The position numbers and the translations under genes are program-made. Shown here piece after piece: positions 1-39,738 of a DNA stretch of 39,738 bases. The first letter of the stretch is position 1. Each line of letters opens with the position of its first letter. Location: positions 1 through 39,738 of the forward strand of contig JAKSNC010000016.1 of the NCBI GenBank assembly GCA_024400195.1, in the 5' to 3' direction. The notes beneath the pieces were generated by a model. That model did no database searches. It saw nothing but the letters and a program-made list of their open reading frames with translations, and was not told the origin of the DNA. This DNA comes from Bacteroidales bacterium. Lineage in GTDB: Bacteria > Bacteroidota > Bacteroidia > Bacteroidales > F082.

Positions 1-72
1 TCTGACAATGAATCTCAAATTGTTGCTGAATTATTCAGACTCTATCAAACAATAATAGAACAAGAACAATGA
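1..72 (+). CDS. C-terminal end of an unidentified upstream gene (partial)
   Basis: An open frame runs from the first base to a TGA at 70-72 and encodes 23 residues ending in IIEQEQ. It is a charged helical tail with no recognisable motif. The rest of the gene lies outside the window. Its direction matches the Fic gene that follows. The product cannot be named. Confidence 0.4.
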   Translation, partial: SDNESQIVAELFRLYQTIIEQEQ

Positions 73-141
73 ATTTCCCCGCCAAAATGACCGAAAGCGA
101 ATGTGTGGCGGAGTTGTTCAAGAGGTGTTTTTTAAACAAAT

Positions 142-172
142 TTCTTTCCAATATTTTAAAGATTGGAAAGAA
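142..172. promoter_or_regulatory. Perfect palindrome upstream of the Fic gene (candidate operator)
   Basis: TTCTTTCCAAT at 142-152 is mirrored exactly by ATTGGAAAGAA at 162-172. The core half-sites TTCTTTCCA and TGGAAAGAA are separated by 13 bases (151-163). The same half-sites with the same 13-base separation recur at the 3' end of the Fic gene. The symmetry and position just before the ATG at 200 suggest a binding site for a dimeric regulator, possibly the winged-helix tail of the Fic protein itself. That assignment is inference. Confidence 0.5.
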
Positions 173-199
173 TTTGCTACCTTTGCCAAAATTTTAGAT

Positions 200-1510
200 A
201 TGGAAAAAGCACCCTTAATCTCTTGGAATAATCTTGCGAAAGCAATGCTGAAGTTGCAGCAGGATGGCGAATTGGCGTCATCCGTCAGTAGGCTCAACGA
301 CCAATATATCTACTGGGATAAGGCGAAGTACAAACAAGTATCTGGCATCGACTCTGAAAAAGAACTGTGGGCGTTGATGATGGCCGAGAGAGTGAAAAGG
401 CGTGTGCCAGTGCCTCTTTGGAAAAGGTACGGAATCCATTTCTCATTGACCAATCAGATGCAACGTCAATGCCATCAGTTTGATATGGATTTTGGAGGGG
501 CTTGGATGGATGATTCAGTAGGGTCAGAAGCCAACAAGGAAAGGTATCTCATCAGTTCACTCATCGAGGAGGCCATCTCTTCCAGCCAGATGGAAGGCGC
601 CGTTACCACCCGCAAAGTGGCCAAGGAAATGCTCCGTAAGAAGCTGTCACCCAAAGACAAGTCGCAACGGATGATTTTCAACAATTATCAAACCATCCGC
701 TTCATTGTGGAAAACGAACACCAACCCCTTTCGGAAGAACTTCTGTTAGAAATCCATCGGCTGATGACCATCGGCACGTTGGATAATCCTGACGACGTGG
801 GCTGCTTCAGACAGAACGATGAGGTGGTGGTGCAAAATCAGATTACCGGCGAAGTGGCGCATACTCCGCCTACATTTACCGAAATTCCGGCTTTTATATC
901 CGAACTCTGTCAATTCTTTAATGAAAACGATGCGGAAACCTATATCCATCCCATCATCAAAGGCATCATCATTCACTTTATGGTGGCTTATATGCATCCG
1001 TTTGTGGATGGAAACGGACGTACAGCCCGGGCGCTCTTCTATTGGTATATGCTCAAACAGGGTTACTGGCTCATCGAGTACCTCTCCATCTCACGGATCA
1101 TCTACGCGGCGAAACCTTCGTATGAAAAATCGTTTCTCTATGCTGAAACCGACCAAAACGACATTGGCTATTTCATTGCTTATAATTTGAGGGTCATAGA
1201 ATTGGCCTTCAAAGGTTTGCAGGATTACATAAAACGTAAACAGCAAGAACAGCAAGCCGCACACAAATATCTACAAATCCCGAACCTTAATATGCGTCAA
1301 GCGGAAATCGTTAAAATGTTTGAGGATAACCCTCATGAGATGATAGTTGTAAAAGATTTGCAAGTCAAGTTCCTCATTACGCCGACCACAGCCAAAGCGG
1401 ATATTTTGCCGTTGCTTGAAATGGGATTACTGAAGGAAATTGCTTTGAATAAAGTAAAGAAAGCCTACCTGAAAGGCGATGAATTTGATAAAATTCTTTC
1501 CAGCATTTAA
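200..1510 (+). CDS. Fic-domain protein (probable AMPylase, self-inhibited type)
   Basis: The 436-residue protein carries the Fic core HPFVDGNGRTAR starting at His266, where His is the catalytic base and the following loop binds nucleotide phosphates. An inhibitory motif of the form SxxxEG (Ser128 to Gly133, Glu132) precedes the core, which places it among class II Fic proteins whose N-terminal helix blocks ATP binding. The C-terminal ~90 residues look like a winged helix (QAEIVKMF, then VKDL and TPTTAKADI), as in many Bacteroidetes Fic proteins. Fic enzymes usually transfer AMP to a hydroxyl on a target protein; the target here is unknown. The ATG at 200 is preferred over the in-frame ATG at 101, because family members begin close to MEKxPxISW and because the longer form would translate through the palindrome at 142-172. 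Confidence 0.85.
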   Translation: MEKAPLISWNNLAKAMLKLQQDGELASSVSRLNDQYIYWDKAKYKQVSGIDSEKELWALMMAERVKRRVPVPLWKRYGIHFSLTNQMQRQCHQFDMDFGGAWMDDSVGSEANKERYLISSLIEEAISSSQMEGAVTTRKVAKEMLRKKLSPKDKSQRMIFNNYQTIRFIVENEHQPLSEELLLEIHRLMTIGTLDNPDDVGCFRQNDEVVVQNQITGEVAHTPPTFTEIPAFISELCQFFNENDAETYIHPIIKGIIIHFMVAYMHPFVDGNGRTARALFYWYMLKQGYWLIEYLSISRIIYAAKPSYEKSFLYAETDQNDIGYFIAYNLRVIELAFKGLQDYIKRKQQEQQAAHKYLQIPNLNMRQAEIVKMFEDNPHEMIVVKDLQVKFLITPTTAKADILPLLEMGLLKEIALNKVKKAYLKGDEFDKILSSI

Positions 1511-1526
1511 AACATTGGAAAGAATT
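1492..1526. promoter_or_regulatory. Second Fic-associated palindrome, overlapping the stop codon
   Basis: AATTCTTTCCA at 1492-1502 is mirrored exactly by TGGAAAGAATT at 1516-1526, with a 13-base gap. The inner half-sites TTCTTTCCA and TGGAAAGAA match those at 142-172 in sequence and spacing. This copy overlaps the last codons and stop of the Fic gene and precedes the dinD remnant. It may be a second operator or a trace of recombination that carried the gene between repeats. Confidence 0.45.
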
Positions 1527-1538
1527 GAAGTGAAATAA

Positions 1539-1712
1539 GACGAAGATAATGTTGACAACAATCTTGCTGTTAGGAAAATGCTGATAGAAAGGGGAATCGT
1601 GCCGGAAAATCTTCCTCTGGCGGAGGATGTGAAAAAGGTTGAACGCCGTTTGGAAAGCGACGAAAAGGAAGCCCTAAAAGGTGAAAAGAAATCGAAAGAC
1701 GATGCTATTTGA
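1539..1712 (+). pseudogene. dinD: C-terminal remnant of dinD (DNA-damage-inducible protein D)
   Basis: The frame between a TAA at 1536 and a TGA at 1710-1712 encodes about 57 residues with VRKMLIERGIVPENLP followed by a VKKVERRLES-type segment. As I remember the family, this matches the C-terminus of DinD, where a VR-ML-RGI-PE-LP segment is followed by a KKVERR segment. There is no suitable start codon or N-terminal Bro/DinD domain upstream, because the Fic gene occupies that space, so only the tail survives. The 1713-1860 stretch to the tRNA holds no convincing gene. Confidence 0.6.
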
Positions 1713-1844
1713 TTCAATCAGGATAAAATCCAAATCATCATCGAAGGCAACCGCGAGAACGCGGAGCAGGGCGAGGACGTGAATTGTTGAATCTTCTCAA
1801 GCGAATTTTTTTTCACAAAAGGTGTCATCTATTCAAATTTTTTG

Positions 1845-1852
1845 TAATTTTG
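1845..1852 (+). promoter_or_regulatory. Promoter -7 element for tRNA-Lys
   Basis: TAATTTTG fits the Bacteroidetes TAnnTTTG element and ends 12 bases before the mature tRNA, which is a normal spacing for a short tRNA leader. The region upstream is T-rich, and no sharp -33 element is seen. Confidence 0.6.
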
Positions 1853-1864
1853 CAGTCGCAAAAC

Positions 1865-1937
1865 GCATCCTTAGCTCAGTTGGTAGAGCAACTGACTCTT
1901 AATCAGTGGGTCCAGGGTTCGAATCCCTGAGGGTGTA
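1865..1937 (+). tRNA. tRNA-Lys (anticodon CTT)
   Basis: A complete cloverleaf can be folded: a 7-bp acceptor stem (GCATCCT with AGGGTGT, two G-U pairs), a D arm with AGCTCAGTTGGTAGAGC, an anticodon stem ACTGA/TCAGT with loop CTCTTAA, and a T arm CAGGG-TTCGAAT-CCCTG. The discriminator base is A1937. CCA is not encoded. The anticodon CTT reads AAG (lysine). A single-gene unit is implied by its own promoter and terminator. Confidence 0.95.
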
Positions 1938-1941
1938 CAGC

Positions 1942-1988
1942 AAAAAAGGTCTCGCGGTGTTGATTCTCAACACCGCGAGACCTTTTTT
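1942..1988 (+). terminator. Strong rho-independent terminator after tRNA-Lys
   Basis: A perfect 22-bp stem (1942-1963 with 1967-1988) and a 3-base loop starts five bases after the tRNA and ends in a T tract. The A-rich 5' arm makes it usable from both directions. Confidence 0.85.
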
Positions 1989-2043
1989 ATTAATTAGTCG
2001 CTCCTTAAAAAGCATTTAACGGATTATTAATCAATAAGATAAT

Positions 2044-3094
2044 TACGATGTTCTTGTCTGCAAGATTTTCTGACTTTACATCAAGAAACTTGGCAGAAAA
2101 TGATAGGAAAAACACCGAATTATAATGAGGGCGAACTGTTCAGGACGATTCTTAAAGACTTCATTGATATGAACCACGAACTGACACTGCTTGCTGATAG
2201 GATAGACTGGCGCTATTTCGAGAAGGCGTTTGCGTCCTCTACTCCAATACCGGCTGTCTGGCTGTTCGGGAAGATGGCTGAGGAATCGTTGGTGGTGTCG
2301 GACACTATTGTGCAGGGCAACAACACGACGTTTCCGACAGATGTCAGGTTGTGCAAGAAGGTGATAGACGGCTGCAGTAGGATAGTTCATACGGAGAATC
2401 TCTCTCAGAGACAGACCTATACGAAGATCAGCAGGGAACTGCTCCGTACGACGTACAACAGCGAACATCCGAAGCGTCACAGGAAAGCAGTCGCGGCGAT
2501 GAGGAATCTTCGTACAATCGCCGGCCGCCAGATGCGGGAACTGGAAAGGGTGATGACGAAGGAGCTGCGCAAGACGTACGAAGAAGAAATATCCGTCTAC
2601 AACAGGGTGCTGTCCCAGACACCTCACAGTAAGGACAAGGTGTACAGCATCCACAAGCCGCAGACGGCATCCGGGAATCGGAAACTGCCGGAGCCCCCGG
2701 CCTATGACCGTGGCGGACGCGGTGTGAAGGCGGTCGTGGGAGTCAGGGTGATCACACCGGGCAAACCAAATAAATCCGACACAGCGTATGACAGGAAGAA
2801 GAAACGGTATCCGTTCAGGCGCAGGGCGGGCTTTGAACCGGTTTTTGGTCATCTGAAGAAAGATTATCACATGCAGGACAACTTCCTGAGTGGCAGAGAA
2901 TCAGCTTCAATCAACGCAATGTTGGCCGCAACGGGTTGGAATCTAAAGAAAACGATGAAGTACCTCGCGAAAAAGAACGCGAAGACTTTGTTTGTCTTGT
3001 TACAAATCCTATTCAAAGGCCCTCAATATAAATTACAGACTGCTTGAGTAAGCAGTCGTTAAGGATTTATTATGTAATGTTTCTTGAACATCGT
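2044..3094 (+). mobile_element. Probable extent of an IS5-like insertion sequence remnant
   Basis: TACGATGTTC at 2044-2053 is repeated in inverted orientation at 3085-3094, 46 bases before the transposase start and 37 bases after its stop. These may be the inner parts of terminal inverted repeats. No clean target duplication could be assigned, so the boundaries are tentative. Confidence 0.35.
2100..3047 (+). pseudogene. IS5/IS1182-like DDE transposase with internal deletions
   Basis: The 315-residue frame matches a common Bacteroidales DDE transposase in separate blocks. It has the N-terminal WRYFEKAF segment, then jumps directly to VSDTIVQGNNTTFPTD, then runs through RTIAGRQMRELER to SIHKPQTA, then jumps to AYDRGGRGVK, and ends with IEP-like FEPVFGHLKKDYHMQDN. 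Family members are usually well over 400 residues, and two central pieces are missing (about residues 46-68 and after residue 210), including part of the RNase H-like fold. The reading frame nevertheless stays open. It is probably inactive. The stretch at residues 47-65 is unlike the family and may be scar sequence. Confidence 0.75.
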
Positions 3095-3129
3095 ATCCCC
3101 AATCAGTTGATAATATAGATAAGTTCAAT

Positions 3130-3163
3130 AAAAAAAGCCGGATTTTAAAATCCGGCTTTTTTT
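3130..3163. terminator. Bidirectional terminator
   Basis: A perfect palindrome centred between 3146 and 3147 has a GCCGG core, A tracts on the left arm and T tracts on the right arm. It lies between the convergent transposase remnant and the secreted protein gene, and can end transcription from both. Confidence 0.8.
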
Positions 3164-3181
3164 GTGACTTATAGTGATTTG

Positions 3182-5215
3182 TTATTTCACGACAAGTTTA
3201 ACGGTCTTGCTGTAACCGTTGGCCTTCACTGTGCAGAAATAGACTCCGCTGGTGAGGTCGCTGATGTTGATGGTGTTGACACCAACTGTCAGGTTCTGTG
3301 AAACGGTCTTAACAAGCTGACCTGCGATGTTGTGGAAGCTGATGACAGCGTCGGTATTCATAGCTGAGTTGACGTTGATACCGGCACTTGCGTTAGCAGG
3401 GTTAGGATAGATTGATGAAACTTCGTTGAGAGGATCAACTTCGGCGACATCTTCACCACTGAGGCAGTACTTAACAACTACGAGGTAGTTATCAGTAACG
3501 TTAGCCTGACCTTCAGCTGCGTCTGGATCATAGTCAAGATAGAGGTCGATGTAGTCATCGGCGTTGTATGACCAATAACCGAAACCCTTAACTGCGTTAG
3601 GATATGACATCATGTAGTAAGTCTCATCAAGTTCGTGTTCGAATGTACCCGTGAAGTTGATTTCCTCATCGTACCAAACACCGTCTTTCTTGTAAGTAAC
3701 AGCAGCGTCATAGAGGTAGAACTGACCAGCTGAGCCAGGTCCGAGACGTTGCTTGGACAAGCCGTTGTAGCCGATATAGACATCGCCGTTGTCAGCAAGG
3801 ACGAGAGCAGGCATGGTATAGATACCGAGTGAACGATATGGACCCGGTTTGTTGTCCCAATATTCACCGTAGGAAACAGTGTCACCAGGTGCTGGGGAAT
3901 ACCAATAAGTACCGAAGATGTGGAGGTTTTCATGACCGTCTTCTTCAGCAAGGTAATATACACGGTCTTCATTCAACGTGCTGCTCACACCATTACGACC
4001 ATTCTGGTTGTAATAAATGTTACCGAACCATTCGGGATCGTTATCCTTTTCCCATTCACCGAACTTAGGAATTCTGTTGGTTCCGTCAACAGGGTTCTGG
4101 TAGTTGGAGTTCCAATAAACGATGTCGAAGGTCATTGGCCAGTATGAGTATGAACCTGCTGTCTCTGCAGACGGAGCCCATCTCATCATACCGAAAGCGA
4201 CATGGACGGTACCGTCGTTAGCAATGGCGATACTGTGTGAATTGTCCTCCCACCATGTTGAGTCGGTATTACTGTTGTAATTCGTATTCCAGCTCCAGTC
4301 AAACATTTTGCCTGAACCATCCATGTTGGCGTTAGGCATCTGGCAGATTGTGACTTTCTCCCAGTTTTCACCGTTATCGTGGGAAATGAGGTAGAATATA
4401 TCGGTAGTGATAGCACCGAACATGATGGCAACGTTATCGCCGTTGGCAGCCATGATGTAGTCATCAGCGCCAATGCAATAGTTGTAGTAGTTCTGGTCAA
4501 CCGGAACAACTGCGTCGCTCCATGTCTCACCGTAGTCGGTGGAACGATAGTAGTAAACGTAGTTGAGGAGGGTGTTCTGCGAATCTTGGTCAGCACCAAT
4601 GATGTGGACATACTGTCCGTTTGCACCTGATGTGATGACGCGAGGCCATGTAATCTCAGGAAGGTTTTTGATAAGTCTCCATTCGCCCTGGCCGGCAACA
4701 TCTCTCTTGTAGATGTTGGTACCGGTAGCGTGAGAAACGAGGATTTCACCAGCACCGCATTTGGTTATTGACGGCCAACCTGACTTCATGTCTTCAACGC
4801 GTTCTGACGGTTCTTCACCAAATGACTCGCCATCGTAGTAGTTGTAACCGGCACCACGTTTTGCCCATGTAGCGTTGTTGTGATCCCATGTCTCGACAAT
4901 GGCTGCTGTTCCATCATCCCAAACGGTGAGACGGTTGCCAATAGCCGAGTTCGACTGAAGGTCGTAATAGGTTGTCATTGTGTAGAACTCTTCCCAAGTG
5001 TAATCTTCACCAAAGCGGTTGCTGGTGGCGACTCTTGGAATGTAATTGGTAGGAGTGAAACTCATAGGAGCTTCCTCATCACCTGTGACGGCGGCTTTCA
5101 CCTGAGTTGTTACGCTCTGTTTGAAAGCACTAGCGTTTCTTGTCGGTCGCGGTCTCTGTGCAAAACCGGCAATGCCTAACATAAGGCTCAATGAAAGTAA
5201 TGCTACTTTTTTCAT
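3182..5215 (-). CDS. Secreted BNR-repeat protein with type IX sorting domain
   Basis: The 677-residue protein starts with a clear signal peptide (MKKVALLSLSLMLGIAGFAQ). Two Asp-box (BNR) motifs, STDYGETW at about 225-232 and SHDNGENW at about 278-285, point to a sialidase-like beta-propeller. Asp boxes mark the fold rather than the activity, and no sialidase arginine triad is evident to me. The last ~75 residues form a Por-type sorting domain (YPNPA, then GQLVKT, GVYFCTVK and a lysine-containing end), so the protein should cross the outer membrane by the type IX system and be anchored or released there. It is a single-gene unit with its own promoter and a terminator. The substrate is unknown. 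Confidence 0.8.
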   Translation of the reverse strand: MKKVALLSLSLMLGIAGFAQRPRPTRNASAFKQSVTTQVKAAVTGDEEAPMSFTPTNYIPRVATSNRFGEDYTWEEFYTMTTYYDLQSNSAIGNRLTVWDDGTAAIVETWDHNNATWAKRGAGYNYYDGESFGEEPSERVEDMKSGWPSITKCGAGEILVSHATGTNIYKRDVAGQGEWRLIKNLPEITWPRVITSGANGQYVHIIGADQDSQNTLLNYVYYYRSTDYGETWSDAVVPVDQNYYNYCIGADDYIMAANGDNVAIMFGAITTDIFYLISHDNGENWEKVTICQMPNANMDGSGKMFDWSWNTNYNSNTDSTWWEDNSHSIAIANDGTVHVAFGMMRWAPSAETAGSYSYWPMTFDIVYWNSNYQNPVDGTNRIPKFGEWEKDNDPEWFGNIYYNQNGRNGVSSTLNEDRVYYLAEEDGHENLHIFGTYWYSPAPGDTVSYGEYWDNKPGPYRSLGIYTMPALVLADNGDVYIGYNGLSKQRLGPGSAGQFYLYDAAVTYKKDGVWYDEEINFTGTFEHELDETYYMMSYPNAVKGFGYWSYNADDYIDLYLDYDPDAAEGQANVTDNYLVVVKYCLSGEDVAEVDPLNEVSSIYPNPANASAGINVNSAMNTDAVISFHNIAGQLVKTVSQNLTVGVNTINISDLTSGVYFCTVKANGYSKTVKLVVK

Positions 5216-5273
5216 GGTTAAATTTATTGATTAATAAATAAAGTTTCCTTCATGCTTTTACACGAACATATTG

Positions 5274-5305
5274 CAAAGGTAGTACATTTTTTTTAATAAC
5301 TCAAA
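5274..5305 (-). promoter_or_regulatory. Promoter of the BNR/T9SS gene
   Basis: On the minus strand TACCTTTG (5274-5281) is an exact TAnnTTTG -7 element. A TTTG at 5302-5305 sits 20 bases upstream, in the usual -33 position. The transcript would have a leader of about 50 bases. Confidence 0.7.
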
Positions 5306-5374
5306 AAAAAATTATCAAAAACATGTTTTTTCAAAAAAGGCCTTTACATACAATACGTTTTTATACGTGACAAC

Positions 5375-6577
5375 TTACTTTGTCACGAGGTCGAATGTAT
5401 CTTTCGCAATCATATATTCCTCATCTGTCGGGAAGACAACTACTGTGACTTTGGAATCCGGTGTCGATATGATACCGGCGACGCCTTGTGTTTCTTCGTT
5501 CAGTTTCTTGTCTATCTTTATTCCGAGGAACTCCATATTGGAAAGGATCGGTTCTCTCATAAACCACGCATTTTCGCCTATACCGCCCGTCATTATGAGC
5601 AGGTCGCAGCCATTCATCACTGCGGCGTATGCGCCTATATATTTCTTCACTCTGTGGGCGAACATATTGAAGGCGTATGTGCAGCGTTCGTCTCCGGCAT
5701 CGCGTCCGGCCCTGACATCGCGCATGTCCTGTTTTCCTCCGGTGATGCCGACAAGTCCCGACTTCTTATTAATTAAGGTATTCATTTCCTTCATCGAGAA
5801 GCCTTCTTTTTCGGCGATATACATGAAGGCGCCGAGGTCGAGGTCACCGGTACGGCTGCCCATCATCAAACCTTCGACAGGTGTGAAGCCCATCGAGGTA
5901 TCGACCGACTTACCATTTTGGATGGCGGCTATTGATGCACCGCTTCCGAGGTGGCAGCTTATGATTTTAAGGTCTTTGCAGTCTTTACCGACGTATTTGG
6001 CGGCGTTTTCCGAAACGAATCTGTGTGATGTTCCGTGGAATCCGTAGCGACGGACGCGGTATTTCTCATAGTATTCGAAAGGAACAGGATAAAGGAAGGC
6101 TTCTGGCTTCATCGTCGAATGGAAGGCCGTATCGAACACACCAGCCTGTTTCACATTCGGAAGAAGCTCAGTTATTGCAGCGACGCCTTTGAGACAGCCG
6201 GGGTTGTGAAGAGGCGCGAGGTCACAGAGTTTCTCCATCTCCCTAATAACCTCGTCGCTGATTCTGACGCTCTTGTTGAATGTCTCGCCACCATGAACGA
6301 GGCGGTGACCGACGGCTTCAATCTCATCAAGTGACTTGATGACGCCGTATTCCGGATTTACCAAAGCCTTAAGAACTATATCAACGCCGACAGTATGATC
6401 AGGAATGGGAAGCTGCTCATAATGCTTCTGGCCGTTCCATTTGTGGGTAAACTCGCCCATTTCGAGACCGATGCGTTCCAACAATCCCTTTGCTATCAAC
6501 GAGTGACTATTTTCATTAATGTCTATAAGTTGGTATTTTATCGACGAACTGCCGCTGTTAAGAACCAATATTTTCAT
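5375..6577 (-). CDS. ackA: Acetate kinase
   Basis: The 400-residue protein has the expected length and opens with MKILVLNSGSSSIKYQLI, the N-terminal phosphate-binding motif of the ASKHA fold. It also carries FGFHGTSH-like YGFHGTSHRFVS and GSRTGDLDLGA near the active site. It transfers the phosphoryl group of acetyl phosphate to ADP, giving acetate and ATP in the cytoplasm. It lies 12 bases after pta and should be co-transcribed with it. Confidence 0.97.
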   Translation of the reverse strand: MKILVLNSGSSSIKYQLIDINENSHSLIAKGLLERIGLEMGEFTHKWNGQKHYEQLPIPDHTVGVDIVLKALVNPEYGVIKSLDEIEAVGHRLVHGGETFNKSVRISDEVIREMEKLCDLAPLHNPGCLKGVAAITELLPNVKQAGVFDTAFHSTMKPEAFLYPVPFEYYEKYRVRRYGFHGTSHRFVSENAAKYVGKDCKDLKIISCHLGSGASIAAIQNGKSVDTSMGFTPVEGLMMGSRTGDLDLGAFMYIAEKEGFSMKEMNTLINKKSGLVGITGGKQDMRDVRAGRDAGDERCTYAFNMFAHRVKKYIGAYAAVMNGCDLLIMTGGIGENAWFMREPILSNMEFLGIKIDKKLNEETQGVAGIISTPDSKVTVVVFPTDEEYMIAKDTFDLVTK

Positions 6578-6589
6578 TTTTTCGAATTT

Positions 6590-7606
6590 TTATTTGTTTG
6601 ACTTCTGTGCTATTGCCTGATTAGCTGTTATGGCGACGAGTTTGTAGATGTCGTCGATGGAGCATCCGCGACTCAAGTCGTTGCACGGTTTTGCAAGACC
6701 TTGAAGGACGGGGCCGACTGCTTCGGCACCACCGAGACGCTGCACGAGTTTGTATGCTATATTGCCGACTTCGAGGCTGGGGAATACAAGTGTGTTGGCC
6801 TTTCCGGCGACGTTGCTACCCGGAGCTTTTGACGAGCCAACTGATGGAACGATGGCGGCATCAGCCTGAAGTTCACCGTCGAGAAGAAGGTCGGGACGAC
6901 GTTCGCGTGCGATGTTGGTAGCCGTGATAACTTTGTCAACGACTTCATGTTTGGCAGAACCTTTTGTCGAGAAGCTGAGGATTGCCACTGCCGGGTCGAT
7001 TTTCGCAATGTTTTTAGCGGTGTCGGCGGTGCATATAGCTATTTCGGCGAGTTGTTCGGCTGTCGGGACGGGTGTCACGGCGCAGTCGGCGAAGACCATT
7101 TTGCCGTCGGTACCATATTTGCAGCCGTCCTGGAGGAACATGATGAATGCTCCGGAGACGCATGAAACGCCGGGGATAGTCTTTATGATCTGGAGAGCCG
7201 GACGTAGCATATCGCCCGTAGTGCTTCTGGCACCGCTGACGAGGCCGTCACCTTCTCCGTTCTTGACCATCAAAATACCGAGGTACATAAAGTTTTCGGC
7301 GAGAGCCGTAGCCTGCTCCATGGTCATTCCCTTTGCTTTGCGCAGTTCGTAAAGAAGAGCCGCATATTTGTCGCGGTCGGGATTGTTTTTAGGATCCACG
7401 AGAGTTGCCTTATCAATATTCTTAAGGCCGAACTCGGCTGTCATCTTCTTTATCTCGGCCACATTACCGATGAGGACGACGTCGGCGATACCGTCGGCAA
7501 TGATGCGGTCGGCGGCCTGAAGTGTTCTTGGTTCGTCGCCTTCCGGAAGGACGATGCGCTGTTTGTGCTCCTGCGCATTCCTGATAATTTCTTTAATAAG
7601 ATCCAT
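6590..7606 (-). CDS. pta: Phosphate acetyltransferase (short form)
   Basis: The 338-residue protein corresponds to the PTA_PTB catalytic domain alone, the short form typical of many anaerobes; it lacks the N-terminal DRTGG and P-loop regions of the enterobacterial enzyme. Recognisable segments are IVLPEGDEPRTLQAA near the N-terminus, the central GLVSGARSTTGDMLRPALQ, and GKANTLVFPSLEVGNIAYK near the C-terminus. It converts acetyl-CoA and phosphate to acetyl phosphate and CoA, the step before AckA. It is the first gene of the pta-ackA operon, with a TAnnTTTG promoter upstream. Confidence 0.96.
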   Translation of the reverse strand: MDLIKEIIRNAQEHKQRIVLPEGDEPRTLQAADRIIADGIADVVLIGNVAEIKKMTAEFGLKNIDKATLVDPKNNPDRDKYAALLYELRKAKGMTMEQATALAENFMYLGILMVKNGEGDGLVSGARSTTGDMLRPALQIIKTIPGVSCVSGAFIMFLQDGCKYGTDGKMVFADCAVTPVPTAEQLAEIAICTADTAKNIAKIDPAVAILSFSTKGSAKHEVVDKVITATNIARERRPDLLLDGELQADAAIVPSVGSSKAPGSNVAGKANTLVFPSLEVGNIAYKLVQRLGGAEAVGPVLQGLAKPCNDLSRGCSIDDIYKLVAITANQAIAQKSNK

Positions 7607-7681
7607 AACGTGCTTTTTTTGTTTATTGATTTTGATTATGTTTTCAGAATGATGCTTTCAGTTTTTACTGAAAACATCTTA

Positions 7682-7689
7682 CAAAGGTA
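7682..7689 (-). promoter_or_regulatory. Promoter -7 element for pta-ackA
   Basis: TACCTTTG on the minus strand matches the Bacteroidetes -7 consensus and lies 75 bases upstream of the pta start. A convincing -33 element is not obvious. Confidence 0.6.
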
Positions 7690-7817
7690 GTGATTTTTAT
7701 CGTTGCCTCTGTGCGAAAAATCCATTCCGCAAATAAAAAACGATAGTGCTTAGGTCTCAGATTTAGTAACTTCTATAAATTCCACGATTTACAAAAATTT
7801 TCTCCAAAGATTTTGCT

Positions 7818-7825
7818 TATATTTG
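7818..7825 (+). promoter_or_regulatory. Promoter -7 element for valS-prmC
   Basis: TATATTTG matches TAnnTTTG and lies 24 bases before the valS ATG, giving a short leader. It is divergent from the pta promoter. The 7690-7817 stretch between the two promoters shows nothing else. Confidence 0.6.
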
Positions 7826-7849
7826 CAAGTTTTTTAACTTAGTATCAGT

Positions 7850-10534
7850 ATGGAAATAAGTAGCAGATATAATCCTTCTGAAATTGAAGGAAAGTGGTAT
7901 GAGCATTGGATGGAGAAAAAATATTTCCACTCCACTCCCGACGAACGCGAGCCCTACACCATAGTCATTCCGCCTCCGAATGTTACCGGCGTGCTTCACA
8001 TGGGCCACATGATGAACAACACCATTCAGGACATCCTGATACGCCGCGCGAGAATGCAGGGCAAGAATGCGTGTTGGGTTCCCGGCACCGACCACGCGTC
8101 AATAGCAACAGAAGCCAAAGTAGTGAACAAACTCGCGCAACAGGGCATAAAGAAAACCGACCTGAGCCGTGATGAGTTCCTCAAACACGCTTGGGACTGG
8201 ACGCACGAGCACGGCGGAATCATCCTCAAGCAGTTGCGCAAACTCGGATGCTCGTGCGATTGGGAACGCACTTCGTTCACGATGGACGAAATCAGAAGCA
8301 AAAGTGTGATTCGCGTTTTCTGCGATTTATACAATAAAGGTCTGATTTACAGAGGCGTCCGCATGGTTAACTGGGACCCGAAAGCTTTGACAGCACTTTC
8401 CGACGAAGAAGTCGTCTTCAAAGAAGAGCACAGCAAACTCTATTATTTAAGGTATTATGTTTATGATGACGACCTGAAAGGAGCAAACGGAGACGAGAAC
8501 GAAGTGATTCACACTGATTCTCAAGGTCGTCGTTATGCTGTTGTTGCCACGACCAGACCCGAAACAATCATGGGCGACACCGCCATGTGCATCAATCCTA
8601 ACGACAAGAAAAACCAGTGGCTTCGCGGTAAGAAAGTCGTGGTACCTCTCGTAGGAAGAGTTGTTCCTGTTATAGAAGACGAATACGTTGATATTGAGTT
8701 CGGAACGGGCTGCCTCAAAGTGACGCCGGCACACGATGTGAACGACTATATGCTCGGCGAGAAGCACAATCTTCAGAGTATCAACATTTTCAATGATGAT
8801 GCGACAATCAGCGAAGCGGCCGGAATGTATGTCGGAATGACGCGTGAAGATGTCCGCAAACAGATTATAATTGATTTACAGGCGGCTAATCTTCTCGAAA
8901 AGGTCGAAGACTACAACAACAAGGTCGGATATTCTGAACGCACCAATGTGCCAATCGAGCCGAAATTGTCGATGCAGTGGTTCCTAAAGATGGAACATCT
9001 TGCCAAGATAGCCCTCGAGCCCGTAGAAAAAGGCGAAATCAAGTTCTTCCCTCCGAAGTATGTCAACCTTTATCGCCATTGGCTTGAAAACATCAAAGAC
9101 TGGTGCATCAGCAGGCAGTTGTGGTGGGGACATCAGATTCCGGCGTATTATCTGCCCGAAGGCGGCTTCGTCGTTGCCGAAAATACTGAAGAAGCACTTC
9201 GTCTCGCCAAGGAGAAAACAAAAAACGACAATCTGACAATCAACGATTTAAGGCAAGACAGCGATTGCCTTGACACATGGTTCAGCTCATGGCTGTGGCC
9301 GATGTCGTTGTTTAACGGAATCCTCGAACCGGATAACGCGGAATTCAAATATTATTACCCGACGAACGACCTTATTACGGCACCCGACATCATTTTCTTC
9401 TGGGTGGCGAGAATGATAATGGCCGGCGAAGAATACAAAGGCCAGATGCCGTTCCGCAATGTCTATTTCACCGGTATTGTGAGAGATAAACTCGGCAGGA
9501 AGATGTCGAAGTCGCTCGGCAACTCTCCCGACCCGATAGAGCTCATCGAGAAATACGGTGCCGACGGTGTCAGAATGGGCATGCTGCTCACGGCTCCTGC
9601 CGGAAACGACCTCCCGTTTGACGACGCATTATGCGAACAGGGACGCAACTTCTGCAACAAGATTTGGAACGCACTCCGACTCGTCAAGGGTTGGAATGTT
9701 GATGACAAACAGCCGCAACCCAATGCCGCAAAAGCAGCAGTCAAATGGTTCGACGAGCGTTTCAACCAAGTCCTCACAGAAACAAACGACAACATCGACA
9801 AATACAGACTTTCCGATGCCTTGATGAGCATCTACAAACTCATCTGGGACGACTTCTGCAGCTGGTATCTCGAGATGGTCAAGACACCAATGGGACAAAG
9901 CACCGACAAAGCGACCTTCGATGCCACGATAACGTTCTTCGAGAACCTGATGAAGCTTCTGCATCCGTTTATGCCGTTCATCACTGAGGAAATATGGCAT
10001 TTCATCAATGAAAGAAAAGACGGCGACGACATCATAATAGCACAGCAAAATAAAGCTAAAAACGTTGACAGACATATCCTTGACAGCTTTGCCTTCACGC
10101 AGGACGTCATCAACAGCATACGCAAGACGCGCGCCGAGAAGAACATATCTAACAAAGAGGCTGTAACGCTTGTCGTAGTTGATAAAGACGGTTCCGTCAG
10201 CCGCGAATTCGACGACGTAATCAAGAAACTGTGCAACGTGTCGGAGATAAGTTACGTCAACGAGAGTCCGAAGAACGCTTTCGGATTCCTTGTCAGGACG
10301 ACGGAATTCTTCATCCCGATGAGTGAAAAAGTCGATAAGACGGCTGAGAGGAAGAAACTCGAAGACGAACTCAACTACGCCAGAAACTTCCTGAAGGGCG
10401 TCGAGGCGAAACTCTCGAATGATAAGTTCGTGAACGGCGCACCCGCTGCCATTGTCGAGAAAGAACGCAAGAAGAAAGCCGACGCAGAAGCCAAGATTGT
10501 CGTTCTCGAAGCACAGTTGAAGAGTCTGGAATGA
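7850..10534 (+). CDS. valS: Valyl-tRNA synthetase
   Basis: The 894-residue class I synthetase has the HIGH-type signature HMGH at 50-53 within [12 protein letters not shown] and the KMSKS signature at 551-555. Between them lies the editing (CP1) domain with [12 protein letters not shown] and [15 protein letters not shown]. The C-terminus has the coiled-coil arm typical of ValRS (residues ~830-894, rich in Lys and Glu). It charges tRNA-Val and hydrolyses misacylated Thr-tRNA. The stop codon overlaps the prmC start in an ATGA arrangement, implying translational coupling. Confidence 0.98.
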
Positions 10535-11397
10535 GAGTTTCTTCCAATTCGGCACGAGACGTGCGCAAGTACTATGCTTCTCTGTTATCGCGGTTGTACG
10601 ATGGCAGAGAAGCATTGTGTATCATAGAGTTACTTCTTGAAAAATATTTTGGGATGAGTCGCATCGACATCGCCTTAAACGACAGACTCAGGCTCAACGA
10701 ATCGGAACTTTTGCAGATAAATTCATCTGTAAAAGAGCTTCTTACAGGAAAACCAATTCAATATTTACTTGGAGAGACGGAGTTTTGCGGTCTGAAGTTC
10801 ATTGTCGATGAAAACGTGCTGATTCCACGTCCGGAAACGGCGGAAATCGTAGAAAAAATCATCGACAATTCAGTTGGAGGCGAGAAAATTTTAGACCTCG
10901 GTACAGGCTCGGGGTGCATAGCCGTCACATTGGCTAAGAGAATACCGGAAGCGGCAGTCACGGCTATCGACATATCGGAGGGAGCGTTGTCGATAGCGAG
11001 ACGGAATGCCGAATACAGCGACGCAAAGGTCGATTTCCGCTGCGACGACATTCTGAACCTTCATTTGGGCGAAGACGAACAGTTCGACATCATAGTAAGC
11101 AATCCGCCGTACATCTGCGAAAGCGAACAGTCGCAGATGCACAAAAACGTGAAAGATTTCGAGCCTTCGGAAGCACTTTTCGTCCATGACTGCGAGCCTT
11201 TTATTTTTTACCGCGCCATCTTCGAAACGGCTGAAAGACATCTGAATGAAAATGGTATCATTTATTTGGAAATCAATGAACGGTTCGGGGCGGAGATGAA
11301 GAGTCTTGCATCAGGATACGGATTCGGCGAAATAATGATTTTGAAAGACTTCAGAGAAAAAGAAAGATGTCTGACGGCAAAGAAGAAGTTAGGGTAG
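10531..11397 (+). CDS. prmC: Release factor glutamine N5-methyltransferase
   Basis: The 288-residue protein has an N-terminal helical domain and a Rossmann methyltransferase domain with DLGTGSGC at 122-129 (SAM site) and NPPY at 191-194 (binds the target glutamine). The [10 protein letters not shown] segment at about 99-108 is typical of PrmC/HemK. It methylates the GGQ glutamine of RF1 and RF2; RF2 is encoded in this window at 19441-20551. It overlaps valS by four bases. The first ~8 residues of the predicted start look atypical, but the overlap arrangement supports this ATG. Confidence 0.93.
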
Positions 11398-11442
11398 ATT
11401 CTATAAATTCCGTTTTTTTTCTTTCCGTTGCAAAAAAATACT

Positions 11443-11450
11443 TAACTTTG
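11443..11450 (+). promoter_or_regulatory. Promoter -7 element for the HU/SPOR gene
   Basis: TAACTTTG matches TAnnTTTG and lies 39 bases before the ATG at 11490. This decides against the in-frame ATG at 11367, which lies upstream of the promoter and inside the end of prmC. Confidence 0.65.
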
Positions 11451-11489
11451 CCAATCATTGTAAAACCTGCAATAAACAAAGTTAATATC

Positions 11490-12608
11490 ATGATTATCAA
11501 CTGCTTGATAGAATCTCTTCGTAAAAATGAATGCGTTGTCGTGCCCGAATTCGGAGCTTTTATCACGCAGACACAATCTGCTTCGCTCAACTATATAACA
11601 AACCGCTTCACGCCTCCGCATAGAGAAATCGTCTTCAACTCCAACATTACCGCAGATGATGACGCCTTCGCAAGACAATACGCCGAGACGAAAAACATCA
11701 GCCTTGAGGCGGCATCTAAAGAAATCCACGACTTCGCAATGCAGACCCTCGCAAGAGTCGAAGCCGGCGACAAAGTCGAAATGAAAGGCCTCGGCATCCT
11801 TTCAAGCGTCAACGGACAAATCATCTTCAAAGCCGAAGACACAAACGAGTTGTTAGACGAAGCTTTCGGGCTCAAATCTTTCACCGCACAACCAATATTA
11901 CGGCTGCATTACGACAAGCGCGAGGAACAAAAAGAAGAGAAAAAGTCTTCAGAAAAAGAACCAATCGTGATAGCACCGTTCAAAATCACCATCGCCGAAG
12001 AAGACGCAGTGACGAGAAGACACGACTTCAGTTGGGTTAGGTCGATAATGGCAACGGCTGCAACAGCATTGATACTCTTTATTTTAGCGTGGCACACAGA
12101 TCGTACTTCGCCCAATTTGGCAAGTGCGATTCCTTTTTTCTATTCGTCACCAAACGAATACATCTGCCAAGTGATGACGAAAGATACGGAGACGATACAA
12201 ACGCCCGTTGTTTCAGAAAATTCAGAAGAAAATTCAGAAGAAGTCGTTGAGTTAAAGGTCGAAACTGTCTGCGGGCAAGAGACTGAAAACAATATTTCTG
12301 AAGAAAACAACGAAATTGAAGCGACACCGGAAGTCGATTCCGCAGAAGTCATCGAAGAGGTTGTGCCTCATATCGAAAACCACTATTTCATAATCGGAGC
12401 CTCGTGTGCGACAGAGGCGAAAGCGGCTTCCATCAGAGAATCAATGATCAGCAAAGGTTTCAGCACTTCCGTCATAATGTTCAGCGAGAAAAGGAACACA
12501 TGGCGTGTGACATACGAAGGACATCCTACAAAGGAAGAAGCGCTGCCCAGGCTTGAAGCTATCAGGGCTGAATATGACGAGACGGCCTGGCTTTTGTTCC
12601 AAAAATAA
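11490..12608 (+). CDS. HU-CCDC81-type and SPOR-domain membrane protein
   Basis: The 372-residue protein has two tandem N-terminal regions resembling the bacterial HU-CCDC81 domains (IIESLRKNECVVVPEFGAFI-like opening, then VEMKGLGIL). A single membrane segment lies at about residues 183-203 (ATAATALILFILAW). An acidic Glu/Asn-rich linker follows, and a C-terminal SPOR domain spans about 298-372 (YFIIGASCATEAKAA, then WRVTYEG). SPOR domains bind denuded glycan strands at division sites, and this architecture is widespread in Bacteroidetes. It therefore probably links the inner membrane or cytoplasmic face to septal peptidoglycan. The function of the HU-like part is unknown; DNA binding is possible but unproven. 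A separate promoter lies upstream. Confidence 0.85.
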   Translation: MIINCLIESLRKNECVVVPEFGAFITQTQSASLNYITNRFTPPHREIVFNSNITADDDAFARQYAETKNISLEAASKEIHDFAMQTLARVEAGDKVEMKGLGILSSVNGQIIFKAEDTNELLDEAFGLKSFTAQPILRLHYDKREEQKEEKKSSEKEPIVIAPFKITIAEEDAVTRRHDFSWVRSIMATAATALILFILAWHTDRTSPNLASAIPFFYSSPNEYICQVMTKDTETIQTPVVSENSEENSEEVVELKVETVCGQETENNISEENNEIEATPEVDSAEVIEEVVPHIENHYFIIGASCATEAKAASIRESMISKGFSTSVIMFSEKRNTWRVTYEGHPTKEEALPRLEAIRAEYDETAWLLFQK

Positions 12609-12619
12609 AAATCTTTATC

Positions 12620-13288
12620 GTGAGCAGTAAAAACAAATTGCAGAGATTCGCCGAAAACCTCACATTCGACAACCTTTTCCAATATTCGTACGAGCGTGTC
12701 ACCGCCGAAGGCTTCCCATATAAAGGCCGTTGGAACGAATTTTTCAAGAACGACAACCCTATTGTTTTGGAACTCGGCTGCGGCAAAGGCGAATACACCG
12801 TCGGACTTGCTAAGGCGCATCCGGAGATGAACTTCATCGGCGTTGACATCAAAGGAGCGAGAATCTGGCGCGGACTCACCACGGCCCGCGACGGCAAAAT
12901 GCCCAACGTCGCCTTCATTAGAACGCGTATTGAGTTGATAGACAATTTCTTCGATAAAGATGAAGTCTCAGAGATTTGGATAACATTCCCCGACCCGCAA
13001 CCTCAGAAATCGCGTGAACGCAAACGCCTCACGGGGCCGATGTTTTTGGAACGCTACCGCCATTTCCTCAAGGAAGACGGTGTCGTCAATCTCAAAACCG
13101 ACAGCGAACTGCTTTACGAATACACTAAAGAAGTCGTAAGAGAGGGAAACTACCAAACCTTCTACTCAACAGACGATTTATATTCCACTCCGGACGATTT
13201 GGAAGTGAAAAACATACGCACGTTCTACGAACAAATGTGGCTCGCTCAAGGACTGACAATCAAATATTTACGATTTGGGATAAGATAA
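12620..13288 (+). CDS. trmB: tRNA (guanine-N7-)-methyltransferase
   Basis: The 222-residue protein starts with GTG, 11 bases after the previous stop. It has the SAM motif ELGCGKGEYTVGLA at about 51-64, GVDIKGARIWRG, and the signature WITFPDPQPQKSRERKRL that defines TrmB. It forms m7G46 in the variable loop of tRNAs. It is probably co-transcribed with the HU/SPOR gene. Its last ~50 bases overlap the long form of the small RiPP-like ORF in another frame. Confidence 0.95.
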   Translation: MSSKNKLQRFAENLTFDNLFQYSYERVTAEGFPYKGRWNEFFKNDNPIVLELGCGKGEYTVGLAKAHPEMNFIGVDIKGARIWRGLTTARDGKMPNVAFIRTRIELIDNFFDKDEVSEIWITFPDPQPQKSRERKRLTGPMFLERYRHFLKEDGVVNLKTDSELLYEYTKEVVREGNYQTFYSTDDLYSTPDDLEVKNIRTFYEQMWLAQGLTIKYLRFGIR

Positions 13289-13563
13289 TTGTTGATTGTA
13301 AATTATTTAAAAAGTTAAATAAAAAACTTGAACTTAACAAGCAAGTAGTGGCAAAATTAAATGAAGTTGTGGGCGGAAGAGATCATTTTTCTACTATATG
13401 CCTTACAAAACAGACTTGTGCGCAAGATACCATCCAAGACCCAACATGGGCGGATCTAAAAGGTTTTCCGTGGTGTGAAGGCAATTGGACTTCAGACTTT
13501 ACATGCACTCCATCAAATTATGAAGGACATAAAACTTGCTGGACAGCACCTATGGGTGTTTGA
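13237..13563 (+). CDS. RiPP-like precursor peptide with double-glycine leader (start uncertain)
   Basis: The meaningful part begins at about 13303. A leader containing KKLNKKLELNKQVVAKLN is followed by VVGG (glycine codons at 13372-13377) and a 62-residue core with five cysteines, many Thr/Ser and three aromatic-glycine segments. The LxLNKxxxAxLN plus GG layout is that of Bacteroidetes class I lanthipeptide or GG-Bacteroidales natural-product precursors, which are cleaved after GG by a C39-type peptidase transporter. The odd point is the start. No ATG, GTG or TTG is in frame between 13240 and the leader; the only one is the ATG at 13237 inside trmB, which would add ~25 residues. Either a non-standard start is used or the start codon has been lost. 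No LanB, LanC or C39 transporter is present in the window. Confidence 0.55.
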   Translation: MARSRTDNQIFTIWDKIIVDCKLFKKLNKKLELNKQVVAKLNEVVGGRDHFSTICLTKQTCAQDTIQDPTWADLKGFPWCEGNWTSDFTCTPSNYEGHKTCWTAPMGV

Positions 13564-13572
13564 TAGAGATTA

Positions 13573-13614
13573 AGGTGTGTCAAAAGTGAGATCTAATCCA
13601 TTCTTGGCACACCT
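13573..13614 (+). promoter_or_regulatory. Hairpin between precursor gene and downstream genes
   Basis: AGGTGTGTCAA (13573-13583) pairs with TTGGCACACCT (13604-13614), 11 bp with one G-U pair and a 20-base loop. It begins nine bases after the precursor stop and has no T tract. In peptide operons such stems often act as partial terminators or as 3' stabilisers of the precursor mRNA. That role is inferred here. Confidence 0.4.
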
Positions 13615-13633
13615 GATTGTAATTCAATGTATT

Positions 13634-15061
13634 ATGAAAAGAAATCTCATACTTGTATTTGTAACAATCATTATTGAATCGTTTGCATATCCGCAGGCCG
13701 ACAACAGCATATTTGTCAACGCTATTGTGACTAATAACAAGGGCATGTTTTTGAAGGACGTTGCAATATACGATAACAATAATACTTTAATCGGGATTAC
13801 AAATAGAGATGGCAAGACTGAATTTCACGCGTATAGCAACGACACTGTCTTTTTTTCACACATCGGATTTGAGAGAAAAGCTGTAAAAATAGACACTTTA
13901 TCATCATTTGCAGTAAAAGACGGTATTTATTCCATGCTTGTTGTTTTGGAAAAGAAGCCACACATATTGCCCGAAGCCGTCGTCGTTGAAAACGCCCCTC
14001 ATCTTGCATATAGCAACAAAGACATCTGGGTGTCGAACTACAAAGTGACAAACGATGGGTTATATCTGATTGTTGACAATATTTCCGAGCATACTTTGAT
14101 TCTTCTGAGTCACGAGCAAGACACACTGTCGAAAATAAAGATAGATGACGATTTTGAAAATTTTTATGAAGATGCCTTTGGAAATATACACTTGTATAGT
14201 GCAGACTCTGTCTATCAGACCTTTTACGATGGTGAAAAGTTAAATTTTATATATGGTAACGACTACAAGACATTTAGCCAGGTGCTATTACCCGTTAAAG
14301 TTGTGACCGACAGCATTTTGATAACGCAGAAATATGGTTTATTGTATCAGGAGATTTTTTACTACAAGGTACATCGCCGTACAAAAGAGTTCGGTTTACT
14401 TGCCGACTTGATCGGCTCGGCTTGTGAGGCTGCAAAATTCTTTTGGATTGATGTTAGAAGAGATGCGATAATAGACCGTGTAATGGCTGAAAACCCAATG
14501 TTCGTCAACCCTGACAATGTGCGGTTTGGGAACGATTTGTTATTTCTTGAACAAGATAATGATGTTTTACCAAATGCCTCAATAAATGAGAAAGAAATTT
14601 ATAACAACACTATTTTGAAACATTTTTATAATTCTGCTTACTTCACATTTACCCCTATCTATTGCCCGATAGAGTTTATCAACGATACCATTTATATATT
14701 TGATTTTGAAAATGATAAACTTATGAGGTTTAACGAAGATGGAACCTTTGTTTCCGAAAGTGATATGACGTTTCACCGAACAACATATTTTAAAAACATC
14801 AAGATTAACAATCCATGGGACAACAACATTATTGTTGATAAAGCAATTGGCAAATGCTACGCCCAGTTTTCAACCGATGGCATCGTAACACTGAAGGAAA
14901 TAAACTTAAAAGACGGTACAATCCATCACGAAATCAAGCTTTCAGACCATTATTTTCCAACAAACATTCAGATTTACAACAACTTTGTGTATTACATCTT
15001 CATCGATTCGCGCAAACAAATGGGCGGCTGCAGAAGCCTCTACAAAATGGAATTGAAATGA
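13634..15061 (+). CDS. Secreted protein with carboxypeptidase-regulatory-like N-terminus
   Basis: The 475-residue form starts at the ATG at 13634, which gives a signal peptide (MKRNLILVFVTIIIESFAYPQ); the upstream in-frame ATG at 13577 would spoil it. Residues ~25-100 form a CarboxypepD_reg-like beta-sandwich (VTNNKGMFLKDVAIYD, then GKTEFHAYSNDTVFFSHIGF, ending VVLEKK). The rest has repeated beta-strand segments (FGNIHLYSADSVYQTF, FINDTIYIFDFENDKLM) compatible with a six-bladed propeller. I recognise no catalytic site. It lies in an AT-rich island downstream of the RiPP-like precursor and upstream of the metallopeptidase, so a linked exported function is plausible but unproven. Confidence 0.6.
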   Translation: MKRNLILVFVTIIIESFAYPQADNSIFVNAIVTNNKGMFLKDVAIYDNNNTLIGITNRDGKTEFHAYSNDTVFFSHIGFERKAVKIDTLSSFAVKDGIYSMLVVLEKKPHILPEAVVVENAPHLAYSNKDIWVSNYKVTNDGLYLIVDNISEHTLILLSHEQDTLSKIKIDDDFENFYEDAFGNIHLYSADSVYQTFYDGEKLNFIYGNDYKTFSQVLLPVKVVTDSILITQKYGLLYQEIFYYKVHRRTKEFGLLADLIGSACEAAKFFWIDVRRDAIIDRVMAENPMFVNPDNVRFGNDLLFLEQDNDVLPNASINEKEIYNNTILKHFYNSAYFTFTPIYCPIEFINDTIYIFDFENDKLMRFNEDGTFVSESDMTFHRTTYFKNIKINNPWDNNIIVDKAIGKCYAQFSTDGIVTLKEINLKDGTIHHEIKLSDHYFPTNIQIYNNFVYYIFIDSRKQMGGCRSLYKMELK

Positions 15062-15141
15062 ATATTGAAAATAAGTTAGGGACTGTCGGAAAATGTTGAA
15101 AACTTTTCTAATAAATTGATTAATAATTCGTTAGAATTTTG

Positions 15142-15149
15142 TATCTTTG
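15142..15149 (+). promoter_or_regulatory. Candidate upstream promoter of the metallopeptidase operon
   Basis: TATCTTTG matches the -7 consensus and lies 222 bases before the metallopeptidase ATG. A transcript from here would include the hairpin at 15164-15205. The 15062-15371 stretch holds this promoter, the hairpin, a second promoter and no convincing gene. Confidence 0.45.
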
Positions 15150-15163
15150 ATGTCGGGAAACAA

Positions 15164-15205
15164 AATTCCCCCAACCACAGTAAAAAAACGAAAATTGGGG
15201 GAATT
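15164..15205 (+). promoter_or_regulatory. Stem-loop in the leader of the metallopeptidase operon
   Basis: AATTCCCCCAA (15164-15174) pairs perfectly with TTGGGGGAATT (15195-15205) around a 20-base A-rich loop. It lies 15 bases downstream of the TATCTTTG element. A smaller TCCGG/CCGGA stem follows at 15247-15265. No T tract follows, so it is not a standard terminator. It could be a regulatory leader or part of a dispersed repeat. Confidence 0.4.
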
Positions 15206-15281
15206 GCAAAAAAACTCTGCCCCTGCCGTAGAAAATAGACGAAAAATCCGGCCAAAACGACCGGAATGAGATATAAAAACG

Positions 15282-15289
15282 TAACTTTG
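15282..15289 (+). promoter_or_regulatory. Candidate proximal promoter of the metallopeptidase operon
   Basis: TAACTTTG matches the -7 consensus and lies 82 bases before the ATG at 15372. Together with the element at 15142 it would form a tandem promoter pair. Confidence 0.45.
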
Positions 15290-15371
15290 ATGAGTCGAAC
15301 GCAGAAAACGGATGGGACCAGTCGCTGCTTCGCTCAAAACAAAAACATTAAACGACAATCCCTGTTTTATT

Positions 15372-16556
15372 ATGAAAAAATCAGTCGTCATCATCGCCTT
15401 TTTTATGTCGTTTGTCAGTGCTGTTGCGCAGACAGAGCAGTTTCATACCGACATGAAGTTGCGTGATTCATTTTGGCTTGACACGACGTCTGCCGATTTC
15501 CAAAATATTCTGGATTTGTGGGAAAATTATAAGTTTTGCGTCTTTTATGATTGGTGTAAACTGCAGGAAGATTCGCTGTGGGAGCCAAAGGGCCCTTTGT
15601 TTTGGGAAAGGTCGGAAAGATGCAAATACAAAAATCCAGACTGGATCTTGCAGAGTCTTCAACTTGTTCCGTATGACTACATATCTGGTAAAGAACTATT
15701 AATCGGCATTGAGAAACGTAACGATACACTTTTCGAGTTACGGACAATGTTTTATGACCAAAGCAACGATTCTATCAAAATGAGAGGTGTCTTTACACTA
15801 CCTGTGGTAAAGCATTCCGACTCAGACTATAAATTCTTTACAAAATTATCGTTGATAAAGCCGACCCTGCAAAAATATCAAATAGGATGGCTCACGTTCC
15901 TTTATCCTGTTGGTTACAATTTCGACAATGATTCGGCAGAATCGACATTCGTCGCTGCCGACAGTTTTGTCAAAGCACTCGGATTAGATAATCCAAAACA
16001 ATTTGAATATTATCTGTTTGAGACGAGAACAGATTTTTGGCGTTCGATAGGTGTTGATGTCAGCCCGTATGACTTCATCGGTTGTTCAAGAGTTTATTCG
16101 GGAGGACGCTGTTTCAACGAATGCAATATTGCTTTTTACACATGCGGAGGGGAGTCATCAGCACACGAACTTCTACATTTCCTTATATATCAAAAACATC
16201 CTGAAAGGGAATCAAGTGAATTTGAGGAAGGAGTCTGCTCTTATTTTGGCGGTCATTCAAACGAGACGAAAGATGTCTTGTTGCTCAGGCTGAAAGACTG
16301 GTTGAACGAGAATCAGCAGATTGACTTGTCAGCCTCTTTGTCTGGTTATGCTGATTTTACTGAAAACTATACATACATGATACAGATGGTAATATGCGAA
16401 ATGGTTTATAAAAAAGGTGGCATCGAAATGGTATTTGAAATGCTTTTCAGCATTTCAAATAATGATGATGAATATGATGCCATTGAAAAATATCTCAGCA
16501 TCAAAAGAAAAAATCTAAATAAAACATTCAGAGAATATCTAAATAACAATTATTAG
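15372..16556 (+). CDS. Secreted HExxH zinc metallopeptidase, uncharacterised
   Basis: The 394-residue protein starts at an ATG giving a signal peptide (MKKSVVIIAFFMSFVSAVAQ). Residues 265-269 read HELLH, a zincin motif, inside the hydrophobic context SSAHELLHFLIY. Glutamates at 285-286 in FEEGVCSYF are candidates for the third zinc ligand, as in gluzincins. The rest matches no family I know. It is expected in the periplasm or outside the cell. With the IS element removed, the next gene would lie about 26 bases downstream, so the two probably formed one operon. Action on a neighbouring peptide or protein is a possibility only. Confidence 0.65.
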   Translation: MKKSVVIIAFFMSFVSAVAQTEQFHTDMKLRDSFWLDTTSADFQNILDLWENYKFCVFYDWCKLQEDSLWEPKGPLFWERSERCKYKNPDWILQSLQLVPYDYISGKELLIGIEKRNDTLFELRTMFYDQSNDSIKMRGVFTLPVVKHSDSDYKFFTKLSLIKPTLQKYQIGWLTFLYPVGYNFDNDSAESTFVAADSFVKALGLDNPKQFEYYLFETRTDFWRSIGVDVSPYDFIGCSRVYSGGRCFNECNIAFYTCGGESSAHELLHFLIYQKHPERESSEFEEGVCSYFGGHSNETKDVLLLRLKDWLNENQQIDLSASLSGYADFTENYTYMIQMVICEMVYKKGGIEMVFEMLFSISNNDDEYDAIEKYLSIKRKNLNKTFREYLNNNY

Positions 16557-16577
16557 ACATGAGATACACTTTATTTA

Positions 16578-17206
16578 GAATCTGTTTTGAAATCATTGGA
16601 AGAATTTGTTAAGCATAATCTGGGCGAAAGCCAGCTGGACCATAGCCTCGGCCGTGTCCGCCAGATACTCATAGTCGATGGTCAGGTGCCTGAAGTTCTC
16701 TAACCAGGCAAACGAGCGCTCCACTATCCACCGTTTGGGAAGTATAGGAAACTTGGTAGGACATTCATCAGGACGGAGAACAACTTCCACTGTCCATCCG
16801 AATTTCTTTGCAACCCAGTCTCCGAGTGTCCCCATGTAGCCTTCATCTGCAAGTATCTTGACAAGGCGGGGAAACTTGTGTTCAAGCCTCTCAATTACTT
16901 TCGGAGCGCCCCTGCTGTCGTGAAGGTTGGCCTCGTGTACAGCTACCGCCATTGGCAGCCTATCTTGTTGATGTAAAGGATAGCGTTCATAATGTCACGG
17001 AGCGAATGTTTTCTGGTTCTTTCTTGCGCGTTAATGATTTTTTTATAACTTGCCACTGATTGTCAGTGAGGTTGGTTGAATATTCGTACATAACTTTAAT
17101 TGATTGGTACTCATAAAGTTACGAAAAATATTTCAATTAACCTACTGATAATCAATTATTTATATCACTTTATAGCAAAATTTTTGATTCATTTCAAAAC
17201 AGATTC
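16578..17206. mobile_element. IS5-family deletion derivative with TIRs and TTA target duplication
   Basis: Perfect 16-bp terminal repeats, GAATCTGTTTTGAAAT at 16578-16593 and its inverse at 17191-17206, bound a 629-bp element. TTA flanks both sides (16575-16577 and 17207-17209), the TNA-type duplication known in parts of the IS5 family. It sits between two genes of the secreted-protein operon, and its right end is only nine bases from the next start codon. Its terminal repeat differs at two positions from that of the MITE at 19171-19354. Confidence 0.85.
16593..17091 (-). pseudogene. IS5-family transposase, frameshifted and internally deleted
   Basis: On the minus strand an N-terminal piece starts at 17091 with MYEYSTNLTDNQWQVIKK, then shifts frame to RKHSLRDIMNAILYINKIGCQWR. 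The middle of the gene, including part of the DDE site, is missing. The C-terminal piece MAVAVHEANLHDSRG to the stop at 16593 is intact (a 119-codon frame, 16593-16952), with the motifs ILADEGYMG and RWIVERSFAWL. The join is at a TGCCAATGGCGG-like sequence that could encode both CQWR and LPMA, so the deletion probably formed by short-homology recombination. The enzyme is dead. Confidence 0.85.
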
Positions 17207-17214
17207 TTACATTG

Positions 17215-18828
17215 ATGAAAAAAAACATCCTTATATTATTTCTCTTTTTTGCGAACTTTACTTATGCGCAAAATGATGCTGCTCTTTACAAAGACAGGGC
17301 GATGTCTTCCTTCCTTGCAAAGGATTATATATCAGCGAATCAATATTTTGCCAAATTGCACACTATTGAAGATATTTATATGGATTTTGAGGATTTGCTT
17401 ACATATTATGTGTCAGCAGAAAAGGTAAAGGATTCCATTTTGTGTAAAAAATTGCTCTTTGAAATAGTGCAACATAATTGTTTTGAACGTTATAATTTGA
17501 CCGATAGTATAATAATAGGTTTCTGTTTGAAAAGTAGATATTATTGGAATACTATAGATTCCATTATCGTTCAAAGAGAGCAGGAAAGGGGAAAATACAG
17601 ACCATATATTGACTCTCTTTCGGTAATGGCAAAAAATGATATTTCGATTAGACGTGAAGCATGGTCGGAAGAAAGAGATAAAAAGATGTCCATTATTGAT
17701 TCTGTCAATACGATGAAATTAAAATGTCTGATTCAAAAATATGGTTTTCCAACATGGAGACTTGTCGGAAGATCTGCCTCTGAACAAGCATGGCTTATTG
17801 CCCAGCATTCTGATAAACAGTTTATAGCCAAATTTATAAAGTCATATAGAGCGGCAGCAAAAGAGAATAATGCAGACAAACGGCATCTCGCTTTAATGGA
17901 AGATCGCGTCAGAATGAATGACAGACGCCCGCAAATATACGGGACACAACTTGCTGGTTTTTCAAAGGAAAGTATTGGATTCTATCCTATTGGGAATATC
18001 AAAGAGATTGATTATAGAAGACAGTCAGTCGGTTTAGAACCTATAAAAGACTATGCTAAATCTTTTGGATTAGATTCTATAGCGATTAGTCCATATTATT
18101 TTGATTACTTTTATTATTACAAAAACCTATGTGCAGCTTATAAAGCATATCTTCAAAATGATTTTACAAAAGTTGCTTCTATACTTCAAATAGGCTCAGG
18201 ACATTATCCATTCGCCAAGGATTTGAAATTGCTATGTGATGCTTATCTTTCGATGAATGATACTGTCAATGCGATTGCTTCAGCTCGTCAGATGGCTTTG
18301 TGCGGATTTGATATTAAAAGTGACAGCTTATTTTGTGGATTTATACATGATACATTAGTCAACGAATCAGAAATTTTACTTGAAGAATACATGATGCAGT
18401 TGGATCAAAACGGCAATGCTTATTTTGATTCAATATGCTCCTTTAATGATGCAAAAAAATTAATTGATACCCAAAACTATCCTCGTTATAGTATAGATGC
18501 TTGGAATAATGTTTTGCCATCCTTGATAAAAAAAGAGTCTTTAAATCTCGGCATTGATGATTATCAACATTTTTTTGATTGGCTATATGATCAAGTCATT
18601 GTTGGTAATTTCCATTTATTTGATTATGCGGAACTGTACGACAAAGTGTATTTCAGACTGTATGGCAGTCTTTTTTATGGTCAATTGGTTATGGACTCAG
18701 TTCCTATCTATCAATACGAAAAACTTGACGAAAGACGTGAATCTATAAATCTTCCAAACATGGAAATATGGTGCCAAATTCAGGACACGAAAATCTTAAA
18801 TGGATGTTTGCATGTTAAAAAATTATAA
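17215..18828 (+). CDS. Secreted DUF6624-domain protein
   Basis: The ATG at 17215 gives a signal peptide (MKKNILILFLFFANFTYAQ); the TTG just before it is unlikely to be used. Residues ~20-125 resemble TPR-like helices (AALYKDRAMSSFLAKDYISA). Residues ~135-285 match DUF6624 as I know it: GFPTWRLVG, AWLIAQHSD, LMEDRVRM, PQIYGTQ, then RRQSVGLEPIKDYAKSFG. A further helical region follows to residue 537. The biochemical role of DUF6624 is not established. The IS element ends nine bases before the start codon, so the gene has lost direct contact with its upstream operon. It is followed after five bases by the ATP-grasp remnant. Confidence 0.75.
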   Translation: MKKNILILFLFFANFTYAQNDAALYKDRAMSSFLAKDYISANQYFAKLHTIEDIYMDFEDLLTYYVSAEKVKDSILCKKLLFEIVQHNCFERYNLTDSIIIGFCLKSRYYWNTIDSIIVQREQERGKYRPYIDSLSVMAKNDISIRREAWSEERDKKMSIIDSVNTMKLKCLIQKYGFPTWRLVGRSASEQAWLIAQHSDKQFIAKFIKSYRAAAKENNADKRHLALMEDRVRMNDRRPQIYGTQLAGFSKESIGFYPIGNIKEIDYRRQSVGLEPIKDYAKSFGLDSIAISPYYFDYFYYYKNLCAAYKAYLQNDFTKVASILQIGSGHYPFAKDLKLLCDAYLSMNDTVNAIASARQMALCGFDIKSDSLFCGFIHDTLVNESEILLEEYMMQLDQNGNAYFDSICSFNDAKKLIDTQNYPRYSIDAWNNVLPSLIKKESLNLGIDDYQHFFDWLYDQVIVGNFHLFDYAELYDKVYFRLYGSLFYGQLVMDSVPIYQYEKLDERRESINLPNMEIWCQIQDTKILNGCLHVKKL

Positions 18829-18833
18829 AACCT

Positions 18834-19025
18834 ATGATTCTTGTTTTCTCAATATATAGCGATCCTTCAACAAATGATGTGTGTGATTGGCTTTCGCGTT
18901 TTGAATGTGATTTTTATAGAATTAACTGTATTCAAGATATTTGTCTGTTCCTTTCAAAACACACTGCGACAATTGGAAATTCTAATAATTTGGACACTTT
19001 GGTTGAAAGCATTTGGTATAGGCGT
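18834..19025 (+). pseudogene. Truncated N-terminus of an ATP-grasp peptide maturase (GwsG-like)
   Basis: The first 64 codons encode MILVFSIYSDPSTNDVCDWL, then FYRIN, then ESIWYRR. This is the pre-ATP-grasp domain layout of RiPP maturases such as the grasp-with-spasm enzyme GwsG and the microviridin ligases, where an MILIFS-type start, an FxRxN segment and a WYRR motif recur. Full enzymes are about 300-330 residues. Immediately after WYRR the sequence becomes the antisense of an IS3-type OrfA remnant and then the MITE, so the ATP-binding and catalytic regions are gone; the frame runs on to 19313 only by chance. It lies five bases after the DUF6624 gene. Confidence 0.6.
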
Positions 19026-19373
19026 CGACCTTCCAGACCGCCTTCCTCATACTATTTGACCCAACGCTTCAAGGTCGGTTCTGTGATGTTGTTTATCGCA
19101 CAGAACTCTTTGGTTGTCCGCCGGCTCGTCTTGAACCGACGGATCAGGAACTCTTTTTCAAGAGGATTAAGAAGCTGTTTTGATTTGTTCGATAGGGATT
19201 TGCATTATATTTTCGAGCAGATTTTTCTTGTTTTGCGACGAAGAATAGTGGACTATTCGAGGAGTGAAACGAGGAAAAGATGCCGGAAAGATATGCAAAT
19301 CGCATCGAAATGACATACAATATAATTATCATTGTAAGAAATCAAAACAGCTTCTAAGAAGCTGTTTTGCCAT
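19020..19373 (-). pseudogene. IS3-type OrfA (helix-turn-helix) remnant, interrupted by a MITE
   Basis: The minus-strand gene starts at ATG 19373 behind a good Shine-Dalgarno site (AAAGGAG, 19381-19387) and encodes MAKQLLNPLEKEFLIRRF once the MITE and its TAA duplication are removed. It continues with TSRRTTKEF and ITEPTLKRWVK, the helix-turn-helix of IS3 OrfA-type proteins, then a TAG stop (19052-19054), then YEEGGLEG. The rest is missing where it meets the ATP-grasp fragment. Both the stop and the insertion inactivate it. It lies 68 bases downstream of prfB on the same strand. Confidence 0.65.
19171..19354. mobile_element. 184-bp MITE with 16-bp perfect inverted ends
   Basis: GAAGCTGTTTTGATTT at 19171-19186 is mirrored exactly at 19339-19354, and TAA flanks both ends (19168-19170, 19355-19357). 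The element has no gene; a small palindrome GAATAGT-GG-ACTATTC lies inside at 19244-19259. Its ends match those of the IS5-family element at 16578-17206 at 14 of 16 positions and share its 3-bp duplication type, so a related IS5 transposase probably moved it. The right flank after TAA repeats GAAGCTGTTTTG (19358-19369), so a 15-bp direct repeat also brackets the insertion. Confidence 0.75.
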
Positions 19374-19440
19374 AAAATTTCTCCTTTCGGGTGGATTTGA
19401 ACAAAGGCAGGGCTACTTTTACGAGTACAACACAGTACTC

Positions 19441-20551
19441 TTATTTCTGTCCGAACTCCATCAGATAAGCCTTGATGAACTCGTCAATTTTACCGTCCAT
19501 AACGCCTTGCACGTTACTCGTCTGGTAATTGGTGCGATGGTCTTTCACTCTGCGGTCGTCCATGACGTAGCTGCGAATCTGCGATCCCCATTCGATTTTC
19601 TTTTTTCCGGCTTCAATCTTGTTTCGTTCTTCCATACGATGCTGAAGTTCTTTGTCGTATAACTGTGATTTGAGAAGTCGGAGTGCGTTCTCTTTGTTTT
19701 TCGGTTGGTCGCGTGTTTCAGTATTTTCAATGAGGATTTCCTCTTCAACGCCGGTATAAGGGTCTTTGTACTGGTAACGGAGGCGTACACCAGATTCGAC
19801 TTTGTTGACGTTTTGTCCGCCGGCTCCGCCAGACCTGAACGTATCCCAGCTCAGTTTCGACGGGTCAATGGTGATTTCGATTGTTTCATCAATGAGCGGA
19901 GTGACGAAGACGGAACTAAAAGACGTCATTCTTTTGCCTTGCGCGTTGAACGGAGAGACGCGGACGAGGCGGTGAACGCCGTTCTCACTCTTTAGATAAC
20001 CATAAGCATAGTCGCCGTCAATCTCCATTGTGACGCTTTTTATGCCGGCATCATCGCCATCAAGTATATTGCTGATTCTGACTTTATATCCGTGATCTTC
20101 GGCATAACGCATGTACATTCTCATCAGCATCTCGGCCCAATCCTGTGATTCGGTACCGCCAGCTCCGGAGTTGATTTTGAGGACACAGCTCATACTGTCG
20201 GCCTCTTCGTGAAGCATATTCCGGAACTCGAGTTCTTCAACGAGTTTGATAACGGAATCATATTGTTTGTCAACTTCTTCTTCTGTAGCTTCACCATCTT
20301 TTGCAAAGTCGAAGAGAACGCCGAGGTCGTCATTTGCCGACACGATGGCATCATAAGCCGTCACCCAGCTTTTCACATCACGTAGCTGACGCATCACGTT
20401 TTTGCCGTTTTTGGCATCATTCCAAAAGCCGTCAGCCTTCGTCTTTTCTTCTAATTCATTGATTTCTATTAGTTTGCCGTCAATGTCAAAGATACCTCCT
20501 CAAGGCATCAATCCTCTTACAAAGTTCCTTTTGATTGTCTAATGTAATCAT
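19441..20551 (-). CDS. prfB: Peptide chain release factor 2 with programmed +1 frameshift
   Basis: Translation starts at ATG 20551 and reads 21 codons to ALRRYL, followed by an in-frame TGA (20486-20488). The context AGGAGG, three bases, CTT TGA C is the classical RF2 frameshift site, in which the ribosome skips one T and reads CTT GAC. The CDS is therefore 20551-20489 joined to 20487-19441, giving 369 residues. The main frame has the SPF tripeptide that reads stop codons (about 199-201) and the GGQ peptidyl-hydrolysis motif (about 244-246). RF2 recognises UAA and UGA, and the TGA in its own gene gives negative feedback. It starts 28 bases after rsmA. Confidence 0.96.
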
Positions 20552-20579
20552 ATTTTTAAAAATAATAAATAATTGATAA

Positions 20580-21350
20580 TCAATTTATTGGTGTTAAAAG
20601 ATTCGTCAAAGCCACAAATTCGGAGACGGAAAGTTGTTCCGGGCGTTTGTTAAAAACGTCATTTCCTATGATTTCAGGTGTCAAAAGTGGCCTGATGGAG
20701 TTTCTCAACGTCTTTCTCCTTTGGTTGAACGCCATTTTCACGACTTGTTTAAAAAGAATTTCGTCGCAGCCTAATTCCTTGATATTGTTTCGTTTAAGTC
20801 TTATTACTGCCGATTTTACCTTTGGTGGCGGACAAAAAACCGTTTCATTTACGGTGAAAAGATATTCGAGGTCATACCAAGCTTGAAGCAGAACGCTCAA
20901 GATTCCGTATGTTTTGCTTCCGGGTTTAGCGCAAAGGCGTTCCGCAACTTCTTTCTGCAGCATTCCCACGACTTCTGTTATGCTGTCGCGATATTCGAGA
21001 ATATGGAAAAAAATCTGGCTACTTATGTTATACGGAAAATTTCCAATGACGCCGACGTTGTTTTTATCAAAATTTGAAAGATTTGTTTTCAGAAAATCGC
21101 TATGAACGAGTTGGTTGCCGAGAGTGGGGAAGTGTCGTTCAAGATATTCAATTGATTCATCATCAATCTCGACCACGAATAATTTTTCAGCTCTTTCGGG
21201 AATGAGGAACTGGGTCAGCACGCCCATTCCGGCACCGACTTCAACAACGGCGTTTAAATCTTGTGACAACGCGTTCACGATACGTTTTGCGATGTCAAGA
21301 TCTGTCAGAAAATGTTGTCCGAGAAATTTTTTTGGTCGTACTGTATCCAT
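20580..21350 (-). CDS. rsmA: 16S rRNA (adenine1518/1519-N6) dimethyltransferase
   Basis: The 256-residue protein opens with PKKFLGQHFL, the KsgA/RsmA signature. It has the SAM loop EVGAGMG at about 37-43 and the catalytic NFPY at 104-107 within IGNFPYNISSQ. The C-terminal helical domain (MAFNQRRKTLRNS) is present. It dimethylates two adjacent adenines in helix 45 of 16S rRNA during small-subunit assembly. It lies between the TPR gene and prfB on the minus strand, with a possible promoter of its own. Confidence 0.96.
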   Translation of the reverse strand: MDTVRPKKFLGQHFLTDLDIAKRIVNALSQDLNAVVEVGAGMGVLTQFLIPERAEKLFVVEIDDESIEYLERHFPTLGNQLVHSDFLKTNLSNFDKNNVGVIGNFPYNISSQIFFHILEYRDSITEVVGMLQKEVAERLCAKPGSKTYGILSVLLQAWYDLEYLFTVNETVFCPPPKVKSAVIRLKRNNIKELGCDEILFKQVVKMAFNQRRKTLRNSIRPLLTPEIIGNDVFNKRPEQLSVSEFVALTNLLTPIN

Positions 21351-21367
21351 ATTTCATTCAAGGTGTG

Positions 21368-21375
21368 CAAAGATA
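21368..21375 (-). promoter_or_regulatory. Candidate promoter for rsmA-prfB
   Basis: TATCTTTG on the minus strand matches the -7 consensus and lies 17 bases before the rsmA ATG, in the 33-base gap after the TPR gene. It would give a very short leader. Confidence 0.5.
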
Positions 21376-21383
21376 GTGAAAAG

Positions 21384-23195
21384 TTATTGATTTACTGATG
21401 ATTTCGTGATGATTCTGTAATTTCTTTTTGCTTCGGCGAGATAAACGCTTGCCGTATATTTGTCAATAATAGTGAGGTAGCATTGAGCAGCTTTTTCATT
21501 GTCATTCAAATGTTTGCGAAGAATGTTTGCATCTTGAACCAGGGCTTCGTCGGCGATGAAACTTTCTGGAAAATCATTAAAGATGACGTTGTAAATACTG
21601 TCGGCTTCTTGATAATCTTGTCTTGATTCAAAGATTTGTGCTTTTCGCAGCAGGGCGTAAGGTGTAATGCTTTCGTTTTGTCGCGAAACTATCAGAGAAT
21701 CAAGTGTTATGTCGGCTTCGTCAAGATGTTTTCTATAGATGTCGTAGTCGGCTTTGGCGAGCATTCTGAGAGCCGTCGTGTCGGTTGAAATATTGTCTTT
21801 TATAATGAGAGACAACGACATAGCATCGTTTGCTATCAGTTTTGATGTGGAGGCTTTTAAAATATCTAACGATGTTTGAGCCCATTCAAATTCGCCGATA
21901 AAGTAGCGAAGGCGTGCGTTTCTGAAACGTGCTTCGTGGGCGACAGGTGCGTCGTTCATCGATTTTTCAACTTGGCTGTACAGCAGCGTTGCTTCCCAGA
22001 CATCGTTGATAAACAGCATTATATCGGCTTTTTGCAGCTTGATTTCGGCTTTAACGCTTTCTCTTATGTTGAGAAGTAGAGCATTATCAAGTAATTTGAC
22101 GGCCTCATCGTGGCGGTTCATTTTGTAGGCCAGAATATCCGCTTCGATGACGATTATCGGTATTACTTGCTCCGAAAAACCTATTTCGGTTACAGTTTTT
22201 TCCACCTTGTTATAAAGCTCAATGTAGAAATCGTCTTCGCGTCGTTCTCTGTTTCCCTCATCATAGACGGCCTTAATCATTTTGACTTCGGCTTCGTTGT
22301 GGCGCCCGCCGTCGGGATATTTATCGGCGGCATATTTGTACGCCCTTATCGCGACATCGTAAATCATGTTGCTTGCCGCGATGTCGCCGAGGTAAATGAT
22401 GTTGCCCAATCTTTCGTTTCCGCGTCCGTCGAGTGCGATTTCGTATTCGAGAGCGAGGTCATAATCCTGTTGTTGGAGTGAATACCAAACGATTAGTTCG
22501 GAAAACATTTCATTATCAATATTTTTCTGTGCTTTTTTGAGCAGTTCGCGCCGAATTTTATCGTTAATGGTTCCATCGATGTCGTAATACATCAGTGTGC
22601 GGATGCTACTTTTGACGAATTCGTATTGATTAGGATTTGTTTCAAGGTAATCAAGGTATGCGGCGACGGATTTGTCGATGTCGAGCATTGAATGATAAGT
22701 TCTTGCTTTTTCGATGAGGAAGTCATAATTGATGTTGTCGTTAGCTGCACCTTTGTCGAAGACGGTTATGGCGTAGTCGAACAGACGTCGTGCATTGAAG
22801 GCGTTGCCGGCTTCTAAGAAGTCGTTTTTTGTCGGAAGGATGTTTTTTATTGCTTTTTCATATTGACGTTTAGCTTTATCGGAGTCGCCGGTCATCTGAT
22901 ATACATAGCCTAAGTCTATCTGTTGTTTGACCTGTTTTGGATATTTTTTAATGTAGTCTCGCAGTTTTTTTTCGGCTGTCTCGTAGTCGCGAAGCTGAAA
23001 AAGGCACGTTACGGCCATATTGAAGTAGTACGAGTTCCGTTTTTCCTGAAAAACTTTGTCGTACAATTCGTATGCCTGCTTGTATTCTTGTTTTGAATAC
23101 AATTCGTATGCTAAGCGTTCCGTATTGTCCTGCGCACTTGCCGTAATTGTGAGGAACAAGGTTGCGAGTGCGAAAAGAAACGGTCGAGGCTTCAT
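21384..23195 (-). CDS. Secreted TPR-repeat protein
   Basis: The 603-residue protein has a signal peptide (MKPRPFLFALATLFLTITASAQ). Repeated helical pairs with TPR spacing follow (ELYSKQEYKQAYELYDKVF; YETAEKKLRDYIKKYPKQV; GDSDKAKRQYEKAIKN) and recur near the C-terminus (RQDYQEADSIYNVIFNDFPES; NEKAAQCYLTIIDKYTAS). It probably sits in the periplasm as a protein-protein scaffold; its partner is unknown. The ATG overlaps the stop of the upstream lipoprotein gene (ATGA), so the two are translationally coupled and may act together at the envelope. Confidence 0.8.
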   Translation of the reverse strand: MKPRPFLFALATLFLTITASAQDNTERLAYELYSKQEYKQAYELYDKVFQEKRNSYYFNMAVTCLFQLRDYETAEKKLRDYIKKYPKQVKQQIDLGYVYQMTGDSDKAKRQYEKAIKNILPTKNDFLEAGNAFNARRLFDYAITVFDKGAANDNINYDFLIEKARTYHSMLDIDKSVAAYLDYLETNPNQYEFVKSSIRTLMYYDIDGTINDKIRRELLKKAQKNIDNEMFSELIVWYSLQQQDYDLALEYEIALDGRGNERLGNIIYLGDIAASNMIYDVAIRAYKYAADKYPDGGRHNEAEVKMIKAVYDEGNRERREDDFYIELYNKVEKTVTEIGFSEQVIPIIVIEADILAYKMNRHDEAVKLLDNALLLNIRESVKAEIKLQKADIMLFINDVWEATLLYSQVEKSMNDAPVAHEARFRNARLRYFIGEFEWAQTSLDILKASTSKLIANDAMSLSLIIKDNISTDTTALRMLAKADYDIYRKHLDEADITLDSLIVSRQNESITPYALLRKAQIFESRQDYQEADSIYNVIFNDFPESFIADEALVQDANILRKHLNDNEKAAQCYLTIIDKYTASVYLAEAKRNYRIITKSSVNQ

Positions 23196-23668
23196 TTCTT
23201 AAGAAGTTTTTTAACGATTTGTGATTGTCTTTGAAGCCTATCGTTGAAATAATCTATTTGATTTTCAAGTTGTTTGACGTGTTTCTCTTCTTCAGCAATA
23301 TATTCTGCGCCTTTTTCTTCTTCAATATCGTTGGAAAGAATGTCGCTTTTGAGGTTTTCGAGTTGATTTTTAGTAAATTCGGCTTCTCTTTTGAAATTAG
23401 GATATTCTGTTTCAAATTGTTGAAGATAAGCCTGAACGAGTTCCATCTGTTCGTGAATATCCCGTTCGCGTGCTATTGTAGTATCAAGTTGCGCGTACAT
23501 GTCGATGAGTGGAAGGAAAACATTCTGTCTCGTCTTGTCAATTTCCTTTTCGGCTTTTTCAAGTCGTGCCTGCATCTCATCGATAACGTCTGTGTTTGAA
23601 TGTTCTTTACATGCTGAAAGGCAGACGAAAACGGCGATTACGGATAATATTTTAGTCGATAATTTCAA
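23192..23668 (-). CDS. Small coiled-coil lipoprotein
   Basis: The preferred start is TTG at 23668, giving MKLSTKILSVIAVFVCLSAC, a lipoprotein signal with the lipobox LSAC. An ATG further upstream (23875) would place a long basic stretch antisense-like within serS and hide the signal. The mature 138 residues are mostly charged helix (EMQARLEKAEKEIDKTRQ; QIDYFNDRLQRQSQIVKKLL), probably a coiled coil. It overlaps the end of serS by 17 bases and the TPR start by four. Function unknown; the tight overlap suggests partnership with the TPR protein. Confidence 0.7.
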   Translation of the reverse strand: MKLSTKILSVIAVFVCLSACKEHSNTDVIDEMQARLEKAEKEIDKTRQNVFLPLIDMYAQLDTTIARERDIHEQMELVQAYLQQFETEYPNFKREAEFTKNQLENLKSDILSNDIEEEKGAEYIAEEEKHVKQLENQIDYFNDRLQRQSQIVKKLLKK

Positions 23669-24923
23669 AGCCTGTGTATTTTTGGAGTGCTTTCGGTATG
23701 ATGATTCCTTTGTCTGTTTGGTTGTTTTCGAGCAGAGCTGCGACGATTCTCGGGAGTGCGAGTGCGCTGCCGTTGAGTGTGTGCGCGAGTTTGATGTTTC
23801 CGTCTTTGTCTTTGAAACGCAGTTTGAGGCGGTTGGCCTGGAACGTCTCGAAGGTGGAGACGGAACTGACTTCAAGCCAAAGTTTTTGTGCTGCCGACCA
23901 CACTTCGAAGTCGTATGTTGTGGCTGATGTCCAGCTCATATCTCCGCCGCATAGGTGAAGAATATGGAATGGCAGTTCGAGTTTGCGCAGAAGGTTGGCG
24001 ACGTGTTCCTTCATGGCGGCGAGGCGTTCGAAGGAGTTGTCAGGGTTGGCTATCTCGACTATTTCGACTTTGTCGAACTGATGAAGTCGGTTTAGTCCTC
24101 TGACGTTTTTACCCCACGAGCCGGCTTCTCTGCGGAAGCAGTTTGAATAAGCCACGCGTTTGATTGGTAGTGCGTTTTCCGGCACAATCATGTCGCGGAA
24201 CATATTGGTGATAGGCACTTCGGCAGTCGGAATCATGTACATCTTGTCGAGAGGGACTGCGTACATCTGAGCCTCTTTATCTGGTAGTTGGCCTGTTGCG
24301 AAAGCCGATTCCTCGTTGACGAGGATAGGCGGCTGTATCTCAAAATATCCATCGTTGACGGCTTCGTCGAGGAAGAAGTTGATGAGGGCGCGCTGCAGTC
24401 TGGCACCTTTGCCTTTGTAGAACGGGAATCCTGCGCCGGTGACTTTGTTTCCGAGTTCAAAGTCGGCGAGTTGGTATTTTTTCAGAAGATCCCAGTGGGG
24501 AAGTGCGTCGGTGGGAAGTTCGGGCATAACGCCTTCAGTGCTGTCAACAACATTGTCGGCAGCCGTTTTTCCGCGCGGAACATCAAGTCGTGGTGTGTTC
24601 GGAATCTCGACTGTTTTTGCCAAAATCTGTTGTTTGAGTTCTTCAAGACGCTCGCTGAGAACTTTAGACTTTTCCTTCAATTCGGCATTATGAGCTTTAA
24701 GTTCGTTAGCTTCGGCAGTCTTACCTTGTTTATAAAGGTCTCCGATGCTTTTGGCGAGGTTGTTGGCTTCGGCAAGGATGCTGTCGTTTTCCATTTGTGC
24801 AGCCCGACGTTCGTCGTCAAGGGCTATAATCTCGTCTAAAAGCTCAAAACGAGTGAAATTTTTGATTTTAAGACGTTCGATTACTTCTTCCTTATGTTCG
24901 CGGATGTAAGAAATTACTAACAT
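23652..24923 (-). CDS. serS: Seryl-tRNA synthetase
   Basis: The 423-residue protein has the N-terminal antiparallel coiled-coil arm (residues ~25-110, EEVIERLKIKNF to LEELKQQIL) that grips tRNA-Ser. The class II core follows with motif 2 FRREAGSWGKNVRGLNRLHQF and motif 3 GSALALPRIVAALLEN. It charges tRNA-Ser (and the initial step of tRNA-Sec where used). It is the first gene of a minus-strand unit that continues into the lipoprotein and TPR genes. Confidence 0.97.
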   Translation of the reverse strand: MLVISYIREHKEEVIERLKIKNFTRFELLDEIIALDDERRAAQMENDSILAEANNLAKSIGDLYKQGKTAEANELKAHNAELKEKSKVLSERLEELKQQILAKTVEIPNTPRLDVPRGKTAADNVVDSTEGVMPELPTDALPHWDLLKKYQLADFELGNKVTGAGFPFYKGKGARLQRALINFFLDEAVNDGYFEIQPPILVNEESAFATGQLPDKEAQMYAVPLDKMYMIPTAEVPITNMFRDMIVPENALPIKRVAYSNCFRREAGSWGKNVRGLNRLHQFDKVEIVEIANPDNSFERLAAMKEHVANLLRKLELPFHILHLCGGDMSWTSATTYDFEVWSAAQKLWLEVSSVSTFETFQANRLKLRFKDKDGNIKLAHTLNGSALALPRIVAALLENNQTDKGIIIPKALQKYTGFEIID

Positions 24924-24968
24924 TTACGTATATTTTTTTATTTACCTGACCTTGAGTTTTTTATCCTG

Positions 24969-24976
24969 CAAAAATA
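24969..24976 (-). promoter_or_regulatory. Promoter -7 element for serS
   Basis: TATTTTTG on the minus strand fits TAnnTTTG and lies 45 bases upstream of the serS ATG. Confidence 0.6.
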
Positions 24977-25058
24977 AGAAAATTGAGCACAGACACGGCA
25001 TGAAGATTCATAATTTGGAAAAACTTTTTATTGTTATGAAATGTAGGAGTTTTTTTCT

Positions 25059-25066
25059 TAAATTTG
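25059..25066 (+). promoter_or_regulatory. Promoter -7 element for the PpiD-like gene
   Basis: TAAATTTG fits TAnnTTTG and lies 47 bases before the ATG at 25114. It is divergent from the serS promoter. Confidence 0.6.
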
Positions 25067-25113
25067 CACTCAATTTTTTATAGGTGAATTTATAAATTAA
25101 AAGCTAATAAATT

Positions 25114-27222
25114 ATGGCAGCTATTGGAAAAATTAGACAACATTACGGACTTTTAATCATCATCGTCGGTCTTGCACTTTTAGCGTTTGTCCTCGGCGAC
25201 TTGTTCAAAAGCACAGGACGTGGCCGCAACACAACGACAGTCGCGGTCGTCAATGGCGAAAAGATTACTTATCAGGAGTTTAACGCCCTTTCTGAAAATA
25301 ACATAGAGCAGACAAAGAGACGCAACGGCGGTAATCTCGGACAAGATGAAAACCTCAATGTCCGCAATCAGACTTTGGAACAGCTTGTTAGAGAAGTGAT
25401 TATGCATGAGGAAATGGAAGACTTGGGACTTGCTGTTTCTGCTGACGAACTTTATGACCAGTTCCTTGGTGATAACCCCAACCGTTACGTTGTGCAGAAC
25501 TTCTCTGATGCCGATGGCAATTACAATAAGGAGATGGTGGCGCAATATCTTCAGAACTTCCTCGACCTTCCGGTTGAAAACCGTCAAAACTGGCTTCAGT
25601 TTGAGAACGCTATCAGAGAAGACAGACTGAATACCAAATACAATAACCTTGTTAAAAACTCGTTCTATCTTCCGTCGAAGTTAGCTGAAAGCATGTATAA
25701 CGACAAGAACGAGAAACGTTCCGTTGAGGTTTATGCCGTCAGATATAACACCATAGCCGATTCTACCGTCGTGGTTGAGGCATCCGACAAATCAAGGTTC
25801 TTCAAAGAAAACAAAAACAGATTTAAGACGGCTGAGACACGTTCTATCGACTATGTCACCTTTGAGATAAAGCCATCAGAGGAAGACATCGAGGCTTCTA
25901 AAGATTATGTCGCCCAACTGAAAAATGAGTTTGCCGCGTCTGCCGATGTCGCGACCTTCGTCAATGCCAACTCCGATAAGAAATACGACAGCACATGGAT
26001 GGGTAGAAAAGAACTTCCCGCTGCTATCGAGGCTGATATGTTCGAACAAGAAGTCGGCTTCACTACAGAACCATACGACAATGAAGGCTTCTACAGCATC
26101 GCACGCCTTGTCGCCCGCGCCGACCGCTCTGATTCACTCAAGGCCAAACATATCCTCATCGCTTACGAAGGCGCATTCCGCAGCGAGGCCAAGAGGACGA
26201 AAGATGAAGCTAAAGCTCTCGCCGACAGTCTTCTCAATGTTGTCAAGAGCAAAAAAGGCACCATTTTGTCATTGGCCGAAAAGTTCTCCGATGATCCGAG
26301 TGCCAAAGAAAATAAAGGCGACCTCGGTTGGTTCACCGACGGAACAATGGTTCCCGCTTTTAATGAGTTCGTACAGAATGGTAAAGTTGGTGAGTTCGGT
26401 GTTGTGGAGACTCCTTTCGGATTCCACGTCATCAATATCACAGACCGTACCGATAGTAATCCAAAAGTCCGCGTGGCCGTCATCGCTCATGAGACTTTCG
26501 CCAGCAGCAAAACCGAATTGGCTGTGTTCTCAGAAGCCAACGCTTTTGTGACAGCCTCCAAAAATCAGGAATCTTTTGATGCCGCTGCTGAAGCACAGGG
26601 ACTTGTGAAACGTACGTCCAACAGCTTCAGCGCAAAAACAAGCCGTATCCAGAATCTTCCAAGCCCGCGCAGCGTTGTCAAATGGGCTTTTGACAGTAAA
26701 ACAAAAGTCGGAAGCGTGTCGAACATCATCGACCTTGAAGGTATGTACGTTGTGGCAATCTTGACGGACATCGTCCCCGAAGGCTTCATGAGCGTGGATC
26801 GCGTCGCCGAACGTTACGATTATCAAATAAAGAAGGAAGTAAAAGGCAGAATGCTTGTTGAGAAGGCTCTCACATACGGTAACGATTACGACAAGATGAT
26901 TGGTGACCTCAAAGGTGAGAAAGTCACCGTTGACGATCTGACGTTCAGCAGCCGTTCTTTCAGCAATTTCGGTAATGAAGACAAACTCATAGGTGCTATT
27001 GCAGCATTGAAGGAAGGCGAGACATCACAGCCGATCGCAGGTTCAAACGCTATGTTTGTGGTGAAGGTTACCAAATGCACTGCGGCTCCTGCTGCGAAAG
27101 ACTATAGCAGCGTCATCAGTGAAAAACGCAACCTCTTCAATAATATCGTCAGAAACGACGGTGTGTATAATTATCTGAAGATGATTGCCGAGATTAAGGA
27201 CAACAGCCTCCTGTTCTATTAG
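25114..27222 (+). CDS. Membrane-anchored peptidyl-prolyl isomerase (PpiD-like)
   Basis: The 702-residue protein has an N-terminal signal anchor (LLIIIVGLALLAFVLGDLF, about 12-31), then a SurA_N-like helical region, and a parvulin domain at about 345-447 (AKHILIAYEGAF, then KFSDDPSAKENKGDLGWF and VETPFGFHVINITD). A second, degenerate rotamase-like region follows. It should sit in the inner membrane with its chaperone domains in the periplasm and help fold outer-membrane and secreted proteins. This architecture and length are typical of Bacteroidetes PpiD/SurA homologues. It is a single-gene unit. Confidence 0.9.
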   Translation: MAAIGKIRQHYGLLIIIVGLALLAFVLGDLFKSTGRGRNTTTVAVVNGEKITYQEFNALSENNIEQTKRRNGGNLGQDENLNVRNQTLEQLVREVIMHEEMEDLGLAVSADELYDQFLGDNPNRYVVQNFSDADGNYNKEMVAQYLQNFLDLPVENRQNWLQFENAIREDRLNTKYNNLVKNSFYLPSKLAESMYNDKNEKRSVEVYAVRYNTIADSTVVVEASDKSRFFKENKNRFKTAETRSIDYVTFEIKPSEEDIEASKDYVAQLKNEFAASADVATFVNANSDKKYDSTWMGRKELPAAIEADMFEQEVGFTTEPYDNEGFYSIARLVARADRSDSLKAKHILIAYEGAFRSEAKRTKDEAKALADSLLNVVKSKKGTILSLAEKFSDDPSAKENKGDLGWFTDGTMVPAFNEFVQNGKVGEFGVVETPFGFHVINITDRTDSNPKVRVAVIAHETFASSKTELAVFSEANAFVTASKNQESFDAAAEAQGLVKRTSNSFSAKTSRIQNLPSPRSVVKWAFDSKTKVGSVSNIIDLEGMYVVAILTDIVPEGFMSVDRVAERYDYQIKKEVKGRMLVEKALTYGNDYDKMIGDLKGEKVTVDDLTFSSRSFSNFGNEDKLIGAIAALKEGETSQPIAGSNAMFVVKVTKCTAAPAAKDYSSVISEKRNLFNNIVRNDGVYNYLKMIAEIKDNSLLFY

Positions 27223-27240
27223 TATCTTTCAAACAAAGAG

Positions 27241-27290
27241 ATAAAGACGAATCGGGCTGCAGGTTAACCTGCAGCCCGATTCGTCTTTAT
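27241..27290. terminator. Perfect 25-bp palindromic bidirectional terminator
   Basis: The arms 27241-27265 and 27266-27290 are exact inverse copies with no unpaired centre. The stem core is GC-rich (CGGGCTGCAGG) with A/T ends. It separates the convergent PpiD-like and galE genes and ends both. Confidence 0.85.
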
Positions 27291-27306
27291 TCATCAACCT
27301 TAAAGG

Positions 27307-28347
27307 TTACTCAAATAAAGTCTCTCCTTTGCGATAGGCTTGTTCCCATTTCCATGCTGAACGCGTCATGTCGTCAAGGTTACGTTCGGCTTTCCATCCG
27401 AGTTCGCGGTTAGAAAACGACGGGTCAGCCCAGACCTTTATAGTATCGCCTTCGCGTCGTGGAGCAATCTCGTAATTGAGTTTCACTCCTGATGTTTTTT
27501 CAAAGGAATTTATGACGTCGAGGACGGAATAGCCTGTTCCTGTTCCGATGTTGAAAATCTCAAAGTTCTTCTTCATCCTGCCATCTGTCATTCTTCTTAT
27601 AGCGGCCACATGCGCTTTAGCGAGATCCATGATGTGGATATAGTCGCGTATCGGTGTGCCGTCGGGAGTGGGGTAGTCGTTGCCGAAGACTTTCAGTATC
27701 GGGCGAATGCCGTATGCCGTCTGCGTTATGTAAGGCATGAGGTTGTTCGGCACGCCGTTGGGAAGTTCGCCTATCATTGCGCTTTCGTGCGCTCCGACAG
27801 GATTGAAGTATCTCAAAGCGATGCCGCGAATCTTATCTTCAGCCTTTATGGTATCGGCAATGATGCTTTCGGCAATCTGCTTCGTGTTGCCGTAAGGACT
27901 TTCAGCCTTTTTTATCGGCGCGTGCTCAGGTATCGGGAGAAACTCGGGGTCAGGCTGGCCATAGACGGTGCATGACGATGAAAATACGAGGTTCTGAACG
28001 TTGTGTCTGCTCATCTCGTCAATGATGTTGATGAGTGAAATAACGTTGTTTCGATAATATTTTAGCGGTTCTTTCACCGATTCGCCGACGGCCTTGTGGG
28101 CTGCAAAATGTATCACACCCTGAATGTCGGTATGACGATCGAAGAAATCGCTTGTTTTTTTTCTGCAAGTCAAGTCGAAAGATTCAAACTCAGGTCTGCG
28201 CCCGACAATCTTTTCTATCGCATCGACAGCTTTTGCCTGCGAATTGAACAAGGCATCGACAATGACGACATCAAAACCGTTCTGCATAAGCTCAACGACG
28301 GTGTGCGAGCCGATATAGCCGGTTCCTCCAGTTACTAAAATCTTCAT
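27307..28347 (-). CDS. galE: UDP-glucose 4-epimerase
   Basis: The 346-residue extended SDR protein has the NAD-binding motif TGGTGYIGSH at 6-15, the catalytic serine within SSSC (about 123-126), and Tyr152/Lys156 in YGNTK. It interconverts UDP-glucose and UDP-galactose, or the N-acetyl forms. It starts three bases after the aminotransferase stop, so the two form an operon that probably supplies sugar nucleotides for surface polysaccharide. The closeness to an aminotransferase leaves open a more specialised epimerase role. Confidence 0.92.
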   Translation of the reverse strand: MKILVTGGTGYIGSHTVVELMQNGFDVVIVDALFNSQAKAVDAIEKIVGRRPEFESFDLTCRKKTSDFFDRHTDIQGVIHFAAHKAVGESVKEPLKYYRNNVISLINIIDEMSRHNVQNLVFSSSCTVYGQPDPEFLPIPEHAPIKKAESPYGNTKQIAESIIADTIKAEDKIRGIALRYFNPVGAHESAMIGELPNGVPNNLMPYITQTAYGIRPILKVFGNDYPTPDGTPIRDYIHIMDLAKAHVAAIRRMTDGRMKKNFEIFNIGTGTGYSVLDVINSFEKTSGVKLNYEIAPRREGDTIKVWADPSFSNRELGWKAERNLDDMTRSAWKWEQAYRKGETLFE

Positions 28348-28350
28348 ATC

Positions 28351-29481
28351 CTATTTGTTTATAAATTCCAAAACAGAGTCTGCCACATACTTGAGTTGTT
28401 CTTCTGTAAACTCTGTGTGGACAGGAAGTGCGACAACGTGTTCGCAGAGATATTCACATACGGGGAAGTCGCCTTTCTTGTAGCGCGGATCGGTATATGC
28501 CTTCTGAAGATGAAGCGGCACAGGGTAATAAATAGCCGAAGCGACACCTTTTGACTGCAGATGAGCCATCAGTCCGGCGCGGTCAACGCCGTTGAGGACA
28601 ACGACATACTGATGAAAAACGTTTGTTGTGAATGAAGCCGTCTTAGGCGTGATAATCTTTTCGGTTACGGAAAAGGCTTTCTCATAATAAGCCGCAACGT
28701 CCTGACGAGCTTTGCAGTATTCGTCCAAATGTTTGAGTTTTATGCCGAGGACGGCAGCCTGAATAGCGTCGAGACGTGAATTGACACCGACATAGTCGTG
28801 ATAGTAACGCGTCTTCATCCCATGATTGACGATGACGCGAATCTGTTCGGCGAGTTCGTCATTATCCGTGAAGATTGCGCCTCCGTCTCCGTAACATCCC
28901 AAATTCTTTGATGGGAAAAATGATGTACAGCCGATGTCTCCGATGGTTCCCGACTTCTTCTTCGTTCCATCTTTAAAAGTATATTCTGCTCCGATGGCCT
29001 GTGCATCATCTTCAATGACATAAAGATTATGACGTTTTGCAATGTCGAGGATGGCATCCATGTTGGCGCATTGTCCGAAGAGGTGAACTGGAACAACGGC
29101 TTTCGTTTTTGGCGTGATGGCTCTCTCAACGGCTTCAGGATCAATACAATATGTGTCCTTGTCAACATCAACGAGAACCGGAGTGAGGTGAAGAAGTGCT
29201 ATCACTTCCGCCGTCGCGATGAATGTGAACGATGTCGTTATGACTTCGTCGCCGGGTTGAAGGCCGAGACTCATCATCGCAACCTGAAGAGCGTCTGTTC
29301 CGTTCGCGCACGGTATCACGTTTCTGATGCCGAGATATTCCTGTAAATCCTCTTGAAATTTCTTCACGAAAGGACCGCCGATGAAGCCGGCTGTCGAAAG
29401 AATCTGCTGAATCGCCGCATCGACTTCCGGCTTGATTTTATTATATTGACCGACAAGGTCAACCATTGGTATGTTTTGCAT
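28351..29481 (-). CDS. DegT/DnrJ/EryC1-family sugar aminotransferase
   Basis: The start is set at ATG 29481 (MQNIPMVDLVGQ), giving 376 residues, because the promoter lies just upstream at 29498; the longer frame would begin inside the divergent higB promoter region. Key features are the PLP lysine Lys192 in SFFPSKNLGCYGDGGA, the EDDAQAIGA segment at about 157-165, and the VNSRLDAIQAAVLGIKL dimer segment. These enzymes add an amino group to nucleotide-linked keto-sugars, or act in amino-sugar modification. It is coupled with galE. Confidence 0.88.
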   Translation of the reverse strand: MQNIPMVDLVGQYNKIKPEVDAAIQQILSTAGFIGGPFVKKFQEDLQEYLGIRNVIPCANGTDALQVAMMSLGLQPGDEVITTSFTFIATAEVIALLHLTPVLVDVDKDTYCIDPEAVERAITPKTKAVVPVHLFGQCANMDAILDIAKRHNLYVIEDDAQAIGAEYTFKDGTKKKSGTIGDIGCTSFFPSKNLGCYGDGGAIFTDNDELAEQIRVIVNHGMKTRYYHDYVGVNSRLDAIQAAVLGIKLKHLDEYCKARQDVAAYYEKAFSVTEKIITPKTASFTTNVFHQYVVVLNGVDRAGLMAHLQSKGVASAIYYPVPLHLQKAYTDPRYKKGDFPVCEYLCEHVVALPVHTEFTEEQLKYVADSVLEFINK

Positions 29482-29497
29482 GGTTTTTATTTTTCTG

Positions 29498-29505
29498 CAA
29501 AGGTA
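29498..29505 (-). promoter_or_regulatory. Promoter -7 element for the aminotransferase-galE operon
   Basis: TACCTTTG on the minus strand is an exact TAnnTTTG match, 16 bases before ATG 29481. It fixes the start of the aminotransferase. Confidence 0.65.
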
Positions 29506-29661
29506 TGAAAAAAAACAAAAAATCTTATCGTAAAGCCTTGATAAAGGTAACTTTTTGACAAGGTGTAATTTCCACTCAAATTTTTGTGTTTTGAATTTGC
29601 TGAATTTAACAGAATTCTTATAAAAAATTCGCAAAAAGTCGAATTTTGTAAGATTTTTCAT

Positions 29662-29669
29662 TATCTTTG
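29662..29669 (+). promoter_or_regulatory. Promoter -7 element for higBA
   Basis: TATCTTTG matches the consensus but ends only four bases before the preferred GTG start of higB. A transcript from here would be leaderless or nearly so. Confidence 0.5.
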
Positions 29670-29673
29670 TAAT

Positions 29674-29991
29674 GTGAAAGTTACATTTGATAAGGAATAT
29701 TTGAAAGATTTGTATGAGAAGGGCAAAACGGAGGATAAGAAGCACCATTTCCAACCTCATATTGTCAAGAAATACCAGCAGAGAATAAAAACTTTGACGG
29801 CAGCACCGAGAATAGAGACGTTGTATCAAATAAAGGCACTAAACTACGAGGTTTTGAGTGGTGATAAAACTGGCATTTCTTCGATAAGAGTCAATGACAA
29901 GTATCGGATGGAATTCACGGTTGAGTCGTTGATGGAGAATCAAATTGTAACGATTTGTAACATTTTGGATTTGTCGAACCATTATAAATAA
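29674..29991 (+). CDS. higB: HigB-type toxin (RelE-superfamily mRNA interferase)
   Basis: The preferred start is GTG at 29674, giving 105 residues beginning MKVTFDKEYLKDLYEKGK, which agrees with HigB proteins of Bacteroidetes. The longer frame from ATG 29584 would run through the promoter. The conserved HHFQPHIVKKYQQRI, LNYEVLSGDKTGISSIRVNDKYRMEF and NILDLSNHY segments are present. HigB toxins cut mRNA on the ribosome. The stop is followed after six bases by the higA start, the toxin-first order typical of higBA. Confidence 0.88.
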   Translation: MKVTFDKEYLKDLYEKGKTEDKKHHFQPHIVKKYQQRIKTLTAAPRIETLYQIKALNYEVLSGDKTGISSIRVNDKYRMEFTVESLMENQIVTICNILDLSNHYK

Positions 29992-29997
29992 AGAGCG

Positions 29998-30342
29998 ATG
30001 ATAAATATTGAAAACGTTGAATCACAAATGATTGCAAATAATATGATGCCTTCTGAACCAGTGCATCCGGGGACTCTTTTGAAAGAAGAAATCGAGTATC
30101 GCGGCATTTCGCAGAAACAGCTCGCACAGCAAATCAGCGTGTCATATACCGTTTTGAATGAGATCTTGAACGGCAAAAGACCAATTTCAACAGATTACGC
30201 CCTTTATCTTGAAGCGGCTTTGGGGATTGATGCACAGCTTTGGATTCAGATGCAAGCCGACTATAATCTTCAAGTCGCGAAAAACAACAAAAAAGTGATA
30301 CAACACATCCTGAATATCAGGGAAATAGCCGCTGCTTTATAA
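29998..30342 (+). CDS. higA: HigA-type antitoxin
   Basis: The 114-residue protein has an XRE helix-turn-helix: EPVHPGTLLKEEIEYRGISQKQLAQQI, then VSYTVLNEILNGKRPIS. It should bind HigB and repress its own operon. It directly follows higB. A second, orphan HigA at 35117-35434 shares the IEYRGISQ and LNGKRP motifs. Confidence 0.92.
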   Translation: MINIENVESQMIANNMMPSEPVHPGTLLKEEIEYRGISQKQLAQQISVSYTVLNEILNGKRPISTDYALYLEAALGIDAQLWIQMQADYNLQVAKNNKKVIQHILNIREIAAAL

Positions 30343-30422
30343 ATCGTAGTTAACCTAAAAAGAGTAAATGAGAAACAATTAATAACAGTACAATGACAAA
30401 AAACTAATTTTGTTGGTTTTTC

Positions 30423-30457
30423 GGTACAAATTTAGTATTGAATCGAAAATTTGTACC
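30423..30457. promoter_or_regulatory. Palindrome between higA and kbl (candidate operator)
   Basis: GGTACAAATTT (30423-30433) is mirrored exactly by AAATTTGTACC (30447-30457) around a 13-base gap. It lies 96 bases upstream of the kbl -7 element in a 249-base gap without genes. It may bind a dimeric regulator or form an mRNA 3' stem for higBA; no T tract follows. Confidence 0.45.
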
Positions 30458-30552
30458 AACTGCGGTTTTGCCTAATTATCACACACAATCCCGTTGGTTC
30501 GGAGTTAGAAAATAAATTAAGAAAAACCGATACATTTTCCCAACGGATTTCG

Positions 30553-30560
30553 TATTTTTG
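30553..30560 (+). promoter_or_regulatory. Promoter -7 element for kbl
   Basis: TATTTTTG fits TAnnTTTG and lies 31 bases before the kbl ATG. Confidence 0.6.
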
Positions 30561-30591
30561 TGTCCAAGAAAATTTTTAAAATATACATATT

Positions 30592-31779
30592 ATGTACACA
30601 AATTTCCAAAAGTATTTGCAGCAGGAATTGACTCAGATTGAAGCCGATGGTCTGTATAAGAATGAGCGCATTATCGAGAGTGCCCAAGGTGCTGAGATTA
30701 TGGTAAAAGGTAAAAAATGTCTTAACTTCTGTGCCAACAACTATCTCGGTCTTGCCGACAATCCGGAACTTATTGAAGCCGCAAAAGAAGGTATGGATAT
30801 GCGCGGTTTCGGAATGGCTTCCGTCCGTTTTATATGCGGATGTCAGGATCTTCACAAAAAGTTGGAAGCTAAGATTTCCGAGTTTTTTGGTACTGAAGAC
30901 ACCATTTTATATGCGGCATGCTTCGACGCTAACGGCGGCGTGTTCGAGCCTCTTCTCGGCCAAGACGATGCCATCATTTCCGACTCGTTGAACCACGCCT
31001 CCATCATCGACGGCGTCCGTCTCTGCAAGGCACAGCGTTTCCGCTACGCCAACGCCGACATGGCCGACCTCGAGAAGCAGCTTCAGGACGCGCAGAAATG
31101 CCGCTTCCGCCTCATCGTCACCGACGGCGTGTTCTCAATGGACGGCAACGTCTGCCCTCTCGACAAGATCTACGAACTCGCGCAGAAATACGACGCGATG
31201 GTCATGGTTGACGAAAGTCATTCCGCAGGTGTCGTCGGCAAGACAGGCCGTGGCGTGACAGAGCGCTACAACCTCCGCGGCAAGGTCGAGATACTCACCG
31301 GCACACTCGGCAAGGCATTCGGCGGCGCGATGGGCGGCTTCACGACAGGCAGAAAGGAAATCATCGACATGCTCCGTCAGCGCTCACGTCCGTACCTCTT
31401 CTCCAACTCGATGGCGCCGGGCCTCGTGGCAGCCGGCATCCGTATGTTCGAGATGATGACAGAGACCAACGAGCTTCAGGACAAGCTCCACGCCAACACC
31501 GACTACTTCATCAAACAGATGCTCGCAGCCGGCTTCGACTGCAAGCCGTCGGAGTCAGCCATCTGCGCTGTCATGCTCTACGATGCGCCGCTCTCACAGA
31601 AGTTCGCCGCCAAGATGCAGGAAGAAGGCATCTTCGTGACAGGATTCTATTATCCGGTCGTCCCCAAAGGACAGGCACGTATCCGCGTCCAGATCTCGGC
31701 AGCACACGAGAAAGAACATCTCGACAAGTGTATCGCAGCATTCGTGAAAATCGGCAAGGAATTAGGAGTTATTAAATAG
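30592..31779 (+). CDS. kbl: 2-amino-3-ketobutyrate CoA ligase (glycine C-acetyltransferase)
   Basis: The 395-residue protein is an alpha-oxoamine synthase of usual length. It has NNYLGLAD (about 49-56), DSLNHASIIDG (131-141), DESHSAGV (207-214) and the PLP lysine Lys241 in TGTLGKAFGGAMGG. It splits 2-amino-3-ketobutyrate with CoA into glycine and acetyl-CoA. With the adjacent dehydrogenase it would complete threonine breakdown. Codon use changes within the gene: the first ~120 codons are AT-rich, the rest is strongly C/G-ending. Confidence 0.94.
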   Translation: MYTNFQKYLQQELTQIEADGLYKNERIIESAQGAEIMVKGKKCLNFCANNYLGLADNPELIEAAKEGMDMRGFGMASVRFICGCQDLHKKLEAKISEFFGTEDTILYAACFDANGGVFEPLLGQDDAIISDSLNHASIIDGVRLCKAQRFRYANADMADLEKQLQDAQKCRFRLIVTDGVFSMDGNVCPLDKIYELAQKYDAMVMVDESHSAGVVGKTGRGVTERYNLRGKVEILTGTLGKAFGGAMGGFTTGRKEIIDMLRQRSRPYLFSNSMAPGLVAAGIRMFEMMTETNELQDKLHANTDYFIKQMLAAGFDCKPSESAICAVMLYDAPLSQKFAAKMQEEGIFVTGFYYPVVPKGQARIRVQISAAHEKEHLDKCIAAFVKIGKELGVIK

Positions 31780-31832
31780 TTAAAAGTTAAAAGAGCAAAG
31801 TTAAAAGAACCGCAATGCGGTCACATTTCAAT

Positions 31833-32783
31833 ATGAAAAAGATATTAATCGTTGGTTCCGGCGGTCAGATCGGAACGGAATTGGTAAAGAAGCTCCGCGG
31901 CATCTACGGAAACCAGAACGTGGTCGCCAGCGACCTTCGCCCTTTGACAGGTGAAATCGTCGAGAACGGGCCTTTTGAGAGAATCGACTCGACACAGATA
32001 ATGCAGATTGCTGAAGTCGTGAAGAGATATAACATCGACACCATCTACAACCTCGCGGCGATCCTCTCCGCAACGGCAGAGAAAAACCCGATGCTCGGCT
32101 GGAACGTCGGCATAGGAAGTCTGGTGAACTGCCTCGAAGTGGCGCGTCTCTTCGGCTGCGCCGTGTTCACTCCGTCATCAATCGGCGCTTTCGGCACCTC
32201 GACACCTCGTGACAACACGCCTCAGGACACCATACAGCGTCCTAACACGATTTACGGCGTGACGAAGGTGACAGGCGAGCTGTTGAGCGACTATTACTTC
32301 ACGCGTTTCGGCGTTGACACGCGTTCCGTCAGATTCCCGGGACTCATCTCCAACCTGACACTTCCAGGCGGAGGCACCACGGATTACGCCGTCGAGATTT
32401 ATTATTCGGCCGTCAAGGGCGAGAAGTTCATCTGCCCGATAGCGAAAGGAACGTTCATGGACATGATGTACATGCCCGACGCACTCGACGCGATGGTCAA
32501 CATCATGGAGGCCGACCCGAAAAAGCTCGTCCACCGCAACTCATTCAACGTCACAAGCATGAGCTTCGACCCGGAGATTATCTACAACGCCATCAAGAAG
32601 TACTATCCGAACTTCGAGATGGAGTACAAGTTCGACCCGATCCGTCAGGCCATCGCCGACTCATGGCCGAACAAGATGGACGACAGCTGCGCCCGCAACG
32701 AGTGGGGCTGGAACCCGAAGTACGACCTCGACAAGATGACCGTCGATATGATCGAGACGCTGAAGGTGAAACTGCTGAAGTAA
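31833..32783 (+). CDS. NAD-dependent epimerase/dehydratase, probable L-threonine 3-dehydrogenase
   Basis: The ATG at 31833 gives MKKILIVGSGGQIGTELVKKL, an SDR nucleotide-binding start; the ATG at 31815 is less likely. The protein has 316 residues with PSSIGAFG and the catalytic YGVTK. This SDR-type threonine dehydrogenase is known next to kbl in many bacteria and oxidises threonine to 2-amino-3-ketobutyrate. The 53-base spacing and matching codon use support co-expression with kbl. Both genes have a strong C-ending codon bias, suggesting high expression. Confidence 0.85.
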   Translation: MKKILIVGSGGQIGTELVKKLRGIYGNQNVVASDLRPLTGEIVENGPFERIDSTQIMQIAEVVKRYNIDTIYNLAAILSATAEKNPMLGWNVGIGSLVNCLEVARLFGCAVFTPSSIGAFGTSTPRDNTPQDTIQRPNTIYGVTKVTGELLSDYYFTRFGVDTRSVRFPGLISNLTLPGGGTTDYAVEIYYSAVKGEKFICPIAKGTFMDMMYMPDALDAMVNIMEADPKKLVHRNSFNVTSMSFDPEIIYNAIKKYYPNFEMEYKFDPIRQAIADSWPNKMDDSCARNEWGWNPKYDLDKMTVDMIETLKVKLLK

Positions 32784-32860
32784 AAAAATAACAAACTGAT
32801 TATTAACCAAACATTTTGCCTATGAGATAGACGCATCAAGCGGTATGCACATCATAGAAT

Positions 32861-33048
32861 AAGGAAAAGCGAAGTAGCTTGCACTGGAACTTTTGAAACT
32901 TGGACACTTTCAAACAGGACATTCCCGGAGTAAAGCAACGGCGCTCCCGCCAACAGGCGTGGGCTTTACTCGTTGTAATTGGGAATGTCAAAGGTAGTCC
33001 AAGACCTCAAAAGTTCCAATGAAGGCGAAAAGGTGCCACGCTTTTTTT
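32861..33048 (+). ncRNA. ssrS: Long rod-like structured RNA, candidate 6S RNA
   Basis: Nested perfect stems pair across about 188 bases: AAAAGCG 32865-32871 with 33039-33045; GCAC 32881-32884 with 33033-33036; a 12-bp stem 32885-32896 with 33007-33018; CTTGGAC 32899-32905 with 32997-33003; a 9-bp stem 32918-32926 with 32981-32989; and a 9-bp stem 32928-32936 with 32963-32971. A 12/7-base internal bubble (32906-32917 and 32990-32996) sits mid-rod, and the 3' end runs into seven T (33042-33048). Length, rod shape and central bubble are those of 6S RNA, which mimics an open promoter and binds housekeeping RNA polymerase. The bubble region includes CAAAGGTA, the complement of the -7 consensus. 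The promoter is not clear. An imperfect mobile palindrome is the alternative. Confidence 0.55.
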
Positions 33049-33147
33049 GTGTGCATATCACAACGGAATCTTCGGCACGAAAAAAATTTAAATCATTTAC
33101 AAAAAAACCGATGGGCCGATGGGATATAACCGGCGAAAAATTAACAA

Positions 33148-34524
33148 ATGAAGAAAAAGATTTGGATGTTAGCATGTTCGATATTGACATCTTTCTTGCT
33201 GATTATTGTGGCTTGTTCTAAAAAGAATGAAGAGTCTAAAGTACCGGATGTACCAACTGGTTTATCAGTTACATTTACAGGTGTAGAGGAAAATGGTGGC
33301 GGTGGTTATTTAGCTTATTATTCTTTTTCATGGAATGAAGTCAAAAATGCTGATTATTATGAATTGTATTATTCAAAAAACAGTTCAGGACCGTACGAAA
33401 TGATGGTCAATTATATCTATGGAACAAATAGAGAATTTTGTTTCATCGAGGGATCTATAGATAATGACATGGATAGGTATGTCAAAGTTAAAGCTGTAAA
33501 TGAGGAGGGAAGTAGTTCTTTGAGTAGTTTTGTCCATTGTCATTATTCCTACAATGGTGGTGGAAACGGTGGTGGCGGAAATGGTGGAGGTTCCTCAACC
33601 ATTTCTGCTCCGACTGGTGTTTCTGCTGATGTGAGCGGATCAAAGATTTATGTGACATGGAATAGTGTTTCCAATGCATCTTCATATCGTGTTTATCGCT
33701 CCTCAAGCAGTAACGGTTCATATTCTATATTGGAATCAACTAGTAGTACTTATTATTATGATTTTTCACCAAACACAAATAACTATTACAAAGTGACTGC
33801 TGTAAACTCAAGCGGGAGTGAAAGTGAAAAAAGTGACTATGCCTACTGCTATTATTCCAATGGCGGAGGCGTTCCAGATGCGCCAACGGGTGTTGAAGCA
33901 CACGATAACAGTGTTGTGGGTGAAACATGGGTTTTAATCAGTTGGAACTCTGTTTCAAATGCCACATCATACAAGGTTTATAGAAGCTCATCTGCTAATG
34001 GTAGCTATTCGCTGATTACTACAACTGAGTATACCAGTTATAATGATAAGAATCCAATGAATGGTAGTAATTACTATAAGGTGAAAGCGGTTAATAATGC
34101 TGGAGAGAGCAGTTATAGTTCATACGCATACTATAATAATACCCCTACTGTCTATAGCCCTTGCCCAGTTACCTATACAAGTCACACTGCGTCAAGTTAT
34201 CAAATAACCTTGCGATGGTCCAATCCTACAACTTCTGGCTGCGGTACTCCAACAACCGCATATTTGAGAGTTCTAAATCCAGATAGTGGCGATTATGCGA
34301 CATTAGAAACAATGTCAGGCTCTGCCTCATCCGTTTCGTTTAGTTATGGAATGTGGGCAAATTCGGAAGGCTATGTCTATTGTGGAATTATCACTGAAAA
34401 CTCTGCTGGTACCTCTGGAGGTGTTCCTTTGGTATACAATTGGAAAACAGATACATGGTATGGAGGGAAAGGCCTTGAACTGACAGAAGAAATGGAAAAA
34501 GAATGGTATAAATTCTCAAAATAA
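33148..34524 (+). CDS. Lipoprotein with fibronectin type III repeats
   Basis: The 458-residue protein has a lipoprotein signal ending in a lipobox (LLIIVACS, Cys23). Three FN3-like domains follow at about 33-130, 150-235 and 243-330, each with PTGL/PTGV at the start, a W-N/S-V-NA core and YKV/YRVYRSSS. A GGGNGGGGNGGGSS linker separates the first two. A fourth, cysteine-containing beta domain forms the C-terminus (about 345-435). The second and third repeats are very alike (NSVSNAxSYxVYRSSSxNGSYS), suggesting recent duplication. It is probably outer-membrane-anchored and may bind carbohydrate or protein. No enzymatic domain is seen. Confidence 0.8.
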   Translation: MKKKIWMLACSILTSFLLIIVACSKKNEESKVPDVPTGLSVTFTGVEENGGGGYLAYYSFSWNEVKNADYYELYYSKNSSGPYEMMVNYIYGTNREFCFIEGSIDNDMDRYVKVKAVNEEGSSSLSSFVHCHYSYNGGGNGGGGNGGGSSTISAPTGVSADVSGSKIYVTWNSVSNASSYRVYRSSSSNGSYSILESTSSTYYYDFSPNTNNYYKVTAVNSSGSESEKSDYAYCYYSNGGGVPDAPTGVEAHDNSVVGETWVLISWNSVSNATSYKVYRSSSANGSYSLITTTEYTSYNDKNPMNGSNYYKVKAVNNAGESSYSSYAYYNNTPTVYSPCPVTYTSHTASSYQITLRWSNPTTSGCGTPTTAYLRVLNPDSGDYATLETMSGSASSVSFSYGMWANSEGYVYCGIITENSAGTSGGVPLVYNWKTDTWYGGKGLELTEEMEKEWYKFSK

Positions 34525-34591
34525 ATGTCGTAATGGACAAAAATCAGGGTGTTTATTTTCCTGATATTGCATCACGTCCGTTACAAGTTTG

Positions 34592-34730
34592 TAATTTTGT
34601 TCCTGTTTGCCGAAACGAAGCAGGGTTCTGCTGTGGAGTAACCTTGCGAGGGATAGGCTGGCGCAGTACGACAAATGTAAAGGCGAGAGTGTATCAAAAC
34701 TCAGAAAGTTGCGATACACTCTCTTATTGC
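34592..34730 (+). ncRNA. Candidate small RNA between the FN3 lipoprotein and orphan higA
   Basis: A TAATTTTG -7 element (34592-34599) is followed by a GCAG-GGTT-CTGC hairpin near 34620 and a perfect 11-bp stem, GAGAGTGTATC (34685-34695) with GATACACTCTC (34713-34723). No protein-coding frame is convincing. The final stem lacks a long T tract (CTCTTATTG), so the 3' end is uncertain. It may instead be a dispersed intergenic repeat. Confidence 0.3.
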
Positions 34731-34795
34731 CACCGAGAAGCACAAAAATCTAAAACTACGAGAAAAAAAGATTTTTAATACTTTTAATAATTACA

Positions 34796-34891
34796 ATGTT
34801 TTCCATGCTTTTGCAATCCTGCTCAGTGTTGAATGATCCTGATTTTAGAGATGGTTTTCGAGAAGGATGGAATTTAACTTGTCCTCCATGA
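34796..34891 (+). CDS. Possible small or decayed lipoprotein
   Basis: The ATG at 34796 starts a 31-codon frame (MFSMLLQSCSVLNDPDFRDG...). Read upstream in the same frame to 34763 the sequence encodes KKRFLILLIIT, so the whole looks like a lipoprotein signal (basic, hydrophobic, LQSC) whose proper start codon has been replaced by GAG at 34760. The mature part (SVLNDPDF, GFREGWN) resembles small Bacteroidales lipoproteins only loosely. It is either a short real gene or a relic. Confidence 0.3.
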   Translation: MFSMLLQSCSVLNDPDFRDGFREGWNLTCPP

Positions 34892-35087
34892 CACGAATAC
34901 TAAGAATTGGATTATAAAAACAAAAGCCATCAGAAATAACATGAAACCCCAAAAGTTTTTTTGTCTAATTTTTGTGGTTCATATCACAACTAATGCACCA
35001 TCTTTTTTGAACAAATCGCGTCGGAAACTCGCCATAATTTTTTTTGCAAAACGTTCACTTTTTTATGAATATTAAAAAATCCTTTTG

Positions 35088-35095
35088 TATCTTCG
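35088..35095 (+). promoter_or_regulatory. Candidate promoter for orphan higA
   Basis: TATCTTCG differs from TAnnTTTG at one position and lies 21 bases before the ATG at 35117. The 34892-35087 stretch is AT-rich with no other feature seen. Confidence 0.35.
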
Positions 35096-35116
35096 CGCCG
35101 AAACAATCCAAACACC

Positions 35117-35434
35117 ATGGAAGCAAATAAACTTGAGCCGTTCATCCCAACTCACCCCGGTGAAATTATCAAGGATGAGATAGAATATCGCGGTATTTCG
35201 CAACGTGCATTGGCAATGCAAATCGGCGTGTCATATACACAATTAAACGAGGTGCTTAACGGGAAACGACCGTTAAACACCGAAATGGCTTTGCTTATCA
35301 GCGCGGCATTGGACATAGACGCCGAGCCGTTGTTAGCAATACAGACTCGCTATAATATAATCACAGCTCGCCGGAACAAGACGTTTTCTCAAAAACTAAA
35401 CTCAATCAGAAAGATTGCGGCGGTTCTCACTTAA
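35117..35434 (+). CDS. Orphan HigA-type XRE antitoxin/regulator
   Basis: The 105-residue protein has THPGEIIKDEIEYRGISQRALA, then VSYTQLNEVLNGKRPLN, the same helix-turn-helix as the HigA at 29998. No HigB-like frame lies upstream; the preceding 590 bases hold only the candidate RNA and the small ORF. It could be a solitary regulator, or an antitoxin whose toxin was lost. Its 3' end overlaps the convergent DUF2147 gene by eight bases. Confidence 0.85.
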   Translation: MEANKLEPFIPTHPGEIIKDEIEYRGISQRALAMQIGVSYTQLNEVLNGKRPLNTEMALLISAALDIDAEPLLAIQTRYNIITARRNKTFSQKLNSIRKIAAVLT

Positions 35435-35834
35435 TCCACGTCTGCGACCTGCCGAGCCAGCCCATCTTGTCAATGGAGCCGCGCAGAGTGATGGTGTTAT
35501 CTTTTGCATTGTACGTGATTTTCCCGTAATACGTCTTGCCCGAATCAGGCTCGAATAACGTGCCGCCTTTCAGCACACCGTCATCGTCTTTCATGTCTTT
35601 TATGACGACCAATCCGACATACTGCGGGTCGAAAAGTTCCTGTCCCTGATAATAGACATGAGTCAACTTGCCGTAATACAACCCGTTCGTCTCATCCTGA
35701 TAGAAAAGCACAACGCCTTTCGTCTCGCCGGTCTTGTCATCGACAGTTCGCCATTCACCTAAAATTTTCTCAACCTGCGCATTGGAAACCAACGCGATAA
35801 GCATAAGCAATGCTGCAAAAATCAATTTCTTCAT
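35427..35834 (-). CDS. DUF2147-domain exported protein
   Basis: The 135-residue protein has a signal peptide (MKKLIFAALLMLIALVSNAQ) and the DUF2147 pattern ILGEWRTVDDKTGETKGVV, then YGKLTHV, then GGTLFEPDSGKTYYGKI and LRGSIDKMGWLGRSQTW. DUF2147 forms a lipocalin-like beta-barrel in the periplasm; its ligand is not known. It follows queG by 14 bases and may be its operon partner. Confidence 0.85.
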   Translation of the reverse strand: MKKLIFAALLMLIALVSNAQVEKILGEWRTVDDKTGETKGVVLFYQDETNGLYYGKLTHVYYQGQELFDPQYVGLVVIKDMKDDDGVLKGGTLFEPDSGKTYYGKITYNAKDNTITLRGSIDKMGWLGRSQTWIK

Positions 35835-35848
35835 ACTTCAACTTTCGA

Positions 35849-36778
35849 CTAACAAGTCATCACATTATCTTTAAATTTTTCAAAACCGGCACGCATCAAT
35901 GGTGAATCTGAAAATTCTTTCTCGAAAGTAACTTTGTCCATTGATACGACATCGTTTTTGGTTAATGAGAGCATCTTTTCCAATGGCTTGAAATGCTTTT
36001 CCGTCGTGACTATCGCGAATTTCAGGTTATACGGGCACACATCCTGACATTTATCGCAGCCAAACACACATCCGTGTAAATCAATATCTTCGTCATTTTT
36101 TAAAAAAGATTTTCTTTCAATCGTGACGAAAGATATACATTTGCGTGCATCAACTGTAAACGGCGACAAGGCTTTGGTCGGACAGGCCTCGATACAGCGC
36201 GTGCATGTTCCGCAACGGTTTGTAAATACTGATGCCGACGGTTCCAATGTCAAAGGCAGAAATAATGTTCCAATGAAGAAAAACGAACCTTTCCCCGGTA
36301 TGATGAGCGACGTGTTCTTCCCGATGAAACCAAGTCCGGCACGAACAGCCCACGCACGTTCCAACACCGGCGCCGAATCACAGAAGACGCGCGCGGTCTT
36401 CATTTCCCCAACCTTCTCCTCTATCTTTTTTTTCAAAACAAATAGTTTGTCTTTCAACACTTTGTGATAATCTTCGCCGTATGCGTATTTTGAAATTCTG
36501 CCCATCAATTTTTCTTTACATTCGGAATCATCGGCAATTCTTTCCTGAAAATAATTCAATGCGACACAGACAATTGATTTCGTCTCCGGCACAAGCAGTC
36601 GCGGGTCATATCTCTTTTCCCTGTTCCTCTCGAGATAATCCATCTCGGCGTTGAAATGCGATGAAAGCCAGTTCTCGACGTGCTCTGCCTCATCGTTCAG
36701 ACATTCGGCAGAGGCTATTCCGCAACTATCGAAACCCAACGACAAAGCTATTTGAATTATTTCGTTAGAAGTAATCAT
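35849..36778 (-). CDS. queG: Epoxyqueuosine reductase
   Basis: ATG 36778 (MITSNEIIQIALSLGFDSCG) gives 309 residues; the longer frame would overlap ruvB. The protein has the catalytic aspartate Asp134 in FCDSAPVLERAWA, the GFIGKNT segment, and two 4Fe-4S motifs, C189-x2-C192-x2-C195-x3-C199P and C237/C241-x2-C244-x3-C248P. It uses cobalamin to reduce epoxyqueuosine to queuosine at tRNA position 34. It lacks the C-terminal HEAT repeats of the E. coli protein, as many Bacteroidetes forms do. It lies 34 bases after ruvB. Confidence 0.94.
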   Translation of the reverse strand: MITSNEIIQIALSLGFDSCGIASAECLNDEAEHVENWLSSHFNAEMDYLERNREKRYDPRLLVPETKSIVCVALNYFQERIADDSECKEKLMGRISKYAYGEDYHKVLKDKLFVLKKKIEEKVGEMKTARVFCDSAPVLERAWAVRAGLGFIGKNTSLIIPGKGSFFFIGTLFLPLTLEPSASVFTNRCGTCTRCIEACPTKALSPFTVDARKCISFVTIERKSFLKNDEDIDLHGCVFGCDKCQDVCPYNLKFAIVTTEKHFKPLEKMLSLTKNDVVSMDKVTFEKEFSDSPLMRAGFEKFKDNVMTC

Positions 36779-36812
36779 AAAACCTAATGTTGTCGGGGGA
36801 ATGAAGCATTTC

Positions 36813-37838
36813 TTATTCAAACAGAGTGCCTTTATCCTTAAAATACAGGCGGCCAAGATGTTTGTAAGCCAAATCAGTAGCTTCACGACCGCGCGGTGTC
36901 CTCATCAGATAACCTTCCTGAATCAGGAAAGGTTCATAGACTTCCTCTATTGTGCCGGCGTCTTCGCCAACAGCTGTAGCTATAGTGGTAATACCAACCG
37001 GACCTCCTTTAAACTTGTCGATAATGGTCGAAAGGATGCGGTTGTCCATGTCGTCGAGGCCGTGCTGGTCAACGTTAAGTGCCTGAAGTCCGACTTGGGC
37101 TATTTCAAGCGTTATCGTGCCGTCACCCTGAATCTGCGCGAAATCTCTCACGCGGCGGAGAAGGAGGTTTGCTATTCTCGGTGTACCTCGGCTGCGGCGT
37201 GCGACTTCGTATGCGGCATTGTCCTCTATCGGGACGTTCAGAATTGATGCGGAGCGTTTTACGATGCCGGCCAATGTTTTCGCGTCGTAATATTCCAAAC
37301 GCATGTTTATGCCGAAACGCGAACGCAGCGGAGCCGTCAACAATCCGCTTCGAGTCGTGGCTCCGATGAGCGTAAACGGGTTGAGCGCAATCTGCACGCT
37401 TCTCGCATTAGGCCCCGACTCTATCATTATATCAATCCTGAAATCTTCCATGGCAGAATAGAGATATTCTTCCACGACAGGACTCAAACGGTGTATCTCA
37501 TCGATGAACAAGACATCGTTTTTTTCAAGAGATGTGAGAAGTCCGGCGAGATTCCCGGGCTTGTCTAAAACCGGTCCGGACGTCATCTTCATATTGACGC
37601 CGAGTTCGTGAGCTACGATGTTGGAAAGTGTCGTCTTCCCCAAGCCTGGAGGACCGTGAAAAAGGACATGATCGAGTGCTTCGCCGCGTTGTGCCGCCGC
37701 TTTGACAAAAACCCGCAGGTTGTCAACGACCTGCCTTTGACCTGCAAAACAAGAAAAGGCATCAGGACGGAGAACTTTTTCGATTTCCTTCTCCTGCTTG
37801 CTCATTTTCGAACCGTATGCATCCAGATTTTCGTTCAT
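36813..37838 (-). CDS. ruvB: Holliday junction branch migration ATPase RuvB
   Basis: The 341-residue AAA+ protein has Walker A GPPGLGKT at 62-69, Walker B LFIDEIH at 110-116, sensor 1 GATTR, and the arginine-finger/sensor segment TAPLRSRFG. The C-terminal winged helix ([20 protein letters not shown]) binds DNA. With RuvA it drives branch migration of Holliday junctions. It is first in a minus-strand unit with queG and the DUF2147 gene. Confidence 0.98.
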
Positions 37839-37854
37839 GCCGTCTTATTTCGCG

Positions 37855-37862
37855 CAAAAATA
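37855..37862 (-). promoter_or_regulatory. Promoter -7 element for ruvB-queG
   Basis: TATTTTTG on the minus strand fits TAnnTTTG and lies 16 bases before the ruvB ATG. Confidence 0.55.
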
Positions 37863-37896
37863 CGTAAAAAATCTCGGCTCTTATAAAATAAATGCG

Positions 37897-37904
37897 TAAT
37901 TTTG
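37897..37904 (+). promoter_or_regulatory. Promoter -7 element for the SPOR-protein operon
   Basis: TAATTTTG fits TAnnTTTG and lies 13 bases before the TTG start at 37918. It is divergent from the ruvB promoter. Confidence 0.55.
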
Positions 37905-37917
37905 GAAAAAATTTGAA

Positions 37918-38445
37918 TTGAAGAAGATATTGTTCATATCGGCACTGCTCATCACCTTCGGCACCGACATCGTTGCACAGGTCGGACGGGTGAGGGTTTT
38001 CAAAGATCCAAAAATAGATATTGTCATTGATAAACAGAAGGAAATATGCTCTGCCGACAACACTATCGATGGTTTCAGAGTGCAGATTTTCATGAGCAGC
38101 GGCAATGAAGCACCCGACGAGGCGAATGAGGTGATGAAGGTCTTCTCGGAAGAATTTCCGCTTGTTCCGGCGTATCTCGTCTTTGGACAACCTTATTACA
38201 GAGTCCGCGTCGGAGATTTCCGCACAAGAATAGAGGCCGAAAAACTTCACCTTATCTTGAAGGAAAAATATCCGAAGGCTTTTGTCACAGCCGACAAAAT
38301 ACAGCTTCCAGAAATTGATTCATGCAAAAAACAGGACGAATTGTTGGACGAAAATCCAATCGAGGAAGAGACTGAAATACAAGAACAGCAACCGACGACT
38401 GAGCCTGATGTAACAATACCTTCTGACATTTATTACGAAGAATGA
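37918..38445 (+). CDS. Exported SPOR-domain protein
   Basis: The TTG at 37918 gives MKKILFISALLITFGTDIVAQ, a good signal peptide, so a TTG start is likely. The 175-residue protein has a SPOR domain at about 55-125 (GFRVQIFMSSGNEAPDEANE, then YRVRVGDFRTRIEAEKL and YPKAFVTADKI) and an acidic C-terminal tail. SPOR domains bind denuded peptidoglycan. It overlaps the next gene in an ATGATGG context (four bases), indicating coupling. Confidence 0.82.
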   Translation: MKKILFISALLITFGTDIVAQVGRVRVFKDPKIDIVIDKQKEICSADNTIDGFRVQIFMSSGNEAPDEANEVMKVFSEEFPLVPAYLVFGQPYYRVRVGDFRTRIEAEKLHLILKEKYPKAFVTADKIQLPEIDSCKKQDELLDENPIEEETEIQEQQPTTEPDVTIPSDIYYEE

Positions 38446-38903
38446 TGGAAAACGACAAAATGAAGGAAAAATTCGGTGAGCTTGTCAGACTCATCAAGAT
38501 ATATGCCGAAAAACATCCGGGCGAGGAGATTCTGCCTGGTCTCGATACAAATAACCCGATGTTTAAAATGCTGATTTCCAACTTTGAAAATATAAAGGAC
38601 AGAGTTGATTTCCGCATTATGGGAATGATGGGCGAACAGATGCCGAACGATATTATCGACGATATTATCGCCGACCTGCGAGGCCGTCTCGGCACTGATG
38701 CTGACATCGTTAAGACAAACAACATCACAAAGGAAATCGAAGAAAAAGAAAAAGACTATAACGAACTTCCCACGGCGCAGAATCATGAGGCTCTTCTCGA
38801 AGCAATTGACAGACAGCTTAAAAACAAAGAACTTTCAATGAAGGAGATTGATGACCTTCTTGACAAGAGAATGCAGATTCAAAATATCATTTCATCAAAA
38901 TAA
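38442..38903 (+). CDS. Small acidic helical protein, unknown function
   Basis: The 153-residue protein has no signal peptide or membrane segment. It is mostly charged helix with a possible coiled coil near the C-terminus (KEIEEKEKDYNELPTAQNHE, LKNKELSMKEIDDLLDKRM). I recognise no family. It starts within the end of the SPOR gene, so it is translationally coupled to it, and is probably cytoplasmic. Confidence 0.6.
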   Translation: MMENDKMKEKFGELVRLIKIYAEKHPGEEILPGLDTNNPMFKMLISNFENIKDRVDFRIMGMMGEQMPNDIIDDIIADLRGRLGTDADIVKTNNITKEIEEKEKDYNELPTAQNHEALLEAIDRQLKNKELSMKEIDDLLDKRMQIQNIISSK

Positions 38904-38939
38904 AATTCTATTTTCCACGTTACGAATAAAAAATCAGAG

Positions 38940-39617
38940 ATGAAGAAGAAACTTTTACTTGTTTTCGTTTTACTTTTAAACATCGGCTTCATAAAAGCGC
39001 AAGACAGACCGCAGCTTATTACCGATAGGACAAACGGCAAAGTGACAATCGGTTTTGACGTTTTTACCGACATCCCGACAGGCGAAAAATACGATAATTT
39101 CAATTTAAGGACTATCAATCAAGGTGTTGACGGATTTTTGACATACAACTTCAAAATTGCCGATTCGAAACACACGTTTTCTGCCGGTATCGGTTTTACG
39201 GCACACAACTTCTACATGAAGAAGGCCTACGTCGCTGATCCATACGCCGGCGTTACTGTTTTCGACACCGTGGCGGACATGCAGCGCAGCAAGATAAACG
39301 TGTTTTACGGCGACATTCCGCTTGAAGTTAACTTCCGCATCGCCGACAAGTTTAAAATCGGCCTCGGATTCAAAATCGGGTTCAAACTTGGTGCGAAGAC
39401 GAAATTCATAGGCACTATTCCCGGAACGAATGACGATGTCCGCATGAAATTCAACAGAATCAACAATCTTGAGAGTGTGTCGTACAGCGCAACGCTGCGT
39501 GTGGCATACCGCTGGATAAACATCTACGCCGCCTATCAGTTCTCAAGAACATTCAAAGACGGCGCAGGTCCTGAAATTAAGCCGTTGTCAATCGGTATAG
39601 GAATAAGGCCGTTCTAA
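38940..39617 (+). CDS. Outer-membrane beta-barrel protein
   Basis: The 225-residue protein has a signal peptide (MKKKLLLVFVLLLNIGFIKAQ) and alternating amphipathic strands with a terminal aromatic residue (ITIGF-like KVTIGFDVF, TFSAGIGFTAHNFYM, FKIGLGFKIGFKLGAK, YSATLRVAYRWINIYAAYQF, ending IGIGIRPF). This is the pattern of a small outer-membrane barrel of the OmpW/PorT-like type. It lies 36 bases after the acidic protein gene. The exact family is uncertain. Confidence 0.7.
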   Translation: MKKKLLLVFVLLLNIGFIKAQDRPQLITDRTNGKVTIGFDVFTDIPTGEKYDNFNLRTINQGVDGFLTYNFKIADSKHTFSAGIGFTAHNFYMKKAYVADPYAGVTVFDTVADMQRSKINVFYGDIPLEVNFRIADKFKIGLGFKIGFKLGAKTKFIGTIPGTNDDVRMKFNRINNLESVSYSATLRVAYRWINIYAAYQFSRTFKDGAGPEIKPLSIGIGIRPF

Positions 39618-39738
39618 CGTATTGCGAAAGCCTTTCTTATCTCATCAACACAGTCGAGTTTTTCCCATCCGAAGAACTCGACATTTTTCCTGACTTTGAC
39701 AATGAGGCACCCTATTCGCCGTCGCCTATTTTTAGGGC
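39614..39738 (-). CDS. C-terminal end of a convergent gene, possibly S-adenosylmethionine synthetase
   Basis: The minus-strand frame ends with KNVEFFGWEKLDCVDEIRKAF and a TAG at 39614-39616, overlapping the barrel gene stop. The ending WEKLDxVDxIxxAF resembles the C-terminus of Bacteroidetes MetK. The residues further upstream in the window do not clearly extend this match, so the call is tentative. Confidence 0.35.
   Translation of the reverse strand, partial: PKNRRRRIGCLIVKVRKNVEFFGWEKLDCVDEIRKAFAIR

Follow-up and report, generated by a model that had tools for sequence, protein, structure and literature searches.

The stretch of DNA analysed here (the window, 39,738 nucleotides), from a bacterium that is probably a member of the Bacteroidota, holds between trmB and prfB what is probably a dead inner fragment of a RiPP cluster of the graspetide (grasp-with-spasm) type, most likely a relic of a kind of cluster that is already known. 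We take the two neighbouring genes to be trmB and prfB, both names being presumptive. The preliminary description had read the region as a decayed RiPP island, and this is supported for a GG-leader precursor, a truncated GwsG maturase and mobile debris at the truncated end, though not for all three secreted genes as members.

The island starts directly behind the trmB stop (13288), and the genes from the precursor-like one to the truncated maturase gene, gwsG', share a strand and span 5.7 kb, 3.7 kb of other genes separating the precursor from the DUF6624 gene (Table 1). A trmB homologue, 65-74% identical, was found in 38 of the 39 genus relatives searched, and most relatives also retain the gene on its 5' side. 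In 29 short and 9 longer trmB loci prfB was not found, and an empty site is thus not demonstrable from them. The host genome is 89.67% complete, and absent parts of the cluster could lie outside the assembly.

Table 1 Features of the island and its two neighbours
Feature	Position	Strand	Basis or remark
trmB (presumed; tRNA m7G methyltransferase)	12620..13288	+	Intact left neighbour; ORF list
L1a-leader GG precursor-like gene, five-Cys core	13237..13563	+	NF038153, shuffle control, start codon scan
Secreted CarboxypepD_reg-like / propeller-like protein	13634..15061	+	PF13715, NF053692, homologue survey
Repeat of unknown kind	15213..15363		Copies on three other own-genome contigs
Secreted HELLH protein with downstream EEG	15372..16556	+	Gluzincin-type metallopeptidase by motif only
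Internally deleted IS5-family element	16577..17207		Inverted ends, TTA on both sides
IS5 transposase remnant, 119 aa	16593..16952	-	NF033580
Secreted DUF6624 protein, open frame intact	17215..18828	+	PF20329, 68 bits
gwsG', truncated gene for a GRASP_w_spasm (TIGR04192) ATP-grasp peptide maturase (residues 1-65)	18834..19028	+	
OrfA-like transposase fragment with internal stop	19029..19166	-	Reverse-strand translation; abuts maturase truncation
MITE	19167..19355		TAA on both sides
prfB (presumed; release factor 2)	19441..20397	-	Right neighbour on opposite strand; ORF list

The truncated maturase gene

The search proposed in the preliminary description, of the start of the ORF at 18834 against TIGR04192, gave a match: the product of 18834-19028 covers positions 1-71 of 318 at 21.8 bits (E 9.6e-5), or 18.6 bits in the whole-genome scan, where the E-value (9.1e-4) is by itself at noise level. 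The family cut-off of 230 bits is not reached, and what remains is the start of a gene and not a working enzyme. On a local profile built from 12 GwsG proteins the fragment reaches 26.3 bits and the best of its 1549 scored shuffles (from 2000 made) reaches 7.5, which confirms that the ORF starts as a GwsG-type ATP-grasp. In a six-frame reading of 554,365 bases (the window and 39 loci from the host genome and its genus) the one other above-threshold match was a full-length gene, in L049. The host genome has no other TIGR04192 match, gwsG' has no match in plasmids and phages, and among 35 genus relatives there is one other GwsG-like gene, of the weak class described below.

The fragment opens exactly at its start codon, separated from the DUF6624 stop by 5 bases, and the gene looks dead because it meets a stop at residue 65, where the IS-like fragment begins. 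No SPASM maturase (TIGR04193) lies beside it; by eye, prfB is the next gene past the break, and an NCBIfam scan at E 1e-10 found no TIGR04193 among 10 other ORFs of the window.

The precursor-like peptide and its leader

The product of the ORF at 13237-13563 (+) contains FKKLNKKLELNKQVVAKLNEVVGG, followed by a core with five Cys; only 13309-13563 is precursor-like. Against NF038153 (lant_leader_L1a), the whole ORF scores 21.9 bits, just below the cut-off of 22, the part from 13309 scores 22.1 bits, thus qualifying as the L1a leader of a class I lanthipeptide, and the peptide scores 26.7 bits in the whole-genome scan. The suggested comparison of the leader with lanthipeptide HMMs gave a match. 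On a local profile of 13 L1a leaders the peptide reaches 22.5 bits, which none of the 4804 scored shuffles equalled (5000 made), and the GG-leader peptide with its five-Cys core stands as first described. On a profile of GwsG-associated leaders it reaches 6.8 bits, a score matched by 55 of 4992 shuffles. By these profiles, the leader looks like the L1a type rather than the type found beside GwsG. It shares with class I lanthipeptides the KKL.LNK..VA.LN motif, the GG site and a Ser/Thr/Cys-containing core, but has about five residues fewer between motif and GG than the 13 aligned L1a leaders have, and its start codon is apparently lost.

In the peptide's frame the sole ATG, GTG or TTG 5' of the leader motif is GTG 13237, within trmB, and the next in-frame starts, GTG 13348 and GTG 13369, both fall within the leader; the scan finds none at the leader head, where a working RiPP precursor would have one, and the 5' end of the gene, with its start codon, appears to be missing. 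As the frame opens inside trmB with no usual start codon at the leader, the gene looks dead. In-frame ATT and ATA codons are present before the motif, and a rare start is possible. An intact precursor was found neither in 60 relatives apart from the host genome nor in the wider genome contigs or plasmids searched.

The controls above, both shuffle and six-frame, make it very improbable that short sequences gave the two RiPP matches by chance. In addition, gwsG' has a start codon, a position and an orientation that suit an operon, and NF038153 is above its cut-off in just 9 of 395 phylum genomes, the host included. What could suggest chance is that both scores lie near or below their cut-offs in single-protein scans, that TIGR04192 throws 22-residue matches near E 1e-3 (two of them, from other genomes, appear spurious at E 3.7e-4 and 8.6e-4; 1 of 14 control genomes has a sub-cut-off match), and that gwsG' has a sub-threshold 14-bit match to one unrelated Pfam family, which we take as chance.

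A lanthipeptide-type leader near GwsG is unusual. The two L1a loci scanned (L182 and L185) have LanB and LanC beside the precursor. At E 0.01, GwsG and DUF6624 are absent from all eight flanked L1a loci, which come from six of the eight other L1a genomes; TIGR04192 matches occur in 6 of these 8 genomes, in each case on a different contig or at a distance of 92 kb or more (G348 is fragmented and linkage there is possible), and no L1a leader paired with GwsG was seen in the eight. These distances, the leader type and its LanB/LanC company, together with CarboxypepD_reg-like proteins being common across the genus, lend a substantial though minority likelihood to the reading that two unrelated RiPP scraps came together by chance at a site where mobile DNA lands. 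One would be a class I lanthipeptide precursor, truncated at its 5' end and derived from a LanB/LanC cluster, the other a DUF6624-gwsG graspetide piece, with resident secreted genes between them. It shares DUF6624 and gwsG' with the preferred reading, and the two are not exclusive. It has to contend with the arrangement of everything on one strand within 5.7 kb, with the order GG peptide, secreted gene, gwsG seen in several intact loci, and with the lack of an identified local lanthipeptide source, since LanB (PF04738) was found neither in the host genome (89.67% complete) nor in 35 genus relatives; 2 of 60 genomes overall carry it, both from other families. CarboxypepD_reg-like genes in two L1a loci were considered as a link (propeller-profile matches weak, 23.4 bits in L185 and 18.9 in L189; 35.7 bits against PF13715 in L185) and discounted because the domain is too common.

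One could also speculate, as an unlikely case, on a hybrid cluster, of which the island would be the remnant, with an L1a leader directing a Cys-rich peptide not to LanB/LanC but to a pair of GwsG ATP-grasp and SPASM proteins, and with DUF6624, the metallopeptidase and the propeller-like protein as extracytoplasmic partners.

The secreted genes

The three secreted genes likely start at ATG 13634, 15372 and 17215, with signal peptides judged by eye. The first product scores about 15 bits against PF13715 (cut-off 32.2), and residues 20-139 of the ORF from 13577 score 21.2 bits against NF053692 (BamP), far below the cut-off of 230; by eye its fold is propeller-like. Homologues occur in 54 of 60 genus genomes, the host included, most of them distant (near 30% identity). 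In the HELLH protein, HExxH and EEG are kept in four of four aligned sequences (the partial relatives L042 and L050 left out); searches of Pfam and NCBIfam at E 1 gave it no family, and the PDB gave no match better than E 0.86. Because both genes occur in relatives without the maturase, their membership of the cluster is doubtful.

The DUF6624 protein scores well above the PF20329 cut-off of 27. Of its seven genus homologues, two (L039 and L040) can be aligned almost to the C-terminus, four stop at about residue 485 and one runs off its contig. Among solved structures its best match, at E 0.036, gives nothing useful, and a pattern scan of wider genome contigs found none, the pattern being insensitive; a genome search does find relatives. 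No GwsG was seen in the genus loci fetched for any of the three secreted proteins, nor in the seven DUF6624 loci read (the downstream side of L046 runs off its contig); therefore DUF6624 is not tied to GwsG in the genus. Of the two observations named beforehand as speaking against a RiPP island, one was thus made, relatives carrying the secreted genes with no maturase seen beside them, while the other, a failure of both ORFs to match RiPP families, was not.

These loci bear on a further reading, to which we give a rather low probability, that the secreted genes (propeller-like protein, DUF6624, metallopeptidase) form a surface module of their own in the genus, behind which a gwsG' fragment was dropped. 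Besides the DUF6624 loci without GwsG, the host contig C36 carries a propeller-like paralogue and, after it, a DUF6624 remnant whose DNA is about 90% identical across roughly 100 bases, and contig C99 of G026 has three propeller-like genes beside such a remnant. The operon-like placement of gwsG', at its own start codon 5 bases past the DUF6624 stop, argues against a dropped fragment, the same placement being seen in 8 of 11 strong loci.

Comparison with intact GwsG loci

Those loci come from 12 strong GwsG genes (above 220 bits), with the upstream side examined in 11; in eight a gene overlaps the gwsG start or lies within 20 bases of it, a count that leaves out a weaker class (10 genes, 110-134 bits). 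In the weaker class, another gene lies 6 bases upstream of the second gene of L200, and several members form tandem pairs. The DUF6624 gene is the strongest pointer to the origin of the island: because DUF6624 abuts gwsG' here, a gene abuts gwsG in most strong loci, and DUF6624 and graspetides are linked in a 2026 paper (PMC13097080), we regard the island as most likely a relic of a known kind of cluster. That paper reports DUF6624 as common in graspetide groups 18, 20, 23 and 42, and the biochemistry of its pairing with the ligase is described as open. The island likewise has a DUF6624 gene beside a graspetide-synthetase gene, although its ligase cannot be assigned to a group from 65 residues.

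Aligned together, the gwsG neighbours of L193 and L196 match the genus DUF6624 alignment in hhalign at E 2.2e-8 (probability 95), and the 136 matched columns correspond roughly to the DUF6624 domain. This three-protein alignment is thin, with two of its proteins from L193, one 241 bases upstream of gwsG and the other downstream. The L207 neighbour matches DUF6624 weakly (hhalign E 2.7e-4, probability 42; hmmsearch 24.3 bits, E 6e-7), and those of L199 and L200 score 28.5 and 25.6 bits against the profile of the L193/L196 three. By hhalign the DUF6624 link is not significant for L199/L200, L201, L205, L206 and the second gene of L200, and the Pfam DUF6624 model matched none of 10 GwsG-adjacent proteins scanned, one of which is thioredoxin-like. 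A propeller-like lookalike in L206 abuts gwsG, but profile comparison was negative and it was rejected as a part of GwsG clusters.

SPASM (TIGR04193) lies downstream of gwsG in five of five loci scanned, three above cut-off, and L208 has an ABC transporter of cleavage/export type, below its cut-offs. Intact loci also show the order DUF6624-like gene, gwsG, SPASM; with the pairing already in print (PMC13097080), the layout of DUF6624 and ATP-grasp is not the unrecognised one that it had seemed. The island resembles grasp-with-spasm clusters, which we take to be 'branch 5' of PMC8939145, in its GwsG start, its secreted gene abutting gwsG and its same-strand upstream GG-leader peptide; it differs in the cut at residue 65, in having no SPASM or transporter gene after it, and apparently in leader type.

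A possible ancestor and its decay

In the ancestor that we infer, a GG-leader precursor would have been cross-linked in the cytoplasm by the GwsG ATP-grasp ligase through ester or amide links between side chains, probably with the SPASM protein also taking part in the modification. A C39-type ABC transporter would then have cut the peptide at Gly-Gly and exported it. Once outside, the peptide or its target may have been acted on by the secreted DUF6624 protein. The least certain step is that the peptide seen here would have been the substrate of the island's own ligase. The left end (the precursor start) seems to be lost, and the right end, comprising most of gwsG and any SPASM and transporter genes, is gone.

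If this is true, the range of grasp-with-spasm graspetides extends to a lineage that otherwise shows few traces of such clusters, and a further case of DUF6624 beside a graspetide ligase is added. The L1a-leader/GwsG neighbourhood, if intact in some strain, would show leader exchange between two RiPP classes. A broken piece in one assembly cannot show a product.

Mobile elements

An IS-like fragment abuts the right break of the island; its OrfA-like name is given by resemblance and not by a profile scan. The IS5 derivative, which the preliminary description took to have broken the island, is intergenic at 16577-17207 and breaks no gene; its transposase remnant scores 90 bits against NF033580 (cut-off 110). 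Copies of the repeat at 15213..15363 are found on host contigs C36 (93%, whole), C35 (92% over 119 bases) and C34 (84% over about 105). Scoring 40 of 72 candidates gave at least nine further copies of the MITE in the genome, each 183-208 bases long, together with a tenth that has gaps; pieces of it also lie at many contig ends.

Structure of the island and its truncated maturase

Five genes or gene pieces, all on one strand, lie between two flanking genes that we take, from their sequences, to be trmB and prfB: a GG-leader peptide, three secreted proteins (CarboxypepD_reg-like, HELLH and DUF6624, with signal peptides assessed by eye) and a short ORF, gwsG', corresponding to the beginning of a grasp-with-spasm ATP-grasp maturase. 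The preliminary description had called this a decayed RiPP island; the observation is confirmed, while the interpretation is borne out only in part. The island is most likely what is left of a known kind of cluster, odd only in its type of leader. The DUF6624 gene and gwsG' probably represent a piece of a dead graspetide-type cluster, and the chances that the peptide belonged to it are close to even. The window is the whole of contig C8 in an assembly of 1.84 Mb (54 contigs, 89.67% complete), for which T9SS sorting domains and the relatives suggest a Bacteroidota affiliation.

Positions of the island flanks, the truncated maturase and the repeated elements
Feature	Position	Strand	Remarks
IS5-family transposase fragment	2100-3044		NF033578, 157 bits (cut-off 275)
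trmB	12620-13288	+	left flank of island
Repeat	15213-15363		151 bases, upstream of HELLH gene
IS5-like element	16577-17207		TTA on either side
gwsG'	18834-19028		65 residues, TIGR04192 start
MITE	19167-19355		TAA on either side
prfB	19441-20397	-	right flank of island

The 65 residues of gwsG' align to TIGR04192 positions 1-71, as far as the WYRR motif, in agreement with the ATP-grasp start noticed initially. A profile built from 12 GwsG proteins gives them 26.3 bits, whereas the 1549 scored shuffles reach 7.5 at best. A whole-genome TIGR04192 scan at E 0.001 gave no second match in the genome; the value for gwsG' itself, 9.1e-4, is unconvincing alone because two short matches in other genomes were equally good. 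Across 554,365 bases searched in six frames (the window and 39 loci from its own genome and genus), the sole further match above threshold was the full-length gene of L049, a locus fetched for its GwsG gene.

DUF6624 beside gwsG in intact loci

The DUF6624 gene stops at 18828, leaving a 5-base gap to gwsG'. For comparison, genome searches yielded 12 strong GwsG genes (>220 bits, 11 of them exceeding the 230-bit cut-off) plus 10 that were weaker; we inspected the upstream side of 11 of the strong genes, L204 being left out. A gene overlaps the gwsG start or lies within 20 bases of it in eight of these (L196, L199, L200, L201, L205, L206, L207 and L208); none abuts at L194 and L197, and a distance of 241 bases separates the L193 gwsG from its upstream gene. 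When the upstream and downstream neighbours at L193 and the L196 neighbour were combined in one alignment, comparison with that of the genus DUF6624 proteins gave E 2.2e-8 (probability 95, 136 columns); for the L207 neighbour it gave E 2.7e-4 (probability 42). Probabilities did not exceed 6.8 in the remaining five comparisons, and the neighbour sets reached at most 3.2 against the propeller-like (CarboxypepD_reg-like), metallopeptidase and GwsG alignments. The L199 and L200 neighbours scored 28.5 and 25.6 bits against a profile of the three L193/L196 proteins. In contrast, the Pfam DUF6624 model matched none of 10 scanned neighbours, and the DUF6624-like alignment is thin, which lowers our confidence in the dead-cluster reading a little. 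A TIGR04193 SPASM gene follows gwsG in all five scanned loci, three above cut-off. At L208 the neighbour is thioredoxin-like, and gwsG is followed by an ABC transporter whose best matches, below their cut-offs, are peptide cleavage/export types.

In the parts of PMC8939145 consulted, Bacteroidetes ATP-grasp/SPASM loci constitute branch 5, and almost all of them contain cluster 23, an uncharacterised family that is often secreted and lipidated. We think that cluster 23 overlaps DUF6624, which those parts do not state. Our literature search met DUF6624 only in PMC13097080, which reports it as frequent in graspetide groups 18, 20, 23 and 42, and a search on 'grasp-with-spasm' found no paper.

At L206 (15644-17332, G047:C609) a 562-aa secreted protein, beta-propeller-like by eye, extends past the start of an intact gwsG; it has no profile match to the propeller-like protein of the window. 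The L049 gene (8949-9944, G023:C13, a genus member) is a full-length GwsG-like ATP-grasp gene of 114 bits, below cut-off, beside which no SPASM-like or precursor-like gene was recognised by eye.

Secreted genes in relatives

Proteins resembling the CarboxypepD_reg-like one are found in 54 of the 60 genus genomes, mostly at ~30% identity, and matches to the DUF6624 and HELLH proteins in nine and six of the 60, own genome included. HExxH and EEG are conserved in all four aligned HELLH-type proteins. Of the 39 loci from the own genome and the genus, only L049 has a GwsG, and none of the three secreted proteins is seen in it. A strict motif search and inspection by eye, together a weak test, gave no leader-like small ORF in these loci.

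Contig C36 from the same genome (L036, 9153-10665) carries a second, decayed propeller-DUF6624 module: a CarboxypepD_reg-like/propeller-like paralogue and, behind it, a DUF6624 remnant whose DNA matches the window gene at ~90% identity over ~100 bases, with a MITE copy near. At L051 (5122-10923, G026:C99) three tandem propeller-like secreted proteins with identical first 19 residues adjoin a DUF6624 remnant, and in a genus relative (L037 and L038, G020:C11) DUF6624 and HELLH homologues lie ~19 kb apart on one contig. DUF6624 and the propeller-like protein are also found together in a module that lacks a RiPP enzyme.

Origin of the GG-leader peptide

The precursor-like reading of the frame starts at 13309 (KKLNKKLELNKQVVAKLNEVVGG, then a five-Cys core). 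The lanthipeptide-like GG leader proposed earlier was recovered by NF038153 (class I lanthipeptide leader L1a, cut-off 22), with 22.1 bits from 13309 and 21.9 for the entire ORF; in whole-genome scans this model exceeded its cut-off in one of 60 relatives, the own genome, and in nine of 395 phylum genomes, own included. Judged by sequence, the leader is of lanthipeptide type, because a local profile of 13 L1a (NF038153-type) leaders gives 22.5 bits, a score reached by none of 4804 scored shuffles, whereas a profile of nine GwsG-adjacent leaders gives 6.8 bits, reached by 55 of 4992. The sole in-frame ATG, GTG or TTG ahead of the leader motif is GTG 13237, within trmB; GTG 13348 and GTG 13369 fall inside the leader. 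This is most simply read as loss of the 5' end at the junction with trmB, though a rare ATT or ATA start may be used.

Six of the eight other L1a-leader genomes contain TIGR04192 matches, on separate contigs or at least 92 kb distant, although G348 is fragmented and linkage may exist there. Eight L1a loci, taken with their flanks from six of the eight genomes, showed neither GwsG nor DUF6624 at E 0.01, and LanB and LanC were found in both L1a loci scanned. LanB was detected neither in the own genome nor in 35 genus relatives. On these grounds the precursor could be a scrap of foreign origin; alternatively, the cluster may have had an unusual leader. The odds we give the dead-cluster reading and its rivals do not sum to one, since the rivals partly overlap it. 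In the parts of PMC10352776 consulted, LanB is absent from the Bacteroidales genomes screened, and GG leaders are linked with C39 transporters.

Mobile-element debris

The gwsG' frame continues into an OrfA-like fragment in reverse orientation, after which comes the MITE. With 40 of 72 candidates scored, the genome contains at least nine further near-full copies of the MITE (183-208 bases) plus a tenth with gaps. MITE pieces of about 50-90 bases sit at the ends of many assembly contigs; the assembly is therefore probably interrupted by longer IS copies. The IS5-like element, held in the preliminary description to have broken the island, interrupts no gene. Whole or partial copies of the repeat upstream of the HELLH gene occur on contigs C36, C35 and C34; it may represent a small mobile element or else a shared leader. 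A fragment of an IS5-family transposase lies elsewhere in the window.
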